From Methanocaldococcus infernus ME (GTDB lineage Archaea; AGJL01; Methanococci; Methanococcales; Methanocaldococcaceae): a stretch of DNA of 64,000 nucleotides. Location: the NCBI RefSeq assembly GCF_000092305.1, contig NC_014122.1, positions 310,001 to 374,000 of the forward strand, in the 5' to 3' direction. The position numbers were made by a program, and so were the translations under genes. Position 1 is the first letter of the stretch; the number at the start of each line of letters is the position of its first letter. Below, one piece after another: positions 1 to 64,000 of this stretch. The notes beneath the pieces are model-generated. The model searched no databases, was not told where the DNA came from, and saw only the letters and a list, made by a program, of their open reading frames with translations.

Positions 1-1581
1 TTGTTGGTTATAGATACTCCAGGACATGAAGCCTTCACTTCCCTAAGGAGAAGAGGAGGCTCATTAGCAGACATAGCTATCTTAGTTGTTGATATCAATG
101 AAGGCTTTAAACCTCAAACATTTGAGGCTGTAAATATATTAAAGCAGTATAAAACTCCTTTTGTTGTTGCAGCTAATAAGATAGATCTGATCCCAGGCTG
201 GAACTCAAGAGAGGGGCCATTTATCTTAAACTTCAATGAGAAGGCTCAGCACCCAAATGCACTAACTGAGTTTGAGATTAGACTATATAACAATATCATT
301 AGATATCTAAATGAGTTAGGTTTTGATGCTGACCTCTACTCAAGGGTTAAGGATTTAACAAAAACTGTCTGTATTATCCCTGTTTCAGCCAAGACTGGAG
401 AAGGGATTCCAGACTTATTAATGATGGTAGCAGGTTTAGCTCAGAAGTTCTTAGAGGAGAGGCTAAAGTTAAATGTTGAAGGCTATGCTAAAGGGACAGT
501 GTTAGAGGTTAAGGAAGAGAAAGGGTTAGGGACAACTATTGACGCTATCATCTATGACGGAATAGCAAGAAGAGGAGATTACTTAGTTGTTGGATTACCA
601 AATGATGTTTTAGTAACAAAGGTTAAAGCTCTTTTAAAGCCTAAACCACTGGATGAGATGAGAGATCCAAGAGACAAGTTTAGGCCAGTGGATGAAGTTG
701 TTGCTGCTGCAGGGGTTAAGATAGCTGCTCCTGAGTTAGAGAGAGTTATAGCTGGCTCACCTATTAGAATAGTTCCTAAGGATAAGATAGAGGAGGCTAA
801 AGAAGAGGTTATGAAAGAGGTTGAAGAGGCTAAGATAGAAACTGATGAGGAAGGAATTTTAATTAAGGCTGACACTATAGGATCCTTAGAAGCTTTAGCC
901 AATGAGTTAAGAAAGGAAGGGGTTAAGATAGCTAAGGCAGAGGTTGGAGATATAACTAAGAAGGATATTATTGAAGCTTACAGTTATAAGCAAAGTAATC
1001 CTCTTTATGGAGCCATAATAGGGTTTAATGTTAAAGTCCTTCCAGAGGCTGAGAAGGAGAATGAGAAATATAAGGTTAAGATTTTCTTAGATAATATTAT
1101 TTATAAGCTTGTTGAAGACTTCACTGAGTGGGTTAAGAAAGAAAAAGAAAGAATTGAGAAAGAGAAGTTTGAGAGGCTTATTAGGCCAGCAATTGTTAAA
1201 ATATTGCCTGATTGTATATTTAGGCAAAAGAATCCAGCTATCTGTGGAGTTGAAGTCTTAGCAGGAACTTTAAGAGTTGGATCTCCACTGATGAGAGAGG
1301 ATGGAATGTTATTAGGAACAGTAAGAGAGATTAAAGATAAAGGAGAGAATGTTAAAGAAGCCAAGGCTGGGAAGGCTGTTTCTATAGCCATAGAAGGAAA
1401 ATGTACATTAAAGAGGCATGTGGATGAGAATGACATTATGTATGTAGCTGTCCCTGAGGAGCATGTGAGAGAGCTCTATCATAAGTATAGAGATAGGCTA
1501 AGAAGTGATGAAGTAGAGGCTCTCTTGGAGTATATGAAGTTAATGCAGAAACTCACCAATAATATATTCTGGGGTAGATAG
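1..1581 (+). CDS. infB: Translation initiation factor aIF5B (IF-2 family), N-terminally truncated by window edge
   Basis: GTPase that promotes ribosomal subunit joining and initiator tRNA placement. The visible part begins in the G domain at switch II (DTPGHEAF, residues 5-12), then NKID (59-62) and the VSAKTGEG G5 motif (about 127-134). The beta-barrel domain II, the domain III and the C-terminal domain IV of the eIF5B type follow, ending with a long helix. The P-loop and switch I are missing, so the TTG at base 1 is an internal codon and the gene starts upstream of the window. It abuts the next gene directly: its stop is followed at once by ATG, so the two are probably cotranscribed. Assignment is secure from the G motifs and the archaeal/eukaryal domain order. 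Confidence 0.95.
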   Translation: MLVIDTPGHEAFTSLRRRGGSLADIAILVVDINEGFKPQTFEAVNILKQYKTPFVVAANKIDLIPGWNSREGPFILNFNEKAQHPNALTEFEIRLYNNIIRYLNELGFDADLYSRVKDLTKTVCIIPVSAKTGEGIPDLLMMVAGLAQKFLEERLKLNVEGYAKGTVLEVKEEKGLGTTIDAIIYDGIARRGDYLVVGLPNDVLVTKVKALLKPKPLDEMRDPRDKFRPVDEVVAAAGVKIAAPELERVIAGSPIRIVPKDKIEEAKEEVMKEVEEAKIETDEEGILIKADTIGSLEALANELRKEGVKIAKAEVGDITKKDIIEAYSYKQSNPLYGAIIGFNVKVLPEAEKENEKYKVKIFLDNIIYKLVEDFTEWVKKEKERIEKEKFERLIRPAIVKILPDCIFRQKNPAICGVEVLAGTLRVGSPLMREDGMLLGTVREIKDKGENVKEAKAGKAVSIAIEGKCTLKRHVDENDIMYVAVPEEHVRELYHKYRDRLRSDEVEALLEYMKLMQKLTNNIFWGR

Positions 1582-2205
1582 ATGCTTATAAAGAAGATTG
1601 AAGAGCTAAAAAATTCTGAAGTTGCAAGAATTATAGAGGAGAGGATAAAAGAATTTAAAGCTTTTAAAGATAAACCTAATGAGGAGTGGTTTAAAGAACT
1701 TTGTTTCTGCCTTTTAACAGCCAACTCTTCAGCAGAGTTAGGAATAAAGATTCAGAAGGAAATTGATGATGGCTTTCTCTATCTAAGTCAAGAGGAACTT
1801 GAAAAAAGGTTAAGGGAGTTAGGGCATAGATTTTACAAGAAGAGAGCTGAGTATATAGTAAAAGCAAGAAAATATAAAGATAATATTAAAGATATTATTC
1901 AAAACTTTAGAGATGAAAAAAGAGGAAGAGAGTTTTTAGTTAAGCACATAAAGGGCTTGGGATATAAAGAGGCAAGTCACTTTTTAAGAAATGTTGGCTA
2001 TGACAATATAGCTATCATTGATAGGCATATATTAAGAGAGCTCCATGACAATAACTACATAAAAGAGATCCCAAAATCATTATCTAAAAAAAGATATTTA
2101 GAGATAGAGAAAATTTTAGAAGATATAGCCAGAGAAACAAGATTAAAGCTTTCTGAGCTTGATTTATATATTTGGTACTTAAGAACTGGAAAGGTTTTAA
2201 AGTAA
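1582..2205 (+). CDS. ogg: 8-oxoguanine DNA glycosylase/AP lyase, archaeal Ogg2 family
   Basis: Bifunctional base-excision repair enzyme that removes 8-oxoguanine and cuts the abasic site by beta-elimination. The 207-residue length is that of the Methanocaldococcus-type Ogg2 family. The helix-hairpin-helix is at about 121-140 (KHIKGLGYKE). Lys129 and Asp147, the positions of the catalytic Schiff-base lysine and catalytic aspartate of this family, are both present (GYKE and IIDRHI). The start ATG follows the infB stop directly, suggesting an operon with infB. Nothing is truncated. Confidence 0.9.
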   Translation: MLIKKIEELKNSEVARIIEERIKEFKAFKDKPNEEWFKELCFCLLTANSSAELGIKIQKEIDDGFLYLSQEELEKRLRELGHRFYKKRAEYIVKARKYKDNIKDIIQNFRDEKRGREFLVKHIKGLGYKEASHFLRNVGYDNIAIIDRHILRELHDNNYIKEIPKSLSKKRYLEIEKILEDIARETRLKLSELDLYIWYLRTGKVLK

Positions 2206-2393
2206 AAAATGTTTCTTGTTTTACAACATTAAAAACCTATTTATTCTTTTTTATGAATTTAGACGAATAACTAACCCTATTTTCAAAATTTAAGCTAAAT
2301 AAGAACCTAAAGTTTTTTATAGGGACTTAGTAGAAATTATTATTGATTGTTATTTTAATTTTAAATTTAAATATATTATTTTGTGGAGATGAG

Positions 2394-4682
2394 ATGATGA
2401 TTGATAGCAAGAAACTAAATAAAAATATTAAATTTTTAGTTATTAAAAGAAATGGGAAAAAGGAAAAATTTGATCTTTTTAAGCTAATTAAATCCTTAAA
2501 AAATTGTGGAGCTGAGGAAGAGATCATTAATAAGGTTGTGAATGAATTAATGCTTAAAGTTTATGATGAAATTACAACAGATGAGATTAAAAACATTGTT
2601 TATAGTATTTTAAGGAAATATAATAGAGAGTTGGCTGAGAAATATAAGAGGGGAGTTATTTTAAAAGTAAGGACTTCTGAGAAGGAGTTTGAGCCTTTTA
2701 ATAAGGAGAAGATAGTTAAAGCTTTAATCAGAGAGGCTAAGGCTGATGAGGAAACAGCTAAGAGAATAGCTGATGAAGTTGAGAGAGAACTCTTAAAACT
2801 AAATGTTAAGTATCTAACTGCTCCAATGATTAGAGAAATTGTCAATGTTAAGCTTATAGAGTATGGCTATGAAGAGTTAAGGCATAAGCATACAAGGTTA
2901 GGCTTACCAGTTTATGATATTAAGAGGTTAATTAAACATGGTTTAAAGGAAAATGCTAACATGTTACATAACCCAGAGTCTATACATAAGTGGGTAGCTG
3001 ATGAAGTGATGAAACAGTATTCTCTCTTAGAGATGTTCCCTAAGTATATAGCTGATGCTCATATAAGAGGAGATATTCACTTACATGACTTAGAATATGC
3101 TCCTACAAGGCCAGTTTGTATGCAACATGACCTAAGACCTTTCTTTAAATATGGGTTAAAGGTTGATGGGACTGGATTACATACATCAACAAGTAAGCCA
3201 GCTAAGCATCCTGAAGTAGCTATCCAACATGCTGCTAAGGTGATGATGGCTGCTCAAACCAACATGGCTGGAGGGCAAAGTATAGATGAGTTTAATGTTT
3301 GGTTAGCTCCCTATGTTAAAAACTTAAGCTATGATAAGATAAAGCAGTTAATGCAGATGTTTGTTTATGAGCTAAACCAGATGTATGTAAGTAGAGGAGG
3401 ACAAGTTATCTTTAGCTCTATAAATGTTGAACTTGAAATTCCTGATTACTTAAAGGATAAGCCAGCTGTTGTTGCTGGGAAGGAAGTGGGAAGTTATGAA
3501 GAGTATGAGGAAGAGGCTCAACTCATACTAAAGGCTTTAATTGATGTTCTATCAGAAGGAGATGCCTTAGGAAAGCCATTTTTATTCCCAAACTTTATTA
3601 TTAAGTTGAGGGATAATGCCTTTAAGCATGAGGAAATGATGGAAAGGATTCATGAATTGTCAGCCAAGTTTGGAACTCCTTACTTTGTCAATTTAACAAG
3701 GAACTGGCAAGGAGAGAATGTTAATAGTATGGGCTGTAGAACAAGGTTAAGCTCAGACTGGACAGGAGATCCTGAGAAGGATACACTAAGAACTGGAAAT
3801 ATGCAGTGGTACACTATAAACCTACCAAGGATAGCCTATGAAGCTAATGGAGATGACAATAGACTATTTGAAATCTTAGAGGAGAGGTTAAGGATTGTTA
3901 AAGATGCTCTACTCATAAAGCATGATGAGATGATAAAAAGACTATATGAAGATAAAATTTTACCTTTCCTAACCCAAGAGTTTGATGGAGAGCCATATTA
4001 TAGATATGAATACACAACTAAGGCTTTTGGTTTTGTTGGGTTAAATGAAATGTTAAAGTACCATATTGGAGAAGAGCTACATGAGAGTAAAGAGGCTTTA
4101 AAATTTGGAGTTAGAGTGATTAAATTTATGAGAGACTATGCTGAAAGGTTAAAAGAGGAAACAGGTTTAAGATGGAGTGTCACACAAACCCCTGCAGAGA
4201 GTACAGCTGGAAGGTTTGCAAGACTTGACTACAAATACTATAGAGAGGAAACTTTGAGTGTAGTGAATGGAGATCTAAATGACATAAACTCCCTATACTA
4301 TACAAACTCTTCACATGTTAGGGTTAATGCTCCAATAACCTTAGGAGAGAAAATTTTAGTTGAAGAAAAGTTCCATCCAATTTGTAATGGAGGGCATATA
4401 TTACATGTTTGGAACACTGAAGTTTCCTCTGATCCAGAGGTTTTAATGGATATTACAAAAAAGATAGCTAAGAGGGATATAGGTTACTGGGCTTACACTA
4501 AAAATATCTCTGCCTGTGAGCACTGTGGCTTTATTTCAGGAGGATTAAGAGAGAGTTGTCCTAACTGTAGGTCAAAGAATTTAGCTAAGTACAGTAGAAT
4601 AACAGGATACTTACAAAATGTCTCCAACTGGAATAGAGCTAAGCAGGAAGAGTTAAAAGATAGAAGATGGTTCAGCTTATAG
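2394..4682 (+). CDS. nrdD: Anaerobic (class III) ribonucleoside-triphosphate reductase
   Basis: Oxygen-sensitive glycyl-radical enzyme that makes deoxyribonucleotides from NTPs. I place the start at ATG 2394, behind a GGAG ribosome binding site. The upstream in-frame TTG at 2343 would add a hydrophobic 17-residue stretch and has no such site. Two ATP-cone domains occupy the first 190 residues (IKRNGKKEKFD and RTSEKEFEPFNKEKIV). The ten-stranded radical barrel follows, with a C-terminal zinc site (CEHCG and CPNC) just before the glycyl-radical loop (SRITGYL). No intein is seen, though inteins are common in archaeal nrdD. The 3' end overlaps the convergent pilin-like gene by 11 nt. The activase nrdG is not adjacent. 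Confidence 0.94.
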   Translation: MMIDSKKLNKNIKFLVIKRNGKKEKFDLFKLIKSLKNCGAEEEIINKVVNELMLKVYDEITTDEIKNIVYSILRKYNRELAEKYKRGVILKVRTSEKEFEPFNKEKIVKALIREAKADEETAKRIADEVERELLKLNVKYLTAPMIREIVNVKLIEYGYEELRHKHTRLGLPVYDIKRLIKHGLKENANMLHNPESIHKWVADEVMKQYSLLEMFPKYIADAHIRGDIHLHDLEYAPTRPVCMQHDLRPFFKYGLKVDGTGLHTSTSKPAKHPEVAIQHAAKVMMAAQTNMAGGQSIDEFNVWLAPYVKNLSYDKIKQLMQMFVYELNQMYVSRGGQVIFSSINVELEIPDYLKDKPAVVAGKEVGSYEEYEEEAQLILKALIDVLSEGDALGKPFLFPNFIIKLRDNAFKHEEMMERIHELSAKFGTPYFVNLTRNWQGENVNSMGCRTRLSSDWTGDPEKDTLRTGNMQWYTINLPRIAYEANGDDNRLFEILEERLRIVKDALLIKHDEMIKRLYEDKILPFLTQEFDGEPYYRYEYTTKAFGFVGLNEMLKYHIGEELHESKEALKFGVRVIKFMRDYAERLKEETGLRWSVTQTPAESTAGRFARLDYKYYREETLSVVNGDLNDINSLYYTNSSHVRVNAPITLGEKILVEEKFHPICNGGHILHVWNTEVSSDPEVLMDITKKIAKRDIGYWAYTKNISACEHCGFISGGLRESCPNCRSKNLAKYSRITGYLQNVSNWNRAKQEELKDRRWFSL

Positions 4683-5079
4683 TAACTCTAACTAAATTAT
4701 CATTAATTTTTCTTATAACTGCTCTTATAGTCCTTCCTTGGTTTATAGTTAAGTTTCCATTCATCTCAACATTTACTGAACAGGTTGCTGAAACACTATA
4801 GTTTAAGTTGTTGTTGGTAAATACTATTATATTATTGTTAGAGCTCCAAGTTCCTGGTGGAGTTTTTATATAAACTATTTTTGTTGTATTTATATCTCCT
4901 AAGCTAACCAACTCTATATTCTCTTTCATCTTAGCCACTGAACTATGAGCTAAGCTCATAGCACTGATTTGTACACTTCTATTTAAACCATAGATTCCTA
5001 CATAACCTACTGAGATGATAACAAATACAATTACAGCCAAAATAAGGATTGAAAATTCTAAGGAAATTTGTCCTCTCAT
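4672..5079 (-). CDS. Class III signal peptide (type IV pilin-like) protein
   Basis: 135-residue secreted or membrane protein. It begins MRGQISLEF followed by about 22 hydrophobic residues, the class III signal peptide typical of archaeal pilins cut before Gln by the EppA-type prepilin peptidase. The remainder is polar and beta-rich, with no recognised domain. It is the last gene of a four-gene minus-strand run (7433 down to 4672) that starts with another protein of this class. The two ends therefore probably form or decorate one extracellular filament or surface complex. The exact role is unknown. Confidence 0.75.
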   Translation of the reverse strand: MRGQISLEFSILILAVIVFVIISVGYVGIYGLNRSVQISAMSLAHSSVAKMKENIELVSLGDINTTKIVYIKTPPGTWSSNNNIIVFTNNNLNYSVSATCSVNVEMNGNLTINQGRTIRAVIRKINDNLVRVTIS

Positions 5080-5085
5080 AGTTAA

Positions 5086-5895
5086 TCACTTATACATAAC
5101 ATATGAAAACTCTAATGGTTCATCAGATGAGGTTGTATAATAGATAGTGGGAATCTTTTGCATGTAATAAGAGCTTTGGATTAACATTCCCTTTGGAATT
5201 AGAGGGTTATCTATATTACTTTCAGGAATCAGTGGATCATCACTTTTTATTTCTTCTAATCTTTCTACATTCTTTATTTGATGGTAGTACCACTTATCAT
5301 AGGTTGTCCAAATATCTAAATCTGGCTTAATCTTGAAAAATTGTGAATATCTATTAAACATTACTGGGATGGGGAAGATGATTGAGAGGGTTTCAGTATT
5401 TTCTTTTTTAATATATCCTGAGACATACATCTTAAAGTTCTTAATTTCAACATTCCTATATCTTAGATTTTTAAAGATATCATGCAAATTTATAACATCT
5501 ATTTTATTATAAACTACAGGGCCAATTATAGAATACTCTGTTAAGTTATCAGAAACTGAAACCTGTTTAACTATTGGTTCAGAGTAAATAATTATCTTCT
5601 TTGATGAGTAAGGATAGAGCCAAATTCCCTTTATTCCATTAAAATTGGCTTCATAATAAGTATATAATAGGGAGCTATTTGCTTTAGAAATATCTACCTC
5701 TAAAGCACTTTTAGGAACACTTAAGCTTTTTTCTTCAAAATCTATTTTATAGGGAAGCCCTATAAAAACTGGATATGGGTTATTATTAACAAGTTCTCCA
5801 GTGAAATAAAAAGAATAATTAACCTCAGCTATAACTAAGCCATTAACTGCTCCTAAAGATAATAAAAAAAGTAAAAATAAAGTTATCTTCCTCAT
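5086..5895 (-). CDS. Secreted/membrane protein of unknown function in pilin-like cluster
   Basis: About 269 residues, function not recognised. An N-terminal hydrophobic segment (ITLFLLFLLSLGAVNG) looks like a signal peptide. The rest is an aromatic-rich extracytoplasmic domain predicted to be mostly beta, with no metal or catalytic motif that I can see. The ATG at 5895 is favoured over the GTG at 5904 because that GTG lies inside the GGTGA ribosome binding site. It sits between the preceding membrane-anchored gene (stop at 5897) and a pilin-like gene and is probably cotranscribed with both. A structural or assembly role for a surface filament is an inference from context only. Confidence 0.6.
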   Translation of the reverse strand: MRKITLFLLFLLSLGAVNGLVIAEVNYSFYFTGELVNNNPYPVFIGLPYKIDFEEKSLSVPKSALEVDISKANSSLLYTYYEANFNGIKGIWLYPYSSKKIIIYSEPIVKQVSVSDNLTEYSIIGPVVYNKIDVINLHDIFKNLRYRNVEIKNFKMYVSGYIKKENTETLSIIFPIPVMFNRYSQFFKIKPDLDIWTTYDKWYYHQIKNVERLEEIKSDDPLIPESNIDNPLIPKGMLIQSSYYMQKIPTIYYTTSSDEPLEFSYVMYK

Positions 5896-5896
5896 T

Positions 5897-7066
5897 CTAC
5901 TCACCAGAATTTATTAAAACAATGGTTATTTCATTTTTATTTGTCTTAATTAATTTCTCAACACCATCATCAGGGACAGACAAAATTAAGAAATAGTTCA
6001 TCTTACTATCAAAAATCTGAGTTTCTTTAGATAATTTATTAAGTCTAATTCCAAAGTTCTCAAACATCTGCTTTATCTTATCATAGTCAAGTTTTCCTAT
6101 AACTGTAGCCTCTAAAATTCCAGGAATATTATTTAAGTTATAGCTTATTGATGAAGATTGAGAAGAACTATACTGATCCACAGGAGAATTAATACTATTA
6201 CTTACATCTTTGCTTTCTCCATAACTTACTGAATCAAGTAGTAGATAAGAGGAATCTACAATGGCATAAGTTAGTAATGAGCCATTCTTATTATAGATGG
6301 CTACAATACTATTTTCTAAAGGAAGTTCTCCACACCGCTTAGCTGAAACTTCTAAGGCTACTTTTTTAAAGTTAGAGACAGGCTCTATTTTTATTGATTT
6401 TAAGGCTTGATAGTTTAAAGTGTCTTTTAAGCTTAATAGCTTAGCTCTACTGTAAAAGTTTGACTTAGTCTCATTGTCTTCTTTATATTTAACATAATAA
6501 TAGTTGTCTCCTAAAGACAACTCTTTTAAAATTAGATTTAAAACTATCTCTTTTTTATCTCCAACTATATCTAAAGAGTTATAAATTTTTTCAACTTCTT
6601 CAGGAGTTTTAGCCAACTTTATTTTTAGGATAGCATCTTTAGCCTTCTGAGAATACTGTAATAGATCTCCATACTCAGACTCTATTAGGTTTATTACATT
6701 CTCCTTAACATTATCTAAATTTTTCTTTTTGCTTATGTATTCTTTAGCCTCATTTATAATGTTATTAATCTCTTCAATGCTTGTTGCAGCATCTATTTTT
6801 CCTAAAAATACATTTTTCATAGGGTCATTTGGATAAGCTTTAAACATCTCATTTACTGCCTTCTTAGCATCTTCTTTTATTTTATCTAAGTTTGGAGCTA
6901 CTACATTAGTGGTTTTTTGCTGAGACATAATAGTTGTGATAGTCAAAAATCCAAAAAACACTACAATAATAACAATGACAACAAGAATAACAATTCTTAT
7001 ATTTCTTGCCTGAAGTGTTCTTTTACTCTTCTCTTTTAAACTTTTAATTTTATCAGGATCAACCAT
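5897..7066 (-). CDS. Membrane-anchored protein of unknown function in pilin-like cluster
   Basis: 389 residues. After about 22 charged cytoplasmic residues there is one transmembrane helix (IVILVVIVIIVVFFGFLTI). A long extracytoplasmic part follows, helical at first (lysine/glutamate-rich, about 60-180) and then mixed. The start at ATG 7066 is preceded by GAGGTTGA; the upstream TTG is rejected. The gene begins just after the stop of the upstream pilin-like gene. A bitopic protein flanked by pilin-like proteins resembles minor components of type IV filament systems, but no family is recognised. Confidence 0.6.
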   Translation of the reverse strand: MVDPDKIKSLKEKSKRTLQARNIRIVILVVIVIIVVFFGFLTITTIMSQQKTTNVVAPNLDKIKEDAKKAVNEMFKAYPNDPMKNVFLGKIDAATSIEEINNIINEAKEYISKKKNLDNVKENVINLIESEYGDLLQYSQKAKDAILKIKLAKTPEEVEKIYNSLDIVGDKKEIVLNLILKELSLGDNYYYVKYKEDNETKSNFYSRAKLLSLKDTLNYQALKSIKIEPVSNFKKVALEVSAKRCGELPLENSIVAIYNKNGSLLTYAIVDSSYLLLDSVSYGESKDVSNSINSPVDQYSSSQSSSISYNLNNIPGILEATVIGKLDYDKIKQMFENFGIRLNKLSKETQIFDSKMNYFLILSVPDDGVEKLIKTNKNEITIVLINSGE

Positions 7067-7067
7067 T

Positions 7068-7433
7068 TTATTCAACCTCAATTAAATTTAATCTATATAC
7101 ACTTCTGTTAACTCCTGTCTCATTGTAAATATAATTTATTATAAAGTTTTTGATTGAGTCATTAATATCTGGAGAAACTCCAAGTGTTATATTTATAAAA
7201 GAGTCATTTATTTTTTCCCATTTCATCCCAATATAAAGAAGAGTAGTATTTAGTTGATAGGGGTAGCCACTATTCAATAAATTAATAGCTTCCTTAGCTT
7301 TATTATCTATCTTTACAATATTAAAGTCAAAACTACCAACATTTTCCTTTAGAAAGTTAGATAGAATTACAGTAGATAAAACAATAATAGCCAATAGTAA
7401 AATAGTGAACTCTAAAGATATTTGTCCCCTCAT
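7068..7433 (-). CDS. Class III signal peptide (type IV pilin-like) protein
   Basis: 121 residues with the same N-terminus as the protein ending this cluster: MRGQISLEFTILLLAIIVLSTVIL. This is a class III signal peptide with a QxSxEF cleavage region and a hydrophobic helix. The rest is a small polar domain (about 90 residues) with no cysteines. The ATG overlaps the stop of the upstream rnp4 gene by 4 nt. The pilin-like assignment rests on the N-terminal motif, which is distinctive in methanococcal genomes. Confidence 0.75.
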   Translation of the reverse strand: MRGQISLEFTILLLAIIVLSTVILSNFLKENVGSFDFNIVKIDNKAKEAINLLNSGYPYQLNTTLLYIGMKWEKINDSFINITLGVSPDINDSIKNFIINYIYNETGVNRSVYRLNLIEVE

Positions 7434-7780
7434 TTTTTCCTCTTCTCCTTCTTTTCTCTGATCATTGGAATTCTATAGATGTGGTTGCACTCTAAGCAGG
7501 TTATAACAACATGAGGATATCTCTTAGCTTTAACTCTAACTCTTGCATTTTTTCCATAAACTAAGAGGGTTCCACACTTTTTACAGATCCTTCTTTTCCA
7601 CTTTTTTGGGAATCTTAGCCTTAGCTTCATGGCTATTTTTCTTGCCAAATATACATATCTTTTAACTCTATCCCAATTCCCTCTTTTAGCTTCCTCTTCA
7701 GCAAGATTCATTAAAATGTCTATCCTTTCATATCCTATCTTTTTTATCTTTTTTAAATCTTTTTCTTTCATATTTATCAT
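7430..7780 (-). CDS. rnp4: Ribonuclease P protein component 4 (Rpp21/Rnp4)
   Basis: Protein subunit of archaeal RNase P, which matures tRNA 5' ends together with the catalytic RNA and other proteins. An N-terminal helical region (KIGYERIDILMNLAEEEAK) precedes a zinc ribbon with CKKCG and CLEC ligand pairs. The C-terminus is very basic. Size (about 116 residues) and domain order match Rnp4. The start is ambiguous among TTG 7783, ATG 7780 and ATG 7771, because no clear ribosome binding site decides between them. It is the first gene of the minus-strand run that continues into the pilin-like genes, a linkage without obvious functional logic. Confidence 0.88.
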   Translation of the reverse strand: MINMKEKDLKKIKKIGYERIDILMNLAEEEAKRGNWDRVKRYVYLARKIAMKLRLRFPKKWKRRICKKCGTLLVYGKNARVRVKAKRYPHVVITCLECNHIYRIPMIREKKEKRKK

Positions 7781-7821
7781 CAATTTAAATATTTGGATTA
7801 ATATAGTAAAAAAGAAGGGGA

Positions 7822-8262
7822 TTATTCAATATGGATTCCCCTCTTCCTTGAACCCTCTACCTTTGGTAAGGTTATGTATAGAACTCCATTTTCAAACTTA
7901 GCTGATGCCTTATCTTCTTTAACTGCTGATGGTAACTTAATTTGTCTATAAACCTCTTCTTCCTCTGGAATCTCTGAGTAAATAATTCTTTCACTCTCAG
8001 TAACCATTAATGGACTTCTCTTAGCTCTAATTTCTAATGTATCTCCTACAGCATTAACCACTATATCCTCTTTAGCAACTCCAGGAAGCCAGGCTATAAC
8101 CTTTATGTGCTCATCTCCCTCTATAATTGAGATTGGCATAAACCCTTGGCCACTTATCTGTATCCCAGTAGAACTTATCATTGTTGTGGCTCCACCCATA
8201 GGCATCATAAACTCTTTAAACATTCTTTCAAAGATTGAGTCAAATGGATCTCTTCCAAACAT
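7822..8262 (-). CDS. Small heat shock protein, Hsp16.5/Hsp20 family
   Basis: ATP-independent chaperone that forms oligomeric cages binding unfolding proteins. The N-terminus [18 protein letters not shown] and the alpha-crystallin domain (about 45-135) closely resemble the well-studied Methanocaldococcus jannaschii Hsp16.5. Features include VIAWLPGV and an A-x-x-x-N-G-V-L box as AKFENGVL. The C-terminal IxI-type tail is RGIHIE. I choose ATG 8262, which has GGTGA upstream; the GTG at 8271 is part of that site. Divergent from the FKBP gene, so both chaperone-class genes are driven from the spacer 8263-8413. Confidence 0.93.
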
Positions 8263-8413
8263 CTCTCTCACCCTATTTCTTTGTTAGTTATTTTATGTCT
8301 TTGAGGTTCCATATAAATCTTTCTATTTTATTAATTTAAATTAACCAAAGTAAGAAATCTATAAAAATGGAAATTAATAATTTTATCTAAAAATTTTCAT
8401 AAAGAGGGAAAAC

Positions 8414-9109
8414 ATGGTTGAAAAGGGAAAGATGGTTAAAGTTAGCTATGATGGATATGTTGATGGTAAGTTATTTGATACAACAGATGAGGAGAAGGCT
8501 AAGAAGGAAGGAATATACAATGAGAATATGGTTTATGGGCCAGTAGCTATTTTTGTTGGTGCTGGGCAAATCTTACCAGGATTAGATGAAGTTTTAGAGG
8601 AGATGGGGGTTGGTGAAGAGAGAGAAGTTACTTTACCTCCAGAAAAGGCATTTGGTCAGAGAAGGCCAGATTTATTAAAGATTGTGCCAATGAGTGAGTT
8701 TAAGAAGAGAGGAATTAAACCAATTGTTGGATTACCAATAACTATAGATGGAGTTACTGGAAGAATAGTTAGTGTAAATAGTGGAAGAGTTCTTGTAGAC
8801 TTTAACCACCCATTGGCTGGGAAAGAGGTTAAGTATAGAATCAAGATAGAGGAGGTTGTTGAAGATCCTGTCCAAATTGTTAAGGAGATTGTAAAGCTTT
8901 CACTACCAAGAATTGAGCCAGAGGTTAAAATTGAAGGAGAGAGTGTTATTATAGAGTTACCAGAATTTGCTCCATATATTCCAGATATCCAAGTTAAAAA
9001 GATGGTTATAGCTAATGAAATCATAAAGAGGTTAGGATATAAAGAAGTTAAATTTATAGAAACATTTAAAAAGAAGGAAGAGGATAATAAAGATAATGGA
9101 GAAGAATAA
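8414..9109 (+). CDS. FKBP-type peptidyl-prolyl cis-trans isomerase (long SlyD-like form)
   Basis: Folding enzyme that isomerises X-Pro bonds and often also acts as a chaperone. The FKBP fold occupies about residues 1-150, with the IF chaperone insert in the middle (about 85-130). Signature segments include [12 protein letters not shown] and [27 protein letters not shown]-terminal extension of about 80 residues, with a highly charged tail, matches the long archaeal FKBP class. The start at ATG 8414 follows an AGAGGG site. Divergent from the small heat shock gene. Confidence 0.92.
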
Positions 9110-9157
9110 TTTTATAAATTTTTTAATATTTTTTGTAAAGGGGTTAGGGGATGGGGT

Positions 9158-9478
9158 ATGTCAGTATTAAATTTGATAGGTAAGAAGGGAACAGTTGAAA
9201 TATTAAGACTTCTAAGCTTGGGAGTGAACTCTTTTACAAAGATAAAAGAGAATTTAAACAATAGTGGATTATCTCTAAGTACAAGGACCTTAGCTCAAAG
9301 GTTGAATGAGTTGGAAGGTGAATATCTAATTGAAAAGAATAATGGGAAGTATTACATAACTCAGAAGGGTAAAGAATTCTTAGATATTATTGAGAATATC
9401 TTAGCCTGGGAAAAAAGATGGGAAGATATAAAAATAAATAAGATAGTTATAGATATACTAAAAGATAGAGATAGTTGA
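9158..9478 (+). CDS. Winged-helix transcriptional regulator, HxlR/MarR-like
   Basis: 106-residue DNA-binding protein. The winged helix-turn-helix covers about residues 8-75 (KKGTVEILRLLSLGV and LSTRTLAQRLNELEGEYLI, then a wing ending ITQKGKEFL). This is the HxlR-like arrangement. It is immediately followed by a MinD/ParA-type ATPase, probably cotranscribed, so it may regulate that operon. The ligand or signal cannot be told from the sequence. Confidence 0.8.
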   Translation: MSVLNLIGKKGTVEILRLLSLGVNSFTKIKENLNNSGLSLSTRTLAQRLNELEGEYLIEKNNGKYYITQKGKEFLDIIENILAWEKRWEDIKINKIVIDILKDRDS

Positions 9479-9483
9479 TTATT

Positions 9484-10206
9484 ATGAAAGTTATAACCTA
9501 TGCCATAGCTAAAGGAGGAGTGGGGAAAACTATATTAACTGCTAACACTGCTGTAGCCTTGGCTGAAAAGGGGAAGAAAGTTTTAATGGTAGATTGTGAC
9601 CTTGGCTCTAAATCTCTTTCTCACATCTTTAATGTAAATGGGTCAAAAACAAAAATTATAGAGACAGAGTTTAATAACTTAGACATCTTACCAATAGAGC
9701 AAAGTATTGTAGATGCTATAAAAATGGACTTTGATCATATAAAAAGGTTATATGAATTAGACTATGACTATGTTTTTATAGACTCTCCAGCAACTACTTC
9801 AGGAGTTGAAACATACTTAGCCTTAGGGGTTGCTCACTACTTTATTATGGTGCTTGACTACTTAGCCTTAGGGCCAAGCTTACAAGGGGCTATTAACACA
9901 TTAGTTATAGGAAAGAACTACTTAGAATGTGAGCCTATAGGCTTTGTTATTAATAATTGCTACTCTATTTCAGAGACAATAGTTAATGACATTCAAAAAA
10001 TTTTAGGCTTGCCCAACTTAGCCATTATAAAGAGAAATCCAATAGTTGAGCAAACATATTCCTCTAAAATTTTAGCCTATTACAAGGATGAGGAATTTAA
10101 AAGAGAGATTGATAAAATAGTTAATGTCTTAGAAAAAGCTGAAGATAGGAAAGAAAAGAGATTTTTAGAGATTGTAGAAAAGATGAGGAAGGGATTAATT
10201 ATTTAA
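9484..10206 (+). CDS. MinD/ParA-family ATPase
   Basis: About 240-residue deviant-Walker P-loop ATPase (KGGVGKT near the N-terminus, switch I region LMVDCDLGS, Walker B FIDSPATT). Families with this fold position proteins or plasmids, or insert metal clusters. This one lacks the CxxC of Mrp/NBP35 carriers, so MinD-like positioning is more likely. The start is taken at ATG 9484; a TTG at 9475 would overlap the regulator's stop. The 3' end overlaps the convergent membrane protein gene by 8 nt. Confidence 0.8.
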   Translation: MKVITYAIAKGGVGKTILTANTAVALAEKGKKVLMVDCDLGSKSLSHIFNVNGSKTKIIETEFNNLDILPIEQSIVDAIKMDFDHIKRLYELDYDYVFIDSPATTSGVETYLALGVAHYFIMVLDYLALGPSLQGAINTLVIGKNYLECEPIGFVINNCYSISETIVNDIQKILGLPNLAIIKRNPIVEQTYSSKILAYYKDEEFKREIDKIVNVLEKAEDRKEKRFLEIVEKMRKGLII

Positions 10207-11062
10207 TTGTTTTAAATATATTTTCAAGCTCTTTTTTCACAAACTCTTCATCAGGAACTTTAATTCCATATTTCTCCATAAGCTCTTTATCAACTTTTAT
10301 ATCTAACTTAGTTTTAAAGTTCTCTTTTATATATTCATTTAGTATAAAGCTCTTTAACTCATCTGACATCTTAATAAGCTCTCTAACTAATTTAATGGTT
10401 AAAAAGATAAATACTGAGCCAAGAAATGCCATTAATGTCCTTTCAAATATATAGGTTGGGATAGCCTTTACATAATCATTTACTGGAATATGGTAGAGAT
10501 AAGAGGCTAAAATTGAGCCATAAAGATGATCAACCATAACAACAATATAGGAAAATGATAAAGCTGATACAAAGCTATGTATTGAATTATTAGAATATAA
10601 TAATTTAATTATTTTTTTTCCAGCACCAATTAAAAGAAGGAAGGCTAAGATGTCAAAGATAGGATGATATGGAGCTTCTCTCCCAACATAAGAATTAAAG
10701 TATAAAATAAATCCAAACATATAAATTAATATGGGAACTTTTAAATTATTTCTTGCTAAATAGCCTGCTGAAACAACTGAAAGAATTGGTGGAAGAAAAG
10801 AGAAAATTCCAAAATAGTAAGCTTTAGGGTTAATTAAAAATTTAACAATATTAACTAATAAAATAATTAATGAGCCATAAAAAGGGCCAAAAATTAATCC
10901 ATAGAGTGGAGCTATAGAAGGATATGCATTGATAACACTATGCATTCCAATCATTTTAAACCTCAAAAAAGACATAAAAATAAATAAGAAGATTATAGCA
11001 AGAGCTAAGGAAGTGAATTTAATATTTCTATTTTTTAAAAGATATTTAAATATATCCTGCAA
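10199..11062 (-). CDS. Multi-pass membrane protein, ECF-transporter S-component-like
   Basis: 287 residues with about six predicted transmembrane helices in the first 220 residues and a cytoplasmic C-terminal tail of about 60 charged residues. The early pattern (helix, then AYPSIAPLYGLIFGPFYGSLIILLVNIVKFL) resembles substrate-specific S components of energy-coupling factor vitamin transporters. The substrate cannot be named and no EcfA or EcfT gene is nearby, so this is a tentative family-level call. Confidence 0.5.
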   Translation of the reverse strand: MQDIFKYLLKNRNIKFTSLALAIIFLFIFMSFLRFKMIGMHSVINAYPSIAPLYGLIFGPFYGSLIILLVNIVKFLINPKAYYFGIFSFLPPILSVVSAGYLARNNLKVPILIYMFGFILYFNSYVGREAPYHPIFDILAFLLLIGAGKKIIKLLYSNNSIHSFVSALSFSYIVVMVDHLYGSILASYLYHIPVNDYVKAIPTYIFERTLMAFLGSVFIFLTIKLVRELIKMSDELKSFILNEYIKENFKTKLDIKVDKELMEKYGIKVPDEEFVKKELENIFKTIK

Positions 11063-11086
11063 AGAGGATCACAAGTTTATTCTAAC

Positions 11087-11308
11087 TTAAGTTATATTCT
11101 GTATTTTTTCTGCGGCCTGCTCTGCAGCCCCTCCTAAAGTCTCAACAGTTGTGTTAGCATGTTGTCCAGCTTTAGTTGATGCACTTTTTATGTTAGTTAC
11201 ATAAAAATAAGCAGCTAAAGCAGCAACAGCTACAGCAGCTGCTACTAAGATTCCAATCTCCATTGATATTTGTCCTCTTTTAGATAATAGTTTTTCTAAT
11301 ATTTTCAT
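11087..11308 (-). CDS. Small type IV pilin with class III signal peptide
   Basis: 73 residues: short basic leader MKILEKLLSKRG, cleavage-site context QISMEIG, then an alanine/valine-rich hydrophobic helix and a short polar tail. This is the major-pilin architecture of Methanococcales (EppA-processed). It is paralogous to the 71-residue gene upstream on the same strand. The two have separate upstream AT-rich promoter regions (107 nt between them), so each may be transcribed on its own. Likely a structural subunit of a surface pilus. Confidence 0.85.
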   Translation of the reverse strand: MKILEKLLSKRGQISMEIGILVAAAVAVAALAAYFYVTNIKSASTKAGQHANTTVETLGGAAEQAAEKIQNIT

Positions 11309-11415
11309 TTATATCACCTAATTAAGTATTTTTTAGGTACTTTAATATTATAAAGTTTTGAGTATATAACAATAACTAACTTTTATTCTACTACAAAACC
11401 ATAAAATTTATATAC

Positions 11416-11631
11416 CTAAGAATTAACTAGTTCTGAAATTCTTCTTGCAGCCCTTTCACTAACACTATTAAGTGCATTAGTAACATTGGTAGTTTCTATC
11501 CTACTCATACTATCCCTAACATTCTTTATATAATAGAATGAGGCAATAGCAGCAACAGCTACAGCAGCTGCTATTAAAATGGAGAGCTCCATTGATATTT
11601 GCCCTCTTTTAGATAAGAGTTTTTTTATCAT
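11416..11631 (-). CDS. Small type IV pilin with class III signal peptide
   Basis: 71 residues: MIKKLLSKRGQISMELS then an Ala/Val-rich transmembrane helix and a polar tail (NVRDSMSRIETTNVTNA). Same design as the adjacent 73-residue pilin, from which it has diverged mainly in the tail. The N-x-T sequence in the tail is a possible N-glycosylation site, as is common on archaeal pilins. It is probably one of a pair of pilin subunits for the same filament. Confidence 0.85.
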   Translation of the reverse strand: MIKKLLSKRGQISMELSILIAAAVAVAAIASFYYIKNVRDSMSRIETTNVTNALNSVSERAARRISELVNS

Positions 11632-11697
11632 AATTTCACAGGATAATTTTTAACTCTATTAAAATTTTTAAACCTATCTAAACTCTGTCTCACAAAC

Positions 11698-12477
11698 CTA
11701 AACTAATATAGGATAGCTCCCTAAAACCCTTAAAAATGATACATATCTTTTTAAGCTTTCCAGCACTTCCAAGTTTAAGCCCTCATAGTCTATATAAAAA
11801 ATATATGTCCCCAACATTCTTTTAGAGGGTCTTGACTCTATCCTTGTTAAGTTAATTTCTCTTAAAGCAAACTCTTTAAGAATATGGTAAAGAGCTCCAG
11901 GCTTATCTTCCTTTAGCTCAAAGACTATTGAAGTTTTATATTTATTGAAATTTCCATCTATCTCCTTCTTCCCAATAACTATAAATCTTGTTTTATTATT
12001 TTTATAGTCTTCTATATTCCTCTCCAAGATCTTTAAGCCATGTAGCTTAGCCAAGCCTTCTGAACCTATAGCTCCTGCCTCTTCATTCTTGCTTGCTAAC
12101 TCTACAGCCTTGGCTGTGCTTTCAACAGCCTTAACTTCCCATCCATGCTTTTTTATATATTTTCTACACTGGGCCAAAGCTTGAGGATGAGAATAAATAA
12201 TCTTTATTTTCTCTTTGCTATGCCCAATTAAATTATGATGGATATCTAAGACTGTTTCACCAACTATTTTATAGTCATACTCTAAAAGTAAATCTTGGGT
12301 TAAATTTACAGAGCCTTCTATAGAATTCTCTATAGGAACTATTCCATAGTCATCTTTAGCTTTCTCAAAGATCTCATAGATATTTTGACAATAACAAAGC
12401 TTAGCATTCAAATATTTTAAAATCTTCTTTCCAGCTGTTTCAGTGTATGTTCCCTTTGGCAAAGTGTAGAGTTTCAA
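11698..12477 (-). CDS. pheA: Prephenate dehydratase
   Basis: Converts prephenate to phenylpyruvate in phenylalanine biosynthesis. The catalytic domain covers about 1-175 and contains the conserved TRF motif (NKTRFIVIG). An ACT regulatory domain follows (about 180-259: KPGALYHILKEFALREINLTRIESRPSK), which binds phenylalanine for feedback inhibition. There is no chorismate mutase domain, as expected for the archaeal monofunctional enzyme. It overlaps the upstream methyltransferase by 4 nt. Confidence 0.95.
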   Translation of the reverse strand: MKLYTLPKGTYTETAGKKILKYLNAKLCYCQNIYEIFEKAKDDYGIVPIENSIEGSVNLTQDLLLEYDYKIVGETVLDIHHNLIGHSKEKIKIIYSHPQALAQCRKYIKKHGWEVKAVESTAKAVELASKNEEAGAIGSEGLAKLHGLKILERNIEDYKNNKTRFIVIGKKEIDGNFNKYKTSIVFELKEDKPGALYHILKEFALREINLTRIESRPSKRMLGTYIFYIDYEGLNLEVLESLKRYVSFLRVLGSYPILV

Positions 12478-13115
12478 ACTTTCACCATTTCCACTATTAA
12501 AAACTGTCCTCCTCTTTTAAATTTCCTTGATAAAATTTTATCCAACCTCTTATAAAACTTTAAGAACCTTTTTAAAATTGAGGTTGGAAGTATCTTAATA
12601 AAGGATGGGAGAAAATAGAGAGAGTAATAATTTATAATTTTAAATTCTTTAAAGTCTTTTAAGCTTAGAGGTTCATGTTTAACTCTAAAATCAAAGAATA
12701 TAGGCTCTTTAAAAAAGCTATCTTTATTTACAACAATTACCACTAACCTCCCTCCTCTTTTGAGAACTCTAAATAACTCTTTTAAAGCTTTTTCATGATT
12801 TGTATGCTCTAACACATTTATACATAGGATAGTGTCAAAGCTCTCATCTTTAAAGGGTAAGTTTTCTATATCAGCACAAACCTTATTTTTATCTATAGGG
12901 AATTTTTTCAACTGCTCAAGACATATATCTAAGTATATTGTTTCATAGTTCTTTGTTATCTCATAAAAGGTTCCAAAGCCACAGCCAGCATCTAAGATAA
13001 AGCCCTCTACCTTAATCTCTTCCATTATCCTCTCATCAACAAATTTGATAATCTCTCTAACATAGGAAGGAAGAGATTCTAAGCTATAATGTTTATAGAA
13101 TTCCTCAACATCCAT
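12474..13115 (-). CDS. Class I SAM-dependent methyltransferase
   Basis: 213 residues, Rossmann-fold methyltransferase. SAM-binding motif I is LDAGCGFGTF (about 41-50), motif II ends in an acidic residue (IYLD), and the motif IV/post-I region is CADIENLPFKDESFDTILCINVLEH, as in the UbiE/Coq5-like methyltransferase_11 family. The C-terminal part is basic and hydrophobic. The substrate is unknown. Its start codon lies only 21 nt from the divergent aldolase start, so the promoters overlap the coding regions. Confidence 0.8.
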   Translation of the reverse strand: MDVEEFYKHYSLESLPSYVREIIKFVDERIMEEIKVEGFILDAGCGFGTFYEITKNYETIYLDICLEQLKKFPIDKNKVCADIENLPFKDESFDTILCINVLEHTNHEKALKELFRVLKRGGRLVVIVVNKDSFFKEPIFFDFRVKHEPLSLKDFKEFKIINYYSLYFLPSFIKILPTSILKRFLKFYKRLDKILSRKFKRGGQFLIVEMVKV

Positions 13116-13136
13116 AATTTAAACTTTGGTGAGACA

Positions 13137-14012
13137 ATGGATATTAAAGTTCCCCTTACTGTGCCAGAGTATGCTAAGAAAGAATATATTTCTAACTATA
13201 AAGAGCTAACCAAAGGGACAGGAAGGTTAATGATCTTTGCTGGAGATCAGAAGATAGAGCATATGAATGATGACTTCTTTGGGGAGGGAATAGCTAAGGA
13301 TGATGCTGATCCTGAGCATCTCTTTAGGATAGCAAGTGAAGGAAAGATTTGTGCCTTTGCTACCCAACTTGGTTTAATTGCAAGATATGAGGAATATGGA
13401 AAAGTTCCTTACATAGTTAAGATTAATTCAAAGACTCATTTAGTTAAAACAAGGGATCCAATAAGTAGAGCCTTGGTTACTATTCAAGATGTAATAGACT
13501 TAAAGGAGAGGGGAGTTAATATCTTAGGAGTTGGCTACACCATTTACCCAGGAAGTGAGTATGAGCATATAATGTTCAGAGAGGCTTCAAAAATTATCTT
13601 GGAAGCTCATAAACATGGGCTAATAGCTATTTTGTGGAGTTATCCAAGAGGAAAGAATGTTAAGAATGAAAAGGATCCTCATTTAATAGCTGGAGCTGCT
13701 GGGATAGCTCTATGCTTAGGAGCTGATTTTGTTAAGGTTAACTATCCAGGAGACTCATACAAGTTTAAAGAAACTATATTAGCTGCTGGAAGAACTGGAG
13801 TTTTATGTGCTGGAGGTAGCAAGATAGAAGAAGAAAAATTCTTAAAGCAAATTTGGGAGCAAATTAATATTAGTGGAGCTAAGGGAAATGCTACAGGAAG
13901 GAATATTCACCAGAGGCCATTAGAAGAAGCTATAAAAATGTGTAATGCAATTTATGCTATAACCATTGAAGGGAAGAGTTGGGAAGAGGCTATAAAAATA
14001 TTGAGAGGGTAA
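13137..14012 (+). CDS. Class I aldolase of the MJ1585 type (fructose-bisphosphate aldolase / DKFP synthase)
   Basis: Archaeal class I (Schiff-base) aldolase related to DhnA. The MJ1585 group is known to make 6-deoxy-5-ketofructose 1-phosphate, the precursor that methanogens lacking the classic DAHP route use for aromatic amino acids. Visible motifs are FAGDQKIEHMNDDFFG near the N-terminus, the ILWSYPRGK loop and DFVKVNYPG with the Schiff-base lysine. Start ATG 13137 follows GGTGA (13127-13131); the upstream ATG at 13089 reads into the methyltransferase promoter. Its location between pheA and aroA genes fits aromatic biosynthesis. Confidence 0.8.
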   Translation: MDIKVPLTVPEYAKKEYISNYKELTKGTGRLMIFAGDQKIEHMNDDFFGEGIAKDDADPEHLFRIASEGKICAFATQLGLIARYEEYGKVPYIVKINSKTHLVKTRDPISRALVTIQDVIDLKERGVNILGVGYTIYPGSEYEHIMFREASKIILEAHKHGLIAILWSYPRGKNVKNEKDPHLIAGAAGIALCLGADFVKVNYPGDSYKFKETILAAGRTGVLCAGGSKIEEEKFLKQIWEQINISGAKGNATGRNIHQRPLEEAIKMCNAIYAITIEGKSWEEAIKILRG

Positions 14013-14017
14013 AAAGG

Positions 14018-15427
14018 ATGTGTGGAATCTTTGGGATCTTCTCACTGAGTGGAGAACAGGTTGCTAAAAAAATTTACTATGGCTTATTTAGCCTACAACA
14101 TAGAGGACAGGAAGGAGCTGGGATAGCAGTAAGTGACTTCCAAAATATTTACCACTATAAAAATATTGGCTTAGTTACTGAAGTCTTCAATGATGAAATT
14201 TTACAGAACCTTATAGGCTTCTTAGGAATTGGACATGTTAGATATTCAACAACTGGAGGAAAGGCTGTAGAAAATTGCCAGCCATTTGTTGTTAGAAGCT
14301 CTTTTGGGAATATTGCTATAGCACATAATGGAGATCTTTTAAACTCAGAAGAGTTAAGGATAGAGTTGGAAAAGAGAGGGCATATATTTACAAGCTCAAC
14401 AGACAGTGAAGTTATAGCTCAACTTTTAGTTAGAGAATTGTTAAAAACTAAGGATGTAATTGAAGCAATAAAGAAGACTTTAAAAAGGTTGGTTGGGGCT
14501 TACTCTTTATTAATAATGATAAATGATAGAATCTTTGCTATAAGAGACCCATGGGGCTTTAAACCATTATGCTTAGGAAGGGATGAAGATAATATTTATG
14601 TTTCCTCAGAAGACTGTGCTCTTTCAACTTTAAATGCCAACTTTGTTAGAGATGTTGAGCCAGGGGAGATAGTTGAGATAAGTAAAGATGGGATAGAGGT
14701 TTATAAGATAGAGAATGATGAAGAATACTTCATAAACATAGAGGGAGAGAAGGTTTATAGAAAAGCAGCTACTTGTATGTTTGAATATGTCTATTTTGCA
14801 AGACCAGATTCTACAATTGATGGAATAAGTGTCTATAAAGTTAGGAAAAATATAGGGAGAGAGTTGGCTAAAGAGCATCCAGTAGATGCTGATCTTGTCT
14901 CTCCAATTCCAGACTCTGGAAATACCTTTGCCTTAGGCTATTCTGAATCTTCTAAGATTCCATACTGTGAAGGGCTAATGAAAAATAAATATGTTGGCAG
15001 AACCTTTATTCTTCCCTCTCAAACAGAGAGGGAGTTAGCTGTAAGGTTAAAACTCTCTCCTATAAAGGCTGTACTTGAAGGGAAGAGGGTAGTTTTAGTA
15101 GATGACAGTATTGTTAGAGGAACAACCTCAAGGAGAATAGTAGAGATGGTTAGAAAGGCAGGAGCTAAAGAAGTTCATCTAAGAATTGGATGTCCTAAGA
15201 TAATTTCTCCATGCTACTATGGGATAGATATGCCAACAAAGAGAGAGCTTATAGCTTCCAATAAAGATATAGAAAAAATTAGAAAAGAGATAGGTGCTGA
15301 TTCTTTAGGCTATATTTCCTTAGAAGGGCTGATAAAGGCTATAGGAAGAAAAGATTTATGTTTAGCTTGTCTAACAGGGAAGTATCCTACAAGGACAAAC
15401 TTCAAGAAGGTTATGAAGTATAATTAA
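14018..15427 (+). CDS. purF: Amidophosphoribosyltransferase
   Basis: First committed enzyme of purine synthesis: transfers glutamine amide nitrogen to PRPP. Cys2 of MCGIFGIF is the N-terminal nucleophile of the glutaminase domain (about 1-230), which fixes the start at ATG 14018. The phosphoribosyltransferase domain carries the PRPP loop VVLVDDSIVRGTTS. Conserved cysteines near the C-terminus (CLACLTG and upstream C-P residues) are positioned for an iron-sulfur cluster as in the Bacillus-type enzyme. It begins 6 nt after the aldolase stop. Confidence 0.96.
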   Translation: MCGIFGIFSLSGEQVAKKIYYGLFSLQHRGQEGAGIAVSDFQNIYHYKNIGLVTEVFNDEILQNLIGFLGIGHVRYSTTGGKAVENCQPFVVRSSFGNIAIAHNGDLLNSEELRIELEKRGHIFTSSTDSEVIAQLLVRELLKTKDVIEAIKKTLKRLVGAYSLLIMINDRIFAIRDPWGFKPLCLGRDEDNIYVSSEDCALSTLNANFVRDVEPGEIVEISKDGIEVYKIENDEEYFINIEGEKVYRKAATCMFEYVYFARPDSTIDGISVYKVRKNIGRELAKEHPVDADLVSPIPDSGNTFALGYSESSKIPYCEGLMKNKYVGRTFILPSQTERELAVRLKLSPIKAVLEGKRVVLVDDSIVRGTTSRRIVEMVRKAGAKEVHLRIGCPKIISPCYYGIDMPTKRELIASNKDIEKIRKEIGADSLGYISLEGLIKAIGRKDLCLACLTGKYPTRTNFKKVMKYN

Positions 15428-15544
15428 AAATTTTTCCTATTTTCATCTAAATCTTATAGATTTTTGACTAATTTAGCACCAATATTTTTATTTTTTAATA
15501 ATCTCCCTATTTTAATTATTTAAAAATTTTTTAGGTGAATTATT

Positions 15545-16063
15545 ATGAAACTAATACTAACTGCTGAAACAGCTAAGCAATTATCTAAGACTGAGGAAAG
15601 TAAAGAGATTCCAGATGATGAGAAACTAATTAAGAAGTCTATAGAATTACTATTAAAAGGAGAATCTAAAAAAAAGGTTCCTGTAGAGTTCTTTAAAGTT
15701 ATGGTCTATATAGCTATAAAAAAGATGTTAGAATATGGAAATGCTATAACATTCTATGAAATTGGTTATGAGTTTGGAAAGCACTTAGATATAAAAGATC
15801 TCAATGACTTAAAAGAATTCTTTGAAAAGGCTAACTTAGGAGAGTTAGAAGTTGTTAGTGAAGATCCTTTAATATTAAAGGTTAATAATTGTACCCTCTG
15901 TAGCAACTTAGAATTTGATGAACCCATCTGTTACTTAGATGCTGGAATCTTAGCTGGAGCTTTGGAGAATATACTTAACAGTGTTGTAGTTGTTGATGAA
16001 TTTGAATGTATGGCTACAGGAGGAGACGCTTGCTATTTTAAAGTTGAGGTAGTCAAGGACTAA
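15545..16063 (+). CDS. V4R-domain protein
   Basis: 172 residues. The C-terminal two thirds look like a V4R (4-vinyl reductase) small-molecule-binding domain: GNAITFYEIGYEFGKHL, LILKVNNCTLCSNL, AGILAGALENIL, ECMATGGDACYFKV. Such domains bind hydrocarbons, haem-like or other hydrophobic ligands and often act as sensors. Cysteines at NCTLC, PIC, EC and DAC could bind a metal or cluster. It precedes the F420H2 oxidase gene with a 109-nt spacer, so it may sense or regulate oxidative stress; this link is inferred from position only. Confidence 0.65.
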   Translation: MKLILTAETAKQLSKTEESKEIPDDEKLIKKSIELLLKGESKKKVPVEFFKVMVYIAIKKMLEYGNAITFYEIGYEFGKHLDIKDLNDLKEFFEKANLGELEVVSEDPLILKVNNCTLCSNLEFDEPICYLDAGILAGALENILNSVVVVDEFECMATGGDACYFKVEVVKD

Positions 16064-16172
16064 ATTCGTAACATTGCATAGAATAAGAACAAAAATTCAA
16101 ACCGTAAGTATAATTAATAAGGTAGTGTAAAAATAAATAACCGTAAAATAACACAACAAAAAGGTGAGACTA

Positions 16173-17414
16173 ATGAAAGCAGACGCAATAAAAATTGCTG
16201 ATGGAGTATACTGGGTTGGAGTTTTAGACTGGGACATAAGAATGTACCACGGATACACATTAAAAGGGACTACATACAACGCTTACTTAGTCTTTGGTGA
16301 TGAGAAAGTTGCTATAATTGACAACACCTACCCAGGAACCTCTGCTCAGATGTGGGGAAGAATAAAAGATGCATTTGAAAAAGAAGGTAGAGAGTTTAAA
16401 ATAGATGTTATCGTTCAAAACCACGTTGAAAAAGACCACAGTGGAGCCTTACCAGAAATACACAAGAAGTTCCCAGATGCTCCAATATACTGTACTGAAG
16501 TAGCTGTTGAAGGTTTAAAGAAGCACTACCCATCCTTAAAGAATGCTCCATTCAAAGTTGTTAAGAGCTTAGACACAGTAGATTTAGGAGGAAAGACCTT
16601 AACATTCTTAGAAGCTCCTCTCTTACACTGGCCAGATAGTATGTTCACATTCTACAATGAAGGAGGAATCTTATTCTCAAATGATGCATTTGGTCAGCAC
16701 TTATGCTTCCCAGCACACATGAGATTTGATAAGGATATTCCAGAGTATGTCTTAATGGATGCTAACCAAAAGTTCTATGCAAACTTAATTACTCCATTAT
16801 CAAAGTTAGTCTTAAAGAAGTTCCAGGAAGTTATTGACTTAGGATTATTAGACAAGATAAAGATGATAGCTCCATCCCATGGACAAATCTGGACTGACCC
16901 AATGAAAGTTATAAAGGCTTACCAAGACTTTGCTACTGGAAAGGCTGCTAAGGATAAGGCAGTTATTGTCTATGACACAATGCACTACTCCACTCAAAAG
17001 ATGGCACATGCACTTGCTGAAGGATTAATGAGTGAAGGAATTGAAGTAGTTATGTACTTCTTACACTATGATGAAAGAAGTGAAATTGTTAAAGATATCT
17101 TAGATGCTAAGGCTGTCTTATTTGGAGCTCCAACAATCTATGATGAGCCATACCCAAGCTTAGGAGATCTTGTTTACTACTTAAGAGGTTTAAAGTTCAA
17201 CAGAGCTGGATTTAAGAGATTAGCTTTAGTCTTTGGATCCATGGGAGGAAATGGTGGAGGAGTAGAGAGATTAGCTGAAGATATTAAGAAGTGTGGATTT
17301 GAAGTCATCAACCAGTATGAGCTCTACTATGTCCCAACTGAAGATGAATTAACAAACTGCTACAACATGGGTAAGGAGTTAGGTAAGAGAATAAAAGAGA
17401 TGAAAATTGAATAA
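16173..17414 (+). CDS. fprA: F420H2 oxidase (type A flavoprotein, FprA)
   Basis: Reduces O2 to water with F420H2, protecting strict anaerobes. The metallo-beta-lactamase-like diiron domain (residues 1-250) contains the HVEKDHSG ligand motif and downstream LHWPDSM and SHGQIW. A flavodoxin domain follows (about 255-413: [15 protein letters not shown]). Start ATG 16173 lies 5 nt behind GGTGA. The gene uses C-ending codons (TAC, CAC, TTC, AAC) more than its neighbours, which in this genome suggests high expression. It sits alone between AT-rich spacers. Confidence 0.95.
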
Positions 17415-17516
17415 CTTCTCTTAACTTTTTTATTTTTTAAGAACCAAATTCTTCTAAAAATTTCTTTTTTCTTTCTTTTTAAATAAAAAATATTAAATAA
17501 AAAATAAACTGATTGA

Positions 17517-17533
17517 TATTGATAAAATCAATA
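17517..17533. promoter_or_regulatory. AT-rich palindrome, possible operator
   Basis: Perfect inverted repeat TATTGAT-AAA-ATCAATA lying 42 nt upstream of a TATA-like TTTATATA (17575-17582). The downstream gene starts at 17634. The position just upstream of the presumed promoter suits an activator or repressor site. No binding protein can be named. Confidence 0.4.
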
Positions 17534-17633
17534 TTGTCATATAAAAGAATCTTCAAATTCATAAATTAGAAAAGTTTATATACTAATTTGTTAGTAGTGT
17601 ATAGTAAAAGCACAATCATGAACTGGTGAGATT

Positions 17634-18449
17634 ATGATAGAGTTTAGTGTTAAAGGCTTAAGAAATCCAGAAATTTTAGTTCAGCAAGTTATGCTAATGA
17701 GTGGAGAAGATTTAATTGTAGTTGAAACTGATGGTGAAGAGCAAATAAAAAAGATTGAAGAGTTATTAAAAAAGAACAATGTTAAGTATGAAGTTGAAGG
17801 GAATAAGGTTAAGATCTTTGCTAAAGAGATAAAGGCTGACAAAACTATAAATGTTGTTGGAGCTACATGTCCAGGGCCAATAATGATGGTTTCAGACATC
17901 TTAGAGAAGATGAATGTTGGAGAGATCTTAGAAATCATCTGTGGAAAGAATGCTCTAACTGACCTAACTGAAGGGCTAAAAGGGATGGGACATGAAATAA
18001 TAAGTGTTGAAGAAAGAAATGATGGAACATATAGAATCTTATTAAAGAAGGGAGAGAAGAAAAAAGAGGAAGTTAAGAGTGTAGAGATAAATGAGCTCTT
18101 CATTATTAACACAACTGGAACAGGAAATGCTGAAAGGGCTTACTCAACCTTTATGATGGCTGATATAGCCTTAAAAATGGGATTAAAGCCAACAATCTTT
18201 TTAATGCTTGATGGAGCAAGCTTAGCATTAAAGGGAGAGTGTGATAAGGTTAAGCATCCAGACTTTCCAAAGTTAGGAGATTTGGTTAGAGATGTAATAA
18301 AGAAAGGAGTTAAGGTTTATGTCTGTGAGTTAAGTGCTAAGTTCAGAGGAATTGATGAGAAAAACTTAGAGGATGGCTTTGAAATTGCTGGAGCTCCAAC
18401 ATTCTTAAACTATCTATCTAAACCAAATGTAAGACCAGTTTGGCTATAG
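17634..18449 (+). CDS. TusA/SirA-like and DsrE-like fusion protein (sulfur carrier)
   Basis: 271 residues with three parts: an N-terminal alpha/beta domain (1-70), a TusA-like domain with the CPGP motif (Cys79), and a C-terminal DsrE-like domain (about 155-271: INTTGTGNAERAYSTFMMADIALKMGLKPTIFLM). TusA and DsrE proteins pass sulfur as persulfides, so this protein probably traffics sulfur for Fe-S, thionucleotide or cofactor synthesis, or possibly selenium. It shares a likely transcript with the small membrane protein that follows 10 nt later. Confidence 0.75.
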   Translation: MIEFSVKGLRNPEILVQQVMLMSGEDLIVVETDGEEQIKKIEELLKKNNVKYEVEGNKVKIFAKEIKADKTINVVGATCPGPIMMVSDILEKMNVGEILEIICGKNALTDLTEGLKGMGHEIISVEERNDGTYRILLKKGEKKKEEVKSVEINELFIINTTGTGNAERAYSTFMMADIALKMGLKPTIFLMLDGASLALKGECDKVKHPDFPKLGDLVRDVIKKGVKVYVCELSAKFRGIDEKNLEDGFEIAGAPTFLNYLSKPNVRPVWL

Positions 18450-18459
18450 GTGAGAGAAT

Positions 18460-18789
18460 ATGAATGAAATAATCTCCTTAGTTTCTCTCTCAGTTATCTT
18501 TGGCTCCCTACTCTCAGGCTTTGCCACCTTTAGAATGACAGGAATGAGGCTAATGCCACACTTTGCATTATTAATAATTTCTTTCATCCTGACATTAATT
18601 TATTTAGCCTTAAAAAATCCTATGGTTGGCTACCTCTCCATCTTAGCTCAAATTTTGTCAGTTATTTCAATTTGTCCAACCATCTGTAACATATTAAAAA
18701 CTCAATTTCAAAACTCAGCTATATATTCCTCTCATCTTTCCATGATGGGAATTTTATTGGTTTTAGCTATTGGTAATTTATTTATCTAA
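18460..18789 (+). CDS. Small multi-pass membrane protein, unknown
   Basis: 109 residues, almost entirely hydrophobic, with about four predicted transmembrane helices and no recognised family. It follows the TusA/DsrE gene by 10 nt, so it is likely coexpressed and could be a membrane partner in sulfur handling. This is a guess from position. The 3' end overlaps convergent aroA by 8 nt. Confidence 0.6.
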   Translation: MNEIISLVSLSVIFGSLLSGFATFRMTGMRLMPHFALLIISFILTLIYLALKNPMVGYLSILAQILSVISICPTICNILKTQFQNSAIYSSHLSMMGILLVLAIGNLFI

Positions 18790-20059
18790 CTTCTATATTA
18801 GCCCCTAAGCTCTTCATAACCTCAACAAAGTTAGGGAAAGAGATCTTAACAGACTCTTCTCCTCTAATTACTGTTTCTCCCTCAGCCTTTAAGCCAGCCG
18901 CTGTAAAGGCCATAACTAACCTATGGTCATGATATGTTTCTAACTCAGCTCCTTTTAGTTTCCTAACCCCTCTTATTATTAAGCCATCTCTCCTTTCTTC
19001 TATATCAGCTCCCATCTTTTTTAATTCAGTGTAGCAAGCTCTTAGTCTATCACATTCCTTATATCTAACATGCTCACCATTGTAAATAACTGTCTTTCCC
19101 TCAGCAAAGCATGCAAGGACAGCCAAGGTTGGGACAAGATCAGGGATGTCATTGACATCTATCTCTACTCCCTCTAAGTTATATTCCCCCTCTATCTCAA
19201 CCCTATCCTTCTTAACCTTTATATCAGCTCCCATCTCTTTTAGTATCTCTATTATTCTCTTATCTCCTTGCTTAGAATCTCTAAATAAATTTTCTATAAC
19301 TATGTTAGAGTTTATTAAAACTCCAGCAGCTATTATATAAGAGGAAGAGGAATAATCTCCCTCTACTGTGTAATCACAACATCTATATCTTTGATTTCCA
19401 TAGACTAAGTAGCCATTTTCAACCTCTTCCACTCTTACACCAAAGTGGCTTAAGACATCTATAGTTATGTCTAAGTAGGGCTTAGACTTTAGAGGAGAAG
19501 TTAAAATTATATTGGTGTCTTCCTCATTGAAAGGCAGGAGCATCATTAAAGAAGTGATGAATTGAGAGCTAACATCTCCCCTTATCTCTACCTTATTTCC
19601 TTTCATCTTACTACTTTCAACAATAATAGGAGCTAAGCCATTAAGCCTTGAGGAGTAAGCTTTAACATTAATTTGCCTCAATGCTAAGAGTAAAGGTTCC
19701 ATGGGCCTCTTTCTTATGGAAGAGTCTCCTGTTAAGATAGCATAGCCCTTAGGGATTAATGAAGATATTGATGTCAAAATTCTTAAAGTGGTTCCACTAT
19801 TTCCAACATCTATAACATCCTCCGGAGTCTCTATCTTCCCTCCTTCAACTTCCCAACACTTTTCACTTGTTTTTATCTTGGCTCCTAATAACCTACAACC
19901 TCTAACAGAGGCTAAACAATCTCTTCCATTGAGAGGATCCTTTATTAAGCTCTTCCCTTCAGCTAATGAGGCTGATATCACTGCTCTATGTGTATAAGAC
20001 TTAGAAGGTGGAGCCTTAACCTTCCCCTCTAAATGCTCAGTTTTTCTAACTATTAGCAT
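18782..20059 (-). CDS. aroA: 3-phosphoshikimate 1-carboxyvinyltransferase (EPSP synthase)
   Basis: Joins shikimate 3-phosphate and PEP in chorismate synthesis. Full length (425 residues) with the N-terminal PPSKSYTHRA motif, NSGTTLRIL (PEP/glyphosate-binding loop), and the C-terminal HDHRLVMAF-type motif as YHDHRLVMAF. Overlaps the upstream DUF364 gene by 7 nt. Together with the aldolase and pheA in this window it marks an aromatic-amino-acid neighbourhood. Confidence 0.96.
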   Translation of the reverse strand: MLIVRKTEHLEGKVKAPPSKSYTHRAVISASLAEGKSLIKDPLNGRDCLASVRGCRLLGAKIKTSEKCWEVEGGKIETPEDVIDVGNSGTTLRILTSISSLIPKGYAILTGDSSIRKRPMEPLLLALRQINVKAYSSRLNGLAPIIVESSKMKGNKVEIRGDVSSQFITSLMMLLPFNEEDTNIILTSPLKSKPYLDITIDVLSHFGVRVEEVENGYLVYGNQRYRCCDYTVEGDYSSSSYIIAAGVLINSNIVIENLFRDSKQGDKRIIEILKEMGADIKVKKDRVEIEGEYNLEGVEIDVNDIPDLVPTLAVLACFAEGKTVIYNGEHVRYKECDRLRACYTELKKMGADIEERRDGLIIRGVRKLKGAELETYHDHRLVMAFTAAGLKAEGETVIRGEESVKISFPNFVEVMKSLGANIEVR

Positions 20060-20754
20060 TTTATCACATACTTTCTTCCTAATCTAAAAATTCCATAATT
20101 TGAGCCAAGCTTTAAATACTTTATAGCTTCCTCAGGAACCTTTACTGAGGCTAAGTAATCAACATCTATCATGTTAGGTAAAAGTTGAGCTGTTGGACCA
20201 ACTAAAATAGTTTCTCCCTTAGCTCTGTCTAAGATCATGTCAATGGTGTCATTTATTAAGGTGGTTCCACTGATAATTAGGAGATCAAACTTAGGGATTA
20301 AGTTATATTCAAAGGCATCACTTACAACTTCATCATTTCTAAATTTTCTATCAAAAACTACACACTTCTCTTTTAACTTCTCATAGATAGGTTTTATATA
20401 TCCAATCATCCCAATATTTTTATATTGCTTAGCTATCTCTAAAATGTCTCTTTTAAAATCTTCCTCACTCACTTCAATATAGTACTGGCAAATAGCATTT
20501 ATAGTAGATATTCCCAAGGTTCTCTCAATGATGTTCAAGCTGTTACTCATCTCTATTAAGTCATCAAGATCTTTAAACTCTATTGGCTCTTTAATATGTT
20601 TAAGTTCCTCAACTAAAAGCATGGCTAAGCCTAAACTCCTTTTCCCATCTTTCTCCAATAAGGAGTAAGTATATGGATAACATAAAGAAATATCTAAAAT
20701 AGTAAAATCATCTGAAATCTTTTTAACTTCTTTAACTATCTTCTTTATTCTCAA
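20053..20754 (-). CDS. DUF364 protein (putative heavy-metal chelation family)
   Basis: 233 residues. The C-terminal Rossmann-like domain carries the DUF364 hallmark: a DLLIISGTTLINDTIDMILDR segment followed by ILVGPTAQLLPNM. Members are sometimes named heavy-metal chelation proteins, but the biochemical role is unsettled. Only three cysteines, so no strong metal-site argument here. It overlaps aroA and is probably cotranscribed with it. Confidence 0.7.
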   Translation of the reverse strand: MRIKKIVKEVKKISDDFTILDISLCYPYTYSLLEKDGKRSLGLAMLLVEELKHIKEPIEFKDLDDLIEMSNSLNIIERTLGISTINAICQYYIEVSEEDFKRDILEIAKQYKNIGMIGYIKPIYEKLKEKCVVFDRKFRNDEVVSDAFEYNLIPKFDLLIISGTTLINDTIDMILDRAKGETILVGPTAQLLPNMIDVDYLASVKVPEEAIKYLKLGSNYGIFRLGRKYVIKC

Positions 20755-20777
20755 GCTCTACACCCTAAATAAAATAG

Positions 20778-20851
20778 TGGGCCCAGCCGGATTCGAACCG
20801 GCGACCACCGCCTTGTGAGGGCGGCATCATAGCCAGCTAGACCATGGGCCC
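20778..20851 (-). tRNA. tRNA-Val (CAC)
   Basis: Complete cloverleaf on the minus strand. The acceptor stem GGGCCCA pairs with TGGGCCC, the anticodon stem CCGCC/GGCGG closes the loop CTCACAA giving anticodon CAC, the T-arm is GCCGG-TTCGAAT-CCGGC, and the discriminator base is A. CCA is not encoded. No intron is seen. The GC content is far above the surroundings, as expected for a hyperthermophile tRNA. Confidence 0.97.
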
Positions 20852-20870
20852 ACTTAAAGGGAGGGAGGGA

Positions 20871-21263
20871 ATGAACTCTAAGGTTATAGCTGAATATATA
20901 TTAAATAATGTAAAAGAGGATTATAAAGTTTATGAGTTTGGGATAGGGTTTAACTATGAAGTAGCCCTAATTTTAAATGAGTTTGTTGACTTGTGTGTTG
21001 TTGATATAAATGAGAGAGCTATATATAAAGCCAAATCCTTAGGGTTAAAGGGAATTGTAGATAATCTTTTTAGGCCAAGGTTTAGTTATGAAGATGCTAA
21101 CCTAATCTATACTATCAGGCCACCTTTAGAACTTGTATATAGTATAGTTAAGATAGCCAAGGATGTTAATGCTAAGCTAATTATAAGGCCTCTATCAAAT
21201 GAGTATATGGAAGGGTTTAAAATTAAAAATTATAAAGGAGAGTTCTTTTATCTTATGCCTTAA
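20871..21263 (+). CDS. UPF0146 family protein
   Basis: 130 residues with a short Rossmann-like pattern: [18 protein letters not shown], then [27 protein letters not shown], then [11 protein letters not shown]. This is the archaeal UPF0146 family, which resembles a trimmed SAM methyltransferase fold but has no proven activity. The start is set at ATG 20871, behind GGGAGGG; the longer frame would begin inside the tRNA-Val gene. Convergent with L39e, overlapping by 11 nt. Confidence 0.8.
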
Positions 21264-21408
21264 TCTTATGTCTTCTCCAGAATCTCATTTTTGGATGTGC
21301 TCTAACTCTCCCCTTTGTTTTCAAAATAACAAATAGTGGAACTCTCCTATTCTGCTTTAAAGCCTTTGCCAATCTTGTCTTTTTTCCTAATGTTTTTATA
21401 CTTCCCAA
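21253..21408 (-). CDS. rpl39e: 50S ribosomal protein L39e
   Basis: 51-residue, very basic ribosomal protein lining the exit tunnel. The translation reads [15 protein letters not shown], then [18 protein letters not shown], ending [11 protein letters not shown], which is the complete L39e. It starts with TTG at 21408 behind a GGTGAG ribosome binding site. The start overlaps the end of the PP-loop gene by 13 nt and its 3' end overlaps the convergent UPF0146 gene. Confidence 0.95.
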
Positions 21409-21989
21409 TTTCTCACCCCTACCACTCTACTCTGTTTATGCTCAGGGAAGTATTTATTTGGGTCTTCCCCTATCATTTTCATATAACTTCTTATCTCAGC
21501 CTCATAGTCAGAAGTTATTTTAGTTCCACTCTTTATTTCCTCAATGATAAAGAATCTGTTTATTAAATCTTTTATTGTCTTATGTCCAAATCCTAAGAGA
21601 GGAGAGATATATTGAATATTTTTCCTCATCTCCAAGCTTTGGATCTCAGAGTATGTTAGCTTAGGAACCTTATCATCTCTCCTTATTCCATCAGCTAACA
21701 CTTTATACTTGTCAGCAAGTGTCTCAAGAACTTTCTTATGTATATAATTTATTCCTTCAGCAGGATAGCCATGTTTTAAAATAAGAGAAACCCCCTCTTC
21801 TAAGATACTTTTGTCAAGATATTCAACCCTATGCTCAAACCCCAATATCTTTGCTGTTTCTTCAGCAAGTTTATAACTATCTATAACTCCAAAATTTACA
21901 GTGATAAGTTTAACATCATAACCAAGTTTTTTTAAGATTAAGGCTGCTAAGCTACTGTCTTTCCCTCCACTGAAGAGGAGATAAACCAT
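21396..21989 (-). CDS. PP-loop (N-type) ATP pyrophosphatase domain protein
   Basis: 197 residues. The PP-loop signature SGGKDSS is at residues 7-13 ([16 protein letters not shown]). The fold adenylates substrates in tRNA modification, amide or thiolation chemistry. No zinc-finger or tRNA-binding domain is attached, so the substrate is unknown. Set in a translation-related run (L39e, PDCD5, S19e), which makes an RNA-modification role plausible. That is inference. Confidence 0.75.
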
Positions 21990-21993
21990 AAAA

Positions 21994-22320
21994 TCACTTT
22001 CTTACTATCTTAATCTCCCTCTTCCTCTTAGCTGAAGCTATCTTCTCCAATAGAGCCTTAAATTCCTCATCAGTTAAGGGAATCTTTAACCTTCCAAGCT
22101 GAGCTAATTGGATAAGTTGAAGCTCTATAGCAGCAGCAAATTCAGGCCTTGCCATTCTTATTCTTTCTAACCTTTCCCTTGCCTCAGGGGTTAGGATTTT
22201 TTTAAGCAGGGCCTTTTTTTGTAGTTCCATCTCTAATAACTGTTCTTGCTTAGCCTGTTCTTCTTGTAACTTCTTCTGCAACTCTAAAAGTTTTCTTCTT
22301 TTAATTTCTTCAATATCCAT
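21994..22320 (-). CDS. DNA-binding protein of the PDCD5/TFAR19 family
   Basis: 108 residues. An N-terminal charged coiled-coil helix (RRKLLELQKKLQEEQAKQEQ) is followed by a compact helical bundle (LTPEARERLERIRMARPEFA and ELQLIQLAQLGRL). This is the archaeal homologue of human PDCD5, which binds DNA in vitro. Commonly located next to rps19e in archaea, as here. Confidence 0.92.
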   Translation of the reverse strand: MDIEEIKRRKLLELQKKLQEEQAKQEQLLEMELQKKALLKKILTPEARERLERIRMARPEFAAAIELQLIQLAQLGRLKIPLTDEEFKALLEKIASAKRKREIKIVRK

Positions 22321-22333
22321 ACTAAACCACTTT

Positions 22334-22780
22334 TTAATACTTAGCTAACTCTGGCATTTCATTTATTAGCTCATCTCTAACTTCCTTAGCTATGTTGTCT
22401 AAGAAACTTCTACCCTTTGGAGTTATAACCCTTCCCTCAGGAGTTCTTTTAACAAATCCTAACTTCTCCAACTCCTGAAGAGCTTTTCTTACAATGTTTC
22501 CACTACCCTTATAAAAGTGCTCTGGCTCATGTCCTCTATTCTTCCTTCCACCATAGGCTGTTCTTAACCTCTCAACTCCTACAGGGCCATAGATATAGAT
22601 CTTTCTTAAGATGGAAGCACATCTTATATACCACCAATCATCCTGCTCAGGCCTTCTCTCTCTGCTAACTCCTGTCTTCACAAAAGGAACCCACTCTGGA
22701 ACTCCAATATTTAGCTCTTTTAACCTCTCAGCCACTTTCTTAATTAATGGCTCTGGTGGAACATCATATACAGTAACCAT
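22334..22780 (-). CDS. rps19e: 30S ribosomal protein S19e
   Basis: 148-residue eukaryote-like small-subunit protein. Typical segments are [35 protein letters not shown] and the [12 protein letters not shown] loop. ATG 22780 is the likely start behind GGGGTG; the upstream GTG at 22786 is part of that region. It heads the run S19e-PDCD5-PP-loop-L39e on the minus strand. Confidence 0.96.
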
Positions 22781-22914
22781 AAACACCCCTCTTTATTTTT
22801 TGTGTTTTAAAATCTTAATACTAAAAAAATTTATTACCAAATTCTGTTATGTGGTATATATAACTTATTAATGAGTATAGTTAGATAAATGAATTTATAG
22901 TTTATAAAAAAATA

Positions 22915-22989
22915 TGGAGCCGGGGGTGGGATTTGAACCCACGTAAAGCGGATCTGCAGTCCGCTGCCTAGCCCCTAGACTACCCCGGC
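22915..22989 (-). tRNA. tRNA-Cys (GCA)
   Basis: Minus-strand cloverleaf. Acceptor GCCGGGG pairs with CCCCGGC, discriminator U73 (diagnostic for tRNA-Cys), anticodon stem GCGGA/TCCGC closing loop CTGCAGA gives anticodon GCA, T-arm GTGGG-TTCAAAT-CCCAC. CCA appears to be encoded (bases 22915-22917 on the minus strand). A TATA-like element lies upstream at 23024-23032. Confidence 0.97.
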
Positions 22990-23127
22990 TCCATAATGGC
23001 ACTCTAAAGATATATAGAAGGGATATATAAAGCTTTTGGTTAAGTTCATTCCAATTAATAAATAATAATGGTTATATAGAATAAATACAAAAATAAATTT
23101 TAAATTTTTTAATAGGGGGTGAAAGAT

Positions 23128-23316
23128 TTGGCTGTAACAATTGATTACTCAAAATGTAAAGGTCCAGACTGTGCTGAGTGTGTAAATAACTGTCCAATGG
23201 AAGTTTTTGAGATTGAAGGAGATAAGGTTGTTGTAGCCAACCCTGATGAATGTACCTACTGTGGAGTCTGTGAAGATGTCTGTCCAACTTCAGCAGTTAA
23301 GGTAGAGCCTGAATGA
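23128..23316 (+). CDS. 2[4Fe-4S] ferredoxin
   Basis: 62-residue low-potential electron carrier. Two cluster motifs are visible, CKGPDCAECVNNCP and CTYCGVCEDVCP. The first has the longer CxxxxC spacing often found in methanogen ferredoxins. The start is taken as TTG 23128, 5 nt behind GGGGGTGA; the GTG at 23119 is inside that ribosome binding site. The stop overlaps the start of the Mur-ligase-like gene (ATGA), so the two are translationally coupled. Confidence 0.9.
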   Translation: MAVTIDYSKCKGPDCAECVNNCPMEVFEIEGDKVVVANPDECTYCGVCEDVCPTSAVKVEPE

Positions 23317-24467
23317 AGTTAATAGTTGATGTCAACCATGGAGCTTTAGAGTTGGCTAAGCACTATTTATTTTTAGGCTATGATGTAGCAATTTATGACA
23401 TCTACAATAAATTAGAGAAGTCTAAAGAGCATAGGATAATATTTGAGAATTTAAAAGAAAAGTTTGGAGTTGAACTTATCAATAACCCAGAATTTTCTTC
23501 TTTTGATGAAGTTATAGCCCCTATTCATTGTCCCCTTACTATCTCTTTTACCTCTTTTCATGATGCAGTCTCTTTTATCATCAAAAAAAGATTTAAAGAT
23601 AAGAGTAAGAGAATTATTTGTATTACAGGAGTTAAGGGAAAGACAACCACTACTGAAATCTTATACTCTCTTTTAAAGGATGACTATGAGATAGCTTTAC
23701 ACAACTCAAATAGAGGCTCTATAGCTCCTCCAGCTATTTTAGATTTATTAGAGAGGGAAGAAAAAGATCTTTATATTTTTGAATGCTCTCTTGGTTTAGT
23801 TGAGAGTAAATATGGAGCTATAACAAACATCTTAGAGAACTATCCTATAGCCAAGGGAAAGAGGAGAGCAATAGTTAAATTTTTAACAACTAAGAACTGT
23901 GAAACTTGCTATGTTAATAAAGAAGATTTAGTTAAATACAATATTAAGGTTAAGGAGAACTTTAAAGTTTTAGACACTGAAGTCAAGATATTAAAAAAGT
24001 ATCCTCTAAGATTTTTATATATGAATGAGGAGATTGAGCTAAATGAGAGTTGCTTAGGGCTTCACTATATTAAAAATTCTATCTTTGCCTTGGAAATTGC
24101 TAAGAACTATATGGATATAAAAGATGCTATAAAAAAGCTAAAAAATATTAAAATAAAAAATAGAATGGAAGTTAAGGGAAAGGTGGTTAGAAATATAAAC
24201 CCTGGGTTAGATGTGAAGGCTATTGAATACTCAATAAGAGACTATCTCTCTATCTTTGATGGGCCAATATACATAGGAGGGAACTTTGGAGTAACATGTG
24301 AAGAGATTGATATAAAAAAGCTTTCAGAGGTTTTGAAGAAATTTAAAGCTAAATATGTCTTTGTTGGAGAGATTGGAAAAGAGCTTTTAAAATATATAGA
24401 TGGAGAATATTTAGAAGAGATAGATGAGGTTGAAGAAGGGTTAATTATTATTAGACACTCTCTATAA
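23313..24467 (+). CDS. Mur ligase family protein, possible coenzyme F430 synthetase
   Basis: 384 residues with the Mur-ligase ATP-binding loop GVKGKTTTTE (about 109-118) and later Mur-like segments (YIFECSLGLVESKYGAITNI, KNRMEVKGK and a C-terminal Rossmann domain). In methanogens this family includes CfbE, which closes the final ring of the nickel porphinoid F430, and enzymes of pseudomurein synthesis. Its pairing with a ferredoxin fits F430 synthesis, whose reductive cyclisation needs low-potential electrons. The specific substrate cannot be settled by reading. Confidence 0.65.
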   Translation: MKLIVDVNHGALELAKHYLFLGYDVAIYDIYNKLEKSKEHRIIFENLKEKFGVELINNPEFSSFDEVIAPIHCPLTISFTSFHDAVSFIIKKRFKDKSKRIICITGVKGKTTTTEILYSLLKDDYEIALHNSNRGSIAPPAILDLLEREEKDLYIFECSLGLVESKYGAITNILENYPIAKGKRRAIVKFLTTKNCETCYVNKEDLVKYNIKVKENFKVLDTEVKILKKYPLRFLYMNEEIELNESCLGLHYIKNSIFALEIAKNYMDIKDAIKKLKNIKIKNRMEVKGKVVRNINPGLDVKAIEYSIRDYLSIFDGPIYIGGNFGVTCEEIDIKKLSEVLKKFKAKYVFVGEIGKELLKYIDGEYLEEIDEVEEGLIIIRHSL

Positions 24468-26346
24468 AAATATCTCTATTCTCCTTCATAGCCTTTAGAA
24501 GCTCTTTCCCTACCTTTGTCTTTTTGTTTATTCTAACTGTCCCATCTCCCCTTACAGTAACTGTTGCTATTGGCTTACCATCAATATATATCTTTATATT
24601 TTCTCCAGCAAGCTCTTCTCCAACATCTACTATAACATGTCTATCAGTTTCATACAACTTAGTGATTTCAAGCTCATTTATATATTCATATTTATCTAAT
24701 ATTTTTTCCTCTTCATCCTTCTCTCTAACTGAAATCTTCAATCCTAACATGTCCTCTAACTTACTGATCTCCTTTCCTCCTTTCCCAATAATTGAGCCTA
24801 TATACTTCTCTGGAACATATAAGTCTATTTTATCTTCTCCAGTAACCCTAACCTCTGGCTTAGCCTTTCTTGGAAGGAGCTTTCTTAAAATTTCTTCTAT
24901 CTTCTCCTCAGCATAGCTATAAATTGGCTTTCTCCCACTCTCTCCCTTAACAGGCATGACTACAACTTGCTCTCCATAGGTGTAAATTTCATACTCAACC
25001 TTTCCAGTCTCAAAGTCTTTAACCTCTATAACAGGTCTTGCTAAGTCTTCTTCAGTCATACCATAAGGAACCTTAACTGTAAAGTCAAGCTCATAAACCT
25101 TCTCTATCTTCCCATCTTTTATAAAAATTACAGTATCAACCACTTGAGGAATAACCCCTAACTCAACCCTGCCAATTAGCCTTTGAATAGCATCTATTGG
25201 CTTACTTGCATGAACAACTCCAACCATTCCTACTCCAGCCATCCTCATGTCTGCAAAGATTTCAAAGTCTCTTGTCTTTCTAACCTCATCATAGATAGTA
25301 TAGTCAGGCCTTACCAAAAGAAGGATGTCACAAGTTTTTTCCATATCTCCTTCAAGGGGAGCATATTGAGTTATCTCCTTTGAAACCTGTAAATCCCTTG
25401 GACTCTCCATAGTCTTAACAATCTTACCCATATCTTTATAGAACTCAGCTAAGGCTGTAACAAATGTACTTTTCCCACTCCCTGGTGGTCCAGCTACAAA
25501 GATTCCCTCAGCTCTCTCCTTCAATCTTTCTAAGAGTTTATCAGATAACTTATAGTCATCAAGGGAAACCTTAGCTATAGGTCTAACAGCTGTTACTTCT
25601 AAAGCCTCTGAAAATGGAGGTCTTGCTATTGAAATCCTTAAATTACCAAGCTGTATAACTGTAGCCCCTTTCCTTTGAATTTCAAAAAGTCCATTGTGGG
25701 TTTCAGCATACTTTATAATGTTGTCAATAATTTCCTCCATCTCCTCCTTGGTTAGCTCTTTATCTCCAATTGGAACCAACTTAATAGACCCTGGCTTCCC
25801 CTTCTTAGCATAAGGTAAGCAATTCTCTTTTAAATGGACAGACATGGTTTCTTCATCAAAGAACTTCTCTAAGATTAGATCAATGTCTTCCTCAACACTC
25901 TCTAAGTAGTAACTCTCTATCCCCTGAGCCTTGGCTAAGTTATACTGTATCCAGTCACTTGTTAGTAAAACTGAACCTGTTTCCTTAGCCACCTTTCTAA
26001 TCATTGCATCTATCTCTCCACTTCTTGCTAAGGTTATCTCTTCCAAGCTTGGCCTCTCTCCATAGTAGATAACCTCAATATTCTTCTCCTTAGCTTTCTC
26101 TACCAACTTCCTAAGCTCTTCTATTCCCTTAAATCCTACCTCTCTCCCTCTATTTGCCTGATACTCAAGTTCAGAAACTACAGCTTCAGGAATAATGATA
26201 GTTGAGTTATCTAACTTCCCCTTATCTATAAGCTCAGTTATTCTTCCATCTATCACTACACAAGTGTCAGCACAAACTTTTTTTCCTTGTAAATTCAGCT
26301 CTTCAACTTTTTTACTCTCTAATTTTTTCCTTTCCTCTAAGTTCAT
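24451..26346 (-). CDS. PIN domain - secretion-type ATPase - KH domain protein
   Basis: 631-residue archaeal fusion. An N-terminal PIN-like nuclease domain (about 15-150: [12 protein letters not shown], and acidic residues near SGEIDAMI and LLTSDW) is followed by a VirB11/PilT-like ATPase (P-loop GPPGSGKST, Walker B region, [12 protein letters not shown]). A KH RNA-binding domain ends the core ([13 protein letters not shown]). This combination suggests an RNA-handling ATPase rather than a pilus motor. Start ATG 26346 follows GGTGA. Overlaps the convergent Mur-ligase gene by 17 nt. Confidence 0.88.
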
Positions 26347-26415
26347 AATTTCACCAAATGATAATAAAAATTTCAATTATATATTATCAATATAAAAAAA
26401 GATGAAAAAATAATT

Positions 26416-26793
26416 TTATTTCTTCTCAGCCCTCACCAAAAGAAGAACTCCTAAGAGGTCATCTTTCTTTATCTCTCCATCTAAGGCTGAGGCAAATGTT
26501 GCAAAGTCTGCCTCTCTTTCAGTGTCTATAGGCATTGGAATACTTTCTCCAATAGCTATAACTGAGCCTAACTTATGTCTTGCATAGGGACAGATCATAA
26601 CAATATAGTAAGGAGGAATCTTAATTTTCCTGATCTTTATAGGTTTTATGTCTCCAGCTTTTACAGAAACATTTTTATCAGCAATGATTGGCTCAGTTTT
26701 AACCTCTCCTAAGATTTTTAAGTCATATCTTAAAGTGTCTTCATGTAACCCTTCTTCAATCTTCCCAATTCTTGTTATTATCCTAAAAACCAT
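26416..26793 (-). CDS. DUF22 domain protein
   Basis: 125 residues. A methanogen-conserved DUF22-type protein: VFRIITRIGKIEEG at the N-terminus, a beta-rich core ending IGESIPMPIDTEREADFATFA, and a short tail. No catalytic motif is seen. It begins 3 nt after the atpD stop, so it is cotranscribed with A-type ATP synthase subunit D. Any link to the ATPase is positional only. Confidence 0.7.
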   Translation of the reverse strand: MVFRIITRIGKIEEGLHEDTLRYDLKILGEVKTEPIIADKNVSVKAGDIKPIKIRKIKIPPYYIVMICPYARHKLGSVIAIGESIPMPIDTEREADFATFASALDGEIKKDDLLGVLLLVRAEKK

Positions 26794-26796
26794 ATA

Positions 26797-27441
26797 TTAA
26801 CACCTTTCTTCCTCTCTTCTTTCAATTCTTGCCTTAATTAACTTCAATCTGAAGAAATTCTCCCTCTCCATCTCATCCAATCTCATAGATATATATTTCT
26901 TCAGAGCCTTTAACCTTGGGATTATAATATGTTCTAAGGCATTAACTCTTCTTTTAGTTTTTATGATCTCTTCAGCTAACAACTTAATAGAGGTTTCTAT
27001 CTCAGCCAATTCAGTTATTAACTCTAAAGCTTCTTCAAATTTCTTAGCAGCTTCATCTAACTTAGCAGAGGTTCCATAAGGAGAGTAGCCTCTCTCTCCA
27101 AACTTTCTTTTAACATTGTAAATTTCAAATGTAGGAACAGTGACACCCATAATATTCTTAGTGTCCATATCAACACTTAACTTTTCATTCTCAGCAGCTA
27201 ATGAGGCTTCATAAACCTCAAGAACTCCCATAGCCATCTCAGCCATGATTAAGTCTTTATAAGCCTCTTCTAATTTTTTCTCAACCCTCTCTCTTAAGTC
27301 AGAAGCCTGCTCTATAATTTGAAAAAACTCCATAATTATGGCATCTCTCTTTTGTTTTAATAACTTATGTCCCTTTTCAGCTAACTTAATTTTATTTTTT
27401 AATTTTAATAGCTCCATCCTTGTAGGGTTAACCCTCTGCAT
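26797..27441 (-). CDS. atpD: A-type ATP synthase subunit D (central stalk)
   Basis: 214-residue antiparallel coiled-coil stalk subunit of the archaeal ATP synthase. Typical motifs: [31 protein letters not shown] at the N-terminus and [14 protein letters not shown] near the C-terminus. Start ATG 27441 lies behind GGAGG, so the upstream TTG is rejected. It is separated here from the main ATP synthase operon, none of whose other subunits appear in the window. Confidence 0.95.
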
Positions 27442-27560
27442 GATTTCCCTCCACAAGATTTTTAAAGATACATTTATAAAAGAAACATTTTATAATTATT
27501 TTGGGTCAAGTTATATAATTACTTTTTTAAACACTTTCAAATTGTGAAAGGGTGAAAGCT

Positions 27561-27983
27561 GTGTATATCATAAATCAGTCAAACAAGAGGTTAGGGGTTT
27601 TCTATGAAGATAACTATTTTGTCTATGATATGAAAGGAAAAGAGGGGGAGGATAAGATCAGAATGAACTTTGAATCATCAGCCCTACTAAAAATTTTATT
27701 AGACAAGGGAATTTTAGAAGCTGAGAAGATAAATATGGACTTTAAAAAGTATGGAGTTAAGAGAGATAAGATAGTGGATATAGGAACAGTATTTGGAGCT
27801 GATGGGAGAATCTCTATAGGTGTTTTACCAGCTGATGAGAATAGAGTGGCCTGTGTCTTGGTTGGATTCCACAAGGAAGATAAAGATATCTCTATAGTCC
27901 TTAGACCTAAAAAAGCTGCAGTCTTTTCAACTCTAATTTTAAAGTATCTCTTAGACAATATAGAGAAGGAAGTAAAAAAGTGA
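27561..27983 (+). CDS. Methanogen protein of unknown function
   Basis: About 140 residues, not recognised. An N-terminal beta-hairpin region (VYIINQSNKRLGVFYEDNYFVYD) precedes a helical segment and a mixed region ending in SIVLRPKKAAVFSTLILKYLLDNIEK. No cysteines outside VACVLV, and no transmembrane segment. Either GTG 27552 or GTG 27561 could start it; 27561 gives correct spacing to GGTGA (27551-27555). It is 6 nt from the methanopterin gene behind it, so it may be linked to that pathway. Confidence 0.6.
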   Translation: MYIINQSNKRLGVFYEDNYFVYDMKGKEGEDKIRMNFESSALLKILLDKGILEAEKINMDFKKYGVKRDKIVDIGTVFGADGRISIGVLPADENRVACVLVGFHKEDKDISIVLRPKKAAVFSTLILKYLLDNIEKEVKK

Positions 27984-27989
27984 TTTCCT

Positions 27990-28934
27990 ATGAAAATTAT
28001 TTCTCCTTCAAGGATACACATGGGATTAATAGATTTAAATGGCTCTATTGGGAGGGTTGATGGAGGGGTAGGCTTAGCCTTAGAAAAGCCAAGTCTTGAA
28101 ATTGAAGGGAAAGAGGATGAAGATATTGTTATAGAGTGTGACAATGAAAATATAAAGAGAAGAGCTTATAAAGTAGCTTCAACAATTCTTAACCACATTG
28201 GAGAGAGAGGGGTTTATTTAAAAATTAATTCTTATTTCCCTCAACACTCTGGCTTAGGTAGTGGAACACAGATAGCTCTATCAGTTGGAGCCTTAATAGC
28301 TAAAATCTATGGTAGAGAGTTAGACCCTTATGAGATAGCTAAGCTTACTGGAAGAGGAGGAACATCAGGAATAGGAATAGGAGCCTTTAAATATGGTGGC
28401 TTTTTAATAGATGGAGGGCACAGCTTTAAAGAGAAAGGCTCATTTAAGCCAAGCTCAGCATCTCTTGGAGTAAAGCCAGCTCCAATAATTTTTAGACATG
28501 ACTTTCCTTGGGATCTAATATTGATAATTCCTGAAGGGAAGCATGTACATGGACAAAAAGAAGTTGATATCTTTAAAAAATACTGTCCTATTCCATTGGA
28601 AGAGGTTAGAGAACTTTGTCACCTAATCCTAATGAAGCTCATGCCTTCAATTGTTGAGAAAAACTTTGAAGACTTTGGAGAGGTTATAAATAGAATGCAA
28701 TTTTTAGGATTTAAGAGGGTTGAGCTTGAGCTACAAAGTGAAGTTGTTAAAGATTTAATAATTAATTTGCAATCTGTAGCCTACTCTGGATTATCAAGTT
28801 TTGGACCAACAGTTTATGCCTTTGGTGATAAGAAGGAGATAGTTTCAATAGCTAAGGAAATTCTTGATAAGTTCCAGATCTCTGGGAAAATTATTGAAAC
28901 AAGGGCAAATAATGAGGGATATAAAATATGCTGA
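27990..28934 (+). CDS. Beta-ribofuranosylaminobenzene 5'-phosphate synthase (methanopterin biosynthesis)
   Basis: Condenses PRPP with 4-hydroxybenzoate (or p-aminobenzoate) in the first committed step of the methanopterin arm. 314 residues with a GHMP-kinase-like fold: SPSRIHMGLIDLNG at the N-terminus and the glycine-rich loop PQHSGLGSGTQIALSVG. The motif GRGGTSGIGIGAFKYGGFLIDGGH is characteristic of beta-RFAP synthase. The last bases overlap the TPR gene. Confidence 0.9.
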   Translation: MKIISPSRIHMGLIDLNGSIGRVDGGVGLALEKPSLEIEGKEDEDIVIECDNENIKRRAYKVASTILNHIGERGVYLKINSYFPQHSGLGSGTQIALSVGALIAKIYGRELDPYEIAKLTGRGGTSGIGIGAFKYGGFLIDGGHSFKEKGSFKPSSASLGVKPAPIIFRHDFPWDLILIIPEGKHVHGQKEVDIFKKYCPIPLEEVRELCHLILMKLMPSIVEKNFEDFGEVINRMQFLGFKRVELELQSEVVKDLIINLQSVAYSGLSSFGPTVYAFGDKKEIVSIAKEILDKFQISGKIIETRANNEGYKIC

Positions 28935-30535
28935 AGAAATTTTTAAGCATTCTTGATAACTTCAAAAAAGATGACTCAAAAATAGCTGAGGAATATTTAG
29001 ATAAAGGAGAGTATAAAAAGGCTGTTGAACTTTACTTAAAAATACTTGAAAGAGATGGACATTTAAAGGTTTCTGATCTTGCCAATTTGGCTTTTGCATA
29101 TTACAACTTAGAAGATTACAATTTAGCTTTAGAATTTATAGATAAGGCTTTAAAAATTTCAGAAAGGCCAGAATTTAAATATATAAAGGGAATAACTTTA
29201 TATAAATTAGGAAAATTTGAAGAAGCTTACAATTATTTAAAAAGTGCCTCAACCACTGTAAAAAAGCCTGATCTCTACTACACCTTAGGAGAGCTATGTT
29301 TAAAATTCAAAAAATTTAAAAATGCTGCAAGATTCTTTATGAAAGCTTACCAAGTGACAAAAGATGATATCTATCTTTACAAGTTTGGAGTGGCTAAGTT
29401 TTTTATGGGGGAGGTGAGTGAGGCATTAGAGGTTTTTGAGAAAATAAAAGATAGGAATAGGAAGGCTAAGGAAGTTTTAGAGTCTATAAATGAAATATTA
29501 AAATATATTGACTACCAACCTTCATTAAAGTTGAGAAGAATTATAAAGAATATAGAGAAAGGAGGTGAAGATCTTCTAACAATATTAGATAAAATCCTTG
29601 AACTTGAGAGAGAGGAAGATCTTGCCTATCTTTATAAAGCTATTATTTACAGAATTAACAATAAAAATAAAGAATTTTTAGAGAATCTTGAGAAAGCCAT
29701 GAGCTTAGTTAAGAGATCTATCTATTATATTGAGCTCTCTAAATACTATGAGGATGAAGAAAAGACTATATCTTTTTTATTAAAGTCTAATGAAATTAAG
29801 GAAAATCCATTAGCCCATATTTATTTAGCTCTCAATAACTATAAAAGAGAAGAAAATAAAAAAGTAGAGGAGCATTTTAAAAGAGTTTTTGAGATTACTG
29901 ATGATGAATTTTATCATATCTTATCTCTTTTAGGCTTGTATTTAATAAATGACAATATAGATTATTTAAGAAAAGCTTATTCATACTTTAAGAAGATCTA
30001 TGATGAGGAAGATTATTTCCTAATGGTTATTGGTGGTTATATAACATACAAGTTAGAGATGTGGGAAACAAGTTATAACCTATTTAAAAAAGCCTTGGAA
30101 ATTAAGGAGAGTGATGAGATATTAAAGGGCTTAATACTAAGTGGAACTAAGGCCAACAAATTGTTAGAGATTGAAACCTTCTTAGAGAGAATAAATAATT
30201 TTGATGATGTTGATCTCAAAAATCCACTATTATATTTAGATATCTACCATAAATATGATAGAGCTCAGATTTGCCTGGCTATACTTTACAGATATATCTT
30301 AAAAAATCCTATAAAAGCAAAAATTTATCTTGAGCATCTTTTAGAGGAAATTAATATTTTATCTTTAATAAAAAATTTGTCAGCAAGGGATGAGCTAAAG
30401 AGGTTAGTAGAATACTTAAATGTAAAGTTAGAGGATGAGATTTATAGATTCTTTACTGAAGATGAGTATAGTGTTGATAATGAGCTAATAGAAAAGAGTA
30501 AGAAGGTTTTATATTTGTTTGATTATGTTATCTAA
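28928..30535 (+). CDS. Tetratricopeptide repeat protein
   Basis: 535 residues made almost wholly of TPR-like helix pairs (for example EEYLDKGEYKKAVELYLKIL, AYYNLEDYNLALEFIDKAL, YKLGKFEEAYNYLKSA). It has no signal peptide, so it is a cytoplasmic protein-interaction scaffold. Translationally coupled to the methanopterin gene (7-nt overlap). Its 3' end overlaps convergent mptN by 27 nt. Partners are unknown. Confidence 0.85.
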   Translation: MLKKFLSILDNFKKDDSKIAEEYLDKGEYKKAVELYLKILERDGHLKVSDLANLAFAYYNLEDYNLALEFIDKALKISERPEFKYIKGITLYKLGKFEEAYNYLKSASTTVKKPDLYYTLGELCLKFKKFKNAARFFMKAYQVTKDDIYLYKFGVAKFFMGEVSEALEVFEKIKDRNRKAKEVLESINEILKYIDYQPSLKLRRIIKNIEKGGEDLLTILDKILELEREEDLAYLYKAIIYRINNKNKEFLENLEKAMSLVKRSIYYIELSKYYEDEEKTISFLLKSNEIKENPLAHIYLALNNYKREENKKVEEHFKRVFEITDDEFYHILSLLGLYLINDNIDYLRKAYSYFKKIYDEEDYFLMVIGGYITYKLEMWETSYNLFKKALEIKESDEILKGLILSGTKANKLLEIETFLERINNFDDVDLKNPLLYLDIYHKYDRAQICLAILYRYILKNPIKAKIYLEHLLEEINILSLIKNLSARDELKRLVEYLNVKLEDEIYRFFTEDEYSVDNELIEKSKKVLYLFDYVI

Positions 30536-31354
30536 CAAAATAGAGGCTAAGTTAACCTCATGAGCCTTAGATATAGCTATCCAAGATGGAGTAGCATTAA
30601 CCTCCAACACTAACAATTTATTCCCTTTTTCTATTAAGTCTACTCCACCATAAAAGAGTCCAAACTTCTCTTTAATGTCTAAGACTAATTTTTTCATTTT
30701 TTCATAGGCTTTACATGGCTCTACTTCAGCCCCTTGGCTAACATTGTGCTTCCAACTTTTTCCATATCTATACATACAGTAAATTTTATTGTCAATAAAG
30801 AAAGCTCTTATATCTCTATCACTATTTATATACTCTTGAATATATAAAACTTTATTAACCTTCTTCAGATTTCTTAATAAAGAAACCTTAGAAGCTATTG
30901 GCATGTCCTCTTTTATCTTATGTATTCCTTCCCCACCATGTCCAAATATTGGCTTTACAACAACATCTCCAACCTCCTCTATAAAGAGGAGAGCATCATT
31001 TTCATTTTCAGTTATCAATGTCTTTGGTTGAGGAAAATTAAATTTATCTAAGTATATAGTTGTCAGTAACTTATTTCCACAGATATCTATAACCTCTGGC
31101 TTATTAATGGTTGGAACAAAATTTGCCAAATATTTTAAGACATCACTCCTGTGCCATTCCCATCCAATATTTCTTATAAAAAAGCAGTCCATATTTAGCA
31201 AGTTAGTTTTATAGTACTTAACAATTCTCTCATGTATATCAATGGTTATATGCCTTGGATCAATTAACCTATAATCAACTCCTTTCTCCTCACAAGCCTT
31301 CATAAGAGAGAGGACAACATCATCCTTCTCTAAACTTACAATTCCAAGCTTCAT
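30509..31354 (-). CDS. mptN: ATP-grasp ligase, probable tetrahydromethanopterin:glutamate ligase
   Basis: 281-residue RimK-like ATP-grasp enzyme. The ATP-binding loop is VVKPIFGHGGEGI (about 131-143), and metal-ligand and substrate motifs include QEYINSDRDIRAFF and LVLEVNATPSW. In Methanocaldococcus the RimK homologues MptN and CofF add glutamate to tetrahydrosarcinapterin and to F420. The N-terminal IRNIGWEW segment and the nearby beta-RFAP synthase favour MptN, though CofF remains possible. Confidence 0.7.
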   Translation of the reverse strand: MKLGIVSLEKDDVVLSLMKACEEKGVDYRLIDPRHITIDIHERIVKYYKTNLLNMDCFFIRNIGWEWHRSDVLKYLANFVPTINKPEVIDICGNKLLTTIYLDKFNFPQPKTLITENENDALLFIEEVGDVVVKPIFGHGGEGIHKIKEDMPIASKVSLLRNLKKVNKVLYIQEYINSDRDIRAFFIDNKIYCMYRYGKSWKHNVSQGAEVEPCKAYEKMKKLVLDIKEKFGLFYGGVDLIEKGNKLLVLEVNATPSWIAISKAHEVNLASILLDNIIKQI

Positions 31355-31364
31355 TTTTGTTCCC

Positions 31365-32525
31365 TCAGGTTGTATATTCAGAGTTTATCCTTACATATTC
31401 ATAAGTTAGATCACAGCCATAAGCTTTATCTTCAAAAGTTCCAGCTTTTAAATCTATTATAAAGGTTATCTCTTTATTTTTCATCAATTTTTCAGCTTTT
31501 TTCAACTCTTCACTACCTTCATCAGCTAAGACATTCCCATCTTTAACTAAATAAACCTCTTCCTCTCCACTTTTTAATATAATATCTATTTCCTCAGGGT
31601 TAAAGTCTGCTCCACTATAGCCAACAGCTGCTAAGATTCTCCCCCAATTTGGGTCTCCACCAAAGACAGCAGTTTTTACTAAGAGAGAGTTAATTACAGA
31701 TTTACAAGCTTTTTCAGCATCTTCCTTACTCTTAGCTCCTTTAACAATAACCTCCATAAATTTACTTGCTCCTTCACCATCTTTAACTATCATTCTTGCT
31801 AAGGTGTCAAAAACTTCAAAGAGAGCATTATCAAACTCTTCCTTAATCTCTTTATAGTTAATATTACTTAAACCATTAGCCATAATAAAAACAGAGTCAT
31901 TTGTTGATGTATCTCCATCAACAGAAATTCTGTTAAAGGTTTTCTCAACCATCTCTTTCAGTAGATTATCTAACTCATCCTTTTCAATTTTAACATCAGT
32001 TAAAACAAAGCACAGCATAGTAGCCATATTTGGGTGGATCATCCCAGCTCCTTTGGCTATGCCAACAATATTAACATCTCCAACCTTTTTAACAACATAC
32101 TTAGGAAAGGTGTCAGTTGTCATTATTGCCTTAGCTGTTTCTTCTAAGTTGTTCCCTCTCTTAAGCCTCTCATAAGCTTTCTTTATCCTATCTTCAATAA
32201 TATCCATAGGCATCTTTCTACCTATAACTCCAGTTGAAGCCACTAAAATATCTTCTTTTTCAATATTTAATAACTTACTAACTATTTCCTGCATTTTCTT
32301 TGCATCTTCCATTCCACCATTTGTATAGCAGTTTGCATTTCCACTATTAACTACAATAGCTCTAAACTTTTCCTTCTTTTTTAATAGCTCTTGGCATAAA
32401 ATTACTGGATGAGCTTTAACTCTATTTTTGGTAAAAGTAGCTGACACTAAAGCAGGAACCTCTGAGTAGATGATAGAGACTCCATACTTCCCTTCCTTGT
32501 AACCATTGAATTTAAAGCCTCTCAT
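31365..32525 (-). CDS. argJ: Glutamate N-acetyltransferase / amino-acid acetyltransferase
   Basis: Ornithine acetyltransferase that recycles the acetyl group in arginine synthesis. 386 residues. The self-cleaving site sits in GMIHPNMATMLCFVLTD: autoproteolysis before the Thr of ATM makes alpha and beta chains and exposes the catalytic threonine. Other conserved parts are NSGNANCYTNGG and TTDTFPK. The C-terminal YGCDLTYEYVRINSEYTT is intact. Confidence 0.95.
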   Translation of the reverse strand: MRGFKFNGYKEGKYGVSIIYSEVPALVSATFTKNRVKAHPVILCQELLKKKEKFRAIVVNSGNANCYTNGGMEDAKKMQEIVSKLLNIEKEDILVASTGVIGRKMPMDIIEDRIKKAYERLKRGNNLEETAKAIMTTDTFPKYVVKKVGDVNIVGIAKGAGMIHPNMATMLCFVLTDVKIEKDELDNLLKEMVEKTFNRISVDGDTSTNDSVFIMANGLSNINYKEIKEEFDNALFEVFDTLARMIVKDGEGASKFMEVIVKGAKSKEDAEKACKSVINSLLVKTAVFGGDPNWGRILAAVGYSGADFNPEEIDIILKSGEEEVYLVKDGNVLADEGSEELKKAEKLMKNKEITFIIDLKAGTFEDKAYGCDLTYEYVRINSEYTT

Positions 32526-32636
32526 ATTTATTCACCAAAATCCCAATTTTTTAAAATAAAAAATACTTTTAAATAGTTTAGTACCTAAAATATAAAATTT
32601 GATAACAAATAATAAATCTTTGTTTAGGGGGTGCTA

Positions 32637-33122
32637 ATGAAATGTAAGTTTCTTATGGCATTTCTTATGCTCTTTTTGGTTTGTTATAGTGGTTGTCTAT
32701 TTAAAGAAGGTTATCCAGATATTTTATATAAAAAATATAATGTTGTTAAAATTATTAATACAACAATTGAAAATAAAAGTGTAATCATTGTTTATCAAAT
32801 AAAATCAAAGTTTGGCCCATTAAGTAATGTTGAAGGGTTGGATGTAGATAGTAAAAGAGACATTGTAGCCATCTGCTACTATGTATTTAAAAATACTAAT
32901 GCTGATGAAGTCCAAATCATCTGCTTCTACCCTGAAGACTCTAATTTAGTAGTCCTATATAAATTCAAAATAGATAGGAGAAATGCAGAATTAGCTGAAC
33001 TATTTGATATAAGTCCTGATCAGATAGACACTTATGCTCTATATAAGGGTAGTAGATTGATAGCCTTAGGACAGCTATGGGTAAATAAGGGGTTAGCTAA
33101 AAAATTAGGTTTATTAACATAA
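32637..33122 (+). CDS. Putative secreted/lipid-anchored protein
   Basis: 161 residues with a signal peptide (LMAFLMLFLVCYSGCLF). The Cys after YSG could be a lipobox-like anchoring residue, although archaeal lipidation here is not proven. The mature part is a small mixed domain with no family I can name. ATG 32637 is chosen behind GGGGGTG; the GTG at 32631 is part of that site. It is followed 17 nt later by a zinc-ribbon gene. Confidence 0.6.
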   Translation: MKCKFLMAFLMLFLVCYSGCLFKEGYPDILYKKYNVVKIINTTIENKSVIIVYQIKSKFGPLSNVEGLDVDSKRDIVAICYYVFKNTNADEVQIICFYPEDSNLVVLYKFKIDRRNAELAELFDISPDQIDTYALYKGSRLIALGQLWVNKGLAKKLGLLT

Positions 33123-33139
33123 ATTGAGGTGAAGGCTTT

Positions 33140-33706
33140 ATGAGAATTCTTCCATTAACTGATGAGGAAAAAGCCAGTATTATAGCAGGGCTTAGAAGTA
33201 CAGTTCCAGCCACAAGGTTAGTTACTTTAAGAAGGTTACAAGAGTTAGCAGATACAAGGCCAGAGGCTTTTGCTTACTTAGATGCCTATGATAAAACTAC
33301 TCTAAATGAGATACTATATTTGTTAAATCACATTATTGAATATGACCCTGATGAGATCATAAGAAGAGAGGCTATGTTAGCTCTTGAAAAAATTAAGAAG
33401 GCTTTAGGTACTAAATTCTCAGTATTCATTCCTGAGTGTGAGAGCTGTAGAGCTTTAATAGATCCTGGTTGGGAATACTGTGCTAAGTGTGGAGCTGAGA
33501 TAAGTAAGATGAAATTTGAAGAGCTAAAGAAGTGTAAGAACTGTGGAAAGTATATTTATGAATCTTGGATTCACTGTGCACACTGTGGAACAAAGTTAAA
33601 AGAGGAGGAGGAAGAGATATTAAGATGTCCAAATTGTAAAAGACCAATTCAGCCAGAGTGGATGGTTTGTCCATACTGTGGTTATAGATTAAAGAGAAAA
33701 CCTTAA
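33140..33706 (+). CDS. Helical-repeat and triple zinc-ribbon protein
   Basis: 188 residues. The N-terminal 90 residues are helical and HEAT-like (RLVTLRRLQELADTRPEA, then REAMLALEKIKKAL). Then three consecutive zinc ribbons follow, each of two CxxC knuckles: CESC..CAKC, CKNC..CAHC, CPNC..CPYC. Such modules usually mediate nucleic acid or protein binding. No enzyme domain. Its 3' end overlaps convergent sucC by 18 nt. Confidence 0.75.
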   Translation: MRILPLTDEEKASIIAGLRSTVPATRLVTLRRLQELADTRPEAFAYLDAYDKTTLNEILYLLNHIIEYDPDEIIRREAMLALEKIKKALGTKFSVFIPECESCRALIDPGWEYCAKCGAEISKMKFEELKKCKNCGKYIYESWIHCAHCGTKLKEEEEEILRCPNCKRPIQPEWMVCPYCGYRLKRKP

Positions 33707-34777
33707 ACTCTCAGCCAATCTTTTCCCAGCTTCATACATAGATGTGGAGTAAGGAATATTGGCCTCTTCTAAAATTTTTCTTCCTAACTCTTCATTAGTT
33801 CCTGTTAATCTGACAGAGAACTTAATATTTGGATTATCTTTTAAGATTTCTACAATTGCCTTAGCTACTTCATCACACCTTGTTATTCCACCAAGGACAT
33901 TTATAAAGATCCCTTTAACTTTTTTATTCTCCAAAACCTTCTTTAAAGCTAACTTAGTAGTTTCTTCATCAGCCCCTCCACCAATGTCTAAGAAGCAAGC
34001 TGGCTTTAAGCCAAAGTCATAGATTGTATCCATACTTGCCAATGTTAAGCCAGCTCCATTACCAATGACTGCAACATCTCCATCAAGCTCAACATAGGCA
34101 AATGGCAAATTCTCCTTATTTTTATACTCTTCAAATTCACTAAAGTCCTGTCTAAAGTAAGAGTCATCATCTAAGTGTATGACAGCATCAGCAGCATAAA
34201 TTTTATTATCTTCAGTTATAACCAATGGGTTAATTTCAACAAGGGTAGCATCAAGCTCTTTAAAGATCTTATAAACTTTGTAGATAATATCTCCAACTTT
34301 AATCTCAACTCCAGCCTTTTTAGCTATCTCTCTTCCAATGTATGGAAGGAAGGGCTTTTTTATATCTACATAGTATTTAATAATTTTCTCAGGATGTTTC
34401 TCAGCAATTTCTTCTATATCTACACCACCCTCAGAGGAGAAAATAATAACTGGCTTTTTCTCATTTCTATCAATGGTTATTGATAAATAATACTCTTTTT
34501 TTATCCTTAGCTTCTCTTCAACCAATATTTTATCAACTTTTTCTCCCTTTATCTCTTTATTAAAGAGCTCTTCAACCTTTTCCTTAAAGTTTTCCTTGTT
34601 TGTAAATAAGATTCCTCCAGCTTTTCCTCTTCCACCTACTAAAACTTGAGCCTTTAGCACAGCTTCATCAAATTCTTTTAATTCCACATCATCCCCTTTC
34701 TTTATCAAAAAGCTTTTTGGAACATCAATTCCATACTTTTTAAAGATTTTTTTGGCTTCATATTCATGTAACTTCAC
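33689..34777 (-). CDS. sucC: Succinate-CoA ligase, beta subunit
   Basis: 362 residues, ATP-grasp beta subunit that with SucD interconverts succinate and succinyl-CoA; in methanogens it serves the incomplete reductive TCA route. Visible motifs: AKKIFKKYGIDVPKSFLI at the N-terminus, VGGRGKAGGI, EINPLVITEDN (Mg-nucleotide site) and FLDIGGGADEE. sucD is not adjacent. Divergent from the hdrA cluster, with a 112-nt shared promoter region. Confidence 0.94.
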   Translation of the reverse strand: MKLHEYEAKKIFKKYGIDVPKSFLIKKGDDVELKEFDEAVLKAQVLVGGRGKAGGILFTNKENFKEKVEELFNKEIKGEKVDKILVEEKLRIKKEYYLSITIDRNEKKPVIIFSSEGGVDIEEIAEKHPEKIIKYYVDIKKPFLPYIGREIAKKAGVEIKVGDIIYKVYKIFKELDATLVEINPLVITEDNKIYAADAVIHLDDDSYFRQDFSEFEEYKNKENLPFAYVELDGDVAVIGNGAGLTLASMDTIYDFGLKPACFLDIGGGADEETTKLALKKVLENKKVKGIFINVLGGITRCDEVAKAIVEILKDNPNIKFSVRLTGTNEELGRKILEEANIPYSTSMYEAGKRLAESLRFSL

Positions 34778-34835
34778 ATTCTCACCCTAAAAATAGTTTT
34801 AATAATCGCTATTAAGAAGACTAACAATACATATT

Positions 34836-34843
34836 TTTATATT
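34836..34843 (+). promoter_or_regulatory. Probable TATA box of the hdrA-vhu-fwd cluster
   Basis: TTTATATT about 50 nt upstream of the hdrA ATG predicts transcription starting near 34863-34868, then a GGTGA ribosome binding site at 34880-34884. An inverted repeat TTAATA-ATCGC-TATTAA (34799-34815) lies about 20 nt farther upstream and could be an operator shared with divergent sucC. Confidence 0.45.
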
Positions 34844-34889
34844 ATTTAGGTTATCTTATTTTAATGTCACTTTAATGAGGTGATTTTCT

Positions 34890-36866
34890 ATGACAACCCC
34901 AAGAATTGGGGTTTATGTCTGTTACTGTGGGACTAATATTAAAGCTGTTGTTGATTGTGAAGCTGTTAAAGAGTTTGCGGAAAAGTTGGATGGAGTTGTA
35001 GTAGCAAGAACCTACCCATTCATGTGTGCAGATCCAGGGCAAAAGTTGATTCAGGAGGATATAAAGAAGTATAATTTAAATAGAATTGTTGTAGCTGCAT
35101 GTACTCCAAAGATACACGAGCCAACTTTTAGAGCTTGTATAAAAGATGCTGGACTTTCTCCTTACTACTTAGAGTTTGTTAATATCAGAGAGCATGACTC
35201 TTTTGTTCATATGGAGGATAAAGAGGCTGCTACTAAGAAGGCTATGGAGTTAGTTGCTGCAGCTGTTGAAAGAGCTAAGAGATTAGAAGATATTCCTCAA
35301 AAGGTTGTTGAAGTTGAAAAATCCTGTTTAATCATCGGTGGGGGAATTGCTGGGATTCAGGCAGCTTTAGACTTAGCTGATCAAGGTTATAAAGTTTATT
35401 TACTTGAAAAAGAGCCATCCATTGGAGGTAGGATGGCTCAGCTTGCTAAGACATTCCCCACCGATGACTGTGCGCTGTGAATTCTCGCCCCGAAGATGGT
35501 TAGCGTCGCCAACCACCCAAATATTGAAATTATCACTTATGCTGAATTAAAAGAGGTTAGTGGATACATAGGAAACTTTGAAGTCACCATAGAGAAAAAA
35601 CCAAGATATGTTGATGAAAGCAAGTGTACAGGTTGTGGAGCCTGTGCCAGTGTTTGTCCTATTGAAGTGCCTAATGAGTTTGATCTTGGTTTAGGAGTAA
35701 GGAAAGCTATCTATGTCCCATTCCCACAGGCTGTTCCATTGGTTTATACAATAGATATGGATTACTGTATTAAATGTGAGCTCTGTAGTAAAGTCTGTGG
35801 TCCTGGAGCCATAGATTATAACCAAAAACCAGAAGAAATTAAGTTAAAAGTTGGAACTATTATCTGTGCTGTTGGATTTGATGAGTTTGACTGTACATTA
35901 AAAGAAGAGTATGGTTATGGAGTTTATGATAATGTCATTACAACCTTACAATTAGAAAGAATGATTAACCCTGCTGGGCCAACTGGAGGACATGAGATAA
36001 GGCCAAGTGATGGTAAGCATCCTAAGAGAATTCTGTTTATCCAGTGTGTTGGTTCAAGAGACTTAAAGGTTGGAAAGCCATACTGTTCAAGAATCTGTTG
36101 TATGTTTGCCTTAAAGAATGCTCAGTTAATTAAGATGCATGATCCAAGTGCTGAAGTCTATATTTGCTACATGGACATCAGATCCTTTGGAAAAGGTTAT
36201 GAAGAATACTACCAAAGAGCTCAGGAGCAGTTTGGAGTTAGATTTATTAGAGGAAGGCCAGCCTGTATTATTGAGGATCCAGAAACTAAGAACTTGATAG
36301 TTAGAGTTGAAGATACTTTAATTGGAGAAATTCTTGAGTTAGAGGTTGACTTAGTTGTTCTCTCTGCTGGTCTCTCACCAAGACCAGATAACAAGAAGTT
36401 AGCCAAGATGTTAGGATTAGAGCTTAGCCCAGATGGATTCTTTAAGGAGTTACACCCAAAGTTAGCTCCAGTTAATACTAAAGTTGATGGAATAGCCATA
36501 GCTGGAGTAGCCCAAGGGCCTAAGGATATTCCTGATACTGTAGCACAGGCTAAAGGGGCTGCAAGTGCTGTAGCCATTCCAATGGCTAAGGGTAAGTTTG
36601 AAATTGAGATGATTAGAGCTATAGTTGATGAAGAGATCTGTGGAGGCTGTGAGATCTGTGCTCAAGTGTGTCCATACAATGCTATAAGCTATGTTGAAAA
36701 AGATGGACATTTAGTTGCAAGTGTCAATGACATAGCCTGTAAAGGTTGTGGTTCCTGTGTAGCTGCATGTCCAAGTGGAGCCATGCAGTTAAGATACTAT
36801 AGAGATGAGCAAATAATTCCTGCAATAGATGCCATGTTAAAGGTTCACAATGAGTTATCAAAGTAA
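34890..36866 (+). CDS. hdrA: Heterodisulfide reductase subunit A, selenoprotein (UGA = Sec197)
   Basis: Flavin-bifurcating subunit of the heterodisulfide reductase complex: takes electrons from the Vhu hydrogenase and splits them between ferredoxin and CoM-S-S-CoB. 658 residues in one continuous frame if TGA 35478-35480 is read as selenocysteine; both sides align to HdrA without a frameshift. N-terminal Cys-rich domain (CYCG), FAD loop [16 protein letters not shown], Sec in the CAL-U-ILAPKM cluster motif, then four ferredoxin motifs ([47 protein letters not shown]). No GAA/A SECIS is found behind it. The bases after the UGA are unusually GC-rich and perfectly complementary to the RNA at 46184-46217. 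First gene of the cluster. Confidence 0.95.
35488..35519 (+). promoter_or_regulatory. hdrA target site for the proposed trans-SECIS RNA
   Basis: Bases 35488-35509 are a 22/22 perfect Watson-Crick complement of RNA bases 46195-46216, extended by a G-U at 35487/46217. After a small internal loop, 35513-35519 pair 7/7 with 46184-46190. The site begins 7 nt after the Sec UGA. The codons here (CTC GCC CCG ... AGC GTC GCC AAC CAC) are rare in the surrounding AT-rich genes, suggesting selection on the RNA rather than on the protein alone. Confidence 0.85.
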
Positions 36867-36929
36867 ATTTAATTTAGATGAAGCCCTTTATGGGCTGATG
36901 ACTCAAAAAATTTTAATTATGGGGAGAAC

Positions 36930-37337
36930 ATGGAGCCAGTAATAATAGCATTCTGTTGCTATCAATGAGGATATGGTGCAGCTGACTTAGCTGGAACCAG
37001 TAGAATGCAATATCCTCCTTACATTAGAATTATAAGGATCCCCTGTACTGGAAGGTTTGATATAACTCATGCAATGAGAGCCTTCCAGTTGGGGGCAGAT
37101 GCTGTAATGGTTGTTGGTTGAAAGAAAGGAGAATGTGTTTATGAGCATGGTAACTACAGGGCTGAGGAGAGGGTTAGGCTCGCTAAAAAATTATTGGATG
37201 AGTATGGCTTAGGTGGAGATAGAATAGAAATCTTTTTCATGTCAGCAGCTGATGCTGATAAGTTTGTTAAAGCTTCCAATGAAATGGTTGAAAGGGTTAA
37301 AAAATTGGGGCCTAACCCTCTCAAAGCCCAAAACTAA
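36930..37337 (+). CDS. vhuD: F420-non-reducing hydrogenase iron-sulfur subunit D, two selenocysteines
   Basis: 135-residue [2Fe-2S] subunit linking the Vhu hydrogenase to HdrA. The reading frame holds two in-frame UGA codons, at 36966-36968 (Sec13, FCCYQ-U-GYGAADLAG) and 37119-37121 (Sec64, VVG-U-KKGECVY). Both fall where cysteine-type MvhD/VhcD proteins have Cys. The ATG at 36930 follows GGGGAG. A standard archaeal SECIS lies behind the stop at 37357-37392 and can serve both codons. Automated gene finders would miss or fragment this gene. Confidence 0.93.
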
Positions 37338-37356
37338 ACATTAAAAAGGGATGAAC

Positions 37357-37392
37357 TCCTCCTGGGAACCCTCACCTGAGGGACCAGGGGGA
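37357..37392 (+). promoter_or_regulatory. Archaeal SECIS element of vhuD
   Basis: A 9-bp lower stem (37357-37365 with 37384-37392, one G-U) leads to the diagnostic internal loop GAA (37366-37368) opposite A (37383). The upper stem is CCCTC/GAGGG with loop ACCT. It sits 19 nt behind the vhuD stop, where archaeal SECIS elements direct UGA decoding as selenocysteine through SelB. Confidence 0.93.
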
Positions 37393-37399
37393 AAGACCG

Positions 37400-37420
37400 C
37401 CCCCTTTAAAGTGAAGGGGG
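37400..37420 (+). other. GC-rich hairpin behind the vhuD SECIS
   Basis: Stem CCCCCTT/AAGGGGG around a 7-nt loop, followed by TTCT and an AT-rich run. The five C bases could pair instead with GGGGG (37387-37391) of the SECIS 3' strand, so the two structures can compete. It may be a stabiliser, processing site or switch between vhuD and vhuG. Confidence 0.55.
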
Positions 37421-37460
37421 TTCTAATTATTTTTTCAAGTTTTTATAAGGAGGGGAAAAG

Positions 37461-38318
37461 ATGGCTAAGGTTGGAATTATCCAACTCTGTGGATGTTCAG
37501 GGTGTCATATCTCTTTCTTAGATCTGCATGACAAGCTTTTAGAGGTTTTGCCAAACATAGAAATTGTCTATGCTCCAATTATTATGGATGCTAAGGAAAT
37601 TCCAGATGGGATAGATGTATTCTTAGTTGAGGGAGGAATTAGGAATAAGCATGATGAGCATTTAATTAAAGAAATTAGAGAAAAATCTAAGATTGTTGTA
37701 GCCTTTGGAACCTGTGCAGCCTATGGAGGAATCCCAGGGTTAGCTAACCTCTATGATAAAGAAGAGTTATTAAAAGAGGTTTATAACACTGATTCAACAG
37801 ACAATAAAGGAGAGATGCCTAAGGAAGAGATTCCTGAGTTAACTGACGTCTTAAGACCAATCTCTGACTATGTTAAAGTTGACTATGTTATTCCTGGCTG
37901 TCCTCCATGTCCTGATGAAATAGCTAAAGCTTTAGAAGCTATATTAAAAGGAGAAGCTCCAAAGTTGTCTAAAAAAATTGTTTGTGATGAGTGTCCAAGG
38001 AAAAAAGAAGGAGTTGTTCCTGAAAAGATACTTAGAAGCTTTGAAGGAAAGCCAGATCCTGAGAAGTGTTTATTTGAGCAAGGATACACTTGCTTAGGAA
38101 TGGGTACAAGGGCAGGATGTGGGGCTAAGTGTCCAAGTGCTGGAATGCCATGTAGAGGATGCTATGGAAAGACTGATAAGAGCTTAGACTTGGCTTTCAG
38201 CTTAGCCAATGCCTATGCAATTGTAGGAGAGCCAGTGTTAGAGATGCCAGATAAAATAGGTTTATTTAATAGATTTACACTTCCAGCTTCATTATTAAAC
38301 AGAAAAATTAAAAAGTAA
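37461..38318 (+). CDS. vhuG: F420-non-reducing [NiFe] hydrogenase small subunit
   Basis: 285-residue Fe-S subunit carrying electrons from the NiFe centre. Proximal-cluster motif GCSGCHISFLD at the N-terminus, FGTCAAYGGIPG and VIPGCPPCPDE, then medial and distal cluster cysteines (CVPGxx-type replaced by CLGMGTRAGCGAKCPSAGMPCRGCYG). No twin-arginine signal, so it is cytoplasmic. Start ATG 37461 follows AGGAGGGG. Confidence 0.95.
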   Translation: MAKVGIIQLCGCSGCHISFLDLHDKLLEVLPNIEIVYAPIIMDAKEIPDGIDVFLVEGGIRNKHDEHLIKEIREKSKIVVAFGTCAAYGGIPGLANLYDKEELLKEVYNTDSTDNKGEMPKEEIPELTDVLRPISDYVKVDYVIPGCPPCPDEIAKALEAILKGEAPKLSKKIVCDECPRKKEGVVPEKILRSFEGKPDPEKCLFEQGYTCLGMGTRAGCGAKCPSAGMPCRGCYGKTDKSLDLAFSLANAYAIVGEPVLEMPDKIGLFNRFTLPASLLNRKIKK

Positions 38319-38345
38319 AAATCTTTAAACTTTACTGGTGAAATT

Positions 38346-39590
38346 ATGGATAAGATAGTAATTGAGCCTCTATCAAGGCTGGAGGGGCATGGGAAAGTAA
38401 CTATAACTGTAGCTGAAGGAGAACCTGAGGTTAGGTTACATATTGTAGCCTTAAGAGGATTTGAAAAATTTGTTGTTGGTAGACCAGCTGAGGAAGTTCC
38501 AAGAATTGTGCCAAGGATCTGTGGAATTTGTCAAGTTCCTCACCACTTAGCAGCTGTTAAAGCCATAGATATGGCTTGGAATGCTGAAGTTCCAGAGACT
38601 GCTAAGCTTTTAAGAGAGTTAATGCTCTTAGGAAATATGATTCATAGCCATGCCTTACACTTCTACTTCCTTGCATCTCCTGACTTCATCTTAGGAGTTG
38701 ATGCTGATCCATCCATAAGAAATATTGTAGGAGTTATTGAAAAAGAGCCAGAGTTGGCTAAGCAGGCAATAGCATTAAGAAGATTTGGGCAAAAAATAGT
38801 TAGTTTTGTTGGAGGAAAACCTATACATCCAATAACAGGAATTCCTGGAGGAATAAGTAAGAAGTTAAGTGAAGAAGAGAGAGATGAGCTTTTAAAGGAA
38901 ATTGATACAATTATAGAGTATTCTAAGAATGCAGTTGAAGTTGTTAAAAGTATTTTAGAAAAAAATAAAGAGTTATTAAAACTTGGAACTATTGACACAT
39001 GGTACTTAGGATTGGTTAAGAATGGAGAGCATGAATTCTATGATGGAACCTTAAGATTCTTATCTCCTGATGGAAAGGAAAAGGTTGAGTTTGAAGCTAA
39101 GGACTATCTTGACTACATTGGTGAGCATATAGTTCCTCATAGCTATGTTAAGTATCCATTCTATAAAAAAGCTGGATATCCTGATGGGATCTATAGAGTT
39201 GGACCTTTAGCTATGCTAAATGTCTGTGACAGTATGGGGACTGAGATAGCTGAAGAGTATAGAAAAGAATATTTAAACACCTATGAATTCCCTGTTAAAG
39301 CCTCTCTTGCCTACCATCATGCAAGAATGATTGAGTTAGTTGCAGCTGCTGAAAAGGTTAAGAAGTTGTTGGAGAATGATAAGATTGTTGGTGATGATAT
39401 AAAGGCTGAAGTTGAGCCAAAAGCTGGTTGGGGGGTTGGAATTGTTGAAGCTCCAAGAGGAATTTTAATACACAACTATGAAACTGATGAGAATGGAATA
39501 GTGGTTAAAGGAAATATGATTGTTGCTTCAACTCATAACACCCCAGCTATGGAGTTGGCTATAAAGCAGGCTGTTAAAGAACTATTATAA
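38346..39590 (+). CDS. vhuA: F420-non-reducing [NiFe] hydrogenase large subunit (C-terminal ligands supplied by VhuU)
   Basis: 414 residues. The N-terminal nickel ligand motif RICGIC is present (about 57-62). The usual C-terminal DPCxxC motif is absent: the protein ends at STHNTPAMELAIKQAVKELL, and the missing ligands are supplied by the separate small VhuU, encoded at once downstream. This split is characteristic of the Vhu enzymes of Methanococcales. Confidence 0.96.
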   Translation: MDKIVIEPLSRLEGHGKVTITVAEGEPEVRLHIVALRGFEKFVVGRPAEEVPRIVPRICGICQVPHHLAAVKAIDMAWNAEVPETAKLLRELMLLGNMIHSHALHFYFLASPDFILGVDADPSIRNIVGVIEKEPELAKQAIALRRFGQKIVSFVGGKPIHPITGIPGGISKKLSEEERDELLKEIDTIIEYSKNAVEVVKSILEKNKELLKLGTIDTWYLGLVKNGEHEFYDGTLRFLSPDGKEKVEFEAKDYLDYIGEHIVPHSYVKYPFYKKAGYPDGIYRVGPLAMLNVCDSMGTEIAEEYRKEYLNTYEFPVKASLAYHHARMIELVAAAEKVKKLLENDKIVGDDIKAEVEPKAGWGVGIVEAPRGILIHNYETDENGIVVKGNMIVASTHNTPAMELAIKQAVKELL

Positions 39591-39731
39591 ATGGTGAAAG
39601 TTATGGAGATGGATAAGGTTAAGTTAAACTTAATTGAGGTTGTACTTAGAGCTTACGATCCTTGATACTCATGTGCAGCTCATATAATTATCAACAAGAA
39701 GAAGAAAAAAGAGGAGAAAAAGAATAAGTAA
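39591..39731 (+). CDS. vhuU: Hydrogenase small peptide VhuU carrying the Sec nickel ligand (UGA = Sec25)
   Basis: 46 codons directly behind the vhuA stop. The peptide contains RAYDP-U-YSCAAH, the DPUxxCxxH equivalent of the C-terminal NiFe ligand motif, with UGA at 39663-39665. A lysine-rich tail follows the His and is probably removed during maturation. Starts at 39603 or 39609 are also possible. Its stop overlaps the first base of the SECIS flank at 39731. Confidence 0.93.
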
Positions 39732-39732
39732 G

Positions 39733-39768
39733 ATCCGCAACCGAACCCTTTTATGGGAGGTTGCGGAT
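39733..39768 (+). promoter_or_regulatory. Archaeal SECIS element of vhuU
   Basis: A perfect 10-bp lower stem ATCCGCAACC/GGTTGCGGAT, internal loop GAA (39743-39745) opposite A (39758), upper stem CCC/GGG with a 6-nt loop TTTTAT. It begins 1 nt behind the vhuU stop and is followed by a T-rich run (39768-39780), which could also act as a terminator. Confidence 0.95.
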
Positions 39769-39858
39769 TTCGTTTTTGTTTGGAACTTTTTAAATCATCT
39801 TTGAACATAAAACTATATATAGTGTGTGAGTTACACATTATTAATTGGGGGAGAAGTT

Positions 39859-41037
39859 ATGGGAATAAGTATTGATAAGGACTTATGTTTAGTATGCTAT
39901 GCCTGTCAAGAGGAATGTCCAACAAAGGCAATAGATATAGACAATAACTTTAACACCTGTATTTTATGTTTTAGATGTGTTGAAGCCTGTCCAACTGGAG
40001 CTTTATCTAAGGAAACTTTAGAACTTAATGGGAAAACTTTAGAGAAGATAAATTACCTTCCTCACAAGTGTAAAAAGTGTGGAACCTGTGCAGAGGTTTG
40101 TTCAACAGGGATTAAGAAGGTTGATGACCAATTTCCTTATTCTAAGGGACACTGTATTTTATGTTTAAAGTGTGTTGACATTTGCCCAATTGATATAATC
40201 TCACTTCCAGGAGTTATAGAAAAGCCTAAGAAAAAAATAGAGGTTCCAAAGGAGCCAATTGTTGTTACTGACAACTGTGTTGGCTGTAAAATCTGTATCC
40301 CAGAGTGTCCTGTTAATGCTATAACCTTTAATGAAGAAACCAATAAGGTAGAGATTGATAAAAATAAGTGTATTTACTGTAGTATCTGTGCTCAAACTTG
40401 TCCATGGAATGCCATCTATGTAGCTGGAAAGATTCCAAAGAAGAGGAGAAAGAAGGTTAAAAGCTTTAAAGTTAATGAAGATAGCTGTGTCTTCTGTAAG
40501 CTCTGTGTTGAAATCTGTCCTGGGAATATGATTAAGTCTGATGAATCTAAGTTAGTGGTTATTCCTCCAAAGTCTTGTCCAGCCTGTAAGCTCTGTGTTA
40601 ATATCTGTCCTGTTAATGCCTTAGAGTTAGATGTTGAGCTAAGCTCCCCACATCCAATAACTGATGAGGGCTTAGTGATCATAGAGGAAGACTTTGATGT
40701 CCTTAAAAAGTGTGCTTCAGTCTGTCCAACTGATGCCATTGTTGTGGATGACAAAAATAAAGAAGTTAGGATGTGTATAGTCTGTGGAGCCTGTACTGTT
40801 GCCTGTCCAACTGGAGCTTTGAAGTTAGGGAAGATTGAGCATAATGGTAAGGAATATAATAGAATTGAATACAGCCCTTACCTCTGTGATAAGTGTGGGA
40901 AATGTGTTGAAGTCTGTCCAATGAAAACCTTAAGATTAACAAGGGGAAGAATTCCTTTAAAAGGATACTGTGTCATGTGTCTCCTCTGTCTAAGTGTAGC
41001 TGAGCAGGAGAAAAAGAAAGTCTTAGCTTTAAAATAA
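39859..41037 (+). CDS. vhuB: Polyferredoxin
   Basis: 392 residues with about twelve CxxCxxCxxxCP-type motifs, meaning a chain of [4Fe-4S] clusters. Because it lies between vhuU and fwdB, it probably wires the hydrogenase/HdrA side to the formylmethanofuran dehydrogenase. FwdF-type polyferredoxin is the alternative name. Start ATG 39859 follows GGGGGAG; the frame upstream to 39826 has no such site. Confidence 0.88.
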
Positions 41038-41054
41038 GTTTTTAAGGTGGGAAT

Positions 41055-42362
41055 ATGAAAGTTGTAGAAAATGTTGTTTGCCCATTCTGTGGAACTCTCT
41101 GTGATGACATAGTGGTTATCTTAGATGATGAAGGGCACATAATAGGAACAAGAAATGCATGTAGAATAGGGAATGCTAAATTTATGCATTTTGAAGGGGC
41201 TAAGAGATACACTGAGCCAATGATGAGAGAGAACAAAAATGAAGACTTCAAAAAGGTTGATTGGGATACTGCAATAGATGAGAGTGCAAGAATCTTAGCT
41301 GAAGCTAAGCTTCCTCTCTTGTATGGATGGAGTTCAACTGAGTGTCATGCTCAAGCTTATGGAGTAGAGTTAGCAAGAGTCTTAGGAGCTGTTATAGACA
41401 ACACTGCTACCATATGACACGGACCTTCACTAATAGCTGTTCAGGACGTAGGATACCCCGTCTGTACCTTAGGAGAAGTAAAGAATAGAGCTGATCTAAT
41501 CATATATTGGGCTTGTAACCCAATGCACGCCCACCCAAGACATATGTCAAGATATACAACATTTGCAAGAGGATACTTTAGAGAGAGAGGAAGAGAAGAT
41601 AGAACTATAGTAGTTGTTGATCCAAGAGAGACTACAACAGCTAAGTTAGCTGATATACACATAAAGGTAGAGCCCCATAAGGATTATGAGTTAGTTAGTG
41701 CTATGAGGGCTGTATTGCATGGCTTTGAGTTACAAACTGACAGAGTAGCAGGAGTTCCAGCTGATCTTATCTATGATGCTGTTGAACTCTGTAAGAATGC
41801 CCAATTTGGCTGTCTCTTCTTTGGTATGGGAGTGACAATGACAAGAGGAAAGCATAGAAATATAGACAATGCTATTAAATTAGTTGAAGATTTAAATGCT
41901 TATACTAAATTCACCCTAATGCCAATGAGAGGACACTACAATGTTAATGGATTCAACCAAGTTCTAACCTGGATAACAGGATTCCCATTCTGTGTAGATT
42001 TCTCAAGAGGTTACCCAAGATTTAACCCAGGAGAGACTACAGCTATAGACTTACTATTAAGGGGAGAAGTTGACACCATGCTTGTTGTAGCCTCAGATCC
42101 TGGGGCACACTTCCCAGGGAAGGCTTTAGACCATATAGCAAAGATTCCATTAATCTGTGTGGAGCCACATGAAACTCCAACAACTCAGTTAGCTAATATT
42201 ATACTACCTCCAGCACTCTCTGGTGTTGAAGAGGAGGGAACTGCTTATAGAATGGATGGAGTTCCAATAAAGCTTAAGAAAGTAACTGAACCTCCTGAGG
42301 GTGTACTGCCAGATAGAGAGATATTAAAGAGATTAGTTAAGAAGGTTAAAGAATACAAGTAA
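41055..42362 (+). CDS. fwdB: Tungsten formylmethanofuran dehydrogenase subunit B, selenoprotein (UGA = Sec121)
   Basis: Catalytic tungstopterin subunit that reduces CO2 to formate in the first step of methanogenesis (also called fwuB for the Sec form). 435 residues if TGA 41415-41417 is read as Sec: DNTATI-U-HGPSL corresponds to the Cys ligand of tungsten in cysteine forms. An N-terminal [4Fe-4S] motif ([10 protein letters not shown] ... NACRIG) and molybdopterin-binding segments follow. Only 1 nt separates its stop from the convergent HD gene, and no SECIS was found in the spacers on either side of it. Two coding segments behind the UGA (41443-41460, 41525-41537) are perfectly antisense to the RNA at 46184-46229. 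Confidence 0.95.
41443..41460 (+). promoter_or_regulatory. fwdB target site 1 for the proposed trans-SECIS RNA
   Basis: 18/18 perfect complement of RNA bases 46212-46229; it begins 25 nt after the Sec UGA. On the RNA it overlaps the hdrA guide by 5 nt (46212-46216) and also uses the 5' strand of the hairpin at 46219-46243. Confidence 0.85.
41525..41537 (+). promoter_or_regulatory. fwdB target site 2 for the proposed trans-SECIS RNA
   Basis: 13/13 perfect complement (GCACGCCCACCCA) of RNA bases 46184-46196, plus a G-U at 41524/46197. Its order relative to site 1 is antiparallel-consistent, so one RNA can clamp both sites. The 64-nt mRNA loop between them contains a hairpin ATTGGG/CCCAAT (41506-41524) abutting this site. 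Confidence 0.75.
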
Positions 42363-42363
42363 G

Positions 42364-43125
42364 TTATAAAGTGATCTCTTTAAATACTGGACTCTCTTTT
42401 TCTACTTTTGCATACACTGAGATATAATCCTTTAAACCACTCCAATTTATTTTTTCTCCTAAGACTTCCTGAATTTGGAAGATCCCAGCTTCATTAGATA
42501 AGATAACCTCTATTTTTATAGGCCTATCTTTTCCTTCCAAGATAGTAACCTTTTCTACAGAGGCTGCAGAAATTGAGTGAATATCATAGCACTTTCTACA
42601 TATAGGAATCCTTGATCTCCCCTTAGTCATGTCTGTCCCATCAGCTACAGCTATACACCCAGCTTCTACTGTTATTGAGGGAATCCCTTCACTATGTGAA
42701 TAAATAGCATGTAAAATTTCAGTGAGCATTTGGTAAGCTTTCTCTTCACTATAGTATTTTTTTAATATCTCCTCTACAATATCCTTAGCTAAGTAAGCTG
42801 AATGTAGATGATGCTCCTTTCTATGAACAGAGTTTCCTATGTCATGTAAGTAAGCTCCTACTAAAGTGATAACTAAAGAGTCTTCAAAAGAGCCTTTACA
42901 CTCCTTAACATAGCTTGGAACAATATTCCTTTTATTTAAAATCTTTAATATTTTTATAGCATTGTTTGCCACAATTCTGGCATGTGTCTTTCCATGATCA
43001 TTATAACCAAGTCTTTTAACAGCCATAATGTTAGACATTTTCAACAGAGTGTTAACCTTAACATTATTCTCCAACTCATTAAATATTTCTTTAGCCACTC
43101 CATTTAATTTTTTTAGCTCTTCCAT
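42364..43125 (-). CDS. HD-domain metal-dependent phosphohydrolase
   Basis: 253 residues. HD-family ligands are visible as HGKTHARIV, GAYLHDIGN and EHHLHSAYLA, with a later ADGTDMTKG motif. This is the archaeal HDIG-type nucleotide or cyclic-nucleotide phosphohydrolase family; the substrate is unknown. ATG 43125 follows GAGGG. It converges on fwdB with 1 nt between the stops and is divergent from the GTPase gene. Confidence 0.82.
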   Translation of the reverse strand: MEELKKLNGVAKEIFNELENNVKVNTLLKMSNIMAVKRLGYNDHGKTHARIVANNAIKILKILNKRNIVPSYVKECKGSFEDSLVITLVGAYLHDIGNSVHRKEHHLHSAYLAKDIVEEILKKYYSEEKAYQMLTEILHAIYSHSEGIPSITVEAGCIAVADGTDMTKGRSRIPICRKCYDIHSISAASVEKVTILEGKDRPIKIEVILSNEAGIFQIQEVLGEKINWSGLKDYISVYAKVEKESPVFKEITL

Positions 43126-43152
43126 AATGTTCCCTCTTCTAAGGTGAATCAT

Positions 43153-43710
43153 ATGAAATTTAAGATAGCTATCATTGGCCCAGAGAATGCTGGAAAGTCT
43201 TCAATTATGAATGCCCTCTTTGGGAAATATATTTCCTTAGTCTCTGAAGTTGGTGGAACTACAAAGATGCCAGTAAAGAGATATTGGGGGAAGATTAAGG
43301 TTAGTAGATTAAAGGAAAATCCAATATTTGCTGAAATCATGTTCTCTGACTTAAGTGGTTTATATAGGGGAAATAACAAAGAAGCAGTGCTGTCAAAGAA
43401 AGTTTTAGAGGAAACTTACAAAGAAATAGAAAGCTCTGACATGATTATAAATGTTGTTGATGCCACTCAAGGATTAATAAGAAACTTTGAAAAACTTCAC
43501 CATCTACTTAAATTTAGATATCAAAAACCTATTATAGTTGTAGTTAATAAATATGATTTAATTAATGATACTGTTGCAGAAAACCTTAGAAATAGAATAA
43601 GGGAGAGGCTAAAGGCTGAGCCAATTTTTGTCTCAGCCAAGACAGGGGACAATATTGATGTGCTGATAGAGACTATTATTAACCATATTAGGAAGGTGGT
43701 TGAATGTTAA
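43153..43710 (+). CDS. Small GTP-binding protein
   Basis: About 185 residues with a complete TRAFAC GTPase set: P-loop GPENAGKSS, G2 region VGGTT, G3 around DLSGLYRG (DxxG), NKYD and VSAKTGD. There are no extra domains. Start ATG 43153 lies behind GGTGA. It overlaps the archaeal sepF start by 7 nt, so the GTPase and SepF are translationally coupled, suggesting a role in cell division or membrane organisation. Confidence 0.82.
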   Translation: MKFKIAIIGPENAGKSSIMNALFGKYISLVSEVGGTTKMPVKRYWGKIKVSRLKENPIFAEIMFSDLSGLYRGNNKEAVLSKKVLEETYKEIESSDMIINVVDATQGLIRNFEKLHHLLKFRYQKPIIVVVNKYDLINDTVAENLRNRIRERLKAEPIFVSAKTGDNIDVLIETIINHIRKVVEC

Positions 43711-44102
43711 AAAGAATAATGGATATTATAAAAGGTAGCAAGGGAAATGGTGTAGATATTAAAAAAAATAAGTATGATAATGTTGAGGAATACTTAGATG
43801 AGGTTATTGAAGTTCAGGCCACTCCAGAAGAGGATGATGTAGTTAATATAAAAGTTTGTAAGGTTGAAAATGACAGTGATGCAGTTGAAGCCCTTTTATT
43901 GGTTGAGAGTGGAAATATAGTTATAGCTAAGATTCCGCACTTAGAAAAAGAGGCAGATGATGAGTTTTTTGAGATCTTAAGTAAGATGGATGATGAGGTT
44001 AGAAAGTATGAAGGAGCCTTAATGATCTTAGGGGATGAATTTTTATTATTAACTCCTAAGAATGTTAGGGTTGAAAAACATAAGTCTTTAGGAGAAGAAT
44101 AA
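43704..44102 (+). CDS. sepF: SepF-like cell division protein
   Basis: 132 residues. The short N-terminal membrane-targeting amphipathic helix (MLKRIMDIIKG) and the C-terminal SepF fold (VKVCKVENDSDAVEALLLVESGNIVIAKIP and GALMILGDEFLLLTP) match archaeal SepF, the FtsZ membrane anchor. It is coupled to the upstream GTPase gene and 16 nt from trpC downstream. Confidence 0.82.
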   Translation: MLKRIMDIIKGSKGNGVDIKKNKYDNVEEYLDEVIEVQATPEEDDVVNIKVCKVENDSDAVEALLLVESGNIVIAKIPHLEKEADDEFFEILSKMDDEVRKYEGALMILGDEFLLLTPKNVRVEKHKSLGEE

Positions 44103-44118
44103 AAAAGGGAGAAAATAA

Positions 44119-44910
44119 ATGAGTAATACATTAAAAGAAATCTTAGCTGAGAGAAAAAAGCTTATTGAGATGGAGAAAAGGAGTAATATTTTAGAAGATA
44201 TTAGGAAACTTAAGGAAGAGTTAGGAGTAGAAAGAAAAAGAATTAGTTTAAGGAAAAAAATAAAGCTTTGTAATGATAGATATCCTATAATTACTGAGAT
44301 AAAGCCAAAGTCACCATCAAAAGGTAGGATAATGGAAATTAAAGAGGAAGATGTTAAAGAAATTGCTGAAAAGATGAAAAGGGGAGGGGCTATAGGAATT
44401 TCAGTTCTAACAGAGCCTAAGTTTTTTGGAGGGAGTTATAGAAATTTAGTTTATGCTAAGCTTTCCAAGCTTCCTATTTTGATGAAAGACTTTGTTATTG
44501 ATAAGTATCAGTTAGATATAGCTAATGAGATCTCTGACTCTGTACTTCTAATAGTTTCAGCTCTAAAAGAGAGATTAGGGGAATTCTTAGACTATGCTGA
44601 TGATCTCAACTTAGAGCCTCTTGTTGAAGTGCATAATGAGGAAGAGTTAGACTTAGCCTTAGACTTTGGAGCCAAGCTTATTGGAATAAATAGCAGGGAC
44701 TTAAAAACCTTAAAGATAGATCTAAATACTATAAAGAGGTTAGCTCCTCTCATTCCTAAGAAAGTTGTTAAAGTTGGAGAGAGTGGGATCTATAAAAAGG
44801 AGGAATTGGTTGAGATGTTCAACTATGTAGATGGCTATTTAATTGGCTCATCAATTATGGAAAGTGATGATATTGAGAGAAAGGTTAAAGAGCTTAGCTC
44901 AAAAGAGTAA
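44119..44910 (+). CDS. trpC: Indole-3-glycerol-phosphate synthase
   Basis: 263-residue (beta/alpha)8 enzyme of tryptophan synthesis. Catalytic-region motifs ITEIKPKSPSKGRI, ISVLTEPKFFGGS, LPILMKDFVID, LVEVHNEEELD and GINSRDLKTL are all in order. It is separated from other trp genes here and sits with sepF and the archaeosortase. Confidence 0.95.
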   Translation: MSNTLKEILAERKKLIEMEKRSNILEDIRKLKEELGVERKRISLRKKIKLCNDRYPIITEIKPKSPSKGRIMEIKEEDVKEIAEKMKRGGAIGISVLTEPKFFGGSYRNLVYAKLSKLPILMKDFVIDKYQLDIANEISDSVLLIVSALKERLGEFLDYADDLNLEPLVEVHNEEELDLALDFGAKLIGINSRDLKTLKIDLNTIKRLAPLIPKKVVKVGESGIYKKEELVEMFNYVDGYLIGSSIMESDDIERKVKELSSKE

Positions 44911-44917
44911 AATTTTA

Positions 44918-45355
44918 GTGAAATTCTATTTTTATTATTTGGTTATTTATCTAATTCTTATGAATCTTGAGCCTCTCTTAATTTATCCAACAGCATACTT
45001 AACCTACTCAATTTCAAAGTTATTTTTAGATGTTCAGCTACTGGGAAATATAATAATCTATGGAAACAATAGAATAGAGATTATTGAACCCTGTACAGGA
45101 ACATTTCTTATAGCCTTATTCTTATCCCTATCTTTTCTATATTCAAAATCCTTTAAATCTTTCCTATTCTCATTAATTTTTGCATTCTTAGCATATTTAA
45201 TTAATATTCTTAGGCTTGTTTTATCAATTCTTCTCTCCAATAAGTATGGAAACTTTGAAGTGTGGCATGATCTTGTTGGCTATTCTGTAATATCAATCTT
45301 TTCATTTTTGTTAGCTCTAATTTACATAAAAATTTTGAGAGATAATTATGCATAA
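44918..45355 (+). CDS. Archaeosortase/exosortase family protease-transpeptidase
   Basis: About 145 residues, four to five transmembrane helices with the exosortase catalytic triad in order: Cys in EPCTGTF, Arg in NILRLVLS, His in WHDLVGY. These enzymes cut C-terminal sorting signals of secreted proteins and may attach them to lipid. It is a minimal-size member. The GTG at 44918 is taken as the start because the longer frame overlaps trpC by about 70 nt. Overlaps ksgA by 8 nt. Candidate substrates should carry a short C-terminal motif, transmembrane helix and basic tail; none is recognised in the window. Confidence 0.75.
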
Positions 45356-46157
45356 GTATAAAAAAAGCTTGGGACAGCATTTTTTAGTGGATAAGAATTT
45401 TGTTTATAAGGCTATAGAAGGAGCTAATTTAAAAGAAGATGATAAAGTCTTAGAGATTGGTTTAGGGAAAGGGATTTTAACAGAAGAGCTTTGTAAGAGA
45501 GCTAAGAAAGTTTATGTGATAGAAATTGACAAGAACTTAGAAAGCTTTGCAAACTCCTTAATAAATAAATATAAGAATTTAAATATAATCTGGGATGATG
45601 CTCTAAAGGTAAATTTAAAAGAAATAGATTATAATAAAGTTGTTGCCAACCTTCCCTATCAAATCTCTTCTCCAATAACCTTTAAGCTCTTAGATAGAGG
45701 CTTTGATCTCTCTGTGTTAATGTACCAATTAGAGTTTGCTAAGAGAATGATAGCCAAGGAAGGGACTAAAGATTATGGAAGATTGTCAGTTTCCCTACAG
45801 GCTCAGGCTAATGCTGAAATCTTATGTAAAGTTCCTCCTTCAGCTTTTTACCCAAGGCCAAAGGTTTGGTCAGCATTGGTTAAGATAGAGCCACACAATA
45901 AATATAAAATTTTAAATAAAGAGTTTTTCAACAACTTAGTAAGAGGAGCCTTCCAACATAGGAATAAGTTCTTAAAGAAGGCTTTAATTTTAAGTAGCTC
46001 TGAACTTGGGTTAAGTAGAGAAGAGTTAAAAAAGATATTGGAGGATATAGAAGATAAAACCTTAGAAAAAAAGGTTTTTAAGGTTTCTGTTGAGGAATTT
46101 GTTAATCTGTCAAATAAATTATATGAATATATAAAAGAAAGAAATAGAAAGGGTTAA
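45348..46157 (+). CDS. rsmA: 16S rRNA dimethyladenosine transferase
   Basis: KsgA/Dim1 enzyme that dimethylates two adjacent adenosines near the 3' end of 16S rRNA. 269 residues: [18 protein letters not shown] loop [14 protein letters not shown], catalytic NLPYQISSP. Its stop overlaps a TATA-like TTAAATA that would suit the noncoding RNA starting about 27 nt later. Confidence 0.95.
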
Positions 46158-46160
46158 ATA
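46154..46160 (+). promoter_or_regulatory. Possible TATA box of the trans-SECIS RNA
   Basis: TTAAATA centred 27 nt upstream of 46184, where the guide region begins. This is the normal archaeal TATA-to-start distance. A second TATA-like TACTATATAA (46173-46182) would place the start inside the guide. Processing from the rsmA transcript is the alternative. Confidence 0.45.
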
Positions 46161-46243
46161 GAAAACAACTATTACTATATAACTGGGTGGGCGTGCGACG
46201 CTAACCATCTTCGGGGTATCCTACGTCCTTACACGTCGTAGGA

Positions 46244-46279
46244 CCTGGAGGGGAACCCTCACCAGAGGGACCCTCCAGG
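46244..46279 (+). promoter_or_regulatory. SECIS element inside the trans-SECIS RNA
   Basis: Lower stem CCTGGAGGG/CCCTCCAGG (9 bp, perfect), internal loop GAA (46253-46255) opposite A (46270), upper stem CCCTC/GAGGG, loop ACCA. The core from GAA through the upper stem to A differs from the vhuD SECIS in a single loop base. It is 3.8 kb from fwdB and has no selenoprotein gene beside it. Confidence 0.93.
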
Positions 46280-46281
46280 AG

Positions 46282-46294
46282 TTTTTTCTTTTTT
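46282..46294 (+). terminator. T-tract terminator of the trans-SECIS RNA
   Basis: TTTTTTCTTTTTT begins 3 nt after the SECIS stem closes. A T-rich run is the usual archaeal termination signal, and the aminotransferase gene ends just beyond on the other strand. Confidence 0.7.
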
Positions 46295-46309
46295 AGTAAA
46301 ATATATTAA

Positions 46310-47602
46310 TTATCTTGAATTAAGGAATTCATCAATTTTCTCAGCTAATTTCTCAAGAGTATATTTGAATATATTATCATCTCTCTCCAATAATGTCATC
46401 CTGAACCCATTAAGCTCTGTGCAAAATGAGGTTAGAGGAACTACACATATTCCAGTTGTGGCTAAGAGCTGATATGTAAATTTTTTGTCTAATGTAGTAT
46501 CTTTTAAAAACTTGTTAATAAAGTTTTCAACCTCTTTATCCTCTATTTTTATCTCCCCTCTATCCTTTTCAAAAACCACTGTTGTATAAAAAGAGCCACA
46601 GGTTTTATTTACAACAATATTATCAATATCTTTGAATTTTTTATAAGCTTCATTGCTCCTCTTCTCAAAAAACTTATTTCTCTCTTTTAAATAACTCTTA
46701 TATCTTCTATCTCCCATAATTCTTGGGATAGCCATCTGTGGAAGAGTTGTAGAGCAAACCTCTATTAGCTTAGCCTTATATATACTATTTATATATCTCC
46801 TAAACTCTTCATCCTTATCTGCATTATAAACCTCTATCCAGCCACATCTTGCTCCAGGCCATGGAAGTTCTTTAGAGATTCCTTTTAAAGAGATTCCAGG
46901 GACATCATCTATAACCTCTGATAGAAAACAGGGCTTACAGCCATTATAGACTAAGTTACAATAGATTTCATCACAGATAATAAATAAATTATACTCATTG
47001 GCAATATCTACAATCTCATCCAATATCTTTTTTGGATACACAGCTCCTGTTGGATTGTCAGGGTTTATTATTAAGATGCCACAGATGTTAGGATTGTATT
47101 TAACTCTCTTTTCCAAATCTTCAACATCAGGATACCACTTATTATAAGGATCTAAAAAGTAGGTTAGAGGAGGACATCCAGCATGTGAGCCCTCAGCTGA
47201 TGAGTGGGTTGAGTAGGAAGGAGAGGGATTTATAACCCTAACCTCCCTTCTTAAAAGACCATATATCTTAGCTATAGCATCTCCTAATCCATTAAAAAAA
47301 ATAATGTCTTCCTTTGTTATTTGAACACCTCCTCTTTTATTGTTAAGGTTGGCTAAGAATTCCCTTGTTTCATCTAACCCCTTTGTTGGGCAATAGGCAT
47401 AGCTCTTACTATCTCTCACAAGATCAGCAACTATCTCCTTTATCCAATCTGGAATTTCTTCACCCTTAGCTACAGGGTCTCCAATATTCTCCCAAATAAT
47501 TTTTCTATTAAATTTTTTTTCTATAAATTTGGCAATTTCAACAATCTCCCTAATCTCATAGCTTAATTCTTTAGCTCCTATGTCTATAATGGGCATTCTC
47601 AT
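46310..47602 (-). CDS. PLP-dependent aminotransferase, class I/II
   Basis: 430 residues. The fold-type I pattern is clear: NPSPSYSTHSS, LIINPDNPTGAVYP, ICDEIYCNLVYNG, and the PLP lysine in GISKELPWPGARCGW. Similar methanogen proteins are annotated as alanine- or aspartate-type aminotransferases, but the substrate cannot be fixed. Start ATG 47602 is behind GGTGA, with a second ATG two codons on. Confidence 0.85.
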   Translation of the reverse strand: MRMPIIDIGAKELSYEIREIVEIAKFIEKKFNRKIIWENIGDPVAKGEEIPDWIKEIVADLVRDSKSYAYCPTKGLDETREFLANLNNKRGGVQITKEDIIFFNGLGDAIAKIYGLLRREVRVINPSPSYSTHSSAEGSHAGCPPLTYFLDPYNKWYPDVEDLEKRVKYNPNICGILIINPDNPTGAVYPKKILDEIVDIANEYNLFIICDEIYCNLVYNGCKPCFLSEVIDDVPGISLKGISKELPWPGARCGWIEVYNADKDEEFRRYINSIYKAKLIEVCSTTLPQMAIPRIMGDRRYKSYLKERNKFFEKRSNEAYKKFKDIDNIVVNKTCGSFYTTVVFEKDRGEIKIEDKEVENFINKFLKDTTLDKKFTYQLLATTGICVVPLTSFCTELNGFRMTLLERDDNIFKYTLEKLAEKIDEFLNSR

Positions 47603-47609
47603 TTTGAGT

Positions 47610-48545
47610 TCACCTTAGCTTCCTAAGGAATAGAGTGTTTAATAAAGAACCAAATAAGATTATGCTTAGGTATGATATTAACCTATATAAAATAATTATA
47701 GCTAAGGCTAAAACTTTTGGAATAGATTTTAAACTTAAAATATATAGTAAGGAGTACTCAACAATTCCTAACCCTGATGGTGTAAAAGGAATTGCTGTTA
47801 ATAATGAAGATGATAAGTCAGTAAATATTGAAAATGCTAAACTTAGGTTAATATTTAATGACAAAAAGATAAAATAAAATGTTAATCCCTCTATTAACCA
47901 AGCTAAGATAGATAGCAATATAATTATTGGTAAAATATTCAAGTTTATAGTTCTAAGACCTTTTTCAAAGTTTAGTAAGATAGTATATAACAAATTTTTC
48001 TTAGCAGTTTTTTTATTTATTAGAATAATTAAAAATGCTAAAATAGGGAGTAGAGTAATTATTATAAATCCATACTGAATAGCATTTTTAATGGCTTCTG
48101 GAATATAACTTTTAAAAGCTAAATATCCAGAGATTGATATTAATGACAACATAGTAACTAAATCAAAAAATCTTTCAATGAATATTGTTCCTAAAACTGA
48201 AGACATTGAAGAATCTTTTTTCTTTTTTAGTAGGTAAGCTCTATAAACATCTCCTAACTTTGCAGGAGTAATTGAATTAACAAACATTGAAATATAAAAT
48301 ATAATAAATGTTTCTTTTAAGCTTAAGCTTATTTTTAAATTACTTAATAAGAGTTTCCACCTATAACTTTTTATTAGTATTGACATATAAAAACATAAGA
48401 ATGCAAAGAAAAAATAAAAGAAATTAGTTCTATTTAGAGTAAGAATTAAATGTTGTATATCAACACTTGAAAATATATAGAATATTATAGCTAAGGATAT
48501 TAAAAATGAAAAAATTGTCTTCTTATTTAACACTAAGTTTTTCAT
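47610..48545 (-). CDS. Membrane protein of the lysylphosphatidylglycerol synthase TM (UPF0104/AglD-like) family
   Basis: 311 residues, about eight transmembrane helices. The conserved segment SITPAKLGDVYRAYLLKKKKD and the later PFTPSGLGIVEYSLLYILSLK identify the LPG_synthase_TM family. In archaea these are often next to glycosyltransferases and act in lipid-linked sugar handling. The gene behind which it lies is a GT2, so a role in surface glycosylation is likely. Confidence 0.75.
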   Translation of the reverse strand: MKNLVLNKKTIFSFLISLAIIFYIFSSVDIQHLILTLNRTNFFYFFFAFLCFYMSILIKSYRWKLLLSNLKISLSLKETFIIFYISMFVNSITPAKLGDVYRAYLLKKKKDSSMSSVLGTIFIERFFDLVTMLSLISISGYLAFKSYIPEAIKNAIQYGFIIITLLPILAFLIILINKKTAKKNLLYTILLNFEKGLRTINLNILPIIILLSILAWLIEGLTFYFIFLSLNINLSLAFSIFTDLSSSLLTAIPFTPSGLGIVEYSLLYILSLKSIPKVLALAIIILYRLISYLSIILFGSLLNTLFLRKLR

Positions 48546-48554
48546 GATAATCAG

Positions 48555-49262
48555 CTAAAAATTTTTAAATCTCCACTTCAATAGGGTTAATATGGCTTCA
48601 ACACCATCTTTCCATTTTATTTTTTTACCCTCTTTTTTAGTCCTTGGATAATAGCTTATAGGCACTTCATAGATCTTATATCCTTTCCTTAAAATTTTAG
48701 CTGTAATTTCAGGTTCCCAGTCAAATTTATCTCCTTCAGCATTCACCAAAATATCTTTTAGCTCTTTGTGAAACACTTTATAACAAGTAGGCACATCAGT
48801 TAAGAATGTAAAATAAAGTAAATTTGTAGCTAAAGTTATTCCTAAACCACCAAGTAAAAAAGATAAATGTGAAAATTTATTCTCTCTTTTTCTTAATCTT
48901 GATCCATAAACAACCTTAGCTTTTCCTTCCAATATTGGTTTAATGAGCTTTGGATAATCATTTGGATCATACTCTAAATCAGCATCTTGTATAATAATAA
49001 TGTCTCCTGTTGAATGCTTAATCCCAATTTTTAAGGCTTTACCCTTTCCTTCATTTTTTTCCTTATTAATAAATATTATATTTTCATTTGGATGTTTTTT
49101 TATAAAGTTTCTAATTATCTCTTCTGTTTTATCATTAGACCCATCATTCACTATAATTACCTCTTTTTCTAAAGGTAATTTCACATCTAAAACTTTTTTT
49201 AATATTTTTTCAATAGTTTTTTCTTCATTGTATGCTGGAATAACTATTGAAACTTTTTTCAT
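48555..49262 (-). CDS. Glycosyltransferase family 2 (dolichyl-phosphate sugar synthase-like)
   Basis: 235 residues. GT2 hallmarks: VSIVIPAYNEEKTI at the N-terminus, VNDGSNDKT, DIIIIQDADLEYDPNDYP (DxD) and WEPEITAKILRKGYKI. No C-terminal transmembrane helices, like soluble dolichol-phosphate mannose/glucose synthases. Probably builds a lipid-linked sugar for the downstream membrane proteins of this cluster. Confidence 0.85.
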   Translation of the reverse strand: MKKVSIVIPAYNEEKTIEKILKKVLDVKLPLEKEVIIVNDGSNDKTEEIIRNFIKKHPNENIIFINKEKNEGKGKALKIGIKHSTGDIIIIQDADLEYDPNDYPKLIKPILEGKAKVVYGSRLRKRENKFSHLSFLLGGLGITLATNLLYFTFLTDVPTCYKVFHKELKDILVNAEGDKFDWEPEITAKILRKGYKIYEVPISYYPRTKKEGKKIKWKDGVEAILTLLKWRFKNF

Positions 49263-49285
49263 GTTTTCCCATTCTAATATTTTAT

Positions 49286-51091
49286 TTAGTTTAACTTAAC
49301 TTTGTACAAAACTGCTATTTTTTTACCTTTATAAGTGTAGTTCCAAACCTCAACCAAATATTTATCTAAATCTGGTTTCCATGGGTGAGTATAGTTATAA
49401 TAGTTCTCTGGAGAGATAATAAGTATATGAAACTTTCTTATATTATCCCCTCTTACTGCCGGATCAATCCAGAAATATAATGGAATATACTTTACTCCAT
49501 ACTTCTCTAACTCTTTCCTATATTCAGGCTTATCTAAAGTCATTAATGGATCGTATATTCCAACTAATCTACCATTTTTATCAAATTGAAATTCAGAATT
49601 TATCCAATAGACATCCCAATATAGATATTTAACATGATATTTTTTAATTAGTTCCAACTTTTTCTTTGTGTCATTTCCATAGAGAATAATAGCAGCGTCT
49701 AAATCTCTCTGAGGTAGATTAATATATGGATTATTTAGCTGAGCCCATCTATAAACCATAACTTTTCTTCCACTAATTGCATTAATTGCAAAGCTTAACT
49801 CTTTTGTAGATAAAATAACATCATTCACATTAGTGTTATTTAGTAAATAGCTTTGTAGTGATAAATACCATGGAGCTATAGGTTGTTTTCCTACATTCGC
49901 CCACTTATTATTATTAATATAATTCATAAAGCCAAAGGTTACATTACCAAGCAATAATAGAAATATCATTCCATATATTGTAATCTTTTTTAAGTTTTCT
50001 TCGTGGAGTTTTAGATATTCTTTAGTAAAATACAACCCCAATAAAGAGAATAATATACAAGTAACCCAAATGTAGAAAGAACTCATGTAAGTAGGAATGA
50101 AATTCATTTTTAATATTGGCTCAGTTATAAAATAGGAGAATGTTGAAATTATAGATCCAAGAGCAAAGAGTTTTAAGAATTCCTTTATTTCAGAGTTTTC
50201 AATTTTAAAGTATCCATATATTCCCAACCAAAGGAAAATTGTTAGAACTATATTTTCTAATGATTTAAAATTAAATAAGTAATTAGCTATGGTGTCAAAT
50301 AGAAACTTTATTTGAATATCTAATCTACCAAAATCTGGAGTATCCATATGGATTCTGTCATAGGGTCTATGTAAGTGATAAACAAAGATTGGCTTATACC
50401 AATATAACATCAATATTGGTAAAGAAACAATTCCAAAGATTATCCAATTTTTTAATATTTCTTTGTAGCTTTCTCTATTCTTAATAAATTCATAGGCTAA
50501 AAAGACTAAAATTATTAATGTAGCTCCTATAAAACAAACCATGTGTGAAAGGGTTAAAAGTCCATATATAACACCTAAAAATATATAATAGACTAATTTT
50601 CTTTCTTTAAAAGACAAATAAAGAGCTAAAATAAAGAGAGGTAGCATAATTTTTAGTGTGAATAGAGTGTATTTTAAAATAGGGTAAGAAGTAATTCCAT
50701 TAGCTAACACTACACCAATTAGAGCTATCCAATCATCTCTAAATAAAGTTCTAAACAAAACAAACCAGATAACTGAAGCTATTATAAATAACAATACTGA
50801 GAAATAGAGCATTCCATGAAGTGTGTCAAAGTTAAATAAATTACAAAATTGTGCACATAAAAATCCATACATTGGTAAGTATCCTGGGATACTATCAAGG
50901 ATTGCTGAACTTTCAAGAGGGTTTCCTCCATATCTAATATAATTTATAGCTCCCATCTGACAGTAATAGTCTCCTCCATATATTGGAGAAGGTAAAGACT
51001 TAAACTGAGAAATTCCTTCATATTGTAAGATTGCTCCAGAAATTATGTAAAAAATCAACAATAGTATTGGCAGCTTTTTATAATTAATCAT
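49286..51091 (-). CDS. Large multi-pass membrane protein, GT-C glycosyltransferase-like
   Basis: 601 residues with roughly ten to twelve transmembrane helices up to about residue 390, then a soluble extracytoplasmic domain of about 200 residues. The first loop is acidic/polar (GGDYYCQMGAINYIRYGG), as in GT-C enzymes that use lipid-linked sugars, but I see no WWDYG motif of oligosaccharyltransferases. It is the first gene of a GT2 and LPG-TM cluster. Function therefore inferred as surface glycan transfer. Confidence 0.6.
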   Translation of the reverse strand: MINYKKLPILLLIFYIISGAILQYEGISQFKSLPSPIYGGDYYCQMGAINYIRYGGNPLESSAILDSIPGYLPMYGFLCAQFCNLFNFDTLHGMLYFSVLLFIIASVIWFVLFRTLFRDDWIALIGVVLANGITSYPILKYTLFTLKIMLPLFILALYLSFKERKLVYYIFLGVIYGLLTLSHMVCFIGATLIILVFLAYEFIKNRESYKEILKNWIIFGIVSLPILMLYWYKPIFVYHLHRPYDRIHMDTPDFGRLDIQIKFLFDTIANYLFNFKSLENIVLTIFLWLGIYGYFKIENSEIKEFLKLFALGSIISTFSYFITEPILKMNFIPTYMSSFYIWVTCILFSLLGLYFTKEYLKLHEENLKKITIYGMIFLLLLGNVTFGFMNYINNNKWANVGKQPIAPWYLSLQSYLLNNTNVNDVILSTKELSFAINAISGRKVMVYRWAQLNNPYINLPQRDLDAAIILYGNDTKKKLELIKKYHVKYLYWDVYWINSEFQFDKNGRLVGIYDPLMTLDKPEYRKELEKYGVKYIPLYFWIDPAVRGDNIRKFHILIISPENYYNYTHPWKPDLDKYLVEVWNYTYKGKKIAVLYKVKLN

Positions 51092-51219
51092 GATACCACC
51101 TTTAAGATTAATTTAAATCTTTCCATTTTAGTAGCCTTTATATAGCTTAGCCAACAAAAGTTTTAATATCATGGACTTTTTTGAGCTTTTTGTTATTTAA
51201 GTTTTTCAGGTGGTAGTAA

Positions 51220-52923
51220 GTGGTTAAGATAGTAGATACTACTTTTAGGGATGCACAACAATCACTGATAGCCACAAGGATGAGAACTGAGGATATGTTA
51301 CCAATAGCTGAAAAGATGGATGAAGTTGGCTTCTTTGCTATGGAAGTTTGGGGAGGAGCTACATTTGATGCCTGTATTAGATACTTAAATGAAGACCCTT
51401 GGGAAAGATTAAGGGCTTTAAAAAAGAAGATTCAGAACACTCCCTTAATGATGCTCTTGAGGGGGCAAAACTTAGTTGGCTATAGGCATTATCCAGATGA
51501 TATAGTTGAGAAGTTTGTTATCAAAGCCTATGAGAATGGGATAGATATATTTAGAATATTTGATGCTCTAAATGATATAAGGAATATGGAAACAGCAATA
51601 AAGACAGCTAAGAGAATTGGAGCTGAAGTTCAGGGGACAATTTGCTACACTATAAGCCCAGTACATACTATAGAAGGGTATATAGAATTAGCTAAAAAGT
51701 TGGAAGAGCTTGGATGTGACTATATAGCAATAAAGGACATGGCTGGTTTATTAACTCCCTATGAAGGCTATGAGTTAGTTAAAAGATTAAAGGAAGAGGT
51801 TTCCTTACCAATAGATATACATAGCCATTGCACTTCAGGCTTAGCTCCAATGACATACTTAAAAGCTGTTGAGGCAGGAGCTGATATAATAGACTGTGCC
51901 ATCTCACCATTTGCTATGGGAACTTCTCATCCACCAACTGAAACTATGGTTGTGGCATTTAAAGGAACTAAGTATGATACTGGCTTAGATTTAAAACTAT
52001 TAAATGAGATTAGAGACTACTTTATAAAGATTAGAGAGAAGTACAAGCTTTTAATATCTCCACACTCTCAAATAGTTGATGCAAGAGTTTTAGTCTACCA
52101 AATCCCAGGGGGGATGCTATCTAATTTAATATCCCAACTTAAAGAACAGGGAGCCTTAGATAAATTTGAAGAGGTTCTTAAAGAGGTTCCAAGGGTTAGG
52201 AAAGATCTTGGCTATCCTCCATTAGTTACTCCAACCTCTCAAATTGTTGGAACCCAAGCTGTTCTAAATGTCTTAACTGAAGAGAGGTATAAGATAATTA
52301 CTAATGAAGTGGCAAACTATGTTAAAGGGCTTTATGGAAAGCCACCAGCTCCTATAAATCCAGAGCTATTAAAGAGAGTTTTAGATGAGGGAGAGAAGCC
52401 AATAACCTGTAGGCCAGCTGATCTACTAAAGCCAGAGTGGGAGAAGGTTAAGAAGGAAGCTGAGGAGAAAGGAATAGTTAAGAAAGAGGAAGATATCTTA
52501 ACCTATGCTCTATTCCCACAGATTGCTGTTAAATTCTTAAGAGGAGAGTTAAAAGCTGAGCCAATTCCTAAGGAGAAGAAGATTGAGAAGTTACTAGAAA
52601 TTCCAACAGAGTATATAGTTGAAGTTGATGGAGAGAGATTTGAGGTTAAGATAGAGCCAAAGATTGGATCTGAATTAATGAGGAAGAAAGAGATAGTGAC
52701 TGCTGAAGTTGAAGGAGCTGTAACCTCTCCATTCAGAGGAATGGTTACTAAGATTAATGTTAAAGAGGGAGACAAGGTTAAGAAGGGAGATGTAATAGTT
52801 GTCTTAGAGGCTATGAAAATGGAACACCCAATTGAGAGTCCAGTGGATGGGACTGTAGAGAAGATATTAATAGATGTTGGAGATGTGGTTAATGTTGGAG
52901 ATGTAATTATGATCATTAAATAA
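51220..52923 (+). CDS. pycB: Pyruvate carboxylase subunit B (biotin-carrying)
   Basis: 567 residues. An HMGL-like carboxyltransferase domain (VDTTFRDAQQSLIATRMRTEDM, then MLLRGQNLVGYRHYPDD, and DIHSHCTSGLAPM) is followed by a conserved carboxylase domain. A C-terminal biotinyl domain carries the biotin lysine in EAMKMEHP. With PycA it makes oxaloacetate from pyruvate for the reductive TCA branch. A GTG start behind AGGTGG. PycA is not in the window. Confidence 0.94.
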   Translation: MVKIVDTTFRDAQQSLIATRMRTEDMLPIAEKMDEVGFFAMEVWGGATFDACIRYLNEDPWERLRALKKKIQNTPLMMLLRGQNLVGYRHYPDDIVEKFVIKAYENGIDIFRIFDALNDIRNMETAIKTAKRIGAEVQGTICYTISPVHTIEGYIELAKKLEELGCDYIAIKDMAGLLTPYEGYELVKRLKEEVSLPIDIHSHCTSGLAPMTYLKAVEAGADIIDCAISPFAMGTSHPPTETMVVAFKGTKYDTGLDLKLLNEIRDYFIKIREKYKLLISPHSQIVDARVLVYQIPGGMLSNLISQLKEQGALDKFEEVLKEVPRVRKDLGYPPLVTPTSQIVGTQAVLNVLTEERYKIITNEVANYVKGLYGKPPAPINPELLKRVLDEGEKPITCRPADLLKPEWEKVKKEAEEKGIVKKEEDILTYALFPQIAVKFLRGELKAEPIPKEKKIEKLLEIPTEYIVEVDGERFEVKIEPKIGSELMRKKEIVTAEVEGAVTSPFRGMVTKINVKEGDKVKKGDVIVVLEAMKMEHPIESPVDGTVEKILIDVGDVVNVGDVIMIIK

Positions 52924-53035
52924 AAACTCTTTTTTAAGGCGTTAAGTTAATATACTCCTTTCATGTATTTTTCTCCACCAAAATTTTTAAAAAGGGGATG
53001 TGGCAAAAGGCTGAACCCTAAAAAGAGGGATAAAC

Positions 53036-53620
53036 ATGGGAATATATAAGTATATAAGAGAAGCTTGGAAAAGACCTAAGGAGAGTTATGTTAGACAGCT
53101 GTTATGGGAAAGATTACAAAAGTGGAGAAGAGAACCAGCAGTTGTTAGAATAGAGAGACCAACAAGGTTAGATAGAGCAAGAGCTTTAGGTTACAAGCCT
53201 AAGCAAGGAGTAATAGTTGTTAGGGTTAGAGTAAGAAGAGGAGGTTTAAGAAAGCAGAGACCAAAGAACTCTAAGAAGCCAGCTACATTGGGAGTTAATA
53301 AGATAACAATGGGTAAGTCTATACAAAGAATTGCTGAGGAAAGAGCTGCAAGAAAGTATCCAAATATGGAAGTTTTAAACTCCTACTGGGTAGGAGAGGA
53401 TGGAAAACATAAGTGGTATGAAGTTATTTTAGTTGATCCTGCAAGCCCAGCTGTACAGGCTGATCCTCAGTTAAACTGGCTCTGTACTGGAAAGCATAGA
53501 GGAAGAGCCTTTAGAGGGCTAACCTCAGCTGGTAAGAAGGGAAGAGGTTTAAGAAACAAGGGAATAGGGGCTGAGAAGGTTAGGCCAAGTATAAGGGCTC
53601 ATGGTAGAAGAGGTAAGTAA
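53036..53620 (+). CDS. rpl15e: 50S ribosomal protein L15e
   Basis: 194-residue, very basic large-subunit protein of archaea and eukaryotes: [18 protein letters not shown] at the start, [27 protein letters not shown], and a glycine/arginine-rich end [12 protein letters not shown]. Its 112-nt leader is AT-rich with no structure I can interpret. Confidence 0.97.
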
Positions 53621-53670
53621 ATTCTCTTTTTTTATTTTTTTATAAAATTTTAAGCTTGTGAGGGCTTATT

Positions 53671-55236
53671 ATGTATTGGGCAGATAATATAGCCAGTAAG
53701 CTAAGTGGAAAGCAAGTTATAGCTACAGGGATAACTCCTTCTGGTCATATTCATATAGGGAATGCAAGGGAAACACTAACTGCTGATGCCATCTATAAGG
53801 CTTATTTAAAGAGAGGAGGAGAAGGAGAGCTAATTTTTATAGCTGATACATTTGACCCTTTAAGAAAGCTTTATCCTTTTTTACCTAAGGAGTTTGAACA
53901 ATACATAGGAATGCCACTGAGTGAAATCCCCTGTCCAGAAGGTTGTTGTCAAAGCTATGCTGATCACTTTTTAAACCCATACATTGAAAGCTTAGAGGAT
54001 TTGGGGATAGAAATAAAGGTTTATAAGGCAGATGAATGTTATAAAAAAGGCTTATATGATGAGAAGATAGACATGGCTTTAAAAAATAGGGAAAAGATTA
54101 GAGAGATTCTAAATAAGTTTAGAAAAGATCCTCTACCAGGGGATTGGTTTCCCATCTTTATGCTCTGTGAAAATTGTAAGAGCTTGAAAACTAAAGTTCT
54201 TAACTATGATGGAGAGAAAGTTAAATATGTCTGTGAGAAGTGTGGCTATGAAGGAGAGGCTAAACCTTACAAAGGAAGGGCTAAGCTCCCTTGGAGAGTA
54301 GATTGGCCAGCAAGATGGTCTATCTTTAAGGTAACCTTAGAGCCCATGGGTAAAGACCATGCTGCTGCCGGAGGCTCTTATGACACTGGAAAGTTGATAG
54401 CTAAGGAAGTCTTTAATTATGAACCTCCTATGAAGGTTGTTTATGAATGGATCCAGCTCAAAATTGGAGATAAAGCTGTTCCTATGAGCTCTTCTAAGGG
54501 GGTAGTTTTTGCTGTTAAAGATTGGACTCATATAGCTCATCCAGAGATATTAAGATTCCTTATTTTAAGGAGTAAGCCCTCTAAGCATATAGACTTTGAC
54601 TTAAAGAAGATTCCTGACTTAGTTGAAGAGTATGATAGATTAGAAGAGTTTTACTTTGAAAATAGAGAGAAGGAGTTGGATGAAGAAGGTTATGAGAAGA
54701 TAAGAATTTATGAAACCTCAACTCCAAAGATCCCTGAGAAGAAGCCTATCAATGTTCCATATAGATTTTGCTCAATTATTGGACAACTGGCATATAAAGA
54801 TGGAGATATAGATATGGAAAAGGTCTTTGAAATCCTGAAAAGGAATAACTATAACATAGAGGAATTTGATGACCTTAGCTTAAAGAGGCTTAAAGAAAGG
54901 CTAATCATGGCAAGAAATTGGGCTTTAAAGTATGGAGAGAAGTTAGTTATAATTTCTGAAGAGGAGGCTAAGGAGATAGCTAAGAAGTTAAAGGAAAAGC
55001 AAAGAGAATGGATAAAGTATTTTGTTGAAAGGCTAAAAGAGATTGAGTTTGATGCTTTAAATATACATGAGCTTATATATCAAACAGCCAAGGAGCTTGG
55101 ATTAAATCCAAGGGATGCTTTTCAAGCTTCATACTTAATCTTGTTAGGAAAGAAATATGGGCCTAAGTTAGGTAGCTTCTTAGCAAGCTTAGGAAAAGAG
55201 TTTGTTATTAAAAGATACTTAAGTGTTATAGAATAA
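53671..55236 (+). CDS. lysS: Lysyl-tRNA synthetase, class I
   Basis: 521 residues. A class I synthetase with HIGH-like SGHIHIGN and KMSKS-like MSSSKG motifs, plus a zinc site (CENC...CEKC). Class I LysRS is typical of methanogens and other archaea, unlike class II in most organisms. The ATG at 53671 follows GAGGG. Convergent with purM, overlapping by 11 nt. Confidence 0.95.
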
Positions 55237-56257
55237 TTCTCTCTCCTTTATAGTCTATAACTGCCTTTCCTTTTTCAATATTGTCAAGGTTACTAACTAC
55301 TTTCCCTATTTTATAGGCATCTATTCCATACTTGTTAGCTATCTTTATTATTTCCTCTCCATTCTCCTCAGAGGTTATGACACAGAAGCCTATTCCCATG
55401 TTGAAGGTTTTAAACATCTCCTCTAATGGAACATTTCCAAGCCTTTGAATCTCTTTAAAGATTGGTAAAGGCTCTGGGAAGTTATCTATATGATAGATAA
55501 CATTTTTATTTAACCTTCTCAACTTCCTAAAGGTTCCTCCTGTTATGTGGGCCAAGCCTTTAACTTCAACTTTTTTAATCATCTCTAAAACTGGTTTAAC
55601 ATAAATCCTTGTTGGAGTTAAGAGCTCTTCTTTAATACTCTTCCCATAGGAGAGTTTGTCATTAATATCCATCTTGTGAATATCAAAGAATATCTTTCTT
55701 GCTAAGGTTAGTCCATTACTATGTATCCCAGAGCTTCTTAAGCCTATTATTACATCTCCTTCCCTAACCTTCTCTCCAGTAATTATTTTATCCTTCTCAA
55801 CAATAGCTAAGGCTGTTCCAGCAAGATCAATTCCTTTAACCATATCTGGCAGTGTAGCTGTTTCTCCACCAACTATATTTATATTGGCCTCTTCAGCTCC
55901 TCTATTAAGTCCTTCTCCTATCTGCTTAGCTATTTCCTCTGTAATATGTCCAACAGCTAAGTAATCAACTAAGGCTATAGGCTCAGCCCCTATACAGATG
56001 GCATCATTAACATTCATGGCTATCATGTCTATAGGAACTGTGTCAAACTTGTTAGCCATCTCAGCCACTATCATCTTACTTCCAACACCATCAGTAGTTA
56101 AAACCAAATAGTAGTTAAGGAATTCAACAGCTCCAGCATAGTGCATAGAAAGAGCTGGCTTTATATCATTTCTCTTAAATTTTATCTGTGAAACCAAGGC
56201 TTTAATGATCTTATCCTCATAGTCTATATCTACACCAGCATCTTTGTATGTAATCAT
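55226..56257 (-). CDS. purM: Phosphoribosylformylglycinamidine cyclo-ligase (AIR synthetase)
   Basis: 343 residues. Makes AIR in purine synthesis. Typical parts: [54 protein letters not shown] and the [15 protein letters not shown] segment. The start overlaps the Kae1-Bud32 stop (ATGA), so the two are translationally coupled. Confidence 0.96.
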
Positions 56258-57858
56258 TTATATCTCCCTCTTTTTTCTATCTCCATCATCAACTTCAAGA
56301 TATCTTCAGCTCTCTCATATTCTTTATAACCTTCTAAAAAGTTTTCCCAAATCTCATTAAATTTATTGAAGTGGGTTGATAAAAGAGCTTTCTTAAACAC
56401 AACTAAGTCAGTAGCCTTATCTTCATCTAAGTTAGAGATCTTAGCTAAACCAAAGTCAATTATATATAAATCCTTGCCATCATAGATAAAGTTTGATGTT
56501 GTTAGGTCATTATGGATAATATTATTCTCATGTAACTTTGCTACTATCTTCCCAACTTCTTTAGCCAACTCTACTCTATCCTCAACAATGTCCTTTAAAA
56601 TTTTTCCATTGATGTAAAGCATAGCCAATCTTTTCTTTTCTAAGTCAATGTCAAAGATGTAAGGGCTTGCAATGCCAAAGTCTTTTATTGTAGCTAAGTA
56701 TCTTGCCTCTCTTTGGGTTCTTATCTTCCTAAGCCTATTGTCAAGTTCCTCACATCTGTATCTCTTCTTTATCCTCTCCTTGTAAATTATTGGATAGCCA
56801 AGATACTCATCTCTCCATATATCAGCCTCAGCTCCTTTTCCAATTAAATGCTCTGGAATCTTTCTCTTCTTTCCCTTCACTTCTTTTATCCAAGTTACCT
56901 CAACTTGGTCAGTTCTATAATATGGCTTTATCACAGTTTCCTCAAGTTTCATCCTAACTCCACTTTTATACATTAATAGGCCTAACCAAGCTATCATCAC
57001 TCCATTGTCTCCACAGAGATCCATTGGTGGAACATAGAAAGAAACTCCCTGTTCTTCAGCCATTGTTTTAACCATCTCTCTCAATCTCTTGTTAGCAGCA
57101 ACTCCTCCAACTAATAAGACTTCTCCCTTATTTGTGTGTGCTAAAGCTCTCTCAGTGATTTCAGTGAGCATTGAAAATGCATACTCTTGAAGAGAATAAC
57201 AGATATCTTCTAACTTAAAGCCCTCCTCATACTTCCTTATAGCTGCTGTCAGTAAGCCAGAGAATGCTATATCCATTCCCTTAACAGTATATGGCAAATC
57301 TAAAAGCTCTTTCCCTTTTTTAGCAAGCTCCTCTATATATGGCCCTCCAGGGTGTGGTAAGTTGCAGTATCTTGCAAATTGGTCTAAGCAGTTGCCTATA
57401 GCAATATCTAAGGTTTCTCCAAACACCCTATACTTCCCAGAGACATAGGCAGTTACTTGAGTATTTCCTCCACTGACATAGAGAGTTAAAGGATCCTCAA
57501 GATTTCCCTTTAACTTTCCTATCTCTATGTGTGCTATACAATGATTAACTCCAATAATTGGTTTATTTAATGTTAGTGCTAAAGTCCTTGCCACTGTGGC
57601 TGTAACCCTTAAACTTGGCCCCAACCCTGGCCCCTGGGAGAAGGATATTAAGTCTATCTCCTCAGGTGGAACTTTGTCAAAAGCTTCCTTTAAAAGCTTA
57701 GGAAAGGTTTCAGCATGGTGATCAGCTGCTTCTCTTGGGTTAATGCCCTGTCTTGGAGGCTTGTAGAGGATAGTTTTATTAAATAAAATATTTCCTTCAT
57801 CATCAATAATTCCAACTCCTGTTTTCTCAGCTGTTCCCTCTAAACCTAAGCTAATCAT
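56254..57858 (-). CDS. Kae1-Bud32 fusion protein (KEOPS complex, t6A37 tRNA modification)
   Basis: 534 residues. The N-terminal Kae1 domain (to about 325) transfers the threonylcarbamoyl group to A37 of tRNAs: metal ligands in NHCIAHIE, and GGNTQ and [10 protein letters not shown] motifs. The C-terminal Bud32 atypical kinase (about 335-534) has [28 protein letters not shown] and IIDFGLAK. Fusion of the two is the known Methanocaldococcus arrangement. ATG 57858 is set by GGGGAGA. Confidence 0.95.
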
Positions 57859-57949
57859 TTTCTCTCCCCTATTTAAGTTAGGCACATTATTTATATATAA
57901 ACTCTATATATACTACTTAAATGCCTAAAAAGTTGTTGGGGGATGTGAG

Positions 57950-59164
57950 ATGTTTAATGAGCCAATAAAGGAAATAATGACTAAAGATGTAGTTACAGTA
58001 ACACCAGACACTTCAGTGTCAAAAGCCTTAGGGATTATGGAGGAGAATAATTTTCACCACTTAGTTGTTGTTGATAAAAAGGATGGGGTTGAGGAATATT
58101 ACTTAATCTCTATGAGAGATTTACTTCTTGCCCACAATCCAGAGGAGGAAGTGGCAAGGTTGATGTATAAAGCTCACTGTATCCATGAAGACACCCCTAT
58201 TATAGATGCTGTCTGTGAAATGATTGATGCTGGACAGAGGGCTGCTCCAATTGTTAACACTTATGGTAAGATGGTTGGAATTGTCACTGATTATGACATA
58301 ATGGATAGAGCATCAAGAAGTATTATTCTAAAGGACACTCCAGTTAAGAAAGTGATGACAAGACACGTTATAACAATAAATGAGAATGAAACCATTGGTA
58401 AGGCAAGGGCTTTAATGAGAGATAACAACATAGGGAGGTTAGTGGTTGTAGATGATGATGGAAAACCTGTGGGTATAGTAACAGAGACTGATATATTAAC
58501 AAAGGTTTTAAAGCCAAAGAGAAGAATGAGAGCTGGAGATTTAAAGGGAGAGAAGGTTCCAAGGATGGGACAGCCTGTTAAGATGATTATGTCCTCTCCA
58601 CTAATTACACTTGACTATGATGCCTCTGTAGCTGATGCTGCAAGGTTAATGAAAGAGTATGACATTAGAGGAGTTCCTATAGTTAAAGGAAACATGCTGA
58701 AAGGGATTATAACAAGATCAGACATTGCTAAGTATATAGCTGATCTCAAGAAGGGAGCAATGATAGAAGTTGAAATCCATGGAGAGATGGATGAAGAGTT
58801 TAGAGACTTGGCTGAGAGGATAATAGCAACAGAAGTTAAGAAGATGGTTAAACATGCTGGAAAGGTTCACTGGATAAAGATAAATATTAAGAAAGAGAGG
58901 GACAAGGGAGGAACTCCATACTATAGGGTTGTAACATATGTTAAAACTCCAAATAAGTTATATGTTGGAGAGGGTAAGCCAAAGGCTTCACTACCAAAGA
59001 GGTTAGAGGCTGAAGGAGAAGATGTTGGCTATGTCTCTGGAAAGGAGAGATGGGAGTTTATAGACATCTTAAAAGAGTCTTTAGAATCAGTATTAAAGCA
59101 GATTGAAGCAGACTTTGATAGGGTTAATCCTAAGCATATGAAGAGATTGCCAGAGAAGGAATAG
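57950..59164 (+). CDS. CBS-domain protein with a C-terminal ribosome-hibernation-factor-like domain
   Basis: 404 residues. Four CBS motifs in two Bateman modules (about 1-270: IKEIMTKDVVTVTPDTSVSKAL, ARLMYKAHCIHEDTPIIDAV, VKKVMTRHVITINENETIGKA, VKMIMSSPLITLDYDASVADA). These bind adenine nucleotides or SAM. The C-terminal 120 residues (IEVEIHGEMDEEFRDLAERII, then VHWIKINIKKE) resemble the HPF/RaiA fold. If correct, nucleotide sensing would be coupled to ribosome binding or dormancy. Confidence 0.75.
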   Translation: MFNEPIKEIMTKDVVTVTPDTSVSKALGIMEENNFHHLVVVDKKDGVEEYYLISMRDLLLAHNPEEEVARLMYKAHCIHEDTPIIDAVCEMIDAGQRAAPIVNTYGKMVGIVTDYDIMDRASRSIILKDTPVKKVMTRHVITINENETIGKARALMRDNNIGRLVVVDDDGKPVGIVTETDILTKVLKPKRRMRAGDLKGEKVPRMGQPVKMIMSSPLITLDYDASVADAARLMKEYDIRGVPIVKGNMLKGIITRSDIAKYIADLKKGAMIEVEIHGEMDEEFRDLAERIIATEVKKMVKHAGKVHWIKINIKKERDKGGTPYYRVVTYVKTPNKLYVGEGKPKASLPKRLEAEGEDVGYVSGKERWEFIDILKESLESVLKQIEADFDRVNPKHMKRLPEKE

Positions 59165-59168
59165 ATTG

Positions 59169-59561
59169 ATGGCTATGGATGTTGAGAATATTGTTAGAGG
59201 GCTAATTAAAGAAACAAGCCTTAGGGTTAAGAGAAAAACCTTAGGAGAACTTTTAAATGAAGAAAAGCCACATGTTATAATAAACAATAAAAGACATAGA
59301 ATAAAGAGGAGGGAGCTGGAACTTTTAAAGGAAATCTCAGAGCTGAGTTTAAAACTTCCCATTGTTTTAGAGTATGACATGGTGGCTAATGCTATAGTGG
59401 TTAAGGGAAAAGAGGAAGTTAAGGTTATTAAAAAAATTTTGGGTAAGGAAGTGAATATATTTGATGATGATAACATTCTCTACATTTATAAGCCAGAGCT
59501 TTTAGAGGTTAGGAAAAAGTTACCAACAGCTACACAACTGATATTTAGGTTTTCACTATGA
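59169..59561 (+). CDS. UPF0216 family protein
   Basis: About 130 residues, archaeal UPF0216: a helical N-terminus (VENIVRGLIKETSLRVKRKTLGELL), a basic centre (NNKRHRIKRRELELLKEIS) and a beta-rich C-terminus ending RKKLPTATQLIFRFSL. Function unknown. ATG 59169 or 59175 may start it. Its stop overlaps the start of the 53-residue membrane protein gene (ATGA). Confidence 0.75.
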   Translation: MAMDVENIVRGLIKETSLRVKRKTLGELLNEEKPHVIINNKRHRIKRRELELLKEISELSLKLPIVLEYDMVANAIVVKGKEEVKVIKKILGKEVNIFDDDNILYIYKPELLEVRKKLPTATQLIFRFSL

Positions 59562-59719
59562 AATACTATGGAAAGGATCCAATAAAAAAATTTTTGAAAG
59601 ATCCTAAAAAAAGAGAGCTTCTTTATAAATTTTTCTTTATTTTAAGTGTCTGGGTTTGGCTTGCTATGTTTATAGGCTTTATAATATTTTTAATTTATTT
59701 TATTAAGGTGATTCTATGA
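59558..59719 (+). CDS. 53-residue single-helix membrane protein
   Basis: A short open frame starting with ATG that overlaps the UPF0216 stop and ending in TGA that overlaps the next ATG. Translation: about 24 basic residues (MKYYGKDPIKKFLKDPKKRE), then a hydrophobic helix of about 26 residues rich in Phe and Ile. Perfect coupling to both neighbours supports it being a real gene. No family recognised. Confidence 0.7.
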   Translation: MKYYGKDPIKKFLKDPKKRELLYKFFFILSVWVWLAMFIGFIIFLIYFIKVIL

Positions 59720-59968
59720 ATCCCTATATAATTATATTTGCAATTCTTTCACTAACCTTCTCAGCCCTTACTGGATTAAGGTTAGCCTTTAAAAAAGAAA
59801 CTTCCAACGTCCTTATTGGAGAGGGAATTATAACAGTAACTGTAGGAACTCTTATAGTATTGTTATCAAAAATTTATAACATTCCTTTTGCTGGTTCAAT
59901 TGCCTTAGCTATTATCATCTGTGGAGCTGTTGGAACCTTAGCCTTCTGTAAGGTTATTGGTGGAGACA

Positions 59969-59982
<14 letters not shown>
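59716..59982 (+). CDS. Small three-helix membrane protein
   Basis: 88 residues with three predicted transmembrane helices. The layout (short loop KKETSNVLIGEGIITVTVGTLIVLLSK, then a glycine/alanine-rich helix) resembles small antiporter-like subunits of energy-converting hydrogenases or Mrp complexes. Without other subunits nearby this is only a resemblance. Translationally coupled to the genes on both sides; it overlaps the GT2 gene by 14 nt. Confidence 0.6.
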
Positions 59983-61656
<1,674 letters not shown>

Positions 61657-61723
61657 TTTAATAGTAATCTTTAAATATCTTTGTTTAAAATAACCCATGG
61701 AGGAATCTTTAAAGGTGGGAAAC

Positions 61724-61972
61724 ATGGAAAGAATATACACCATCTCTCTTAGGGATGTTATAAACAAATCAACAAGAAAAAAGAGAGCTCCAAGAGCTAT
61801 AAAAAAGATAAGAGAGTTTTTAATGAGACATATGAAGGCTAAGGAGGTTAAGATAAGTAATGAGTTGAATGAGAAGGTTTGGGAGAGAGGGATAGAGAAG
61901 CCTCCAGCAAGGGTTAGGGTTAAAGCTGTAAAAACTGAAGATGGAACTGTCATAGCTGAACTCTTAGAGTGA
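61724..61972 (+). CDS. rpl31e: 50S ribosomal protein L31e
   Basis: 82 residues, complete: [20 protein letters not shown], then [32 protein letters not shown] 61724 lies behind GGTGGGAAAC; the longer frame from 61697 has no support. Followed at once by aIF6, the usual archaeal L31e-aIF6 pair. Confidence 0.96.
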
Positions 61973-61977
61973 TTTAT

Positions 61978-62658
61978 ATGATAATAAGAAAGTATTTCTC
62001 AGGAATTCCAAATATTGGAGTTCTTGCTCTAACCACTGAGGAGCTAACCCTTCTACCTCTCTTTTTATCTGAGAAAGATGTTTCAGAAGTGAAGGAAGCT
62101 TTAAAGACTGAGGTTTTTAAAACAAATATAGCCAACAGCTCTTTAATTGGCTCTTTAGCAGCTGCTAATAGTAGGGTTATCTTACTCCCTGGAATTGTTG
62201 AGGATGAAGAGGTTGAAGGGATAAAAAATTTCATTAGAGAGTTAGGCTTAGATGTCAGTGTAGAAATAATAAATGTTAAAAACACTGCCTTAGGAAATTT
62301 AATATTGGTTAATGACTATGGTTGCTTAATCTCAAAGGAGTTAGAGGATTTCAAAAAAGAGATTGAGGATATCTTCAACTTACCAACTGAAGTTGGAACC
62401 ATAGCTGATCTTCCAACTGTTGGAAGTAATGCTGTTGTAACAAATAAGGGATTATTTACTCATCCATTAGTTGAAGAGGATGAATTAAAGGCTTTAAAAG
62501 AGCTATTTAAAGTTGAATACTGTGGGAAGGGAACAGTTAATAAAGGAAGTACTTCAGTAGGTTCAGGGATTATAGCCAATACAAAAGGAATTATAGTTGG
62601 TGGAGACACAACAGGGCCAGAGATTTTACAAATAGAGGATGCTCTTGGTTTAATCTAA
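61978..62658 (+). CDS. eif6: Translation initiation factor aIF6
   Basis: 226 residues with the fivefold-repeat fold of the ribosome anti-association factor: FSGIPNIGVLALTTEELTLLP, ANSSLIGSLAAANSRVILLPG, NALGN-type segment NTALGNLILVNDYG, PTVGSNAVVTNKG and GSGIIANTKGIIVG. GTG 61969 would overlap the L31e stop, so ATG 61978 is preferred. Convergent with thiC, overlap 9 nt. Confidence 0.95.
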   Translation: MIIRKYFSGIPNIGVLALTTEELTLLPLFLSEKDVSEVKEALKTEVFKTNIANSSLIGSLAAANSRVILLPGIVEDEEVEGIKNFIRELGLDVSVEIINVKNTALGNLILVNDYGCLISKELEDFKKEIEDIFNLPTEVGTIADLPTVGSNAVVTNKGLFTHPLVEEDELKALKELFKVEYCGKGTVNKGSTSVGSGIIANTKGIIVGGDTTGPEILQIEDALGLI

Positions 62659-63924
62659 TTTTTTTGCTAAAAGTAAAGCACAGTATTCTCCACAGATTGA
62701 ACAAGCTTTTTCATCTTTTGATGGAATCTCTTCTCTCATTCTCTTAGCCTTCTCTCCATCAATGGCTATTTTAAACATCTCTTCCCAGTCTTGGTTTCTC
62801 CTTGCATATGCCATTCTCTTCTCAAGCTCCCAGGCTATTTTATTTCCCTTAGCCACATCTGCAGCTTGAGCAGCTATTTTGGTTACTATAACTCCCTCTT
62901 TCACATCCTCAACTGTTGGTAACCTTAAATGCTCTGCAGGAGTGACATAGCATAGAAAGTCAGCTCCATAATAGCCAGCTAAGGCTCCTCCAATGGCTGC
63001 TGTTATGTGATCATAACCAGGAGCTATATCTGTAACCACTGGCCCTAAAACATAGAAAGGAGCATTCTTACAAACACTCTTTTGTATCCTTATGTTTGCC
63101 TCTATGTTATTTATTGGCACATGCCCAGGCCCTTCAACCATACACTGAACTCCTTTCTCTCTTGCTCTCTCAACAAGTTCTCCTAAGATGATAAGCTCTT
63201 CTATCTGAGCTCTGTCTGTATTATCCAATAAACAACCTGGTCTCATCCCATCTCCTAAGCTTATGGTAACATCATACTCTTTCAAGATGTCTAAGAGATA
63301 GTCATAATTCTTATAGAGAGGATTTTCTTCATTGTTATGAACTATGTAGGCTGCTAAGAAAGAGCCACCTCTACTAACTATTCCTAAAACTCTTCCACTT
63401 TTTTTTAGCCTTTCAACACTCTCCTTAGTTATTCCACAGTGGAGAGTCATAAAGTCTACTCCTTCCTTTGCTTGATTTTCAATAACCTTAAAGATTAAGT
63501 CCTCATCCATATCTACAACTCTTCCATACTTCTCCTTAGCTATCTTTCCAACCTCATAGATTGGAACAGTTCCAACTGGTAGCTTGCTATTGTTTAGAAT
63601 AGCCTTTCTTATCTCTTTTAAGTCTCCTCCAGTACTTAGGTCCATTATTGTATCTGCTCCATACTTCTCAGCAACCTTAGCTTTTTCAATCTCTAAGTTT
63701 ATATCCACTAAGTCAGGAGAGGTTCCTATATTGGCATTAACCTTAGTTCTTAACCCCTTCCCTATTCCTACAGGCTTACACTCCCTATTAACATTTTTAG
63801 GAATAACTACATAGCCCTTAGCTACATATCTAACAAGTTTTTCCAGCTCTATTTTTTCCTCCTTAGCTATTATTTTCATCTCTTCAGTCACTTCTCCTCT
63901 CTTAGCAGAGATCATTTGAGTCAT
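62650..63924 (-). CDS. thiC: Phosphomethylpyrimidine synthase
   Basis: Radical-SAM enzyme that rearranges AIR to hydroxymethylpyrimidine phosphate for thiamine. 424 residues. TIMDLSTGGDLKEIR, DFMTLHCGIT, SRGGSFLAAY, DGMRPGCLLDN, VEGPGHVPIN and the C-terminal cluster motif CSICGEYC are all present. The start ATG 63924 is just behind the stop of argS, within 1 nt, so the two are likely cotranscribed. Confidence 0.96.
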   Translation of the reverse strand: MTQMISAKRGEVTEEMKIIAKEEKIELEKLVRYVAKGYVVIPKNVNRECKPVGIGKGLRTKVNANIGTSPDLVDINLEIEKAKVAEKYGADTIMDLSTGGDLKEIRKAILNNSKLPVGTVPIYEVGKIAKEKYGRVVDMDEDLIFKVIENQAKEGVDFMTLHCGITKESVERLKKSGRVLGIVSRGGSFLAAYIVHNNEENPLYKNYDYLLDILKEYDVTISLGDGMRPGCLLDNTDRAQIEELIILGELVERAREKGVQCMVEGPGHVPINNIEANIRIQKSVCKNAPFYVLGPVVTDIAPGYDHITAAIGGALAGYYGADFLCYVTPAEHLRLPTVEDVKEGVIVTKIAAQAADVAKGNKIAWELEKRMAYARRNQDWEEMFKIAIDGEKAKRMREEIPSKDEKACSICGEYCALLLAKKLD

Positions 63925-63925
63925 T

Positions 63926-64000
63926 TTACATCCTCTCAGGAGCTTTAATTCCAAGTAAATTTAAACCATTTTTGATAACTATCTTTGTAGCCTTCACTAA
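63926..64000 (-). CDS. argS: Arginyl-tRNA synthetase, C-terminal fragment (cut by window edge)
   Basis: 24 residues visible, ending KNGLNLLGIKAPERM followed by a stop. This is the conserved end of ArgRS (the anticodon-binding helix ending in LGIxxPERM). The rest lies beyond the right edge. Immediately upstream of thiC on the minus strand. Confidence 0.85.
   Translation of the reverse strand, partial: LVKATKIVIKNGLNLLGIKAPERM

Follow-up and report, generated by a model that had tools for sequence, protein, structure and literature searches.

A SECIS hairpin detached from its gene: a candidate trans-acting RNA with antisense guides to two selenoprotein mRNAs in Methanocaldococcus infernus

The SECIS hairpin is the RNA signal through which ribosomes decode UGA, otherwise a stop codon, as selenocysteine. 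A 64-kb stretch (34% GC; hereafter the window) of the complete 1.33-Mb genome of Methanocaldococcus infernus ME (G000) carries such a hairpin between ksgA, which ends at position 46157 (+), and a minus-strand aminotransferase gene (46310–47602). The preliminary description proposed a stand-alone SECIS RNA with antisense guides to the mRNAs of hdrA and fwdB. Following up this proposal by comparison with related genomes, we consider it probable that 46184–46294 (+) specifies a short trans-acting SECIS RNA composed of a two-piece antisense 5′ guide and a 3′ SECIS.

The intergenic region is a GC-rich island. The hairpin occupies 46244–46279 (+; strict-scan match 46245–46278, CTGGAGGGGAACCCTCACCAGAGGGACCCTCCAG) and has the GAA/A internal loop, GC-rich apical stem and stable basal stem of methanogen SECIS elements. 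It is followed by a T-rich tract (46281–46294, +), possibly a transcription terminator judging by its composition. Strict scanning of both strands of the window gave three matches, namely the SECIS elements of vhuD and vhuU and the present one, and no match was obtained in 20 first-order Markov resamples of the window, which confirms the archaeal SECIS in a GC-rich island reported in the preliminary description. In a related genome, G002, the stem reads GGGAGG/CCTCCC; that is, it has covaried, with the GAA/A motif and stems intact. When the whole window was compared with Rfam, only two tRNAs reached gathering thresholds and the SECIS RNA locus remained unmatched, also by the box C/D and H/ACA guide RNA families. 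A tRNA-Sec is present in the M. infernus genome.

The guide region lies 5′ of the hairpin, on the same strand. Positions 46195–46216 (the hdrA guide) are antisense over 22 nt to hdrA 35488–35509 and contain two compensatory pairs relative to other species. Positions 46212–46229 (the proximal fwdB guide, which also covaries) are antisense over 18 nt to fwdB 41443–41460. The outermost 5′ guide, 46184–46196, is antisense over 13 nt to fwdB 41525–41537; its first 7 nt (46184–46190), as read from the sequence, are also antisense to hdrA 35513–35519. All four matches (22/22 and 7/7 with hdrA, 18/18 and 13/13 with fwdB) proved exact on recheck, and the order of the segments permits two of them to pair simultaneously with each mRNA. 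A small hairpin (46219–46225 with 46237–46243, +) is present in predicted folds at both 37 and 85 °C and, in the free RNA, overlaps the fwdB guide; in the 85 °C prediction for the free RNA, both this hairpin and the SECIS remain folded while the hdrA guide is open.

Both targets are selenoprotein genes on the plus strand of the window: hdrA (34890–36866, UGA codon at 35478–35480) and fwdB (41055–42362, UGA codon at 41415–41417). As had been proposed, all target segments are located 3′ of the selenocysteine codons: the main hdrA target (35488–35509, continued at 35513–35519) begins 7 nt past the UGA and the proximal fwdB target (41443–41460) 25 nt past it, with the distal fwdB target (41525–41537) further downstream. 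A search of the 60-nt guide against the whole M. infernus genome at E ≤ 10 returned only the guide itself, hdrA and the two fwdB pieces; thus, at this threshold, only selenoprotein genes are matched. Predicted duplex energies at 85 °C were –21.8 kcal/mol for hdrA and –17.3 kcal/mol for fwdB, compared to –7.0 kcal/mol for the best off-target duplex in the window. Given the exact matches, their genome-wide uniqueness and these energies, chance similarity was ruled out, in agreement with the earlier argument that a chance match is untenable. A copied gene fragment was also rejected, since the segments are interleaved (fwdB-hdrA-fwdB) in the order required for antiparallel pairing, and covary. Separately, a 23-nt, 87% antisense match to the guide was observed in vhuA of another species, G005 (L045:5081-5103), a gene without selenocysteine; it is probably due to chance.

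Of 13 genus relatives, 12 have the element, and none of the other genera searched does; the one relative without it, G004, has a genome that is 86% complete. In ten Methanocaldococcus genomes (G001 and G005–G013) it lies directly 3′ of fwdB, as the 3′UTR SECIS of that gene. In these linked genomes, the operon order is hdrA-vhuD-vhuG-vhuA-vhuU-vhuB-fwdB, and the hdrA target is found in the same operon ~7 kb upstream of the element. The guide is the best-conserved part of the fwdB 3′UTR in linked species, and likewise in genomes where the element is detached. Our comparison thus indicates that the detached RNA descends from the fwdB 3′UTR SECIS. Detachment was found in three genomes of these heat-loving methanogens: in M. 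infernus the element is 3.8 kb downstream of fwdB, beyond a minus-strand gene; in G002 it is ~450 kb from fwdB and flanked by two opposite-strand genes; in G003, a draft MAG, it is on a different contig from fwdB and is preceded by 326 nt of non-coding DNA. Because these three genomes form one clade (support 100/99), their arrangement is most simply explained if the element detached once and then moved. In none of them does the hairpin reside in the UTR of the mRNAs it would serve, and we therefore call the locus, which has all the makings of a SECIS hairpin by structure, a detached, guide-tethered SECIS RNA.

According to the preliminary description, the hdrA and fwdB mRNAs have no SECIS elements of their own. 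No cis element was detected for either gene in M. infernus, G002 or G003, and a hidden one was rejected after scans of the window, G002 and G003. The UGA codons of both genes are retained in all three genomes. Eight of the other genus members with hdrA that were examined have an hdrA 3′ SECIS. In M. infernus, G002, G003, G004 and G011 its GAA/A core has been lost, and what is left is a short AUGA/GA-based stem, represented in the window by a stub at 36873–36907 (+), the base of the ancestral hdrA SECIS with a kink-turn-like AUGA/GA motif. This motif has been noted before (PMC11227280); the persistence of the stub in all five genomes is a separate observation, and it may have another role.

The operon in the three detached genomes retains only the vhuD and vhuU SECIS elements (37358–37391 and 39735–39766, respectively, both +, sharing the operon of hdrA and fwdB in the window), which raises an alternative: these could serve hdrA and fwdB in cis on the polycistronic mRNA, leaving the detached RNA a redundant relic. 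Both elements are intact, SECIS sharing between hdrA and frhD/vhuD has already been proposed (PMC11227280), and distance limits in a reporter were loose (PMC9622424). However, the 3′ regions of vhuD and vhuU have no antisense match of at least 12 nt near the fwdB or hdrA UGA, and in G003 fwdB no longer belongs to the hdrA-vhu operon, being located in a fwdB-mobB-pyrE unit (L282, contig C16) bounded by opposite-strand genes, in which even a relaxed scan of 18 kb around fwdB revealed no SECIS. Nor would a relic be expected to retain 98–100% complementarity via compensatory changes after detachment. We regard this alternative as improbable.

Comparison across Methanocaldococcaceae for compensatory changes had been suggested as a check of the pairing. 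For fwdB, the target and guide were aligned in 23 genomes, in trans in M. infernus, G002 and G003 and in cis elsewhere. Standard pairs were found in 363/368 cells; four columns were double-sided, and as many as four pair types occurred in one column. Among distinct rows, 96.5% of cells were paired, versus 27–43% when partners were slid by 1–3 columns, and none of 500 shuffles matched the observed covariation score. For hdrA, the target and RNA from 12 genomes gave 251/252 standard pairs and three double-sided columns, all in detached genomes (one in G003 and two in M. infernus, the latter being synonymous changes in a Pro and a Val codon); the shuffle control here (15/500) is weak because the set has only three distinct rows. 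The covariation evidence therefore rests mainly on the fwdB set and on the agreement between loci that lie far apart. The latter is illustrated by G003, where CCTGAATCC replaces CCTACATCC in the RNA. This replacement predicted a Val-to-Ser codon change in G003 fwdB, and the gene, found on a separate contig, indeed has GTA changed to TCA, as predicted from the RNA beforehand. In total, the detached clade has seven compensated pairs (three in M. infernus, one in G002 and three in G003), so the suggested check came out in favour of pairing. By conservation of synonymous sites, the hdrA target and the distal fwdB target rank within the top few percent of windows; at the proximal fwdB target such conservation is less striking. 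Judged by sequence, guide-target pairing is under selection. We thus consider it very improbable that the locus is a non-functional DNA relic or a chance similarity, a reading opposed by its genus-wide conservation with the guides as the most conserved part, by covariation and genome-wide specificity, and by the exceptionally conserved synonymous sites at the hdrA and distal fwdB targets.

Measured along the pairing, the UGA-SECIS distance is 33–43 nt for hdrA and 38–41 nt for fwdB, reached via different guide offsets: 7 + ~30 nt in hdrA and 25 + ~15 nt in fwdB, giving ~39 nt in both mRNAs. Median paired distances were 39 nt for hdrA via this RNA and 39–42 nt for fwdB, and those of SECIS elements in cis were 51 nt (hdrA), 46 nt (selD) and 80 nt (vhuD), while linear UGA-SECIS distances span 236 to about 1500 nt. 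Pairing almost always brings the SECIS to ~20–100 nt behind the UGA. This geometry bears on a further alternative, that the RNA controls translation or stability, through antisense regulation or as a duplex roadblock, with the SECIS hairpin merely a stable end. The long duplexes would begin only 7 nt (hdrA) or 25 nt (fwdB) past the UGA, and in M. maripaludis guide flanks cut mRNA ~threefold (PMC11881835). Yet a regulator would not account for paired geometry converging on that of cis SECIS elements, for targets confined to selenoprotein genes, or for an intact GAA/A motif and stems with stem covariation in G002 while hdrA and fwdB have no other SECIS. We hold regulation of this kind to be just as unlikely as service by vhuD and vhuU in cis.

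The pairing of a detached SECIS RNA beside the hdrA and fwdB UGA codons, as first envisaged, is supported by the compensatory changes and the lack of cis SECIS elements, and the following mechanism may be proposed. The guide would pair with hdrA or fwdB mRNA just 3′ of the UGA, so that both mRNAs would have the SECIS held ~39 nt behind this codon, and a SECIS-binding factor would then bring SelB and Sec-tRNA to the ribosome, with the duplex at or near the mRNA entry. Since the hdrA duplex starts 7 nt behind the UGA, near the mRNA entry, it may in addition make the ribosome pause there. Because the RNA has to be displaced as translation proceeds, a bound copy is presumably required for every decoding event. 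In a cis 5′UTR SECIS reporter in M. maripaludis, guide flanks were not required but gave only ~twofold activity per mRNA (PMC11881835); thus, tethering may be helpful without being essential. As to origin, the fwdB 3′UTR SECIS of linked relatives already bears guides to fwdB and also to hdrA, the latter ~7 kb upstream in the operon, and this existing pairing would have let the element leave fwdB without loss of function in the ancestor of M. infernus, G002 and G003. We infer that the element is transcribed as a separate RNA, hybridises in the cell and directs selenocysteine insertion in trans. By their gene layout, the G002 copy between opposite-strand genes and the G003 copy behind 326 nt of non-coding DNA would both need their own transcription; in M. 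infernus, the SECIS RNA may also act from the 3′ end of ksgA mRNA, by read-through.

Guides were also sought at other selenoprotein genes. The hdrA cis SECIS has guides of up to 28 + 17 nt, antisense at UGA+38 and UGA+154, and a two-guide hdrA 3′UTR was seen in several species (L037, L035, L034, L040 and L045). In selD, a 3′UTR guide of 17–21 nt in the genus is located directly after the stop codon and matches UGA+9 to +30, with 239/240 standard pairs and six double-sided columns; we found no description of it in the papers retrieved by our literature search. It was observed at L049 and other selD loci (G000–G013, G016 and G024). The vhuD guide is 13 nt long (UGA+48); in the window, this self-complementary pair (37167–37179/37310–37322) joins a site 48 nt past the second UGA to the end of the coding sequence before the SECIS, and in M. 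infernus it shows a compensatory T-A to C-G change. Guides of fwdB in other genera span 12–26 nt, and those in fdhA 5′UTRs 15–17 nt, matching the published description. The M. infernus fdhA homologue (L208, C1:507707-509683) is without an in-frame UGA, which most full-match relatives in the genus have.

Over all genomes, the mean longest antisense match near the UGA of hdrA, fwdB and selD was 13.8–16.3 nt, against 9.5–10.2 nt elsewhere in the coding sequence and 7.9–8.6 nt on the sense strand. No guide was found in fruA, where the UGA is just 75 nt before the stop codon; similarly, the vhuU UGA (39663–39665) is only 69 nt from its SECIS, so no guide is needed. In mesophilic Methanococcus guides are weak or absent, consistent with the temperature trend of fdhA1 (PMC11881835). 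The survey points to a simple rule, that distal UGA codons have guides and proximal ones do not; in thermophilic Methanococcales, distal SECIS elements generally carry antisense guides.

In a 2026 review, archaeal SECIS elements are assigned to the UTRs of the very genes that they serve (PMC13188914). The preliminary description regarded a guide-bearing SECIS RNA as undescribed. This holds in part: the guide principle has been published for the fdhA1 5′UTR, in cis (PMC11881835), whereas a literature search covering the main text of openly accessible papers brought up neither a natural trans-acting SECIS nor guides in 3′UTR SECIS elements. We think it likely, if slightly less so than the nature of the RNA itself, that a natural guide RNA redefines stop codons here, with a SECIS paired in trans to UGA codons of two unlinked selenoprotein mRNAs and evolution coupled by compensatory changes. 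If true, this would be the first SECIS known to act from a separate RNA, and base pairing could replace linkage between SECIS and UGA, against the usual cis-acting description. The proposal becomes directly testable, as an altered guide should alter the UGA that is served, and it suggests programmable placement of selenocysteine.

Among known systems, the fdhA1 5′UTR SECIS of Methanococcales has the closest architecture: stretches complementary to the coding region border the SECIS and bring it to ~43 nt 3′ of the UGA in cis, the flanks being longer in thermophiles (Peiter et al. 2025, PMC11881835). The detached RNA shares the antisense guide just 3′ of the UGA and the SECIS roughly 40 nt 3′ of it. 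However, the fdhA1 element is on the same mRNA as its one target and is flanked on both sides, while the detached RNA has guides on the 5′ side only, two target mRNAs and a locus of its own. Box C/D and H/ACA guide RNAs are likewise short RNAs combining bipartite antisense guides with a protein-recruiting structure; unlike them, the detached RNA has no Rfam match, targets mRNAs and has a SECIS as its effector domain. An archaeal SECIS in the fwdB 3′UTR was reportedly described by Wilting et al. in 1997. That element is the direct homologue of the detached RNA, with the same hairpin and the same guide sequence, the difference being that in M. infernus, G002 and G003 it is not attached to fwdB. 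Finally, the Asgard hdrA-frhD SECIS is thought to serve two genes with one element, but through adjacency within one mRNA (PMC11227280), whereas the detached RNA would reach its two genes by base pairing across loci.
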